Shown: positions 1-33,557 of the stretch, one piece after another
How the letters are laid out: every line of letters begins with the position of its first letter
How positions within the stretch are numbered: position 1 is the first letter of the stretch
Notes under the pieces: model-generated
The model's input: the letters and a program-made list of their open reading frames with translations, nothing else
Databases searched by the model: none
What the model was told of the DNA's origin: nothing
Program-made: the position numbers and the translations under genes
Source: Planctomycetota bacterium
GTDB taxonomy: Bacteria; Planctomycetota; Planctomycetia; Pirellulales; Pirellulaceae
Assembly (NCBI GenBank): GCA_963204995.1
Contig: CAUJKL010001071.1
Span: forward strand, 1 to 33,557
Length of the DNA stretch: 33,557 bases
Direction of reading: 5' to 3'

Positions 1-77
1 CCCCGCGCACCATGAAGGCGGGGTTACAAGATGCAATCTACAGAGGCGGGGTAAGAAGCGGGATAGCGGCGGGGTCA

Positions 78-99
78 AGTCGAGTCAAATAACTCGACT
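78..99. repeat. Perfect 8-bp inverted repeat (AGTCGAGT-CAAATA-ACTCGACT) downstream of the 135-650 gene; possible stem-loop
   Basis: Arms read directly at 78-85 and 92-99. No T-run follows on the minus strand, so a terminator role is unproven. Confidence 0.5.
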
Positions 100-134
100 C
101 GCGCGCCGATTAAGCGGGCTGGTTAATCTAAGCC

Positions 135-650
135 CTAGGACATGTCACCCCAGCGGTCGGCAAATAGCGGCTCGCTGGCCACTGGACTGAGTAAGACCAA
201 CGCCAAGACATCGGCAACTTCCTCAATCGCACCAGTCGTTCGCTCGAAGTGTTTCTCACCTTCTTCGGTATAGTTGTCTCGGCTTCCGCGTAGCCAGCGG
301 CCCAACTCGTATGGTGAGAAATGGTAAGCGAATTTTCCAAGCCACTTCAATGGTGGATAAATCCTAGCGACCTCCGTCAACTGATCGGGGACTTTGTTTC
401 GCAGACGCGGGTCGTCTTCAATTTTGCCGATATCGGCCTTGCTAATCGGGGAAGCAAGCCGCTTTGCCAGTGCTTCGGCTAAATACACGTTGCGTTGGGC
501 CGAATTTGTCGTAACTACAACGTTCGGTGTTCCCGACTCCTGGTTAACTTGAAGCGAATGGATCTCCGACTCCTGGATGCCGAGGCACGACGCGATCTCG
601 GGTTTGAGTTCTCTGGCAGCTTGTGCGATTCCGGCTGGGACGGGTGGCAT
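135..650 (-). CDS. Conserved-looking hypothetical protein, 171 aa
   Basis: ORF with ATG start and a GGAGAG Shine-Dalgarno-like sequence just upstream (minus strand). Last gene of a same-strand cluster. Family not recognised. Confidence 0.6.
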   Translation of the reverse strand: MPPVPAGIAQAARELKPEIASCLGIQESEIHSLQVNQESGTPNVVVTTNSAQRNVYLAEALAKRLASPISKADIGKIEDDPRLRNKVPDQLTEVARIYPPLKWLGKFAYHFSPYELGRWLRGSRDNYTEEGEKHFERTTGAIEEVADVLALVLLSPVASEPLFADRWGDMS

Positions 651-832
651 GACAACTCTCCGGCGAATTGGTTTGATCTACCTAGTTGATTGAAGGCAGT
701 TCGCCGCGATCCATTGGGGACAATGAGGACTACTTTGATTTGCGAACGACTGCAAGTGATTTCTCAAACACACTTTGCGTTGTTGACGAAATTTCTCCTT
801 TTCCTGCCTGCTGGCTGAGAGTACCGCGATTA

Positions 833-2170
833 TCAAGACCTTTGACCGTGCGAACATACGGTGCAATTTTCATCAGCTCCCACGATTCCGCTTTCCACTT
901 CCCAACTACCGCCGATCTGCCAGCGGAGGCGGTGCCAGATGCTGCCGGGCAGGTCGCCAGCGAGCAGATCGAGCCAGGATTGTATCCCAGTGGCGACGGC
1001 CATGCTATTTACCGTGATCAGCGAACCAAGTCGGCCAGCGGCATGCCAGGGTTGTGACCCTCGTAGCGGCAAAGCACCTGGCGGAGCCCAGTTCTCGTAT
1101 TCGGCGGCTTCGAGATCACCTAGACCTCCGACACAACGTACACAGCCCTCACCGGGTAACAGCAGACGAACATCTGCGGCTATTACGCGCTGGCCGTCGT
1201 CGCCGGTACGTACGCCCGTCCCAATGTCCAAATGGGGAATCAGTTGCTGACGTGCCATCCTGGCAGCGCGCAAGCGCGGGCCGTCTTGATCGACGCACGT
1301 GACAACGAGATCGGCGTCTTCCAGAGCTGGTTCTGACAACTTCACGCCGAAACGCCGCGGCAAAACTGTCGCGGCGAGTTCAGGTCGAAACTCCACAAGC
1401 CGCCGCCCCAGCGTGACCGCCTTGTTGGACCCGATATCTTCTGGCGTGGCCAGGAACATGCCATCCAGGTTGTGCGGTTCGATCGTGTCCCCGTCCAACA
1501 ACGTTAACCGCCGCACACCCAACGCTGTAAACATGGTAGCGGCCAGCGTTCCTGCTCGCGAACATCCGATGAGATTCACGGTGGCTTTCCGCACGCGATC
1601 GTGCGTGGCTCGCCCACCTACTGCCTCGATCGTCCGAGTCCAGCGAAGGGCGTCCTCGGCAGCCTCGGTGGCGTCACTGATCTGGTCCAGCTCCAGCATA
1701 TTGGCACCGATGACGCAAAAGCGTGCTAAGGGCTGCACGACGCCGCGTTCCACGGACCATCCGCACCATCCGGCTCGGTCGTCGTCGAGGCCCACAAGCA
1801 ATATCACACACAACTGCGCAAAACGCGGCTTGAGTCGAGAGATCCAGTCGTCGGGTGTCGCCGGAGCCGATCCGTTTGGTAGAGCAATTGCCAGCCAACT
1901 TGCCAGTGGTGGGAAATCTTGCCCAACGGTGCCGATACTTTGCACCTTCGGCTGACTCGCTACCAGCCGTCCACGAACGCCGCCTTGCCGTTGCAGTTGC
2001 ATCACGGCCATCCGCGTTGGGTTTGCAGACAGCGGGCGAACGACGTTTGACCAGTCAGAACTTGCCATGACGACTTCAAATCTGGATTGACAAACGGTCA
2101 TGTGGGTTCTCGTGGAAAAGGCTTCGTGACCAACTTCCAACAGGCTGCTTGAGCGACTGTGATGAGTCAT
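833..2170 (-). CDS. ThiF/E1-like (ubiquitin-activating-type) Rossmann protein with N-terminal JAB-like region and CxxC pairs
   Basis: ATVNLIGCSRAGTLAATMFTALGVRRLTLLDGDTIEPHNLDG matches the ThiF nucleotide-binding pattern; later 'GCVRC' and 'NCTVC' look like Zn ribbons. ATG at 2170 overlaps the upstream TGA (ATGA), so this start is preferred over 2209. Confidence 0.8.
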   Translation of the reverse strand: MTHHSRSSSLLEVGHEAFSTRTHMTVCQSRFEVVMASSDWSNVVRPLSANPTRMAVMQLQRQGGVRGRLVASQPKVQSIGTVGQDFPPLASWLAIALPNGSAPATPDDWISRLKPRFAQLCVILLVGLDDDRAGWCGWSVERGVVQPLARFCVIGANMLELDQISDATEAAEDALRWTRTIEAVGGRATHDRVRKATVNLIGCSRAGTLAATMFTALGVRRLTLLDGDTIEPHNLDGMFLATPEDIGSNKAVTLGRRLVEFRPELAATVLPRRFGVKLSEPALEDADLVVTCVDQDGPRLRAARMARQQLIPHLDIGTGVRTGDDGQRVIAADVRLLLPGEGCVRCVGGLGDLEAAEYENWAPPGALPLRGSQPWHAAGRLGSLITVNSMAVATGIQSWLDLLAGDLPGSIWHRLRWQIGGSWEVESGIVGADENCTVCSHGQRS

Positions 2171-2403
2171 GCGTCGAAGCGTGAAGAGAATCTGAAGCGA
2201 GTAACACACCGCTCAGGCTCGCGTGGCAAGTCCCGAAGTTGCTGAATTATGATGGCCACATCTGCCCAATCGAAATCCAGCTCAGGATTGGCAGCGTGAC
2301 GGACCAGGGCCCGCAGCACCTCGCGTCTATTTCGGTCGTTGAAGACGAAGTAGTAACTTTCTTCGCTCTTCAGCAGGCCACATACATAGATGTTTGACTG
2401 CAT
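2167..2403 (-). CDS. Small hypothetical protein, 78 aa (MQSNIYVCGLLKSEESYYFVFND...)
   Basis: Protein-like composition from ATG at 2403; stop overlaps the ThiF-like start as ATGA, which suggests translational coupling. Longer 188-aa ORF not supported. Confidence 0.6.
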   Translation of the reverse strand: MQSNIYVCGLLKSEESYYFVFNDRNRREVLRALVRHAANPELDFDWADVAIIIQQLRDLPREPERCVTRFRFSSRFDA

Positions 2404-2682
2404 TCCATCTTTCCTGCTTTGGCTGTAAGGGATCGCGAACCGACGTCGCGCGGCGCGACTGGCGGTTACTCTTAGGAAAGGCAGTTCGCTGGACTGCGAG
2501 AGCGTAAAGCTATGAACGTCCGTAGGGCTGACAACAGGATTGCCCCGCAACCGACAGAGCGTGCGTGAAACCCTGAACTCGGCAGTGTGAAAGTCCGACC
2601 GAAATCCTGCGCAGCACAACGGAATTGTTTCCCGGACGCGACCAGGGGCGGACCCCGACGGTGAGCTGCGCAGGCTACGGCT

Positions 2683-2712
2683 CCAGCGGTCGGCTCCGCC
2701 TACGACCGCTGG
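2683..2712. repeat. Perfect 10-bp-stem inverted repeat (CCAGCGGTCG-10 nt-CGACCGCTGG) just after the FGE-like gene stop
   Basis: Arms at 2683-2692 and 2703-2712, 18 bp beyond the TGA at 2730-2732. Confidence 0.8.
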
Positions 2713-2729
2713 GCCTCCGCCTCGCTGGC

Positions 2730-4427
2730 TCACACTGGCTCTGCCGGAACTGCGGCCAAGCGGAACCCGCGGTACCTGCGCCGACTGCCGGGCAAGTTCC
2801 CGGACCGGTAGGCCGAACGGCAGTACTCGCCGTAGTTGATCCAGCTACCACCGCGGAGGACCCGGAACGAGGCCCGTATAGGGCCGGCAGGGTTCAGCCG
2901 TGGCAAGGTCCGGTAATAGTCCGCGCCATACCAGTCGTGGCACCATTCCCAAACATTGCCGTGCATCTGATGGAAGCCCCAAACGTTGGCGGGAATACGC
3001 TCGCCATCCTCGCGAACTCCGCAAACGTCCAGCGTGTGTCCGCTACGCCAAACTTCCGTCAAAAACGCGTGTAAACGTTCGCGGTCATCCGGCCAAAGAT
3101 ACTCGCCGTTGTAGTTGCAGTACGCCAAGTCAATCTTCGTGCCATCGCTCCCGGCATCCCACGTAAACGGCGTGTCCCGGCCGCAGCGACACGCATACTC
3201 CCAGCGAGCTTCCGTGGGCAATTCGATCTCACACTCCACACCACCAAGTTTAATCAAGCCAAGCCACTTCGCGTAGCACCAGGCATCAAACCAACTCACG
3301 TTCACAACCGGATGATTGTCCGTATTCGATACCTTGTCCGTAAACTCACGACGATCAAAGTGACGCACATCAAAACGCTCGTATTTAACATTCGTCACAC
3401 AAAATCGATGCAAGTAGTAAGCAGATAACTCCACAGGATGCGCGGGATTATCCTGGCTCTTCCCGCTGCCATCCCAGTCAGGAGCCTCGCCATCCGGAGC
3501 TCCCATCGTGAATTTCACGTTGACAGCCTCTTCATGCTGGCCACGACCTAACGAGATGAAGCCGCCGTCGTCTTCATACGTAAACTCCCGGCAGAAATGA
3601 TCGCGTGCTTCCGTGTCTTCCATCCGGTCCCACGTGAGATAGATGAACTCCGTCGCTCGGATCACCCGCCCTTGCTCGTCCCGTGGTGCATTGGGATGCA
3701 CGACGTCATACAGCGGTGCGAACAGCGCCTGCCAACGAATTAAGTCGATCCCTTCGCGGGGCATCTCCGCAAGCAGTCGCCAGAATTCGGCGTACGCTTC
3801 GTTCTGTGCAAACAGCGGATCGGATACCCAGGCTTGCATTCGCACGCGGTCGTCGTCGCTGGCCCACCGGCCTGCCCAATAAGCCGCGAAGAAAGCTTGT
3901 GTCGTAATATCGGTGAACTGTACTCGCTCCGTCGATTCGCTAAACAGGAAATACTTCAATCCGTGGGAGTCCATCGCCTTCAGCCGTCGCCAATCCTCCC
4001 ATAAATGTTCGCCGTCGATCTGCTTGCCGCGAGAATTCAAATAGGCACCTGCTGATTCGAACCGGTCAAACGCGGAATTCACGAAGCCATCCACATCGCC
4101 GGTGATGGCAAACGCCGGTCCACCCGCCTCGCCGTCCGAGCAGTACATCTCAAAAGCGATCGCGCCCAGCAGGTCGCAGGCCAGCCGGACTTGCCACTTG
4201 CGTACTGCTCGCTCCTTCCGATTCAGCCGACCTTTCTTGTGCCAGCCGAAGTCGCGCGCTTCATCCGCCTTGAAGCCATCGTCCAACAAACCGGTTTCAT
4301 CGGCTGGATCGTCTGCCGCAAAGCGATGCACCTTCCACAGAACCGTTGCTTCAGAATCGTCTTCGTCGATCTGTCCCAGGTCCTCCAGACGGGCGATTAA
4401 CCGCGCGTAGCGCGGGATGCGGGACAT
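2730..4427 (-). CDS. FGE-sulfatase/C-type-lectin-fold (formylglycine-generating-enzyme-like) protein with helical N-terminal region; candidate DGR variable protein
   Basis: NHPVVNVSWFDAWCYAKWLG, LPTEARWEYACRCG, GNVWEWCHDWYG and RVLRGGSWINYGEYCRSAYRSGN..YRGFRLA are diagnostic FGE-sulfatase motifs. Track ORF begins at a TTG (4484); first ATG is at 4427. Confidence 0.9.
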   Translation of the reverse strand: MSRIPRYARLIARLEDLGQIDEDDSEATVLWKVHRFAADDPADETGLLDDGFKADEARDFGWHKKGRLNRKERAVRKWQVRLACDLLGAIAFEMYCSDGEAGGPAFAITGDVDGFVNSAFDRFESAGAYLNSRGKQIDGEHLWEDWRRLKAMDSHGLKYFLFSESTERVQFTDITTQAFFAAYWAGRWASDDDRVRMQAWVSDPLFAQNEAYAEFWRLLAEMPREGIDLIRWQALFAPLYDVVHPNAPRDEQGRVIRATEFIYLTWDRMEDTEARDHFCREFTYEDDGGFISLGRGQHEEAVNVKFTMGAPDGEAPDWDGSGKSQDNPAHPVELSAYYLHRFCVTNVKYERFDVRHFDRREFTDKVSNTDNHPVVNVSWFDAWCYAKWLGLIKLGGVECEIELPTEARWEYACRCGRDTPFTWDAGSDGTKIDLAYCNYNGEYLWPDDRERLHAFLTEVWRSGHTLDVCGVREDGERIPANVWGFHQMHGNVWEWCHDWYGADYYRTLPRLNPAGPIRASFRVLRGGSWINYGEYCRSAYRSGNLPGSRRRYRGFRLAAVPAEPV

Positions 4428-4555
4428 GCGACGGGCCGCGTTCCCAATGCGATCGTACTTGTGTGGACGAACAAAGAGAGACAAAGTGGTGGATCCAAAG
4501 CACAGGAGGTTGATTCAGTTGGTGGTTCGTCAAGAATATCGCGCATCGTTGACAT

Positions 4556-5467
4556 CTACCACCAGTTACCGGGAAACAAGTAGCGTAAGACTCCGAGCGC
4601 CGCAGCCGTCGAGGCCAAGCCGGCTTGGAATCGAGATAAACCGAGCGTTAAACGTGGCGAGGCAGCCATCAATGCACCGGATTTAGTTTCCGAATGGAAC
4701 AGCTTCGCTTCTTCATGAGTTGCTGTAATCGCCAAGTCCCAAAACAGTTTCGTGTTCCGGAAAAAGTCAGCCGGAATGAACACCAAGCCCATTGTGCGGG
4801 GATAGCCAAACGGATTCTGGCTGCCGATGCGTTCGCCCCAATTCTCCAGCCCAATGAACCAGCGTCTCCCTTGATGGTGAAAGTAGCCAACCAGAATAAA
4901 GCTGTGGCCGCCTTTGTAGTCGTCACTCAGCGGAAGCGGACGGACACCCGTGAACAGGGATTCTGGCAGAAGCCATTCCTCCGGCAAACCGACTCCGAGG
5001 ATCAGGACGCGTCCCTTCAGCTTGAGAGCTTCCGACCCGTAGAGCAACAGGCACATCAAGTCGATTGTGTCCGGCTCGCCGATCAAGGGGCGGAGGCTGA
5101 CAAACGTCTCGATTCTACGCTTCTTGGCGTCGGCAATCGCCGCGTTATCAGGTTTGACGTAGCGACTGTCGCAAAAGTTTGTCTCGGGATAAAGTTGTTC
5201 CGTGCAGATCCCGCGTTCGCAAGCGCCCTGCAAGACGACTGCGGGCCAAGTCCCAGTCGGAGGAATGGGATAGTCACGTTTCTGCATCGCATATTCCCAA
5301 GCAAACAAGCCGCTGAGGTGCCGATCGCAGATGTTCAGTTGTACTTCCGTCGCATTGCGACAAGCGTGCCCCACACAATTTGGGCCACGCTGTGCAATCA
5401 CCGGCTTGTAGCGGAACAAGTCCAGGTGGTCAAACTGATGCGGCAAGACGTGCGAGTGGCTCGCCAA
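4556..5467 (-). CDS. Papain-like (C1 family) cysteine peptidase
   Basis: Q/C motif 'QRGPNCVGHACRNATE', His motif 'GGHSFILVGY', Asn motif 'LENWGERIG' in the right order. Start is TTG and uncertain. Confidence 0.75.
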   Translation of the reverse strand: MASHSHVLPHQFDHLDLFRYKPVIAQRGPNCVGHACRNATEVQLNICDRHLSGLFAWEYAMQKRDYPIPPTGTWPAVVLQGACERGICTEQLYPETNFCDSRYVKPDNAAIADAKKRRIETFVSLRPLIGEPDTIDLMCLLLYGSEALKLKGRVLILGVGLPEEWLLPESLFTGVRPLPLSDDYKGGHSFILVGYFHHQGRRWFIGLENWGERIGSQNPFGYPRTMGLVFIPADFFRNTKLFWDLAITATHEEAKLFHSETKSGALMAASPRLTLGLSRFQAGLASTAAALGVLRYLFPGNWW

Positions 5468-5787
5468 AAGTTGGCGATCGGTGGGTTGTCGAAAGCCAAC
5501 GCGCGATGATCAGGAGCCAACATGCCGCCGAGCGGTGGAATCGCAACTGGAGCTGCTGCAAGTGATGGATCGGATAGCGGAATGAGCTTCTCTAATGCAG
5601 CAAGAATGCGGGCTAGGTCCACTTCCGTAATGCCAGCGAGTTCACGGAGCTTTGTTCGTAGTGATACGTTCGTTGCCATCTCACGCAGTTGAAGCATGGT
5701 CATCCCATGCGAACGCACAAAGCGACGCAGACTGCGCGGAAATGAGTGCGGAGTAACGCCGGGTCGTCGGAGCTTGCTCAATCGCAC
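5398..5787 (-). CDS. Small helical protein B with 'AAPVAIPPLGGMLAP' motif; likely paralogue of the next upstream gene
   Basis: GTG start at 5787 overlaps the stop of the upstream gene (alternative ATG at 5703). C-terminus overlaps the peptidase ORF by about 70 bp. Confidence 0.5.
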   Translation of the reverse strand: MRLSKLRRPGVTPHSFPRSLRRFVRSHGMTMLQLREMATNVSLRTKLRELAGITEVDLARILAALEKLIPLSDPSLAAAPVAIPPLGGMLAPDHRALAFDNPPIANFWRATRTSCRISLTTWTCSATSR

Positions 5788-6110
5788 GGCTCGTCCCCTT
5801 CTTTACTAGGCTCGGAGTGCCGCTCGTCTTCTGCACGCTGGGTAGGAGGTATCAGTCCGAATGGCGGAATTGCGGGGGCTTCCATGCCGGCAAACGAATC
5901 GCCAACGAGTTCGCGGGCGGCAATGACAAAGTCCGCCACATCTTGTTGTGAACAGTCCAGCAGCGCGGCCATTGCCGTGGGTCGCGTCTCTGCCATCGCC
6001 GTAAACGTCTCGATGAAGCAGATGCCTCGCTCTACAAGGGCCGCGTGCTGAAGTTCCGAAAGCTGAGCAAGCTCTCGAAGGTCGGTTAGTGGAGTTGGTT
6101 CATTCGGCAT
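5778..6110 (-). CDS. Small helical protein A with 'APAIPPFGLIPP' motif
   Basis: ATG at 6110 preceded by AGAGGA-like SD; helix-hairpin-like 'LRELAQLSELQHAALVERGICFIETFTAMAETRPTAMAALLDCSQQDVADFVIAARELV'. Confidence 0.65.
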   Translation of the reverse strand: MPNEPTPLTDLRELAQLSELQHAALVERGICFIETFTAMAETRPTAMAALLDCSQQDVADFVIAARELVGDSFAGMEAPAIPPFGLIPPTQRAEDERHSEPSKEGDEPCD

Positions 6111-6131
6111 TACTATTGTCCTCTGTGGTCT

Positions 6132-6680
6132 TCAGTGCGGTTGCAGGTTGATCAGTACGACCTTTAGGTCAAGCTCATGCACAAGCTCGCCATTCACCGG
6201 CCACCACTTGGCCGGCAATTCGCGGGCAAGTTTCACGGCCAGTTCGACGCGAGCCTCATAATTCTTCGTCGCTGTCACGGCCAGCCACCGCGTCTGGTAG
6301 TCCTCAGCTGTCTCTTCCTCTACGGCCCGTCTCAGTTCGGCCAAGAAATCGCTCGGTAACATCTGTTGGGAATATTGTTCCTCCGTGACCTTGGCAGACG
6401 CTGACTCGCCGGGCGACGTGATGGTGTTTTCGTTCGGCGGACCTTCAGATTCAGACAGCGAGTTCGTTATTCGAGTCTTTAACCAATGGCAGCCCTGCTC
6501 CACGAGTTGGAGAGCCTTGAGAGAGTTTTTCTCGACAAAGGGCCGCCGTTCAGTAGGGTCCAGCACTAACAGCCAGATCACAAGTAGCAACAGCGGCGTA
6601 GTGAGAAGTGAAGCAATGTATCGAATCGGTTTGGTAAAAAAGAACATCAGCTTGGGTGCCTCCCGTCTCTCGCAATTCAA
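6132..6680 (-). CDS. Single-pass membrane protein, hypothetical
   Basis: One hydrophobic segment 'YIASLLTTPLLLLVIWLLVLDP' near the N-terminus; 21 bp upstream of protein A on the same strand. Start may be internal. Confidence 0.6.
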   Translation of the reverse strand: MNCERREAPKLMFFFTKPIRYIASLLTTPLLLLVIWLLVLDPTERRPFVEKNSLKALQLVEQGCHWLKTRITNSLSESEGPPNENTITSPGESASAKVTEEQYSQQMLPSDFLAELRRAVEEETAEDYQTRWLAVTATKNYEARVELAVKLARELPAKWWPVNGELVHELDLKVVLINLQPH

Positions 6681-6859
6681 GATTTGCCGTACGAAGGAGT
6701 AAAGGCAGTTGCAGTCGATCTCGCTGACGGTTTTACGCAGAAACTCGCCTTGTGCAGTGCGCTAGTTCAGTCTTGCCATCGATCAGGCCGTGTCTCTCGA
6801 CGAAATGCCTGACGTTCATTCGTAACGCGGGAAAGCCGAAGTATGGGCGAGCTTTCAGA

Positions 6860-7030
6860 TTACAAGGATCGTCCGCCGGCAACGATCACACTCATAGCGC
6901 GCAGAATAAACGTCCCAGGTCTTCCGTGGCTGCCTTTCTCTATGGAGGAAAAGTCAGCACAGGCAAGGATCGGAAGGGCCAATGCGGTGGCAATCAACAC
7001 GCCGCTGTCGATGAATGTACGAGTCTTCGC
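6860..7030 (-). pseudogene. Possible degenerate PIN-domain fragment
   Basis: Minus-strand reading 'AKTRTFIDSGVLIATALALPILACADFSS' resembles a PIN-domain N-terminus and ends early at TAA (6860-6862). Confidence 0.25.
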
Positions 7031-7095
7031 CAGCGTGTAGCCCCAATTTACCTTTCGCCCCGATGGTCGCGAATCTCACGGTCGAGTCCGCGGCG

Positions 7096-8526
7096 TCACG
7101 CCAACAGTTCGTCGACCACGCGTGCGGGGAGGACGCCGGTTAGTCGTTGATCGAGGCCTTGGTATTTGTACGCGAACCGTTCGTGATCAAAACCGAGCAG
7201 GTGCAGGACGGTGGCGTGGAAGTCGCGGATGTGGAGCGGGTCGCGTATGATGTTGTACGAGAAGTCGTCCGTTTCTCCGTAAATCGTCCCGCCTTTTGCA
7301 CCACCCCCGGCCATCCACATGCTGAAGCAACGCGGGTGATGATCGCGGCCGTAGTTTTCCTTCGAGAGAGTGCCTTGCGTGTAAATCGTGCGACCGAATT
7401 CGCCGCCCCAGATGATCAGCGTATCGTCCAACATACCGCGCTGCTTGAGGTCTTCGAGCAACGCATAACATGGCTGATCAATGTCTTTGCATTGACTAGG
7501 CATGCGACCGGCGACATTGGAATGATGGTCCCAGTTGTTGTGATAGACTTGCACGAAGCGCACACCGCGCTCGATGAGTCGACGTGCCATCAACGCGGTA
7601 TTCGCGAAACTGCCAGGCTTCTTCGCCTCGTCTCCGTACAGGTCGAAGATATGCTGTGGCTCGCTGCTGAAATCCGTCAGCTCCGGCACGCTGGACTGCA
7701 TGCGGAAGGCCAGTTCGTATTGTTGTATCCGCGTGTGCGTTTCTGGATCGCCAAGCGTTTCGTAATTGATCTCGTTCAACTTATTGAGGCCGTCGATCGA
7801 TCGTTTGCGAATCGCATCGGGAACACCGGGCGGATTATTGATGTAGAGAATCGGATCGCCCTTGCTGCGGAACGATACGCCCGCGTACTCGCCAGGCAAA
7901 TAACCGGCGCTCCACAGTCGCGAAGAAATGGCTTGCTCCTGGTCGCGGTTGCTCGGTGTTGCCACCAGGACGACGAATGCAGGCAGATTCTCGTTCATGG
8001 TGCCCAGACCATAAGAAGCCCATGCACCAAGGCAAGGCCGACCGGTGACTTGATTACCGGTCTGCATGGCGGCGATCGCGGGCTCGTGGTTGATCGCTTC
8101 GGTGTTCAGGCTCCGCATCCAGCAGATTTCGTCGGCCTTCTTTTCCAGGTTTGGCAGCAACTCGGTGTTCATCCACAAACCACACTCACCGGCCTGGCTG
8201 AACTTGAACTTGGAGGGGGCGACGGGAAAACGCGCCTGACCGCTGGTCATCGTGGTCAGCCGCTGGCCCATCCGGATCGATTCGGGCAGCTCTTTGTCGT
8301 ACCACTCTTGCATCACCGGCTTGTAATCGAACAGGTCCATTTGTGCCGGGCCACCGACCATGTGCAGATAGATCACGCGCTTCGCTTTGGGCGCGAACTG
8401 AGGGCCGGGAGCTTTCGATTCGGATGCCGTTACGAATGATTCCCCAAGCAACGAAGCGAGTGCCGCACCGCCCAAGAGGTGTTTGCCATTGGTGAAGAAT
8501 TGACGGCGAGATTGGAGAGTGTTCAT
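7096..8526 (-). CDS. DUF1501 family protein (sulfatase-like, Tat-type N-terminus)
   Basis: RRQFFTNGKHLLGGAALASLLG signal; HMVGGPAQMDLFDYKP, WGGEFGRTIYTQG and GRDHHPRCFSMWMAGGG are DUF1501 hallmarks. Start taken at the ATG of MNTLQSRRQFF. Confidence 0.93.
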   Translation of the reverse strand: MNTLQSRRQFFTNGKHLLGGAALASLLGESFVTASESKAPGPQFAPKAKRVIYLHMVGGPAQMDLFDYKPVMQEWYDKELPESIRMGQRLTTMTSGQARFPVAPSKFKFSQAGECGLWMNTELLPNLEKKADEICWMRSLNTEAINHEPAIAAMQTGNQVTGRPCLGAWASYGLGTMNENLPAFVVLVATPSNRDQEQAISSRLWSAGYLPGEYAGVSFRSKGDPILYINNPPGVPDAIRKRSIDGLNKLNEINYETLGDPETHTRIQQYELAFRMQSSVPELTDFSSEPQHIFDLYGDEAKKPGSFANTALMARRLIERGVRFVQVYHNNWDHHSNVAGRMPSQCKDIDQPCYALLEDLKQRGMLDDTLIIWGGEFGRTIYTQGTLSKENYGRDHHPRCFSMWMAGGGAKGGTIYGETDDFSYNIIRDPLHIRDFHATVLHLLGFDHERFAYKYQGLDQRLTGVLPARVVDELLA

Positions 8527-8534
8527 GGTTTTAT

Positions 8535-8630
8535 GTTCAAGGTTCAAGGTTCAAGGTTCAAGGTTTCAGGTTTCAGGTTTCAGGTTTCAGGTTTCAGGTT
8601 TCAGGTTTCAGGTTTCAGGTTTCAGGTTTC
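8535..8630. repeat. Heptanucleotide tandem repeat: 4x GTTCAAG then 9x GTTTCAG
   Basis: Units counted by eye; period exactly 7 bp, sited between the DUF1501 gene start and the S23 gene. Confidence 0.97.
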
Positions 8631-9032
8631 GATTATTTGGGTGATGGGTATTTTTGGCCTTTTAGGTCGGTCTTTTTTTAGATAGGAGATGAAACCGTCG
8701 ATGAGGCGATTGTTCTCGATGCAACGGTCGTGTAGCTGCTGGAATTCTTCTTGTGTGATGTAGCTTTCGTCCAAGGCAACGTAGAGTTGCGATCGCACTT
8801 CGCCGCACGAACCTTTCGCGGTTGAAAGAAACTGAATGAACTCTCTGTTGCCACCACGTTCAAAGCCCTCGGCTATATTCGAGGTGATCGAAATTGCCGT
8901 GCGTCGTATCTGATCCTTCAGTGCAAGATCCCTGGCGAACTCGCCGCGTCGCGAGAAACGATAGACAGCTTGCGTCAGCTCTCGTCCCTTCTGCCACGCT
9001 TGGATGTCCTCGAATCGTTCAATCGTAGCCAT
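8622..9032 (-). CDS. Four-helix-bundle protein (23S rRNA intervening-sequence protein / S23 family)
   Basis: FEDIQAWQKGRELTQAVYRFSRRGEFARDLALKDQIRRTAISITSNIAEGFERGGNREFIQFLSTAKGSCGEVRSQLYVALDESYIT matches the family consensus. Confidence 0.92.
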   Translation of the reverse strand: MATIERFEDIQAWQKGRELTQAVYRFSRRGEFARDLALKDQIRRTAISITSNIAEGFERGGNREFIQFLSTAKGSCGEVRSQLYVALDESYITQEEFQQLHDRCIENNRLIDGFISYLKKDRPKRPKIPITQIIET

Positions 9033-9045
9033 GCAATCACATAAT

Positions 9046-9169
9046 TTTGAGATTTGAGATTTGAGATTTGAGATTTGAGATTTGAGATTTGAGATCTGAG
9101 ATCTGAGATCTGAGATCTGAGATCTGAGAATTGAGAATTGAGAATTGAGAATTGAGAATTGAGAATTGA
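9046..9169. repeat. Heptanucleotide tandem repeat: 7x TTTGAGA, 5x TCTGAGA, 5x ATTGAGA (+ partial)
   Basis: Units counted by eye; lies between the S23 start codon and the PSD1 gene stop; variant units occur in blocks. Confidence 0.97.
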
Positions 9170-9177
9170 ACCTGACA

Positions 9178-12100
9178 CTACTTATTTAACGCTTCGTCCA
9201 GATTAATGACTTCGTTGCAGATCATCGTCCACGTCGCGAGTTCGGTCACATCGAGCTTATCGTCGGCCTTCGATTCACCAACGGCAATCAACGCCTTGGC
9301 TTCATCCGGTCTTGATTGGTAGTAGGCGAGAAACGCTTCCTTATCTTCCAAGATAATGGCTTGCTCTCGCTCGTTCATCGGACGACCGAGCACGTGTTGG
9401 AAAATGTAGTCGATCGTCTTGGCAGTATCACCGCTGCTCGCTTTCAACGCGTTCTCCGCGAGGTGACGAGCAGCTTCAAAGAATTGCGGATCGTTCAGTG
9501 TGACTAGTGCCTGGAGCGGTGTGTTGGTCCGCTCGCGGCGGACGGTGCATACCTCGCGGCTGGGAGCGTTGAACGCATCGAGATTGGGGGGCGGTGCCAT
9601 GCGCTTCCAGAACGTGTAGAGCGTGCGGCGGTAGAGATTCTCGCCCGTGTCCTGCACATAGTTACGCGTATCGCCGCCGGGCAGCCCGACGACGTCCCAG
9701 ATTCCTTCCGGCTGATAGGGCCTGGTGCCCGCACCGTACATCTTCGGCGACAGCAAACCGCTCACCGCCAACACCTCGTCGCGGACCATTTCGGCATCCA
9801 TCCGGAATCGAGGGCCGCGTGAGAGCAGAGTATTGCTGCGATCCTGTTCAAGCTTCTCTGGCGTCGTGATCGCGGCTTGTCGGTACGTCGCGCTGGTCAA
9901 CATGAGCTTGAACATTCGCTTCACATCCCAGCCACTTTCACGGAACTCGACCGCCAGCCAGTCGAGCAGCTCCGGATGGCTCGGCATCGTCCCCATCACA
10001 CCGAAATCTTCCGGCGTCGTGACGATGCCTTGTCCGAACACTTCGCTCCAGAACCGATTCACCGTCACACGAGCGGTCAGCGGATTGGCAGGATCGACCA
10101 GCCATTGAGCTAAGCCTAGTCGGTTGTTCGGCGCACCCTCGGGCATGGGATGCATGGCGGCGGGCGTGGCGGCGTTCACCGGCTCACCGACCTTGTCATA
10201 TTCACCACGCATGAGAATATTAGCCATCGCCGGCGAATCCTTTCGCTCTTCCTGAATGTGCGTGACCGGGCTGCGAGCGCGAATCGTTTCACGCTCCGCT
10301 TCCAGATCGACGACGGCTTTGTTCAGCACCGGATATTCCGTGTCGCGAGTGGCCAGATAGTGATCGTACAGCGCGGTCTGTTGTTCCGGCGTGCGCTGCT
10401 CCGAAGCAATGGCCAGGATCGACCGCAGCGGGGCGAGATCGGCGATCGACTGGACCTCAGTAGCGCCAATCGCGCGACCATAGACTCGTACATCTTGAAT
10501 GGCACCGCCATCGAACACTTGCGTGTCGCTGCGTTGGCCAATGCGCAGCGATGTGCTGGTCCGAATCGACGCGTCCGGCTTGAGCGTGTTGTTCTCGACC
10601 TTGAGCGGCTCTTCCTTGCCATCGACATAGATTTTGATCCCCTCCGGCTTGCCGGAACCATCATAGGTCGCGAAGACATTTTGCCACTGGCCGGGATTGA
10701 GGACGGCGTTGTTGGTCACAACTTTGAGCGCGTTGCCCGGCCAGGAATCGACGAGGTGTACCGCGAGTGAACGTCCCTGTTGCCACAGATCCCAGCCGCG
10801 ATAATCGGCCTTCTCGTCCATCCGGGCGATGATGCCGCCGCTTTTGCTATCGCTTCCCGCCTTGATCCAGGCACCGTAGCTGAAACTCTGATTTCTTTCG
10901 AAGTCGCCGAGCGCGCCCAGATCGAACGTACCGCCAAGTTTCATTACCGGGGCCGAGCCAAGTTTTCCATCGGGGGTCCAAGTGACTTCACCGGTCGACT
11001 TGAAGTTTTCAGCGCTGTTGCAGGCGTTGGCCACTTCGTTGCCGGTGCCTTCATCGAGCGGCACGTGAACGACGAGCCCTTCGATCGGCAAGGCGTCGTC
11101 GAGCGATTCAATATTCGCGGAAGCCAGCCATTTTTCGAAGTCGCCGCGCGCATTCTGTTTACGCTCGTCGCGTTTTGCCGTCGCAGCCGCGATTTCGGCG
11201 GGCAGAGCGTTCCAGCGCGGACGGTCAGCCTCCGAGGGAACTTGCAGCACGGCGCTGCGTCCATCCTTGACGTTGCCATCTTTCGCGGGCTGTGTCGTAT
11301 TGCGGAAGAAAGCGGCGAGCGAATAGTAGTCTCGTTGCGTGAACGGATCGAACTTGTGGTCGTGACACTGGCCACAGTTTGTCGTTAGCCCGAGATACAC
11401 CCAGCCGAACGTCTGCACTCGGTCGACCGCATAGTTCGCCAAGTTTTCTTCATCGATCGTGCCGCCTTCGTTGGTCGTCATGTTACAGCGTTGGAAACCA
11501 GTGGCAATTAGCTGGTCCATCGTTGGATTGGGCAGCAGGTCGCCGGCGATTTGCTCGACGGTGAATTGGTCGAAGGGCTGATTTGCATTGAAGGCGCGGA
11601 TCACCCAGTCGCGATAGGGCCACATCTCGCGATAGTTGTCGAAGTGCATGCCGTGCGTATCGGCATACCGCGCCGCATCGAGCCAGTAACGGGCGCGATG
11701 CTCGCCCCACGCCGACGTTTTCATCAGCCGGTCGATCCAGTCGGACAACGCGTCGTCTTGACGCTGGTTGAAGTCGCTTACGAAGGCGGCCACATCTTCG
11801 GGCGACGGCGGAAGGCCCGTGATGTCGAGATGCAATCTGCGAAACAGCGTGTGGGCATCGGCTGGGGGTGCCGGTGACAAGCCGTTCGCTTCCAGCTTTG
11901 CCAGCACAAATCGGTCGATGACGTTCTTGACCCACGCTTCATTCTTTACCGTCGGCGGCTCAGGTTTTCGCGGAGCGATGAACGACCAATGAGCCTGATA
12001 ATCGGCACCCGTCGCGATCCATTGCTTGAGCAACTTCTTCTGTGCATCGGTCAGTTGTTTCTTGGTCTCGGGTGGCGGCATCACGAGTTCTGGGTCGCTG

Positions 12101-12441
12101 TCGTGAATTCGCTCGATCAATGAACTTTCGTCCGGTTTGCCTGGCGTGATGGCATCGAATTCAATGGCCGCATCTCGCTGATCGAGCCGCAGATCTGCCT
12201 TACGCGCCGCGCTGTCGGCTCCGTGACAGGCGAAACAGTTCTCCGCCAGAATCGGACGAATGTCTCGGTTGTATTCCAGCGGCTGATCGGCTCGTGCGCG
12301 TGAACCAAAAAGGGCGAGTGTCGACGACATCACGAACACAGCCACAAGGGGACAAGCTCGATCAAGTCTTGAATGCAGGGTCGTTGTCAAAGGAATCGCT
12401 CCATCGGGCGAAAGGCAGGGATGGTGTGAACAGAGTCGCAT
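9178..12441 (-). CDS. Planctomycete cytochrome C (PSCyt1)-DUF1549-LamG-DUF1553 protein
   Basis: NCFACHGAD haem-binding motif, DUF1549 (RYWLDAARYADTHGMHFDNYREMWPYRDW), LamG-like middle (YGAWIKAGSD, IYVDGKEEP), DUF1553 (NPLTARVTVNRFWSEVFGQGIV, RRTLYTFWKRMAPPPNLDAFNAPSREVCTVRRERTNTPLQALVTLNDPQF). Confidence 0.95.
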   Translation of the reverse strand: MRLCSHHPCLSPDGAIPLTTTLHSRLDRACPLVAVFVMSSTLALFGSRARADQPLEYNRDIRPILAENCFACHGADSAARKADLRLDQRDAAIEFDAITPGKPDESSLIERIHDSDPELVMPPPETKKQLTDAQKKLLKQWIATGADYQAHWSFIAPRKPEPPTVKNEAWVKNVIDRFVLAKLEANGLSPAPPADAHTLFRRLHLDITGLPPSPEDVAAFVSDFNQRQDDALSDWIDRLMKTSAWGEHRARYWLDAARYADTHGMHFDNYREMWPYRDWVIRAFNANQPFDQFTVEQIAGDLLPNPTMDQLIATGFQRCNMTTNEGGTIDEENLANYAVDRVQTFGWVYLGLTTNCGQCHDHKFDPFTQRDYYSLAAFFRNTTQPAKDGNVKDGRSAVLQVPSEADRPRWNALPAEIAAATAKRDERKQNARGDFEKWLASANIESLDDALPIEGLVVHVPLDEGTGNEVANACNSAENFKSTGEVTWTPDGKLGSAPVMKLGGTFDLGALGDFERNQSFSYGAWIKAGSDSKSGGIIARMDEKADYRGWDLWQQGRSLAVHLVDSWPGNALKVVTNNAVLNPGQWQNVFATYDGSGKPEGIKIYVDGKEEPLKVENNTLKPDASIRTSTSLRIGQRSDTQVFDGGAIQDVRVYGRAIGATEVQSIADLAPLRSILAIASEQRTPEQQTALYDHYLATRDTEYPVLNKAVVDLEAERETIRARSPVTHIQEERKDSPAMANILMRGEYDKVGEPVNAATPAAMHPMPEGAPNNRLGLAQWLVDPANPLTARVTVNRFWSEVFGQGIVTTPEDFGVMGTMPSHPELLDWLAVEFRESGWDVKRMFKLMLTSATYRQAAITTPEKLEQDRSNTLLSRGPRFRMDAEMVRDEVLAVSGLLSPKMYGAGTRPYQPEGIWDVVGLPGGDTRNYVQDTGENLYRRTLYTFWKRMAPPPNLDAFNAPSREVCTVRRERTNTPLQALVTLNDPQFFEAARHLAENALKASSGDTAKTIDYIFQHVLGRPMNEREQAIILEDKEAFLAYYQSRPDEAKALIAVGESKADDKLDVTELATWTMICNEVINLDEALNK

Positions 12442-12705
12442 GGGGTGGGCTCTAGAAGGAAATCGCCCGGCTCCATTTCAGTCGTAAACAGGTGGGGACC
12501 GCTAACTCGGTCAACAGGGTAGGGACGGAACGCGTTCCGCCATCGTTGACCACCGGTTATATTGTCCACCATTCGGCCCCGATTGTCCACTATTCCTCGT
12601 GTGGACATCTCCCTATGTGGACATCGGAGACCGAACTCCCGCCAACGTGTTACAATCAGTGCCGCAGCATGTTCCACCATTCGATGTCACGAAGGAGCGA
12701 TTGAC

Positions 12706-14496
12706 ATGACCGAGACCAACGACAGCGCGCTGGCGGCAATGCGGAACCTTTCCCCACGGCGCAATACGACGGCAGCCCATAACGTCGATCAGCTTGTGGC
12801 GGAACAACTCGGACATTTCGGGATCGATCCGGCGACCGATCACGGACGCGCGCTGGCCAGCGTTGCCCACCGATTGTACGAAGCCGGTGCCGATGCGGAA
12901 TCGCTATGGCGTTTGACGCAGCAGTCCATCGGTGGCCTCGACCGCTCCGACCGGATTGCTTACTTCAACGCCAAAAAGTTTCTCTCGTTTCAAACGGCGA
13001 AGCTGCTCGACATGCTGCAGAACCCGTTTCGTCGCAGCTATCAGTCGCTGGAGTTGAATTACCAAACACAGTCGGCCAAGGGACCGTACGCGGTGTTCGA
13101 TAATGTCACTGCAATATTTTCTGCTACGCCAGTCATCGCTCGCACCGCGACCTACGTCTACGCTTGTGCCGAATGGATCGAAGACGCCTTTCAAGGCAAA
13201 GAGTTGCTGTTGGAGATCTATTCGCGGCTGCTCAACCCAACGTCCGTGTCGCTGGCCAATTTCATCGTCGACATCGAGGCCGGTCCTTACGCCACCGAAT
13301 ACTTTGCCTGGAACTTCAACAGCGGGATGGCGGCTATCGACGGAGTCTTGTCCCATGTCCTGGGACGCGATGACGTCTTGATCAGCAGTCGCCACATCTA
13401 CGGCGGTGCTCATCAGTTGATTCACGATTGGTACGCCAAACCATCGAACCTGAGTGTCGGCGTCGAGACGTTTTCCGGGTACGGTGCGAGCGCTTTCGAA
13501 GCTTGCTGGCAACGCACTTCGCAGAAGTACGCCGATCGCTTCGCCGAGGGGCGCAAGGCGTACGTGTATATCGAGTCGCCCTGCAACCCACACGGCTACA
13601 CACTCGATGTCCCCGGGATCTGCCGCGCGGCACATGCCAACGGGCTGCGCGTGATTTTGGACGCCACGGTCGGCACGCCGTTTTTGATCCAACCACTGCA
13701 ACGTGACGATCCGGTCGAACGGCCCGATTTCGTGATCCACAGCTACACCAAGGATCTGTCCGGGACAGGTTCGACGATTGCCGGAGTGGTCATCGGCCGC
13801 AACCACGACATGTTCGTTCCCAAAGGTCAAACCTCCGGGGGCGTGGCGTGGAACGAAACGATGTTCTGGAATGTCTATTACGTGAAGGGAGCATTCCTGA
13901 ATGCCGATCAAGCCTTCGAGGTAATCCAAGGCATGCGGACCCTGGGCGTACGCATGTTGAACAAGTGCATCAATACCGAGATCCTCGCCCGCTTTTTCGA
14001 CTCGCATCCCAGCATTCGCGTGCATTGCAATGCGTTGCCTGATAACGAGAATTCGCCGCTGCGGGAGAAGCTGTTGTTTCTCGGCCTGCCGGCTCCGCTG
14101 TTCACGATCGATATCGAAGGCGTCCCGCGAGACATCTTCCAACGGTTTTTCGACTCGTTGGAGCCCACGTTCGCGCACATGATCAGCCTCGGCCAATCAA
14201 ACACGATCGTCAGTTGTCCGGCTTTGACGACGCATTCCGAGCTAGACGCAGCGGCATTAGCGGCCAGCGGGATCAGTCCGACCACGATTCGGCTCGCTAT
14301 CGGCAACGAGGATCCCAAGGACTTGATCGCGCAGTTCATCCAGTCGGCTAGACTGGCCATCGAGCCGCATGTGCCTGGGTTCTGCGACTCGTTTATGATA
14401 CCTGCGGAAATCGACAAGTTAGTCCACGATTGCTACGTCGACGGACATCGGCGCTATATCGAGTCCAAGGCCTCGATGGCCGAGTACCTCGCTTAA
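12706..14496 (+). CDS. PLP-dependent Cys/Met-metabolism (trans-sulfuration-type) enzyme with N-terminal extension
   Basis: YIESPCNPHGYTLDVPGICRAAHANGLRVILDATVGTPFLIQPL and HSYTKDLSGTGSTIAGVVIG (PLP lysine). AGGAG at about 12692 before ATG 12706. Confidence 0.85.
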   Translation: MTETNDSALAAMRNLSPRRNTTAAHNVDQLVAEQLGHFGIDPATDHGRALASVAHRLYEAGADAESLWRLTQQSIGGLDRSDRIAYFNAKKFLSFQTAKLLDMLQNPFRRSYQSLELNYQTQSAKGPYAVFDNVTAIFSATPVIARTATYVYACAEWIEDAFQGKELLLEIYSRLLNPTSVSLANFIVDIEAGPYATEYFAWNFNSGMAAIDGVLSHVLGRDDVLISSRHIYGGAHQLIHDWYAKPSNLSVGVETFSGYGASAFEACWQRTSQKYADRFAEGRKAYVYIESPCNPHGYTLDVPGICRAAHANGLRVILDATVGTPFLIQPLQRDDPVERPDFVIHSYTKDLSGTGSTIAGVVIGRNHDMFVPKGQTSGGVAWNETMFWNVYYVKGAFLNADQAFEVIQGMRTLGVRMLNKCINTEILARFFDSHPSIRVHCNALPDNENSPLREKLLFLGLPAPLFTIDIEGVPRDIFQRFFDSLEPTFAHMISLGQSNTIVSCPALTTHSELDAAALAASGISPTTIRLAIGNEDPKDLIAQFIQSARLAIEPHVPGFCDSFMIPAEIDKLVHDCYVDGHRRYIESKASMAEYLA

Positions 14497-14593
14497 TGAC
14501 AGTAGTTCCAAGTTCGTGGCGGACGCTGCCAGCGTCTGTCAACAAATCCCAACCGAGCGATAGCTCGCATTGGCTGCGGCCCAGCCTACTTAC

Positions 14594-16882
14594 TTACCAG
14601 TTTCCGGTAACTACGTGGAAACTGGCTTCTTCGGAAACGGACTCGATGCCTAGCGAGACATTCGGAGCTTGCCGTACAACTGCGATGTACGAGCGGGGAC
14701 GCATGTCGTCCAGTTTGAGGTTGCCGATATTCCGCAGCCCGCGTTCCAGGATACTCGTGGCCGTCGTAGGTTCCGGCAGGCCGCGATCGATTTCCTGCCA
14801 ATATGAGTACGAATCCCCAAAGATCGCGGAAGCATTCTCGACTTGGTTGGGATCGAAGCCGATCGGAAACTCTGGCCGTTCGGCGGCAAACAGCTTGTTC
14901 CAGTTGTCCGGGAATTCCTTCGCATCGATCGTGTGAAGTTGCACGGAACTTCCAGCAGGCAACTCCCCACAGGCAAACGAGCGGCCATCCGTCGATCGAA
15001 TCAGCAGTTGCTCGATGTCGACACCCAATCGATTCGTAACTCGCGGCGTCGTCGATCCGCCGCCTGCTTCATCGACATCGATACCCAGGCTGGTCTCTCT
15101 AGATTCGACCACGATCACTTGCGACGTCGAACGAGAATTCAGATAACCCTGCGTCAGACGTTGCTCGCCGTTCCAACGCAGTCGCCTTCCCATATCTTTC
15201 GGCTGCCCGTAGCGTCCTGTCGGTCGGTGATCGATGGGATAGACAGCCGCATCGAGAGGAAACGACATACCTGCCGATGGTGCCAGCCCTGCGTAGTAAG
15301 ATTGCCGAGACCACGAAACGGTACGTCCGTTCGTCTGGTCGATGCTGGTCAGGCTGCGTGCCCGCAGACGGACGCCAAGCCCATCGCTAACGAGTGCGTA
15401 ACTAAACAAGGCAAACGTGATCACGCCGGCGCCCAGCGGGACCGTTAGCAGCAAGAGGAACAGCTTTCGCCGCTGCTGCAAAAAGAAATAGTTGACGGGG
15501 CCAATCACGACCACGAAGAGCGAGATCAGTACCAAGAACGAGGTGACCGGAGCGTCGCCGACACCTGGAATCAGCAAGTTCCAATACTGTGGGTTCTCGC
15601 GATGGAATGACAGACCGTGTCGCTGATACCACATCCAGTCTTGGTTGTTCAGCGTGTTGAACAGCCAACACCAATCTTCCCGCTTACCCGGAAAAGGATT
15701 TGCCTCCGCAAACGCCACGAGATGTCCCTGATCGACGTTTCGAATCAGGAATGGCTTGGCGTTGTCCGGTTTCCCAGGAGGTGTCGTGTTGTTAGGTTTC
15801 GTGGCCGGAACCATTGGTTGCGAGTAGAGCGAGTTATTGTTCCAATCGACACCGCGAGTCGCATGGATCTCGCTGGCATATTCCGCAGTTCGCGGTGTCA
15901 TCCAGCCTCGGTCGCTCAGCTCACTGCTTGAAACTCCCGCGTCTGCGGAATCACCCGAACTCAGCGCAAAGAGATGTTCCAATTCCCGGATGTCGCGAAA
16001 GTCTTCACCTACGTCGTAAACACACAGCGTGGTCCCGGTCGACAACCACGTGCGGAGTGCTTCCCAGGTCGCTGGCTTCTGACTGAGCGATCGCAGATCC
16101 GACAACGATATAAACATGAGGTCGATTGAAGTGAGCTGCACCCATTCGGTCGGCAATCGATCGGGATGGATGTAATCGATCCTGTTGAAATAGCGGGCCA
16201 ACTGCAGCAGTCCACGGTCGTCGATGTCCTCCGCTGGATCGAGGCCAGCAATCGACATGTTGCTGGCGTTATACGGTGTCACGAATAGCGAGGCCAAAGG
16301 CCGAATGTCGGGCAAGCGTTCGGGCTTCTTGTCTTTCTTAGTGTTCGGTGTCGTAAGAGGGGCAGCGTAGGCAAGTCGGTCGCTCGCCGGTGTATCCGAA
16401 TCGATGAACAAGATCGTCGGCGCCGCCTCGCTCCACCCGGAGAACGCATTCCAGGACATCCCTACCGCGCCCGAAAGATCATCGCGCCGCCGCCCGTCCT
16501 CGTAGGTTTCGATCTGGATCGAAGCAATTGCTTCGTATTGTGGTAAGGCGATGGTCTTCTTGCCGACGGTCTGGCCTTGTTCCAACGTGATGGAGGTGCT
16601 GACTCGGGACATTGCGATGCCCCATTGCTGCGTGAATGGATGAAGTGTTACATCCAAAGTTCGATCCGCAGGAGCAGCGCCTCCGCCTAGCGGCGATATC
16701 GAGATGGTTGTCGGGCGGTATCCATTGCCATCCACCCACTCCGTGTTGAGCTCCAACTTCAATCCGGTCGTCACCTTTCTTCCAGCCAACGGCAAGCTCA
16801 CGACCGAACCGGAGCCGGCGTGAAGGTCCGTCGCCAGCGCGGTTGCCACGCAGAGAGCCGCGATGATCCAAATTCGCATCAT
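14594..16882 (-). CDS. Large membrane/secreted planctomycete hypothetical protein, signal peptide plus internal TM helices
   Basis: MMRIWIIAALCVATALATDLHAGSG signal peptide; 'PVTSFLVLISLFVVVIGPVNYFFLQQRRKLFLLLLTVPLGAGVITFALFSYALV' TM pair. Upstream ORF extension not supported. Confidence 0.8.
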   Translation of the reverse strand: MMRIWIIAALCVATALATDLHAGSGSVVSLPLAGRKVTTGLKLELNTEWVDGNGYRPTTISISPLGGGAAPADRTLDVTLHPFTQQWGIAMSRVSTSITLEQGQTVGKKTIALPQYEAIASIQIETYEDGRRRDDLSGAVGMSWNAFSGWSEAAPTILFIDSDTPASDRLAYAAPLTTPNTKKDKKPERLPDIRPLASLFVTPYNASNMSIAGLDPAEDIDDRGLLQLARYFNRIDYIHPDRLPTEWVQLTSIDLMFISLSDLRSLSQKPATWEALRTWLSTGTTLCVYDVGEDFRDIRELEHLFALSSGDSADAGVSSSELSDRGWMTPRTAEYASEIHATRGVDWNNNSLYSQPMVPATKPNNTTPPGKPDNAKPFLIRNVDQGHLVAFAEANPFPGKREDWCWLFNTLNNQDWMWYQRHGLSFHRENPQYWNLLIPGVGDAPVTSFLVLISLFVVVIGPVNYFFLQQRRKLFLLLLTVPLGAGVITFALFSYALVSDGLGVRLRARSLTSIDQTNGRTVSWSRQSYYAGLAPSAGMSFPLDAAVYPIDHRPTGRYGQPKDMGRRLRWNGEQRLTQGYLNSRSTSQVIVVESRETSLGIDVDEAGGGSTTPRVTNRLGVDIEQLLIRSTDGRSFACGELPAGSSVQLHTIDAKEFPDNWNKLFAAERPEFPIGFDPNQVENASAIFGDSYSYWQEIDRGLPEPTTATSILERGLRNIGNLKLDDMRPRSYIAVVRQAPNVSLGIESVSEEASFHVVTGNW

Positions 16883-17172
16883 CACTCGGGATCCTCTGGC
16901 GGAGTAATGAGCTGCGGCGGAGGCGAGGCGTTGGCGAAAGGCGAGGCTGCCACTCGCCGATTCGTGAACCTGCTGCCCGGCAGTGTCAGCAACCAGGCGA
17001 TGGCGAACAGCACGGCATGCACGATCAACGCCAACAACACGCTGGAACCCGCGATCGCCACGACAATGGCCCACTGATGCCCGCGCGTGGCCATAGCGAC
17101 CACATAAAAAAAGATGGCGCTGGCGGTTGTGAGGATCAGCAGATGTCGAAGCGAGAACCGTGGGATAAGCAT
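16882..17172 (-). CDS. Small membrane protein, two predicted TM segments
   Basis: MLIPRFSLRHLLILTTASAIFFYVVAMATRGHQWAIVVAIAGSSVLLALIVHAVLFAIAWLL; stop overlaps the next ATG by 1 nt (TGATG). Confidence 0.75.
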   Translation of the reverse strand: MLIPRFSLRHLLILTTASAIFFYVVAMATRGHQWAIVVAIAGSSVLLALIVHAVLFAIAWLLTLPGSRFTNRRVAASPFANASPPPQLITPPEDPE

Positions 17173-17341
17173 GGCCTGATTCTCGCAAAGGCCACTCGGT
17201 TTGCAAGTAGAAGCGGCACGGATGCTGCGGAGCGATCCGGGCACGGGGCTCCCAATTGTGGCTCTCGGCGTGATAGACTAGGACCGTCACCTGATCGTGG
17301 TGGCAATTCGGCTTCGCTTCACTGATCTTTGGGACGCCCTG

Positions 17342-18211
17342 ATGAAATCTTCGAGACAATTTCTAACGGCCTGCGGCTTCGGGTTGGCCGCACTAGTTCT
17401 CAGCACACAATCCGAAGTACATGCCCAGGCAGTCGCACAATACCCTTTATCCATTGCCGTTTCCGATTCGACGATCATGCTTGCCGATCGCGACTTTCAC
17501 GGCGTGTGGAAGCTCGAAGGCGGCGAACTGTCAGCCTACTTCACAGGCTCCAAAACATTTCGGACTCCACTAAATGCCATTCGTTGCGTCGAATTCGATT
17601 CCGATGGCAAGCTGCTGGCGGGAGACAGCGCGACGCGAGAAGTCTATCGCTTCGACGACGATGGCAAGCCCGTTCCGTTGACGAATGGCGGCATTGGCAT
17701 CGCGATGGATATCGCCGTGAACAAAGCTGGCGACCTATTCGTCTCGGACCTTGAGATCCACCGGATCATGAAGGTCCCCAAGGCCGGTGGCAAACCCGAA
17801 GAAGTTACCGAGATCTCTGGGTGTCGTGGTCTGTTCGTCGACAAGGAAGATCACTTGTGGGTGGTCTCGACCACGAACGATCAACTCTACCGCATATCGC
17901 CCGATGGCAAATCGGAGACGATCGTCGCTGGCCGTGCATTCGAGTTCCCACACACGGTGGTCGTCGATGACGATCTGACCGCTTACGTCTGTGATGGCTA
18001 CGCAAAAACCATCTGGAAGATTACGAGGGGCGGTAAGCCAGAAGCTTGGGTTAAAGGCGAGCCCTTGGTGAATCCCGTCGGCATGGCAATTCAAGGCGAT
18101 ACGATCTACGTCGTCGATCCGCGGGCGGTGGCGGTGTTTGCGATCGATCGTGAGGGCAAACTGAAGACGACTCCCTTGAAACCCGCCGGTCCGGAAAAAG
18201 CTGCGCCATAA
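17342..18211 (+). CDS. Secreted NHL/SMP-30-type beta-propeller protein
   Basis: Signal peptide MKSSRQFLTACGFGLAALVLSTQSEVHAQ then repeating propeller blades (DGKLLAGDSATREVYRFDDDGKP, AGDLFVSDLEIHRIMKVPKAGGKPEEVTE, DHLWVVSTTNDQLYRISPDGKSETI). Confidence 0.8.
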   Translation: MKSSRQFLTACGFGLAALVLSTQSEVHAQAVAQYPLSIAVSDSTIMLADRDFHGVWKLEGGELSAYFTGSKTFRTPLNAIRCVEFDSDGKLLAGDSATREVYRFDDDGKPVPLTNGGIGIAMDIAVNKAGDLFVSDLEIHRIMKVPKAGGKPEEVTEISGCRGLFVDKEDHLWVVSTTNDQLYRISPDGKSETIVAGRAFEFPHTVVVDDDLTAYVCDGYAKTIWKITRGGKPEAWVKGEPLVNPVGMAIQGDTIYVVDPRAVAVFAIDREGKLKTTPLKPAGPEKAAP

Positions 18212-18227
18212 GAAAGTGCCTGTCCGC

Positions 18228-18791
18228 ATGTCTGCAGACGACCGAATTCGGTGGAACGAGAAGTACCAGCTCGGCGAGCATCCTTCCCTCGAGCCATCCT
18301 GCTTGTTGACTGCCTTGGCTTCGTTCCTACCAAGCTCAGGCCGCGCCCTTGATCTGGCCGGAGGAACTGGCAGGCACGCGATCTGGCTGGCACGGCGAGG
18401 CCTCGATGTGTGCCTTGCCGACGTGTCGGACGTCGCACTTCAGCTCGCTGCGACTCGCGCGGCAGAAGCCGGTGTGACCATCGAAACGCAGCGAATCGAC
18501 TTCGACGTCGATCCCTTCCCGCGAGGATCATGGGACTTGATCGTTTCCGTTCACTTTCTATTGCGACCACTGTTTGAGATCTTCCCGGCTGCCTTAGCTC
18601 CCGGTGGCACTCTCGTCTGCATCCATCCGACGCGAACGAACCTGCAACGGCATGCAAAACCTCCCGAACGGTTTCTGCTCGAAGACGGTGAGCTGCCGGG
18701 ACTCGTCAAGGATCTCGAGATCGTTCACTACGAAGAAGGTTGGCTCGCCGAGGGACGACATGAAGCGGTCCTGGTCGCCCGAGTCGTGTAA
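18228..18791 (+). CDS. Class I SAM-dependent methyltransferase (TehB-like)
   Basis: RALDLAGGTGRHAIWLARRGLDVCLADVSDVALQLA motif I/post-I pattern; GTG alternative start at 18216. Confidence 0.88.
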   Translation: MSADDRIRWNEKYQLGEHPSLEPSCLLTALASFLPSSGRALDLAGGTGRHAIWLARRGLDVCLADVSDVALQLAATRAAEAGVTIETQRIDFDVDPFPRGSWDLIVSVHFLLRPLFEIFPAALAPGGTLVCIHPTRTNLQRHAKPPERFLLEDGELPGLVKDLEIVHYEEGWLAEGRHEAVLVARVV

Positions 18792-18870
18792 ACTGCTGAA
18801 GTCTCCGCCGAATTCGAAAGTTTAAGCACGATCGGCATTGCCTGCGATTACTGGGATAGAGAATCTCACG

Positions 18871-20892
18871 ATGAAGCTGATTAAAGTCGCCTCGGGCGTG
18901 CTGAACCAAACGCCTCTTGATTGGGAAGGCAACAAGCATCGAATTCTGACGGCTATCGAAGCCGCCCGCGAGCAAGGCGTCTCGGTGCTTTGTCTTCCGG
19001 AACTTTGCATCACCGGGTATGGCTGCGAGGATGCTTTCTTTTCCGGCGACGTCCTGCGGCTTGCGAAAGAAGTCTTAATCGAAATCGCGCCGGCGACTCG
19101 CGGCATGATCGTTTCCGTCGGACTTCCGCTCGCCAGTCGCGGTGCCTTGTATAACGTCGCTTGCCTCTTAGCGGATGGCCAGATCGCAGGCTTCGTTGGC
19201 AAGCGGCACTTGGCCGGAACCGGTATCCATTACGAACCACGTTGGTTCCAACGCTGGCCACAAGACGCTCGGGTCGAAGTCGAACTAGCCGGACACAACT
19301 ATCCGTTTGGCGATCTCGTCTTCAACTGTGGTGGAGTCGTCATCGGCTTCGAGATCTGCGAAGACGCGTGGGTTGCGGATCGCGTTGGACACGAACTCGT
19401 GCAACGCGGCGTCGACATGATCTTGAACCCCAGTGCCAGTCATTTCGCCTTCGCCAAGCATCGCATTCGCGAGCGGTTTGTCCTGGAAGGTTCGCGAGCG
19501 TTCGGCGTTGTTTACGTGTACTCGAATCTGGTCGGAAACGAAGCTGGGCGTGCGATCTATGACGGAGGCGCGATGATTGCCAGCGAAGGCCGCATGCTGG
19601 CACAGGGACCGCGATTAACCTACGCCGAGTCGCACATCACCGCCGTCACGGTCGATGTCGAAGCGGCTCGCATGAGTCGCGCTCACGATGATAGCTATAA
19701 ACCGGATTTCAATGACCGCGATGTGATTGCCGTGCCGTTTCTTTTCCCCGAATGTCGACCAGAAATTGCTACCGCGCAACCTGCGGCGTGGGAGCAGAGT
19801 CAGCATTTGAAGGAAGAAGAGTTCGCTCGCGCTGTCGCGTTGGGTTTGTTCGACTACCTGCGCAAGAGTCGTTCACGCGGTTTCATCGTGTCGCTGAGCG
19901 GCGGTGCCGACTCCGCCGCCGTGGCAATACTCTCGGCACTTTCGATCGAGCTTGGCGCAGCCGAACTTGGCTTTGATTCCATCAAGGCTCGCCTGTCGTA
20001 CATCCCGGCAATTGATGATGCAAGAACCGCGCGAGAGCTCGTCAACCTGCTACTGACGTCAGTCTATCAAAGCACGCGAAACAGTTCCTCGACCACACGC
20101 GACGCGGCCAGCGCGGTTGCCCAATCGGTTGGCTCGCAGTTCCTGGAATTCGATGTCGATAACATGGTGCAGAGCTATATCAACATCGTGTCGAATTCGC
20201 TGGGGCGTGAGCTGACATGGCAGCAAGATGATTTAGCACTTCAGAACATCCAGGCTCGCGCGCGTGCTCCTGGTGTGTGGCTACTTGCCAATCTGCGTGG
20301 TGCGTTGCTGTTGGCGACGAGCAATCGGAGCGAAGCGGCCGTCGGATATGCGACGATGGATGGCGACACCTGCGGCGGCCTGTCGCCGATCGCAGGAATC
20401 GATAAAGCCTTCTTGCGAAAGTGGTTGCGGTGGATGGAGTCGGACGGCTTGACCGATTTCGCGCCGATGCCGGCCTTAGCCGCCGTTAACGCTCAGCAAC
20501 CAACCGCCGAACTGCGACCGCCCGGAGCAAAACAAACCGACGAAGAGGACTTGATGCCCTACGAAGTCCTGGACCAGATCGAGCGAGCCGCGATCCGCGA
20601 CAAGTTAGGACCGCGAGAGGTGTATCAAGTTCTGAAGGCCACTCGCGCCGAGCAGTCGGACGAACAATTGCTCGCCTGGCTCGAGCGGTTCTTCCGTCTG
20701 TGGAGTCGCAATCAGTGGAAACGCGAGCGCTACGCTCCGTCCTTTCATCTGGACGACGAGAACCTCGATCCGAAGACTTGGTGTCGCTTCCCAATTTTGT
20801 CCGGTTCCTACGAACGGGAACTGCGCGAATTGAGGACGATAGTTTCTCCGCAGGAGCCGTCGGCGCTAGCTGCGGGCCTTACGCAGAAATAG
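18871..20892 (+). CDS. nadE: NAD(+) synthase, glutamine-hydrolysing
   Basis: N-terminal nitrilase (LCLPELCITGYGCEDAFF, GFEICEDAWV) and C-terminal NAD synthetase (VSLSGGADSAAVA, ATSNRSEAAVGYATMDGDTCGGLSPIAGIDKAFLRKWLRWM). Confidence 0.96.
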   Translation: MKLIKVASGVLNQTPLDWEGNKHRILTAIEAAREQGVSVLCLPELCITGYGCEDAFFSGDVLRLAKEVLIEIAPATRGMIVSVGLPLASRGALYNVACLLADGQIAGFVGKRHLAGTGIHYEPRWFQRWPQDARVEVELAGHNYPFGDLVFNCGGVVIGFEICEDAWVADRVGHELVQRGVDMILNPSASHFAFAKHRIRERFVLEGSRAFGVVYVYSNLVGNEAGRAIYDGGAMIASEGRMLAQGPRLTYAESHITAVTVDVEAARMSRAHDDSYKPDFNDRDVIAVPFLFPECRPEIATAQPAAWEQSQHLKEEEFARAVALGLFDYLRKSRSRGFIVSLSGGADSAAVAILSALSIELGAAELGFDSIKARLSYIPAIDDARTARELVNLLLTSVYQSTRNSSSTTRDAASAVAQSVGSQFLEFDVDNMVQSYINIVSNSLGRELTWQQDDLALQNIQARARAPGVWLLANLRGALLLATSNRSEAAVGYATMDGDTCGGLSPIAGIDKAFLRKWLRWMESDGLTDFAPMPALAAVNAQQPTAELRPPGAKQTDEEDLMPYEVLDQIERAAIRDKLGPREVYQVLKATRAEQSDEQLLAWLERFFRLWSRNQWKRERYAPSFHLDDENLDPKTWCRFPILSGSYERELRELRTIVSPQEPSALAAGLTQK

Positions 20893-21068
20893 GCCAGCAA
20901 CAAAGTTCCGACGCGAACTCATTATGAAGTTTCGCAATCTCAGGCCCAGTGGGACGATGGATAATAGCCCTGGGCTTCGGCCTTGACATTACCCACGTCT
21001 TTCGCCGTTTGCAAAGTACTTGTCGTCGTGAGACATCCAGCATCACAGTCCGAAGGACTATAACAACA

Positions 21069-21222
21069 TAGCCCAGGGTCGCGCAGCGCACCCGGGGATT
21101 CAACGAACAAAAACACCCAGGAAACCCGAAATGGGTCGACAAGGATGACGCTGTGAAACCCCTTCAGGGTTTGAATTCCTTCCGTGGAAGTAACCCAGGG
21201 TGCGCTGCGCGACCCTGGGCTA
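21069..21222. repeat. Long inverted repeat: perfect 25-bp arms TAGCCCAGGGTCGCGCAGCGCACCC / GGGTGCGCTGCGCGACCCTGGGCTA
   Basis: Arms read at 21069-21093 and 21198-21222. Confidence 0.93.
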
Positions 21223-21341
21223 GGTTGTTTAACGGCTTCGCCGTACAAGAAAATGTAACCATCCTATCGTTGGGCCATGTAGATATGTGGGTAATGACAA
21301 GGGCTTCAGCCCAGGGAATTGTGCGGTGAAACGTTTTAAGC

Positions 21342-21393
21342 CCCGAAGGTGGCGACACCGTAGCACATGTTCCGTTATGTCGCCACCTTCGGG
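21342..21393. repeat. Perfect 16-bp inverted repeat CCCGAAGGTGGCGACA / TGTCGCCACCTTCGGG with 20-nt loop
   Basis: Arms 21342-21357 and 21378-21393 read directly. Confidence 0.93.
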
Positions 21394-21417
21394 ACTTCGG
21401 AGAATTAACTGCCGAAT

Positions 21418-21437
21418 CCCCGGCATGAATGCCGGGG
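21418..21437. repeat. Palindrome CCCCGGCAT-GA-ATGCCGGGG
   Basis: 9-bp perfect arms with 2-nt centre. Confidence 0.93.
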
Positions 21438-21499
21438 CTATTATTAGCCATCGCTTCGCGACCGTCGAACCAACGCAAACTTAAAGCAACGCGCTCGGC

Positions 21500-24202
21500 T
21501 CACTCTTTCTTTTCTTCCGTCGCCTTGCGAAACAGATTGAAGAGCGGAAGCTCGAGTTTCAGCTTCTCTTCCGGCGCGCGTTGCATATCTAATTCCGCGT
21601 GCATCACCATGCGATTTCCCAGCTTCGTGAGATCGAGGTCGAGACCTCGGAACCAAGTCAGTACTGGTGCTCTATAGTCCGCAGGGATCGGTTGACCAGC
21701 GATCGGCCATTTCGTGGAACGCCACGTCGGCAACTCATCGCCGTGGTCCGTCAATTCGTACGTTCCTTCGAGCGAGCATACGAGTCGCGCGTTCAACAAC
21801 TTTTCTGTCGTCCGCAGCGCTTCGGCAGGCGGAACACGCAGTTGCTGCGACATCGCTTGCAATAGCTTGGCGTTGCCAACCGACGTCTGCGTCGCTCGCT
21901 CATAACTGAGGTAGTTGAGCCAGCTCGAAAGATGCGATTGCGACACGTCGCCAATATGCGCACGAATCTGTGCCGGGTTCTCCGTCGGTTCGATGTGCAG
22001 GCCTGCGATCGTGCGATCGAGTACGTCGCGATGGAACGACAAAACCGAGAAACCATCGCCTTGCCAGCGCCAGCCGCCAAGAAGCAGCCGAGAAAAACCA
22101 TGCGGATCGGGCTGGCCACCCCCAAGTCCAAATGGCAACCAATCGAGAAAGCCCAGTTGTGGCCAAGCTCCCAAGTACCCTGGCGTTTCGCGCAGCAGAC
22201 GCAGCATTTCCAGGCCGCCAGTTGGTTGGAGATTGGTATTCGGCGGGACGTCGCGGACACCCAAGAATAAGTGGTGCGGAACAACGCTCGGAGCGAACGA
22301 GCCACCACGCAACGAAGCTTGCACCGAGATCAACTCGTCTGGCGGAGCCACGATCCTGACATCGGTCGGTGGTCCGATCATCGACATTAACCAACCATAC
22401 TTCTCCTCCGCCAAAGGCGAGATGTTGGCATCGACGACGATCCGCTCGACGTTGCTGTCGCCGAGAGCATAGCGTTTGATGCCCACCATCAACGGGTCCA
22501 TCTGCCGCCACTTCTCCTGGTAGTAGAGGGCTCGCGCCGAATAATGCTCGGATTCACTCGCCGTGACACCACGCAGTTCGACATCGGGAATCGGCGTGAA
22601 ACTGCCTTGTGTACCGCGGAGCGAATCGATTACTCGATCGCGTTCGAGAATCGGGCCGCTGCCGTCTACGTTGCGACCGAAGCCAGGTGGCAGCACCGTC
22701 GCGTCGATCAGCTGGTCGATCGTGTCCGCTGGCTTGCCCTCGCCAGCGGCGGCGAGTTTCGCGAGCATTACGAGTTGTAGGTTCGTCGAAGCTCGCAAAC
22801 GCCGAGACAATTCGATTTGATATTGCGGACTGACCAAGCCTCGGAAAAAGGGAGCCGAGAAATACGCGAAGATCGTGTCCTCGCGTTCGGTTGGCATCAT
22901 CTGCCGTGCGTGCTGAAACTCGGGCAAGTTCCCGAGTGCAGCCTGACCGCGAGATGCGTCCAAAAATCGACGTGCGATCTCACGGGACGTCGTCACGAGA
23001 TGATAGTCTCCGCTCGCAACGTAGTACGAACGAAGATAGTTGTCCGGAGTCGAGAGGAACGAGACCTTGTCGCCGCCGATGTCGATCGTTTCGAGTGTCG
23101 CGGCACGATTCTTGTTTGCCGCGAGTGCGGCGGTTCGTTTCTGCTGGAAGTCAGTTGCCAACGCGGCACTGTTCTTGGCCTGAAACAACATCCCAATGGC
23201 AGCACCATCTTGCTCGTACAAATCTCGCCCCACCAATGCGACGTCGGCGATCAGCGTGCCGCCGAACAGCTCCGACAAGGCCGTTTCGTGCAGCACCATT
23301 TGTCGCTCCGACTTGGCGTTCAAGCCTGCATCGTGGCCACGCAAAGTTACCATCCGCCCAATGTCACCACCAAACTCTCGCGTCAATCGGCTGAACCATA
23401 TGTAGTTTGCGAAATTTCCGAAACGGATATAAAAGCACTCTTCTGGAACGTGGAATGCCAGGGGCTCGATGTTTGGAACTTCGCCGATTGGAGGCAGCAC
23501 TTCGGGGCTCCAGAAGACATCTCCCGGCAGCGGCTGATCCGCCGGAGTCGCGGGTGGCCCGCTGTTCCGCATCGCCTCTCGCATCAGACCGGCACGGAGT
23601 TTCTCGGTTCCGGCGAGCAACTCCAGAGTTTGCTGCAACTCGGAAGGCTGCTTGTTCTCTTGCAGGCGACTCAACAGCGGCGGTTCCAGACCGAGTCGAT
23701 TGCCTAGCATGGCGGTGAGATAAGTGTGAACGAGCGGTGGAAAATCGTTCTCGCTCGCCTGCTGACGTGCCACTGCGTTGTAGTCTCGCCACCACTGCGT
23801 CAGTTCTCGATGGAAGATTCGAGGTGCCTGAGAACTCGGCGACAATTCAATCGTTTGTGGCAGCGGTGAATAGACCGTCATTCGTAGCGGCGCATCGCCC
23901 GTGAACAGAAACGACACGGTGAGCTCGCGCGAGCCACCTGCATTCACAAGCCCGCCCAGAAGTGAATTCGAGAACGCGGGATAGAAGATCCGTCCGTCCG
24001 CTTCTTCAATCCCAAATCGATTGGCTGGGAAGAGATCCGTTTCATCGGCCACTCGGATCGGCACAACGACCGAACCAACCCCAAACGGCGTTCCCGGAAT
24101 CGCCGTCGCCTGGCGTTGGCCGTACGCGGTGTTTGGAACGAACCAACCAGAAAGAAGCCAAGCTCCAAGCAAGATTAGTGAGGTAAGTCGAGAAGCGCGC
24201 AT
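21500..24202 (-). CDS. Secreted planctomycete hypothetical protein, about 900 aa
   Basis: Signal peptide MRASRLTSLILLGAWLLSGWFVPNTAYGQ; long uninterrupted ORF with normal composition. Confidence 0.8.
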   Translation of the reverse strand: MRASRLTSLILLGAWLLSGWFVPNTAYGQRQATAIPGTPFGVGSVVVPIRVADETDLFPANRFGIEEADGRIFYPAFSNSLLGGLVNAGGSRELTVSFLFTGDAPLRMTVYSPLPQTIELSPSSQAPRIFHRELTQWWRDYNAVARQQASENDFPPLVHTYLTAMLGNRLGLEPPLLSRLQENKQPSELQQTLELLAGTEKLRAGLMREAMRNSGPPATPADQPLPGDVFWSPEVLPPIGEVPNIEPLAFHVPEECFYIRFGNFANYIWFSRLTREFGGDIGRMVTLRGHDAGLNAKSERQMVLHETALSELFGGTLIADVALVGRDLYEQDGAAIGMLFQAKNSAALATDFQQKRTAALAANKNRAATLETIDIGGDKVSFLSTPDNYLRSYYVASGDYHLVTTSREIARRFLDASRGQAALGNLPEFQHARQMMPTEREDTIFAYFSAPFFRGLVSPQYQIELSRRLRASTNLQLVMLAKLAAAGEGKPADTIDQLIDATVLPPGFGRNVDGSGPILERDRVIDSLRGTQGSFTPIPDVELRGVTASESEHYSARALYYQEKWRQMDPLMVGIKRYALGDSNVERIVVDANISPLAEEKYGWLMSMIGPPTDVRIVAPPDELISVQASLRGGSFAPSVVPHHLFLGVRDVPPNTNLQPTGGLEMLRLLRETPGYLGAWPQLGFLDWLPFGLGGGQPDPHGFSRLLLGGWRWQGDGFSVLSFHRDVLDRTIAGLHIEPTENPAQIRAHIGDVSQSHLSSWLNYLSYERATQTSVGNAKLLQAMSQQLRVPPAEALRTTEKLLNARLVCSLEGTYELTDHGDELPTWRSTKWPIAGQPIPADYRAPVLTWFRGLDLDLTKLGNRMVMHAELDMQRAPEEKLKLELPLFNLFRKATEEKKE

Positions 24203-24331
24203 AGCGGAACTTTCGTAAACAAATTGCGGAACACTTTCCTGACGCAAGAATCTTAGTCTTGCAGTCGATTCCTACAAGTCAACCCACGCCTTGTCGAATG
24301 CGGGATTCATCAACGCGCGATCTGCTCGCAT

Positions 24332-25447
24332 TCAAATCGTCAACCAACGATCGCGAGCCACGACATTCCAGCGGTCAACAAGTTTTCCATGAGACACGAC
24401 AAACACCTGCTTGTGCAGCGCCGACGTAGGACAGGTATGACGCGGAATCGCAAACAACTCGTCGCCCGGTTGATACTTGCCGGCGTCAGCGGTTTGAACG
24501 ACAAGATGCTCTTCGTTCTGCAAGACGAGTTTCGCATCGGGGATATCAGGGAAGACAACTCGTCGATCGGCAGGCGGGTCGGATGCGACGGCTTTGTAAC
24601 CGAGATCGAAGGTTACACGGTCAGCCGTCGGGCGGCTGATGACTCGCGTCAAAAGCAAAGCGGCAGCCTGAAAGTCGAGATCGGGAAACATCTGTCCATA
24701 GCCGACATCGTGAAACGCGCAAGTGCCAGGACTCAACTCGATCGCCGGATCATTGACGGTCGCATAGACAGGAAACTGTCCCGTCCCGCCAGCGACAATG
24801 CGAGGCACTGGCCAACCGCGCGCTGCCAACTTATCTCGCAAGCCACTCGCCTGATCCCAACATGCCATCACGGCTTGGCGTCTCTCGTCCAAGTCGGTCT
24901 GATGATTCTGGCCGTCGTACAGATGCAAGCCGCCGGGGATCAGTCCTTCGGCATCGACGATCGCTTTGTAGAGTTCGACCGCGTGTTCGCCGACCTCGAC
25001 GCCCGTGCGATGTTGGCCGGTGTCGAGGTCTAACAACACTTCGATCGTTGTTCCCGCTTGAGACATCGCATTGCTTAACGCTTGAATCGGGGCAGCGTGG
25101 TCCGCCGTCACTGACAGGACGACATCGGGGAACTTCTGACGGAACTTGACCGCTCGAGCGATGTTTGGTCCGACGAGATTGTAGGCCAGGAAAACGTCGC
25201 GAACGCCCGCACTGGCAAGCATCTCGGCTTCGGCGAAGATGGCGGCCTTGTGCTTGGTCACGCCGCTGGCGAGTTGCATCTCGATGATTTCGCGCATCTT
25301 GTGCGTCTTGCAATGCGGCCGCAGTCGCGAGACGTCGCCCGCGATCTCAATCATCTTCGCGATGTTCGATTCGAGGACCTCACGAAAGACGACGATCGCC
25401 GGCGTGATGATCTCCGATGTGTCTTCGACGGTGTAGCGTGCATCCAT
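24332..25447 (-). CDS. DSD1/D-threonine-aldolase-like PLP enzyme (alanine-racemase N-terminal fold)
   Basis: LRPHCKTHKMREIIEMQLASGVTKHKAAIFAEAEMLASAGVRDVFLAYNLVGPNIAR; C-terminal PGDELFAIPRHTCPTSALHKQVFVV (metal-site HxCPT). Confidence 0.88.
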   Translation of the reverse strand: MDARYTVEDTSEIITPAIVVFREVLESNIAKMIEIAGDVSRLRPHCKTHKMREIIEMQLASGVTKHKAAIFAEAEMLASAGVRDVFLAYNLVGPNIARAVKFRQKFPDVVLSVTADHAAPIQALSNAMSQAGTTIEVLLDLDTGQHRTGVEVGEHAVELYKAIVDAEGLIPGGLHLYDGQNHQTDLDERRQAVMACWDQASGLRDKLAARGWPVPRIVAGGTGQFPVYATVNDPAIELSPGTCAFHDVGYGQMFPDLDFQAAALLLTRVISRPTADRVTFDLGYKAVASDPPADRRVVFPDIPDAKLVLQNEEHLVVQTADAGKYQPGDELFAIPRHTCPTSALHKQVFVVSHGKLVDRWNVVARDRWLTI

Positions 25448-25613
25448 GATTGACTCGGTCTCCGGCGATTTGAAACGCAGCAGCGTTTCGGACAGCGTAA
25501 GTGGCCACAAAAAGCACAAAACACACGAAAAAGTGGCGATTGAGAGCAGCAACTAAACCGTCAGATCTTTTTTGTGGATCTTTGTGATTTTCGTGGCAAT
25601 CCCACACGCGACT

Positions 25614-26651
25614 TCAACGCTTCGTTTGATAGGTCATTTCGTGGCCGTTGGCGGGAATTGAAACGGTGTACGACTTGCTGTCCGGTGCGACCGACAGCTT
25701 GATAAAGTTTCCTTCGCACTCGTCGGCTGCTTTATGGTTGGCAATGAACTCGTCCGCGACATTGTTGACGCTGCCGTCGGGCCGCAGATTCTTGTGAACC
25801 TGATAGATCGCCTGTAGCGATTTCGTATCTTGCAGATTCGCAAAAACCTCTGGCAAACAACCCTTCGTAGGTCCATTGTTCATGATCGCGACACGTGGCT
25901 TGATTGTCTCCAGCACGACGGGGTTGTTACTGGCGTCGAGTCCGTGGTGAGTGACCTGATAGACATCCACTTCGCCGACGAGATTCTTGGGGCAGACCAG
26001 CCGCATTTCTTGATTCCAGGTCAGGTCGCCCGCGTCGTAGAAGCGAAACGCACCGAACTCGATCACGCTGGCCACGCTATTGGCGTTGTCTGATCCGTCG
26101 CGATCTTTGGGCCGATGTGCGGCACAGGCTTCTTCGTTCGTCGCGGCACCCGGCACCAACGACTCCGTCGCGAACGTCTGGCGTGCTGCCACGCAGGTGA
26201 CTTTGATTGGTTGGCCGTCGACGATCTGGCGAACTGACAGCGAGTCGCCCGGATTGATAACGACACGTTTTTTCGCTTTGAATTCGAAGTAATCCTTGCC
26301 CGGGTCGTCGGGCATACCCGCGAACACGCCGTTATCGTAAACCGTGCCGATCGGCAATAAAGTCGCGAGCATCGAAGCACCGCCAAAATGATCGCGATGG
26401 TAGTGTGTCGTGATCAGATGATCGATTCGTTGCAGCCCGGCGACTTTGGTTGCAACATGGGCGATGCGATTGGGGTCGCGAAGACCGGGATTGCCAGCGT
26501 CGATCAGGATCGATTCGTTCGTCGGCGTTACGATCAATGTCGCGGCACCACCTTCGACATCGATCCAGTAAATGTCAAAGCGTCCGTCATCGGAACCGGC
26601 ATAGGAAAAAGCGGGCAACAGAAGCAGGAACACGGCAAGAATGCGCGTCAT
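25614..26651 (-). CDS. Secreted MBL-fold metallo-hydrolase
   Basis: Signal peptide plus HLITTHYHRDHFGGASML (HxHxDH-like) and VTHHGLDASNNPV. Confidence 0.9.
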   Translation of the reverse strand: MTRILAVFLLLLPAFSYAGSDDGRFDIYWIDVEGGAATLIVTPTNESILIDAGNPGLRDPNRIAHVATKVAGLQRIDHLITTHYHRDHFGGASMLATLLPIGTVYDNGVFAGMPDDPGKDYFEFKAKKRVVINPGDSLSVRQIVDGQPIKVTCVAARQTFATESLVPGAATNEEACAAHRPKDRDGSDNANSVASVIEFGAFRFYDAGDLTWNQEMRLVCPKNLVGEVDVYQVTHHGLDASNNPVVLETIKPRVAIMNNGPTKGCLPEVFANLQDTKSLQAIYQVHKNLRPDGSVNNVADEFIANHKAADECEGNFIKLSVAPDSKSYTVSIPANGHEMTYQTKR

Positions 26652-26744
26652 CGGTGTATCTCTCTGGATGGTTAATAAGTCCCAGCTGAATTGCCTTCAC
26701 AGTATCAGCGATTCGCACCCTCAATTCAACGCTCCCGCCGCATC

Positions 26745-26805
26745 TTCCTACCCCCAATCTTCCTACCTTATTCCGAAAGTAAGGTAGGAAGATTAGGGGT
26801 AGGAA
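26745..26805. repeat. Inverted repeat: 26-bp arms with one mismatch and 9-nt loop TTCCGAAAG
   Basis: TTCCTACCCCCAATCTTCCTACCTTA / TAAGGTAGGAAGATTAGGGGTAGGAA at 26745-26770 and 26780-26805. Confidence 0.95.
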
Positions 26806-26819
26806 AATGGCAGTCGGGA

Positions 26820-27920
26820 TTACTGGAGGCGACCGCGTCCTTCTAAGGGCCAGATGGCTTCGAGCTTATCGCCGCGAAACGCCAGAAAGTTGTCATGCAA
26901 GACACAGGTCAAGTCGCTGTAGCCGGGGATGATCTCCAAGCGGTCGCCAATCTTGAGATCTTGCGCGGAGGGATCGAGCGTCAGCGTACCATGCTCGGCG
27001 GACAGCGATTTAACATGGATGTCATCGCGGCCGCAGACCAGCGGCTTATGCACCCAGCCGTCCATTGTCTTGCGACCGGCATCGATGATCGCTCGGTCAG
27101 GAGCCGGGCGACTGACGATCGTTGTCAGGACGGTCAGTGCATACTTCCAATCGGAAATGTTGCAACCGTAGCGATAGAAGGCGTCCATAAACATTCCGCC
27201 GCCCGCTTGCATTTCGGTAATCCCCGGCGCACCAACGGAGTACTTGAACGAACCGGTGCCGCCGCACGAAACGATCCCGCAAGGCAAACCGGCTTGGCGA
27301 ATCTGGTCGGCAGTATCCGTCAACACTTTCAACGCGGCCAAAATCGCCGCTGCCTTTTCGTCGCCGTCTTCCATCGTCAACAAGTGGCCTTCGTATCCCA
27401 TGATGCCGGCCAGCGTCAGCCCCGGCAGTTCATGGATCTGGCGTGCAAGTTCAACGGCAGGCCCGCCCGCCGCCACGCCGACTCGTCCCAAGCCGATGTC
27501 CACTTCAGCAATCACGCGCAGCGAGAGTCCCGCCGCCGACATCGCTGTGCTGAACGCCAGGGCTTGGTCGAGGTGATCGACACACACGACGGGATCGGCG
27601 ATGCGTCGCAAGTCGACCAATCGGGCCACTTTCTTCGGACCAACGATCAGATTAGCGATCAACGTATCGTTGACACCGCCTTGAGCCATCACTTCGGCTT
27701 CGCCCAGCTTGGCACAGGTGACGCCGATGGCACCGGCGGCGATCAGCTTCTTCGCCAACAGAGGAGACTTGTGACACTTCGAATGCGGCCGCCAATCGAT
27801 GCCATGTTCGCGACAGGCGTCCGACATGGCGGCGATGTTTGCTTCGAGTGCATCCAAATCAACGCACAGCGACGGTGTATCGAGATCGGCCTTGGTGCAT
27901 CCAAGGTGAGGCAAGGTCAT
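26820..27920 (-). CDS. DSD1/D-threonine-aldolase-like PLP enzyme (second paralogue)
   Basis: DWRPHSKCHKSPLLAKKLIAAGAIGVTCAKLGEAEVMAQGGVNDTLIANLIVGPKKVARL; C-terminal GDRLEIIPGYSDLTCVLHD. Confidence 0.9.
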   Translation of the reverse strand: MTLPHLGCTKADLDTPSLCVDLDALEANIAAMSDACREHGIDWRPHSKCHKSPLLAKKLIAAGAIGVTCAKLGEAEVMAQGGVNDTLIANLIVGPKKVARLVDLRRIADPVVCVDHLDQALAFSTAMSAAGLSLRVIAEVDIGLGRVGVAAGGPAVELARQIHELPGLTLAGIMGYEGHLLTMEDGDEKAAAILAALKVLTDTADQIRQAGLPCGIVSCGGTGSFKYSVGAPGITEMQAGGGMFMDAFYRYGCNISDWKYALTVLTTIVSRPAPDRAIIDAGRKTMDGWVHKPLVCGRDDIHVKSLSAEHGTLTLDPSAQDLKIGDRLEIIPGYSDLTCVLHDNFLAFRGDKLEAIWPLEGRGRLQ

Positions 27921-27981
27921 GGCATCGCGGCTGGTAGCCGCCTCCGGGCGATGAACGGGAAGATGGTCAATGCAGGCGAGG

Positions 27982-28443
27982 CTATTTTACCTCTTCGCCG
28001 ACCATTCGATAGATAGCCAGATGTTTGCCGTCGGGGCCGATGAACTCGCTGATCTCGAATTTGCCCTCAACCGAGACCGGGCGGACGGTGAACGAGGCGG
28101 ATTTCCCTGGCGCCATCTCGACCAGAATGCAATCGTACAAAGCCGCACCGGGACCGAAGCAGCATTCCATGTTGTCGCGTACGAGTACGAACTGCTTGAT
28201 GCCCTTTTGCTGGAAGCTGGGCAGTATGTAGCCGCGAATCTTGACGGGACTGTCGGCGAGTTTCTCGATCTTCTCGGTCAGCATCTCGCGTTTGAAAGGT
28301 GCGCCCTTCTCGATTTCAAACTTGATGTCATCGAAAGTGAGGTCTTGGAGCTTGACGTCATCGGCGGCCTGGGCATTGTGCGAGCAAAACGCAACTAGCA
28401 CCACGGCGAAATAAATGGAAGTCTTCGTCCAACCGTAATTCAT
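27982..28443 (-). CDS. DUF3299-like secreted protein
   Basis: Signal peptide plus VKIRGYILPSFQQKGIKQFVLVRDNMECCFGPGAALYDCILVEM. Confidence 0.75.
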   Translation of the reverse strand: MNYGWTKTSIYFAVVLVAFCSHNAQAADDVKLQDLTFDDIKFEIEKGAPFKREMLTEKIEKLADSPVKIRGYILPSFQQKGIKQFVLVRDNMECCFGPGAALYDCILVEMAPGKSASFTVRPVSVEGKFEISEFIGPDGKHLAIYRMVGEEVK

Positions 28444-29114
28444 CGCAGGTGCTTCGCTTTCAGTTGATAGTAGACGCCATTGACACCCGACACAGGCTTT
28501 AACGACGTGTCGACTTTCAATTCGCCGGCCAGTTTGCGTTTACGCATGTCATAGGCAGTCTGCAGCGGCTCTTCTAGCGTGACTTCGATCATGTCCGTCA
28601 ATTTCGGCTGACCACCGAAACAACAGGTGCCTAGATCGGGCACGAGGACAAATCGTTTGATGTTGTACTGCTGACCGTCCGGGTAAAGATACCCTTTGAC
28701 AAAGATCTTTTTGCCGTTCAACTCCAATGCGTGAGGCGGCACCGGCATCCGAAAGTCGTCCTTATCCGGTTGGAGTTCAGCAAAGGAGATTCGCAGGTAA
28801 CCGTCGGGCACTTCCGTCGCGTAGACATAAGAGTGTCTCGCGACACCGCCAATGAAGAGACAGGCACCGAGAATCGCTCCGCCAAGGGCGAGCGTCCTCC
28901 CCGTCAGTTCGTTGGGATAACGCACGACACTGCGATATCCGGCGATCCCGAGGATGGCGGCGACGATTGCCAAGATTAGCAAGGGAGCGGCATACAATCC
29001 CAGTATGGACAGCAGACCAAGGACGAACGAGGCGACCGCGGACTTGCTTATCGCGCGATACGGCTCGAAGCCCTCTTCTCTCACTGAATCAACAGTTGCT
29101 GCTTCGCTTCGCAT
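28440..29114 (-). CDS. Membrane protein with DUF4190-like TM region and DUF3299-like C-terminus
   Basis: SVASFVLGLLSILGLYAAPLLILAIVAAILGIAGYRSV then KKIFVKGYLYPDGQQYNIKRFVLVPDLGTCCFGGQPKLTDMIEV; 4-nt overlap with the next gene. Confidence 0.75.
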   Translation of the reverse strand: MRSEAATVDSVREEGFEPYRAISKSAVASFVLGLLSILGLYAAPLLILAIVAAILGIAGYRSVVRYPNELTGRTLALGGAILGACLFIGGVARHSYVYATEVPDGYLRISFAELQPDKDDFRMPVPPHALELNGKKIFVKGYLYPDGQQYNIKRFVLVPDLGTCCFGGQPKLTDMIEVTLEEPLQTAYDMRKRKLAGELKVDTSLKPVSGVNGVYYQLKAKHLR

Positions 29115-29187
29115 ATCAGTTCCCTAAACGCAATGTAAACGATCAGTTCTCGAACCGAAAAGTCTACGTTGCGACTTCCGCGAGGGT

Positions 29188-30363
29188 TCAACTCTCTGCG
29201 GGTGCTGCCGCACCTTTGGAGCCGCCAAACGGAAAGAACGTGTTCGCTCGCTTGACTGCCGCCGGATCGATCTTTTCGAGTTCTTTGATCTGCTCCGCAG
29301 CCGCCGGATCGGGACAAGCTCGCAGGTAGTTAATCACGGGAACACGAACCCAGCTGGATTTTTCATCCGCTTCCTTAAACAACTGAACGAGGCGCGGCAT
29401 CGAGTCCCAGTCTTCCCAACGGGCCAGATCGGGAATCACCAGATCGGCGAGCTGTGGTCGGTCCAGCATGTATCGCAGCCCTTCGAGAATCCGCTTTTTG
29501 GGAACCACATCGGTCTCGCTGCCGTGGAATCGGAGAGCCATGATCGCCGCATAGGTATCCGCATACTCAGCCTTGTCGTTCTTCAGAAACAATTCCTCGA
29601 CCAACGGCATCCCTTCGCCGCCCTTGAGCGTGAGGTAGCAGCCGATCATCGCATCGAGCCCGGCTTTCGCCTTGCGATCGTCGGAGCGGAGCATCGTTTC
29701 GAGCAAGGGCAGATCCTTCTCGGTGCCACACACGCCAAGCATCGTCAGATACAGACGTCGCCGACTGGCGGGGATGTCACCGTCTTGAATCCATTCAAGC
29801 AACTTGGCGTGATCCATATCTGGCTTGAGGGCAATCACGGTTGCGTACGGAGCTTTCGCGAATTCGTCGTAAGCATCACGAGCCAACATCTCGTCGTCGT
29901 CTTCCAGATGCTTCTGGAAGAACTTCAGGCGTACGGCACCGTCCTTCGGCAAAGCGAGCAATTCCGGAATGTACTTGCGAGCGCGATCGGTCAACTGTAA
30001 CGGCGTGGACCACATGATCTTCGGAGGATCAACTCCCATGATCAGGAAGGGCTTACCCAACTGTCCATCACCGAAGTAGATGGTTTCGATCGTAGGCGTT
30101 TCAAGCAGAAAGTTGCCGCCCTTCACGATCTGAACGATCTGAAACGTCGCCTTCGGAGTTTCGCGGCTGGCGACATCTCCACCCGCTTCGCTCTTCGTCG
30201 GCAGCTTGACCAGTTCGCCAATGACGACCGCGTCCATCGAGTCGATCTCTTCGGTAAACGTCTGCGACACGGCAGCACAGAACGGACAGGCTTCCAAGTT
30301 TGAAACGGACGCGACGGATACAAGTGCGAAAGACAGCAGGCTAGATATCGCCAAGCGAATCAT
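29188..30363 (-). CDS. Secreted hypothetical protein with CPFC motif, HEAT-like C-terminal region
   Basis: MIRLAISSLLSFALVSVASVSNLEACPFCAAVSQTF; repeated helical C-terminus. Confidence 0.7.
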   Translation of the reverse strand: MIRLAISSLLSFALVSVASVSNLEACPFCAAVSQTFTEEIDSMDAVVIGELVKLPTKSEAGGDVASRETPKATFQIVQIVKGGNFLLETPTIETIYFGDGQLGKPFLIMGVDPPKIMWSTPLQLTDRARKYIPELLALPKDGAVRLKFFQKHLEDDDEMLARDAYDEFAKAPYATVIALKPDMDHAKLLEWIQDGDIPASRRRLYLTMLGVCGTEKDLPLLETMLRSDDRKAKAGLDAMIGCYLTLKGGEGMPLVEELFLKNDKAEYADTYAAIMALRFHGSETDVVPKKRILEGLRYMLDRPQLADLVIPDLARWEDWDSMPRLVQLFKEADEKSSWVRVPVINYLRACPDPAAAEQIKELEKIDPAAVKRANTFFPFGGSKGAAAPAES

Positions 30364-30454
30364 GGCTTCATTCCTTGTCAGGGGTGGGTGTTGGTAGCAG
30401 AGGCTTCCGGCCACCGTTTACTAACTGCGGGCGTGGTGGCTGGAAACTATCATC

Positions 30455-32047
30455 TCACGATCCTAGCGACTTTGCCACATCGGTTCGATAGGCGGACATC
30501 GCAGGGAGGAAACCGACCGAGATTGCCAACAGCAACAACGCGGGAATCAGCAGCATTTCGGGCGGTACACTCCCTATTATGGGCCCTAAACCAAAAAGCT
30601 CAAGGTTCTCGATCGGTGGAGCAAAGCTGGTAAAGCCGATCGGAACCCCCGTTCGCTGTTCGACAGCATCGCTCACGACAGGCAGCGCCATCAGCAAATG
30701 AGCACCAATCCAGCCAATCATACCGCCGCCGACCGACAGCAAGATCGACTCGAACAAGATCACGGCCATCACGGTTCCACGACTCGCACCGAGGGCTCGC
30801 ATGACAGCAATCTCGTGCTTGCGGTCGCTCATCGAGTTGTAAATGCTGACCAGGATGCTGATCCCCGAGACGAAACAGACGAGTGCTGTGATGCCCAAGA
30901 GCGCCGCCTGAATCGGTGCGACGATGAAGGAAAACAAATTCGTGATTTCGCGAATCGGCAAGACACATTGCGCCACCGGACCTTCGTTAATGGTGGTGGG
31001 CAGTCCCACCGCAATCATCGGGTTCACGGTGCGGAGCAAGATGGCAGTGACTTCGCGTTGCTCGACGGGCAACGGTTCGCTTGGTGCGTTGTCGGGAGCG
31101 TGGTCGTGGTCGTGAGTTTCTGCGGGTTTGACGAATCCTCCGGCGATCCCGCCGAAGCCGGATGCAGGCTGTTCTTCTTCCTCGTCCTTGGGCAAAGGCT
31201 TCGCGTGATCTTCCATCAAGTAGAAGCCTTCCATGTTGATGAACACAGCCCGGTCGTTGGGCGTGCCAGTTGGCTTCAAGATCCCGACCACGGTAAATTG
31301 ATTCGCGTGGCCCTCACCCTCGGGATCGCCATGTGCCGGCGAGATGCCTTGCCCGATCGTCACGTTCATCTCGCGAGCCACGGTCGCACCGACGACGGCC
31401 TCGAAGTATCCGTGCTCGTCGTTCCACTCCTCGAAGTTGCGTCCCTGCGAGAATTCATACGTCTTGTCGTCGTACGGGCCGAACGTCAGCTTATTGAACA
31501 AGTCGGGCGTCGTGCCGACGACTCGGAACTGCCCGAAGTAATCGCCCAAGCACAACGGAATGGCTAACGCGCTGTACATTCCGAACTTGCCGCTGCGTTC
31601 CAGATCCAGGGCATTCGCATCGGACACTCGTAGCGACTCGCTGGCGAGAAGCCCACCGATCCCCGCGAGTCCATCCGCGCCGAGCAGCGACAAGGCCTCG
31701 ATGCTTTCCCATCCTGCGTCGTGAACGCGCGCACGAATCGAATGCTCGAGCGCGTGTTTGCGCTCATCACCGCCAGTAAATTCCAGGTAGTACTCGTACG
31801 GGATGTTCTCGACGGGTTGGCTCAAGTAGTAGACGGTATTGAGCGTCAGTTGCAGCTTGCCGCCTTTGGCACCCACGATCAAGTTGTAACCGAGGCTGGA
31901 GTTGTTTCGAAACGACTGCGACACGACGCCGTGGATCGAAAGCACGGCGACCACGAGCAACACACCGAGCGCCATCGACAGCGCGGTTAGCGCGGACGCC
32001 AAGCCGCGTTGTTGAATGCTTCGCCAGGCTATCTTCCACAGACTCAT
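30455..32047 (-). CDS. ABC transporter permease (FtsX/MacB-like) with His-rich loop
   Basis: SLWKIAWRSIQQRGLASALTALSMALGVLLVVAVLSIHG N-terminus; C-terminal SDRKHEIAVMRALGASRGTVMAVILFESILLSVGGG; loop 'ETHDHDHAPDN'. Confidence 0.92.
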   Translation of the reverse strand: MSLWKIAWRSIQQRGLASALTALSMALGVLLVVAVLSIHGVVSQSFRNNSSLGYNLIVGAKGGKLQLTLNTVYYLSQPVENIPYEYYLEFTGGDERKHALEHSIRARVHDAGWESIEALSLLGADGLAGIGGLLASESLRVSDANALDLERSGKFGMYSALAIPLCLGDYFGQFRVVGTTPDLFNKLTFGPYDDKTYEFSQGRNFEEWNDEHGYFEAVVGATVAREMNVTIGQGISPAHGDPEGEGHANQFTVVGILKPTGTPNDRAVFINMEGFYLMEDHAKPLPKDEEEEQPASGFGGIAGGFVKPAETHDHDHAPDNAPSEPLPVEQREVTAILLRTVNPMIAVGLPTTINEGPVAQCVLPIREITNLFSFIVAPIQAALLGITALVCFVSGISILVSIYNSMSDRKHEIAVMRALGASRGTVMAVILFESILLSVGGGMIGWIGAHLLMALPVVSDAVEQRTGVPIGFTSFAPPIENLELFGLGPIIGSVPPEMLLIPALLLLAISVGFLPAMSAYRTDVAKSLGS

Positions 32048-32052
32048 GGGTG

Positions 32053-32754
32053 TTAGGGATGAGGGTTGAGGGATGAGGGATGAGAGATGGTCGCGAGGAC
32101 TTTGTTAATGTCTTCCAAGCGGTCTGCGCGATCGAATTGGTCCGCGACTTCCATCGAGTGTGTGACGAGGATCATGGCGATCTTCTCTTCGCGGCACGTT
32201 TCTCGGATCAAGTCGATAACGTTCTGTTGATTCGCCGGATCAACATTGGCCGTCGGTTCGTCAGCCAGCAGCAATCGCGGCTGATTGGCCAACGCGCGCG
32301 CGACAGCAACGCGTTGTTGCTCGCCGACGGATAACGCAGAGGGCTTATGTTGCGATCGTGCGCTCAAACCGACGCGGTCGATTAGCTGCTCGGCTCGCTT
32401 GACGTTGTATTTCCGCCGTGCGAATGTCATCCCGAGCAGCACATTTTCGAGGGCCGAGAAGCCCGGCAACAGGTTGAATGTTTGAAACACATATCCGAGT
32501 TTGGCCGCCCGATACCGATCTCGGCCTGCCTCCGAGAGCGTCGTCACATCGTGCCCATCGAGTCGAACGACGCCGGAATCCGGTCGGCTAATGCCAGCGA
32601 TCACATGCAGCAAGGTGGACTTGCCACATCCGCTTCGCCCCAGCAGCACCATCTGCTCGGCGGCCTCGACCCGAAAGCTCGGAATATCAAGGACCGGCAG
32701 CACATGCCCATTGGGCTCGATGTACGATTTCTTTAGATTCTCAAGCTGGAGCAT
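32053..32754 (-). CDS. ABC transporter ATP-binding protein (LolD/MacB-type)
   Basis: Walker A GRSGCGKST, signature LSVGEQQRVAVARALANQPRLLLADEPTANVD, H-loop VTHS. Confidence 0.95.
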   Translation of the reverse strand: MLQLENLKKSYIEPNGHVLPVLDIPSFRVEAAEQMVLLGRSGCGKSTLLHVIAGISRPDSGVVRLDGHDVTTLSEAGRDRYRAAKLGYVFQTFNLLPGFSALENVLLGMTFARRKYNVKRAEQLIDRVGLSARSQHKPSALSVGEQQRVAVARALANQPRLLLADEPTANVDPANQQNVIDLIRETCREEKIAMILVTHSMEVADQFDRADRLEDINKVLATISHPSSLNPHP

Positions 32755-33250
32755 CAAAGCGGTGGTCAATCATTGCTTGCCAAGTCGTGGAACGCTAACA
32801 ACTTACATGGTTTGACGCAGCGGGAGAAGGCGGGTGACACGGTCGAGGACGGCTTCAATACGTTCGCCATCCGCACTGTGTTCGCAATGTGCAAAAGGGG
32901 AACTCAAAAGGATGCCCTCAAGCTCGTGCAGCTCACGGCACATGTTTGCGTCGTAAAATGTCGAACTGAAATGGTTCGTATGGAATGTGGTTCTGCGACG
33001 AACATTTTCGCGGCTTCGCCACCACGCAGCTCAAGTGAGACACCTCCAAGTTAAGTGCTGGCCCTGGAGCCACATATGGGGTGATGTGTGATTGACGAAG
33101 CGCTGACGGCATGCTCTGTTAACCCAGGTGAGGTACGTTAAATAAGCTGGGCACAAGCGCAGTCCCGGCAGTCGCTCATTCAGGCAGAATGGCAGTTGGC
33201 ATGGATTGGAAAGCAGACCGATTGTGGAGTTATCTGGCGAGAGGGCAATG

Positions 33251-33427
33251 TTAATGGGGAGGCACTGCATCCGTTTGCTGTTGGTCGAAGACAATCCGAT
33301 GGATGTCAAGTTCGTAATGGACGCATTCGCGGATGCCGAGCGTATTTTCCGCAGGTCACGTTCGACATTTGCGGGCAATTTTCGGATCGCGTTGGGTGTG
33401 ATCATGGGGGGCAATCCTCCTTCCTGA
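33251..33427 (+). pseudogene. Possible truncated response-regulator receiver fragment
   Basis: 'MLMGRHCIRLLLVEDNPMDVKFVMDAFADAERIF' matches the receiver-domain start, then similarity stops and the ORF ends. Confidence 0.4.
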
Positions 33428-33557
33428 GGTTGCTTGACGTCGTTCGTAGCGGATGCCGTGCGACGCGACATCTTACCGACTGGCGACGGTGACGCAGCGA
33501 ACTTACAAGCCGTAGCTCTTGGGCGAGATCCCTACCAGCTTTAAGATTTGCTTTTGT

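What the first reader, a model, noticed from the sequence alone, without database searches (positions are those of the whole stretch)
135..6680. Candidate multi-component accessory system: TM protein, twin small helical proteins, papain-like protease, FGE/CLec variable-like protein, 78-aa orphan, JAB-like/E1 protein, 171-aa orphan
Eight same-strand genes, several with overlapping or coupled junctions (A/B overlap, ATGA at 2167-2170), bring together a protease, a lectin-fold recognition module and an E1-like activating enzyme. Protease or Ubl-like effectors next to a potentially diversified ligand-binding domain are a recurring theme in bacterial conflict systems built around STAND/FGE modules. 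I do not know this exact combination. The rest of the window is ordinary planctomycete housekeeping and secreted proteins. The 326-bp gap at 2404-2729 means it could be two adjacent units rather than one operon.
Basis: partly seen in the sequence, partly recalled or inferred. Interest (0 to 1): 0.8.

Follow-up and report, generated by a model that had tools for sequence, protein, structure and literature searches.

The report
Hypermutated sensor with E1-like partner
Two of the eight genes, and a fragment of a third, belong to a little-known planctomycete gene family in which a self-hypermutating 'antigen-sensor' protein travels with a ubiquitin-activating-like enzyme whose predicted substrate is a tiny protein ending in aspartate; the copy in this window is incomplete, cut at one end by a repeated element.

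Summary
The eight minus-strand ORFs are real in outline, but they are not one eight-gene system. Genes with conserved linkage: P0007 (833-2170, JAB-fold+E1/ThiF), P0005 (2730-4484, FGE) and P0008 (135-650). Relatives of P0007 sit within ~10 kb of NACHT-FGE (STAND-FGE) genes in 12 of 20 loci, against 0 of 20 control ThiF loci. Three of those loci carry a complete diversity-generating retroelement (DGR): reverse transcriptase, template repeat, and variable repeats in the FGE gene changed almost only at template adenines. P0005's 3' end carries the same kind of variable repeat plus a downstream hairpin, and has two diverged sister copies in the same genome.

P0007's relatives are preceded by a small protein with an invariant C-terminal Asp, in the slot where control E1-like genes have Gly-Gly carriers. 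Its profile was found in 10 of 298 genomes, all ThiF-family-positive. I infer an adenylyltransferase that activates this peptide's C-terminus downstream of a diversified sensor.

P0005 lacks the NACHT half (separate genes in C458 and another genus). P0006 is a ubiquitous planctomycete protein. P0008 is the N-terminal stump of a ~550-aa protein cut by a repeated element. P0001-P0004 are (nearly) private. New variant of DGR/STAND-FGE conflict systems; the Asp-peptide/E1 module appears unreported.

The parts
833..2170 (-). P0007: JAB-fold (HxH metal motif absent) + ThiF/E1-like adenylyltransferase, 445 aa; no conserved catalytic cysteine; zinc CxxC...CxxC kept
   Evidence: Pfam ThiF 1.3e-22; 15-row family alignment; model pLDDT 83, pTM 0.84; Foldseek best match BubCD over the full length
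2730..4484 (-). P0005: C-terminal half (middle + FGE sensor) of a NACHT-FGE protein; the NACHT half is missing from this contig
   Evidence: Pfam FGE 2.5e-38; covers residues 311-857 of an 865-aa NACHT-FGE reference; MID/FGE profile hits
2750..2852 (-). predicted DGR variable repeat (VR) at the 3' end of P0005, with VR-type 3' anchor GGGTTCCGCTTGGCCGCAGTTCC
   Evidence: alignment with L061 template and VRs; variation among the three own-genome copies at 25/29 template-A columns vs 10/74 others, p=4.5e-12
2683..2712 (-). hairpin 3' of the VR: CCAGCGGTCG-TAGGCGGAGC-CGACCGCTGG (10-bp stem, 10-nt loop)
   Evidence: hairpin scan of the 3' flank
135..650 (-). P0008: N-terminal stump of a ~550-aa protein; its stop codon lies in the repeat at 1-141
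   Evidence: 31% identity to residues 7-178 of a 556-aa protein that heads a cl2-cl4 operon in G011; repeat
1..141 (.). end of a repeated (probably mobile) element that truncates P0008 and ends the contig
   Evidence: near-identical 107-146 bp at the starts of contigs C862, C12, C1043 and C507; 90% identical internal copy in C588
2167..2403 (-). P0006: 78-aa protein in the slot directly upstream of the E1-like gene; paralogue of a ubiquitous planctomycete small protein, not the Asp-peptide
   Evidence: 143 of 199 class genomes match; second copy in own contig C922; no match to the Asp-peptide profile
4556..5467 (-). P0004: papain-like cysteine peptidase candidate (C31, H188, N209), nearly private; possible variable effector
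   Evidence: motifs; weak PDB 3ois match; only weak homologues in 398 genomes
5398..5787 (-). P0003: small helical protein, true start uncertain
   Evidence: ORF; marginal similarity to P0002 (E=0.010); no relatives in the fetched loci
5778..6110 (-). P0002: small helical protein, nearly private
   Evidence: one borderline match in 199 genomes
6132..6680 (-). P0001: protein with one predicted N-terminal membrane helix, no relatives in the fetched loci
   Evidence: sequence

Best explanation
This is an incomplete copy of a planctomycete conflict-type system with two arms. Sensor arm: a STAND NTPase (NACHT) coupled to an FGE/C-type-lectin-fold domain whose 3' end is rewritten by a diversity-generating retroelement; in this genome's subfamily the protein is split into a NACHT half and a free FGE half, and P0005 is a free FGE half. 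Signal or tag arm: P0007, a JAB-fold+E1-like adenylyltransferase that (inferred) activates the C-terminal aspartate of a small charged peptide normally encoded next to it, as MccB, ThiF and MoeB activate the C-termini of MccA, ThiS and MoaD. Ligand binding by the hypervariable FGE domain would switch the STAND complex on; the activated peptide would be attached to, or released as, a signal or toxin; adjacent peptidases (papain-like here, trypsin or subtilisin at the other split copies) would act as effectors. Shown here by computation: co-occurrence, DGR repeats with adenine-specific change, the split NACHT/FGE, the Asp-ended peptide in the substrate slot, and the JAB-E1 fold. Inferred: adenylation of the Asp, immune function, peptidase as effector.
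For: P0007-family loci carry STAND-FGE genes in 12/20 vs 0/20 control ThiF loci, p=4.5e-5. DGR reverse transcriptases lie in L057, L061 and L064, with TR/VR pairs whose differences are 15/16, 16/19, 18/22 and 16/20 at template adenines. P0005's VR differs from its own-genome sisters at template-A columns: with C458 23/29 vs 10/74, with C800 7/29 vs 3/74, all three together 25/29 vs 10/74. The split falls at the same profile position (~165 of 194) in two genera. A small peptide family with invariant C-terminal Asp is found in 10/298 genomes, all ten of them among the 15 ThiF-family genomes (hypergeometric 2e-15). A small ORF ending in Asp lies directly upstream of the E1-like gene in 11/20 loci vs 0/20 controls, where several slots hold Gly-Gly-ended carriers. 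P0007 fold: BubCD, then ThiF, MccB, MoeB. Peptidases beside the split copies: trypsin-type (C800, C458), S8 (L035).
Against: The window itself lacks a reverse transcriptase, a template repeat, a NACHT half and the Asp-peptide. The own-genome template was not found; the one strong RT match (C113) is cut by a contig end and its neighbouring FGE gene has a different 3' anchor. P0006 in the peptide slot ends ...RFDA, not Asp. The E1-typical Arg after NL (NLxRQ in MoeB/UBA, from memory) is not kept in the family, so adenylation may be altered. Own-genome contamination is 7.25% and the assembly is fragmented. The peptide profile was built from P0007-family loci, which favours finding it there. No expression or phenotype data.
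Confidence: 0.6

Rival explanations
1. Remnant: the locus is a decaying piece of such a system (cut by a repeat, no NACHT half, no peptide) and no longer functions; P0001-P0004 and P0006 are unrelated neighbours.
For: P0008 is truncated by a repeated element; NACHT half, peptide and RT are absent from the window; P0006 is a ubiquitous family.
Against: P0005 and P0007 are full-length with family motifs intact. The genome holds exactly one family E1 gene and one Asp-peptide (C458), and a NACHT half in C458, so partners may act in trans or lie just past the repeat. VR differences among sisters suggest past DGR activity.
Confidence: 0.45
2. Ubiquitin-like conjugation system of the Bub/CBASS/FtsH-ternary kind: P0007 is an E1 that charges a ubiquitin-like protein via E2, with the JAB domain as deconjugase.
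For: BubCD is the best structural match over the full length; one relative locus (L034) also carries a second ThiF, an E2-like and a JAB gene.
Against: No conserved catalytic Cys outside the CxxC zinc pairs; HxH of JAMM absent from P0007 and not conserved; no Gly-Gly-ended carrier in the slot and no E2 relative in the other family loci.
Confidence: 0.1
3. Peptide natural product (RiPP): the Asp-ended peptide is a precursor processed by a MccB-type enzyme into a secreted or intracellular toxin; proximity to STAND-FGE genes reflects shared defence islands.
For: ThiF-like enzymes of RiPPs activate C-termini of short precursors, MccB without a thioester (review PMC12250964); small charged precursor; a carboxylate-amine ligase lies next to the E1 gene in L063.
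Against: No transporter or immunity gene noticed at the loci examined; the peptide is conserved over its charged C-terminal helix rather than having a variable core; linkage to STAND-FGE is too tight for chance islands.
Confidence: 0.2
4. Chance clustering: the genes are unrelated accessory genes in a variable region.
For: P0002 and P0004 are (nearly) private and P0006 is ubiquitous.
Against: 12/20 vs 0/20 co-occurrence of the core pair; P0008's only found homologue heads an operon of the same system components in G011.
Confidence: 0.05

Closest known systems
STAND NTPase-FGS conflict systems with DGR (Kaur et al. 2021, PMC8195603; PNAS 2024, PMC10907252)
   Same: NACHT or other STAND NTPase joined to an FGE/FGS domain, often diversified by a reverse transcriptase; peptidases as neighbours; proposed antigen sensing.
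   Different: Here a dedicated JAB-fold+E1-like gene, an Asp-ended peptide, sigma-70-like proteins and two uncharacterised proteins (cl2, cl4) accompany it; the NACHT and FGE halves can be split into separate genes. My term searches of these papers found no ThiF linkage.
Bub (bacterial ubiquitination-like) BubCD, JAB-E1 fusion (PDB 9ea4, 9ea5, 9eav)
   Same: Similar length (458 vs 445 aa), E1 region at the same position (from residue ~184) and full-length structural match (TM 0.65).
   Different: HxH motif absent from P0007; no BubA-like Ubl or BubB-like E2; substrate candidate is an Asp-ended helical peptide.
MccB/MccA and other ThiF-like adenylyltransferases acting on precursor peptides (PMC12250964)
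   Same: E1-fold enzyme without thioester cysteine, acting on the C-terminus of a short peptide encoded next to it (activity inferred here).
   Different: JAB-like N-terminal domain instead of the RRE peptide clamp; peptide of ~60-75 aa ending in Asp, linked to STAND-FGE sensors.
vWA-MoxR FtsH-ternary systems with Ubl conjugation (Kaur et al. 2020, PMC7159879)
   Same: Conflict system that couples NTPases, peptidase effectors and a Ubl-type activating enzyme in planctomycetes and others.
   Different: No vWA-MoxR pair, EAD or Ubl-E2 fusion was identified at the loci whose proteins I inspected.

Membership tests
DGR target (variable protein) | C-terminal variable repeat with differences concentrated at template adenines | tested here: met
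   25/29 template-A vs 10/74 other columns vary among window, C800 and C458, using the homologous L061 template as proxy
DGR target (variable protein) | Own template repeat in the same genome | tested here: inconclusive
   None found in the own assembly; the RT contig C113 ends inside the RT, where a template would follow
DGR target (variable protein) | Reverse transcriptase in the genome | tested here: met
   C113:1-939, 52% identical to the DGR RT of L064, beside an HRDC gene and a caspase-FGE gene; not adjacent to P0005
DGR target (variable protein) | Hairpin downstream of the variable repeat | tested here: met
   10-bp perfect stem at 2683-2712
STAND NTPase-FGS conflict system | FGE/FGS domain C-terminal to a STAND NTPase in one polypeptide | tested here: not met
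   P0005 lacks the NACHT part; the NACHT half is a separate gene in own contig C458 and in L035
STAND NTPase-FGS conflict system | EAD or effector domain fused to the NTPase N-terminus | not tested
   The NACHT half of this locus is not in the window
Canonical E1 (ubiquitin-type) | ThiF adenylation fold with conserved ATP-site residues | tested here: met
   Glycine-rich loop, D226/D228, K250, D294 and R179 invariant in 15 sequences; fold match. The Arg of NLxRQ is not kept
Canonical E1 (ubiquitin-type) | Catalytic cysteine for thioester transfer | tested here: not met
   Only the four zinc-type cysteines C343, C346, C436, C439 are invariant
Bub system (BubCD) | Active JAMM metal site (HxH...D) in the JAB domain | tested here: not met
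   No HxH in the first 185 residues of P0007 or of 11 other family members; 3 of 15 have an HxH, at unconserved positions
Bub system (BubCD) | Ubl (BubA) and E2-like (BubB) partners | tested here: not met
   No E2 relative in the family loci other than L034; Asp-ended peptide instead of Ubl
ThiF-like enzyme with precursor peptide (MccB type) | Short peptide encoded next to the enzyme with a conserved C-terminal residue | tested here: inconclusive
   Met for the family; not met in the window itself, where P0006 (...RFDA) occupies the slot
ThiF-like enzyme with precursor peptide (MccB type) | ATP-dependent modification of the peptide C-terminus | not testable with these tools
   needs biochemistry
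Papain family C1 peptidase (P0004) | Cys-His-Asn catalytic motifs in papain order | tested here: met
   C31, H188, N209 by sequence and PDB 3ois / L136 comparison
Papain family C1 peptidase (P0004) | Papain fold | tested here: inconclusive
   model failed, pLDDT 33

The most novel reading that the evidence does not exclude
A bacterial immune-like pathway in which a hypermutating NACHT-FGE sensor controls a new kind of protein tag: a short, non-ubiquitin-fold peptide whose C-terminal aspartate is activated by a JAB-fold E1-like enzyme whose JAB domain lacks the usual metal motif.
Probability: 0.35. Interest if true: 0.9.

Novelty: new variant of a known kind. Interest (0 to 1): 0.72.

Why it matters
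It ties together two themes usually studied apart: targeted hypermutation of antigen-sensor-like proteins and ubiquitin-type activating enzymes. The Asp-ended peptide gives a concrete, easily expressed two-gene pair with a sharp prediction (activation at the C-terminal Asp), and the L057, L061 and L064 loci give complete DGR examples in which sensor diversity can be counted from reads.

Tried and rejected
Eight-gene conserved system: rejected. Invertible-segment explanation for the split NACHT/FGE of L035: no convincing inverted repeats at the borders. P0006 as the missing Asp-peptide or a Ubl: rejected as homologue. P0004: plasmid search empty, structure model useless. Searching for the own template repeat with the window VR: only the two sister FGE genes and short conserved stretches. 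Phylum-wide sampling for the E1-like family gave one further genome besides the own, already known and of the same class. Literature searches found no paper that joins DGR-diversified STAND-FGE genes with ThiF/E1; most subscription papers and preprints are not in that library.
Full report
What was claimed and what is there. The window is one whole contig (G000:C1071, 33,557 bp) of a fragmented planctomycete genome (9.7 Mb, 1,093 contigs; 94% complete, 7% contamination). All eight minus-strand ORFs exist. Against Pfam, PADLOC and NCBIfam only P0005 (FGE, 2.5e-38) and P0007 (ThiF, 1.3e-22) have firm annotations.

Neighbourhood test. P0007 has full-length relatives in a minority of planctomycetes: 15 of 298 genomes of the class, plus further hits among 99 close relatives; a phylum-wide sample of 294 gave only the own genome and one already known genome of the same class. 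I fetched these loci and twenty control loci around other ThiF genes of the same lineages. A profile of the middle part of NACHT-FGE proteins hits 12 of 20 family loci and 0 of 20 controls (Fisher p=4.5e-5); four of the eight misses are contigs shorter than 8 kb. Several loci carry two or three NACHT-FGE genes around the E1-like gene. So the pair P0005/P0007 is a real, recurrent association.

The FGE gene is a DGR target. In L057, L061 and L064 a reverse transcriptase lies next to the NACHT-FGE gene (Pfam RVT_1 9.8e-23 for L057; relatives in L061 and L064; GNQTSQ/GSLTSQ-type motif). Template and variable repeats are present: 118, 126 and 140 nt, and differences fall at template adenines in 15/16 (L057), 16/19 (L061), 18/22 and 16/20 (two VRs of L064). 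P0005's 3' end aligns without gaps to the L061 template and VRs, has the VR-type 3' anchor GGGTTCCGCTTGGCCGCAGTTCC (the L061 template reads GCAGCCCC where VRs read GCAGTTCC), and is followed by a perfect 10-bp hairpin at 2683-2712, inside the '326-bp gap'. In the same genome two further FGE genes have homologous 3' ends: C800 (84% over 270 nt) and C458 (75%). Across the three copies 25 of 29 template-A columns vary against 10 of 74 others (p=4.5e-12). The own template was not found; the one strong RT match (C113:1-939, with an HRDC gene and a caspase-FGE gene) is cut by a contig end, and the FGE gene next to it has a different 3' anchor, so it may serve another target class.

A split STAND protein. 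P0005 aligns to residues 311-857 of an 865-aa NACHT-FGE reference: the NTPase is missing. This is not a private accident. In own contig C458 a NACHT-containing ORF (433-2460) and an FGE ORF (2400-4280) are adjacent and overlapping; C800 has a free FGE half; and in another genus (L035) the NACHT half (11082-11975, +) and FGE half (12255-14093, -) are separate genes on opposite strands. Both NACHT halves stop at the same profile position, about 165 of 194. Next to the split copies sit peptidases: trypsin-type (C800, C458), subtilase (L035), and the papain-like P0004 here. I read this as a sensor half that can be encoded apart from its NTPase; mechanism inferred.

The E1-like arm. Fifteen family members keep the glycine-rich loop, both aspartates (D226, D228), K250, D294, R179 and two CxxC pairs, but no other cysteine, so a thioester E1 mechanism is unlikely. 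The AlphaFold model (pLDDT 83, pTM 0.84) matches Citrobacter BubCD, a JAB-E1 fusion, over its whole length (E~1e-24, TM 0.65), followed by ThiF, MccB and MoeB. An HxH metal motif is absent from P0007 and not conserved in the family.

A small Asp-ended peptide. Clustering small ORFs revealed a family of ~60-75 aa peptides: Pro-rich N-terminus, charged helix, invariant C-terminal Asp (...LARLRAIQSFD...LARYD). It lies directly upstream of the E1-like gene (overlapping it by 4 nt in L034) or beside the NACHT-FGE gene. Its profile finds 10 of 298 genomes, and all ten are among the fifteen with the E1-like family (hypergeometric 2e-15; caveat: the profile was built from these loci). Loci without a recognisable homologue often still have an upstream small ORF ending in Asp (L038 MMANKD, L039 GRGD, L066 ANTD, L067 ASAD, L069 YHLD). 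Counting only the immediate upstream slot, 11 of 20 family loci have an Asp-ended small ORF against 0 of 20 controls, several of whose slots hold Gly-Gly-ended carriers such as ...LLSPISGG; background C-terminal Asp is 4.4%. This parallel is the main reason to propose the peptide's C-terminus as substrate. The own genome has one such peptide, in C458 (5807-6007), and one family E1 gene, in the window.

What does not belong, or is broken. P0006 is a member of a small-protein family present in 143 of 199 class genomes, with a second copy in own contig C922; it occupies the peptide slot but ends ...RFDA. P0008 is 31% identical to the N-terminus of a 556-aa protein in G011, where it heads a run of the cl2 and cl4 proteins that precede NACHT-FGE genes in other loci. 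Its stop codon lies within a repeat (window 1-141) that also begins contigs C862, C12, C1043 and C507. The gene is therefore a stump and the contig ends at the repeat; the missing cl2, cl4 and NACHT genes may lie beyond. P0004 has only two weak matches in 398 genomes and P0002 one borderline match in 199. P0001-P0003 have no relatives in the fetched loci.

Mechanism, with steps marked. Shown by computation: diversified FGE sensor, its association with STAND NTPases and with the JAB-E1 enzyme, Asp-ended peptide in the substrate slot. Inferred: ligand binding by the FGE domain triggers the STAND complex; the E1-like enzyme adenylates the peptide's Asp; the activated peptide is transferred to a target or becomes a signal/toxin; neighbouring peptidases execute. 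Some relatives lie near helicase/nuclease or restriction genes (L059 DUF4011/MTES_1575, L061 EcoEI_R), in line with a defence role. In one relative (L063) a YbdK-type carboxylate-amine ligase gene follows the E1 gene.

Compared with what is known. STAND-FGS genes with DGRs are described as putative antigen sensors (Kaur et al. 2021, PMC8195603; [quoted passage not shown] 2020, PMC7159879). I found no report joining DGR-diversified STAND-FGE genes with a JAB-fold E1-like gene and an Asp-ended peptide. I file it as a new variant of a known kind; the peptide/E1 module could turn out to be a new kind.

Noticed in passing
L063:10970-12337: YbdK/GCS2-type carboxylate-amine ligase gene directly after the E1-like gene in one relative; reminiscent of PafA-type ligation (analogy from memory).
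   Followed up: partly
L090 (G000:C113) 1-3174: Separate DGR-type cassette in the same genome: caspase-FGE protein, HRDC protein, reverse transcriptase cut at the contig end.
   Followed up: partly
L034:6065-9053: One relative locus additionally has a second ThiF gene, an E2-like gene and a JAB gene; the E2-like protein has a homologue in control locus L108.
   Followed up: partly
window 1-141: Repeat shared by the starts of at least four other contigs and one internal site; probably the end of an insertion sequence, transposase not identified.
   Followed up: partly
L035:2203-5349: Tubulin-like (Tubulin_2) 1048-aa protein beside the E1-like gene in G053.
   Followed up: no
L057:10706-12357 and L058:10227-11878: ECF-type sigma factor followed by an uncharacterised ~345-aa partner (possibly anti-sigma) within the family loci; sigma-70-like proteins recur in eight loci.
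   Followed up: partly
window 5778-6110: P0002 also happens to end in Asp (...DEPCD); probably coincidence.
   Followed up: no
window 8479-9178: Short repetitive reading frames (FRFQVSG..., SDLRSQI...) flank a possible four-helix-bundle protein gene (8622-9032).
   Followed up: no

Follow-up and report, generated by a model that had tools for sequence, protein, structure and literature searches.

Can the 3' end of a gene be the variable region (VR) of a diversity-generating retroelement (DGR) when neither an RT nor a template repeat (TR) can be placed on the contig that carries it, and does the hairpin just past its stop codon belong to such a region? The question is raised by contig C1071 (CAUJKL010001071.1), whose whole length of 33,557 nucleotides, numbered on the forward strand, is called the window here. 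It comes from the draft genome of a Planctomycetota bacterium of the Pirellulaceae (GCA_963204995.1; 9.7 Mb in 1,093 contigs, 94% complete), and since the bin has 7% contamination its contigs may not all derive from one genome. A preliminary description of the window had read the end of an FGE-like gene as a variable region, and that reading is supported as to kind by the pattern of differences between paralogs, by a class of hairpin specific to VRs, by an RT in the assembly and by related DGRs in other genomes. We consider it very probable that the 3' end of this gene is a VR.

Table 1. Features at the 3' end of the FGE-like gene (positions in the window).
Feature	Positions	Strand	Basis
FGE-like protein (C-type lectin fold), 584 aa, proposed DGR target	2730-4484	minus	PF03781 and paralog identity
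Proposed VR core, GGSW to GFR, 32-codon motif; limits provisional without a TR	2758-2846	minus	paralog differences and gap-free TR alignment
Constant gene 3' end (LAAVPAEPV, stop), candidate IMH-like end	2730-2757	minus	alignment of window, C800 and C458
Hairpin: perfect 10-bp stem with 10-nt loop, or 9 bp with inner GC-GGA-GC triloop minihairpin	2683-2712 (arms 2683-2692, 2703-2712)	minus	sequence and DNA fold
Outer stem GTGAGC/GCTCAC around stop codon and hairpin	2661-2733	minus	DNA fold
Second GCGNAGC (GCGCAGC)	2665-2671	minus	motif positions
Block homogenised with C800, spanning VR, stop and hairpin	about 2657-2866	minus	identity profile

The C-terminal half of the window protein (residues 325-577) is an FGE-sulfatase domain (PF03781, E = 2.5e-38), which was all that the domain search returned, with no NTPase domain in the protein. 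Among solved structures this domain is closest to genuine formylglycine-generating enzymes (E = 1e-22), unlike the RT-linked target on contig C113, which is closest to Treponema TvpA (2y3c, E = 1e-28), an FGE-fold DGR variable protein that matches the window domain as well (E = 2.6e-14). The window protein is itself unlikely to be a formylglycine-generating enzyme; on reading of the sequence, only what looks like the second cysteine of the active-site pair is present, in YCRSA. On the minus strand the C-terminus reads RVLRGGSWINYGEYCRSAYRSGNLPGSRRRYRGFRLAAVPAEPV, with the stop at 2730-2732, and the last 44 residues translate as they had been given before. The protein is 58% identical to a paralog on contig C458 and 48% identical to one on contig C800, and GGGTTCCGCTTGGCCGCAGTTCCGG, within 2730-2757, is identical in all three. 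Upstream of the C458 paralog an ORF has a NACHT domain (PF05729), and the ORF that follows it is related to the N-terminal region of the window protein. Downstream of the FGE-like gene lies a ThiF-family (E1-like) protein (PF00899; 833-2209, minus strand). The ORF at 4556-5467 has just one very weak match among solved structures, to a cysteine protease (E = 0.038), and at about 9047-9144, on the minus strand, stands a tandem 7-nt repeat of CAGATCT and then CAAATCT units.

Across 12 related genomes, 20 TR/VR loci place the VR at the same site as the proposed VR of the window. Our TR set consists of 20 TRs from DGR loci of these genomes, 19 of which share the 32-codon length of the window tail, and the window VR core aligns with 19 TRs without a gap. 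Within its own assembly, the tail DNA is 89% identical to C800 over 193 bp; against C458 the figure is 76% over 155 bp, and all other matches have E > 0.2. If the end of the gene were merely a naturally variable loop of the FGE fold, in which no DGR was ever involved, then variable residues at these positions would be expected anyway, and many FGE proteins do vary there. The residue pattern that had been offered as a sign of a VR thus proves nothing as a protein pattern alone, and this is where the preliminary reading was weak.

Between the window and C800, third positions differ in 2 of 36 VR codons vs 318 of 526 codons elsewhere. Codons with a changed amino acid also differ at position 3 in one of seven cases inside the VR and in 213 of 300 outside it, and the same measure gives 5/15 vs 154/228 and 5/16 vs 211/303 in the other two paralog pairs (p = 0.004 to 0.011 across the three). 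The differences also gather where a template would have A. With template-A columns defined as those having A in at least half of 19 related TRs (23 of 84 columns), 19 of the 30 differences between the window and C458 (p = 7e-8) and 17 of the 27 between C800 and C458 (p = 1.3e-6) fall on them, these being p-values that treat sites as independent and come from pairs that share sequences; the closest pair, window and C800, has 5 of 10 there (p = 0.095), which is suggestive at most. For comparison, 52 control pairs of FGE genes from the same genome place 12-42% of their differences on template-A columns, a range that only the VR pairs exceed, and they show 12-24 third-position differences over the same stretch where the three VR pairs show 2-5. 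The variation at A positions that the preliminary description predicted is therefore seen between the three paralogs, as avoidance of third positions and enrichment on template-A columns. Ordinary divergence of the FGE fold is left very improbable by these contrasts with control genes, and the absence of the hairpin motif described below from other FGE genes of the genome also stands against it.

The same comparison speaks to the history of the tail. Third positions are nearly constant between the window and C800 and yet amino acids differ, which indicates fairly recent change; C458 differs from both at some third positions, so that part of the change was not A-templated. The block that the window shares with C800 is 83-93% identical per 30 bp; identity falls to about 50% or less immediately past the downstream boundary and is 57% in the sequence immediately upstream. 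Since this homogenised block reaches past the VR into the hairpin, gene conversion or duplication fits better than homing alone. In genome G010, the window protein has two homologs, 43-46% identical to it, that are convergently oriented (C369; L101:6429-10656) and have identical VR-like tails; a TR-like sequence on C134 of that genome was considered as the template for their VRs and misfits at non-A positions.

The stem of the hairpin is exact over 10 bp, as claimed earlier, with a gap to the stop codon of 17 bp where 18 had been counted. Folded as single-stranded DNA, positions 2655-2735 exceed every one of 200 shuffles in stability (z = -4.1); of its counterparts, that in C458 also folds well (z = -3.2) and that in C800 does not (z = -0.3). 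The core of the hairpin, GGCGGAGCC, which contains the GNA triloop, recurs in the window, C800 and C458. Minihairpins of d(GCGNAGC) are unusually stable in vitro, and the same motif turns up repeatedly in work on aptamers.

That core belongs to a class which, in this bacterial family, follows the variable copy and hardly ever the template. Within 200 nt, GCGNAGC on the sense strand, forming a C-GNA-G triloop, occurs after 27 of 31 family VRs vs 1 of 20 TRs (p = 3e-9), counts that are not independent since the VRs are themselves related, and the four VRs that lack it all have a GNA-triloop hairpin of some other sequence, with at least 7 bp. A copy at a TR site in G105 (C17; L231:6210-6279) reads VR-like and was left out of this count; taken as a TR it changes the contrast to 27/31 vs 2/21 (p = 2e-8). 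The pattern is post hoc, since the loop motif arose from inspecting the results of a longest-perfect-stem score that itself parted VRs from TRs weakly, and it was checked afterwards on the genome's own FGE genes, on ORF ends and in other phyla. In this genome GCGNAGC follows 6 of 6 VRs (window, C800, C458, C113, C554 and C426) vs 0 of 12 further FGE genes; it is also missing from C473, which is not counted among those six and is a fragment of an FGE gene with kinship to the C113 tail. GNA hairpins of at least 5 bp follow 15 of 31 VRs (0.27 expected from shuffles) and none of the remaining 203 ORF ends in these loci, of which 19 are followed by the heptamer itself. Outside the family, one planctomycete and one lentisphaeral TR/VR locus have GCGNAGC after the VR and none after the TR; a 10-bp GNA hairpin follows a hydrogenedentotal VR, and a bacteroidotal locus lacks both. 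As a control, the same scan of DGRs on viral contigs found a GRNA tetraloop after 14 of 43 VRs and after no TR; the best hairpins of the family VRs never have a GRNA loop, several short GCGNAGC units being frequent there. The hairpin pointed out in the preliminary description is thus of a class that, in this bacterial family, stands downstream of VRs and is nearly absent downstream of TRs.

Two loci of G105 show further arrangements of the same elements. On C17 (L231:6205-6299, minus strand), in a stretch that overlaps the 3' end of the RT gene, template-like A codons come first and are followed by VR-like codons and GCGNAGC, as if a VR had overwritten a TR. On C38 (L232:5239-5308 and 8424-8493), a single DGR has two VRs, and behind each lies a near-perfect inverted repeat of 24-25 bp, the arms of which differ in sequence from each other at matched positions.

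The hairpin could be unrelated to the tail even where the latter is a VR: it might form a structure at the mRNA 3' end or belong to a palindromic repeat that is dispersed, and play no role in the choice of the VR. The strand bias of GCGNAGC (71 sense, 2 antisense, with a background of 0.53 per kb and strand) is what an RNA element would show, and similar CCAGGGGCGGAGCCCCTGG units stand after more than one gene. On the other hand, the window hairpin has no T run in the terminator scan and its region has no match in the Rfam scan, and the concentration of GNA hairpins after VRs, with none at the other ORF ends and the motif nearly always missing from TRs, is hard to reconcile with a general 3'-end element or repeat. 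We regard an unrelated hairpin as unlikely.

If the tail is a VR, an RT should have rewritten it, and the expectation that no cassette would be found beside it was borne out in part: searches gave it no place on the window contig and a DGR-type RT stands on another contig of the assembly, but the TR found elsewhere belongs to another DGR. Among the four RVT_1 matches in the assembly, that on C113 carries the DGR-type motifs LPIGSLTSQ and YMDD, with an HRDC gene and a caspase-FGE target upstream on the same strand. The solved structure that matches this RT best is 8ub7 (E = 1.7e-39), which we take to be the BPP-1 DGR RT, and in related genomes TR/VR pairs accompany RTs that share 41-54% identity with that of C113. 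The C113 RT gene is cut by the contig end, and its relatives in G065 (C312) and G214 carry the TR beyond that point. At the start of contig C554 stands a VR that is sister to that of the C113 target, from which it differs at 13 of 79 nt, always in the first or second codon position; it was considered as the missing TR of C113 and rejected, being a second VR. A third locus, C426 (G000, 7948-11017, L252), has a kinase-FGE target with a VR and a TR about 500 bp downstream, between which lies what reads like the C-terminal remnant of an RT; there is apparently no intact RT, and the locus seems to have lost it by internal deletion.

The near-identical template copy of the window tail that was to be sought in the genome did not turn up in the draft assembly when we searched with the VR itself, with an imputed A-rich TR, with a core pattern and with a general TR pattern. 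The TR of C426 and the VRs of C113 and C554 were rejected because they differ from the tail at non-A positions. When the imputed template, with A at the variable positions of the tail, is compared with other genomes, the sequences that match it best are real TRs (G065 C312, G194 C892 and G214 C5), and it is therefore of the right kind. A TR presumably exists or existed for the window VR, either in unassembled sequence, as that of C113 seems to be, or lost.

The loss of the TR would make the window tail a fossil or orphan VR, one that was diversified in the past, whose TR and perhaps RT are gone, and that, now evolving as a fixed gene end, was passed between paralogs through duplication or gene conversion, hairpin included. 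This falls just short of an even chance in our estimation. It would account for the missing TR and for a block shared with C800 that includes the hairpin, and C426 offers an example of such decay. VR-like tails may also persist without a DGR, since G110 (one contig, 99% complete) has two of them together with one other RT, and nothing in it matches the C113 RT at E <= 1e-10. The missing TR is, however, weak evidence in a fragmented assembly, because the RT-linked C113 target likewise has none where its contig ends inside the RT gene, and the nearly unchanged third positions beside differing amino acids in the window and C800 fit poorly with a long-fixed end. What can be said from sequence is that the window VR is an orphan or a remote target; that the present copy is still being diversified is somewhat less likely than not.

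Several features of known systems recur here. In Thiohalocapsa PB-PSB1 and its relatives (PMC10907252), the VR lies in a C-terminal FGE-type lectin domain as in the window, DGRs are associated with NACHT domains, as here at the ORF upstream of the C458 paralog, and incomplete loci and remote targets are servable in trans. The NACHT/STAND-linked FGE-type targets described there, which have been proposed as antigen sensors, differ from the window target in that the latter has no NTPase domain of its own and no TR was found for it, and the text searched in that source makes no mention of a VR hairpin (PMC10907252). The BPP-1 DGR shares with the present case the RT, the TR/VR logic and a GC-rich hairpin shortly downstream of the VR only, and hairpin-based target choice has been shown in it (PMC3240598). 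Phage DGR hairpins have stems of 7-10 bp, lie 4-34 bp from the VR and have 4-nt GRNA loops (PMC3240598), unlike the GNA triloop or 10-nt loop of the window and the 3-nt GNA loops of the family. As judged from sequence comparison, the window VR likely joins a known kind of VR, and its GNA-triloop mark probably represents a novel form of the known target hairpin.

Under the reading that we favor, a DGR RT would copy the TR RNA with errors opposite A, and the mutated cDNA would replace the VR at the gene end. The hairpin past the stop would tell the machinery which copy to rewrite, sparing the TR, which has none. By analogy with phage, the window hairpin may act in target choice in this way, and the RT that rewrote the window VR would presumably have been that of C113 or a relative. 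The window protein, which is akin to NACHT-linked sensors and may itself be a sensor, would thereby vary at surface residues of its C-type lectin binding domain. As a broader model, rated slightly below an even chance, we tentatively propose that in DGRs of this bacterial family, and perhaps in other cellular lineages too, clusters of sense-strand GCGNAGC minihairpins replace the phage GRNA hairpin as the mark of a VR as opposed to a TR, and that cassettes of VR plus hairpin pass between sensor genes and stay addressable in trans.

The discrimination of target from template was worked out in a phage, and the papers searched yielded nothing comparable on cellular DGRs. With a short motif that comes after most VRs but hardly any TRs, target choice can be put to a direct test. 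A large contig-based survey states its inability to detect remote VRs (PMC8144416), and the motif could flag such VRs in fragmented genomes.
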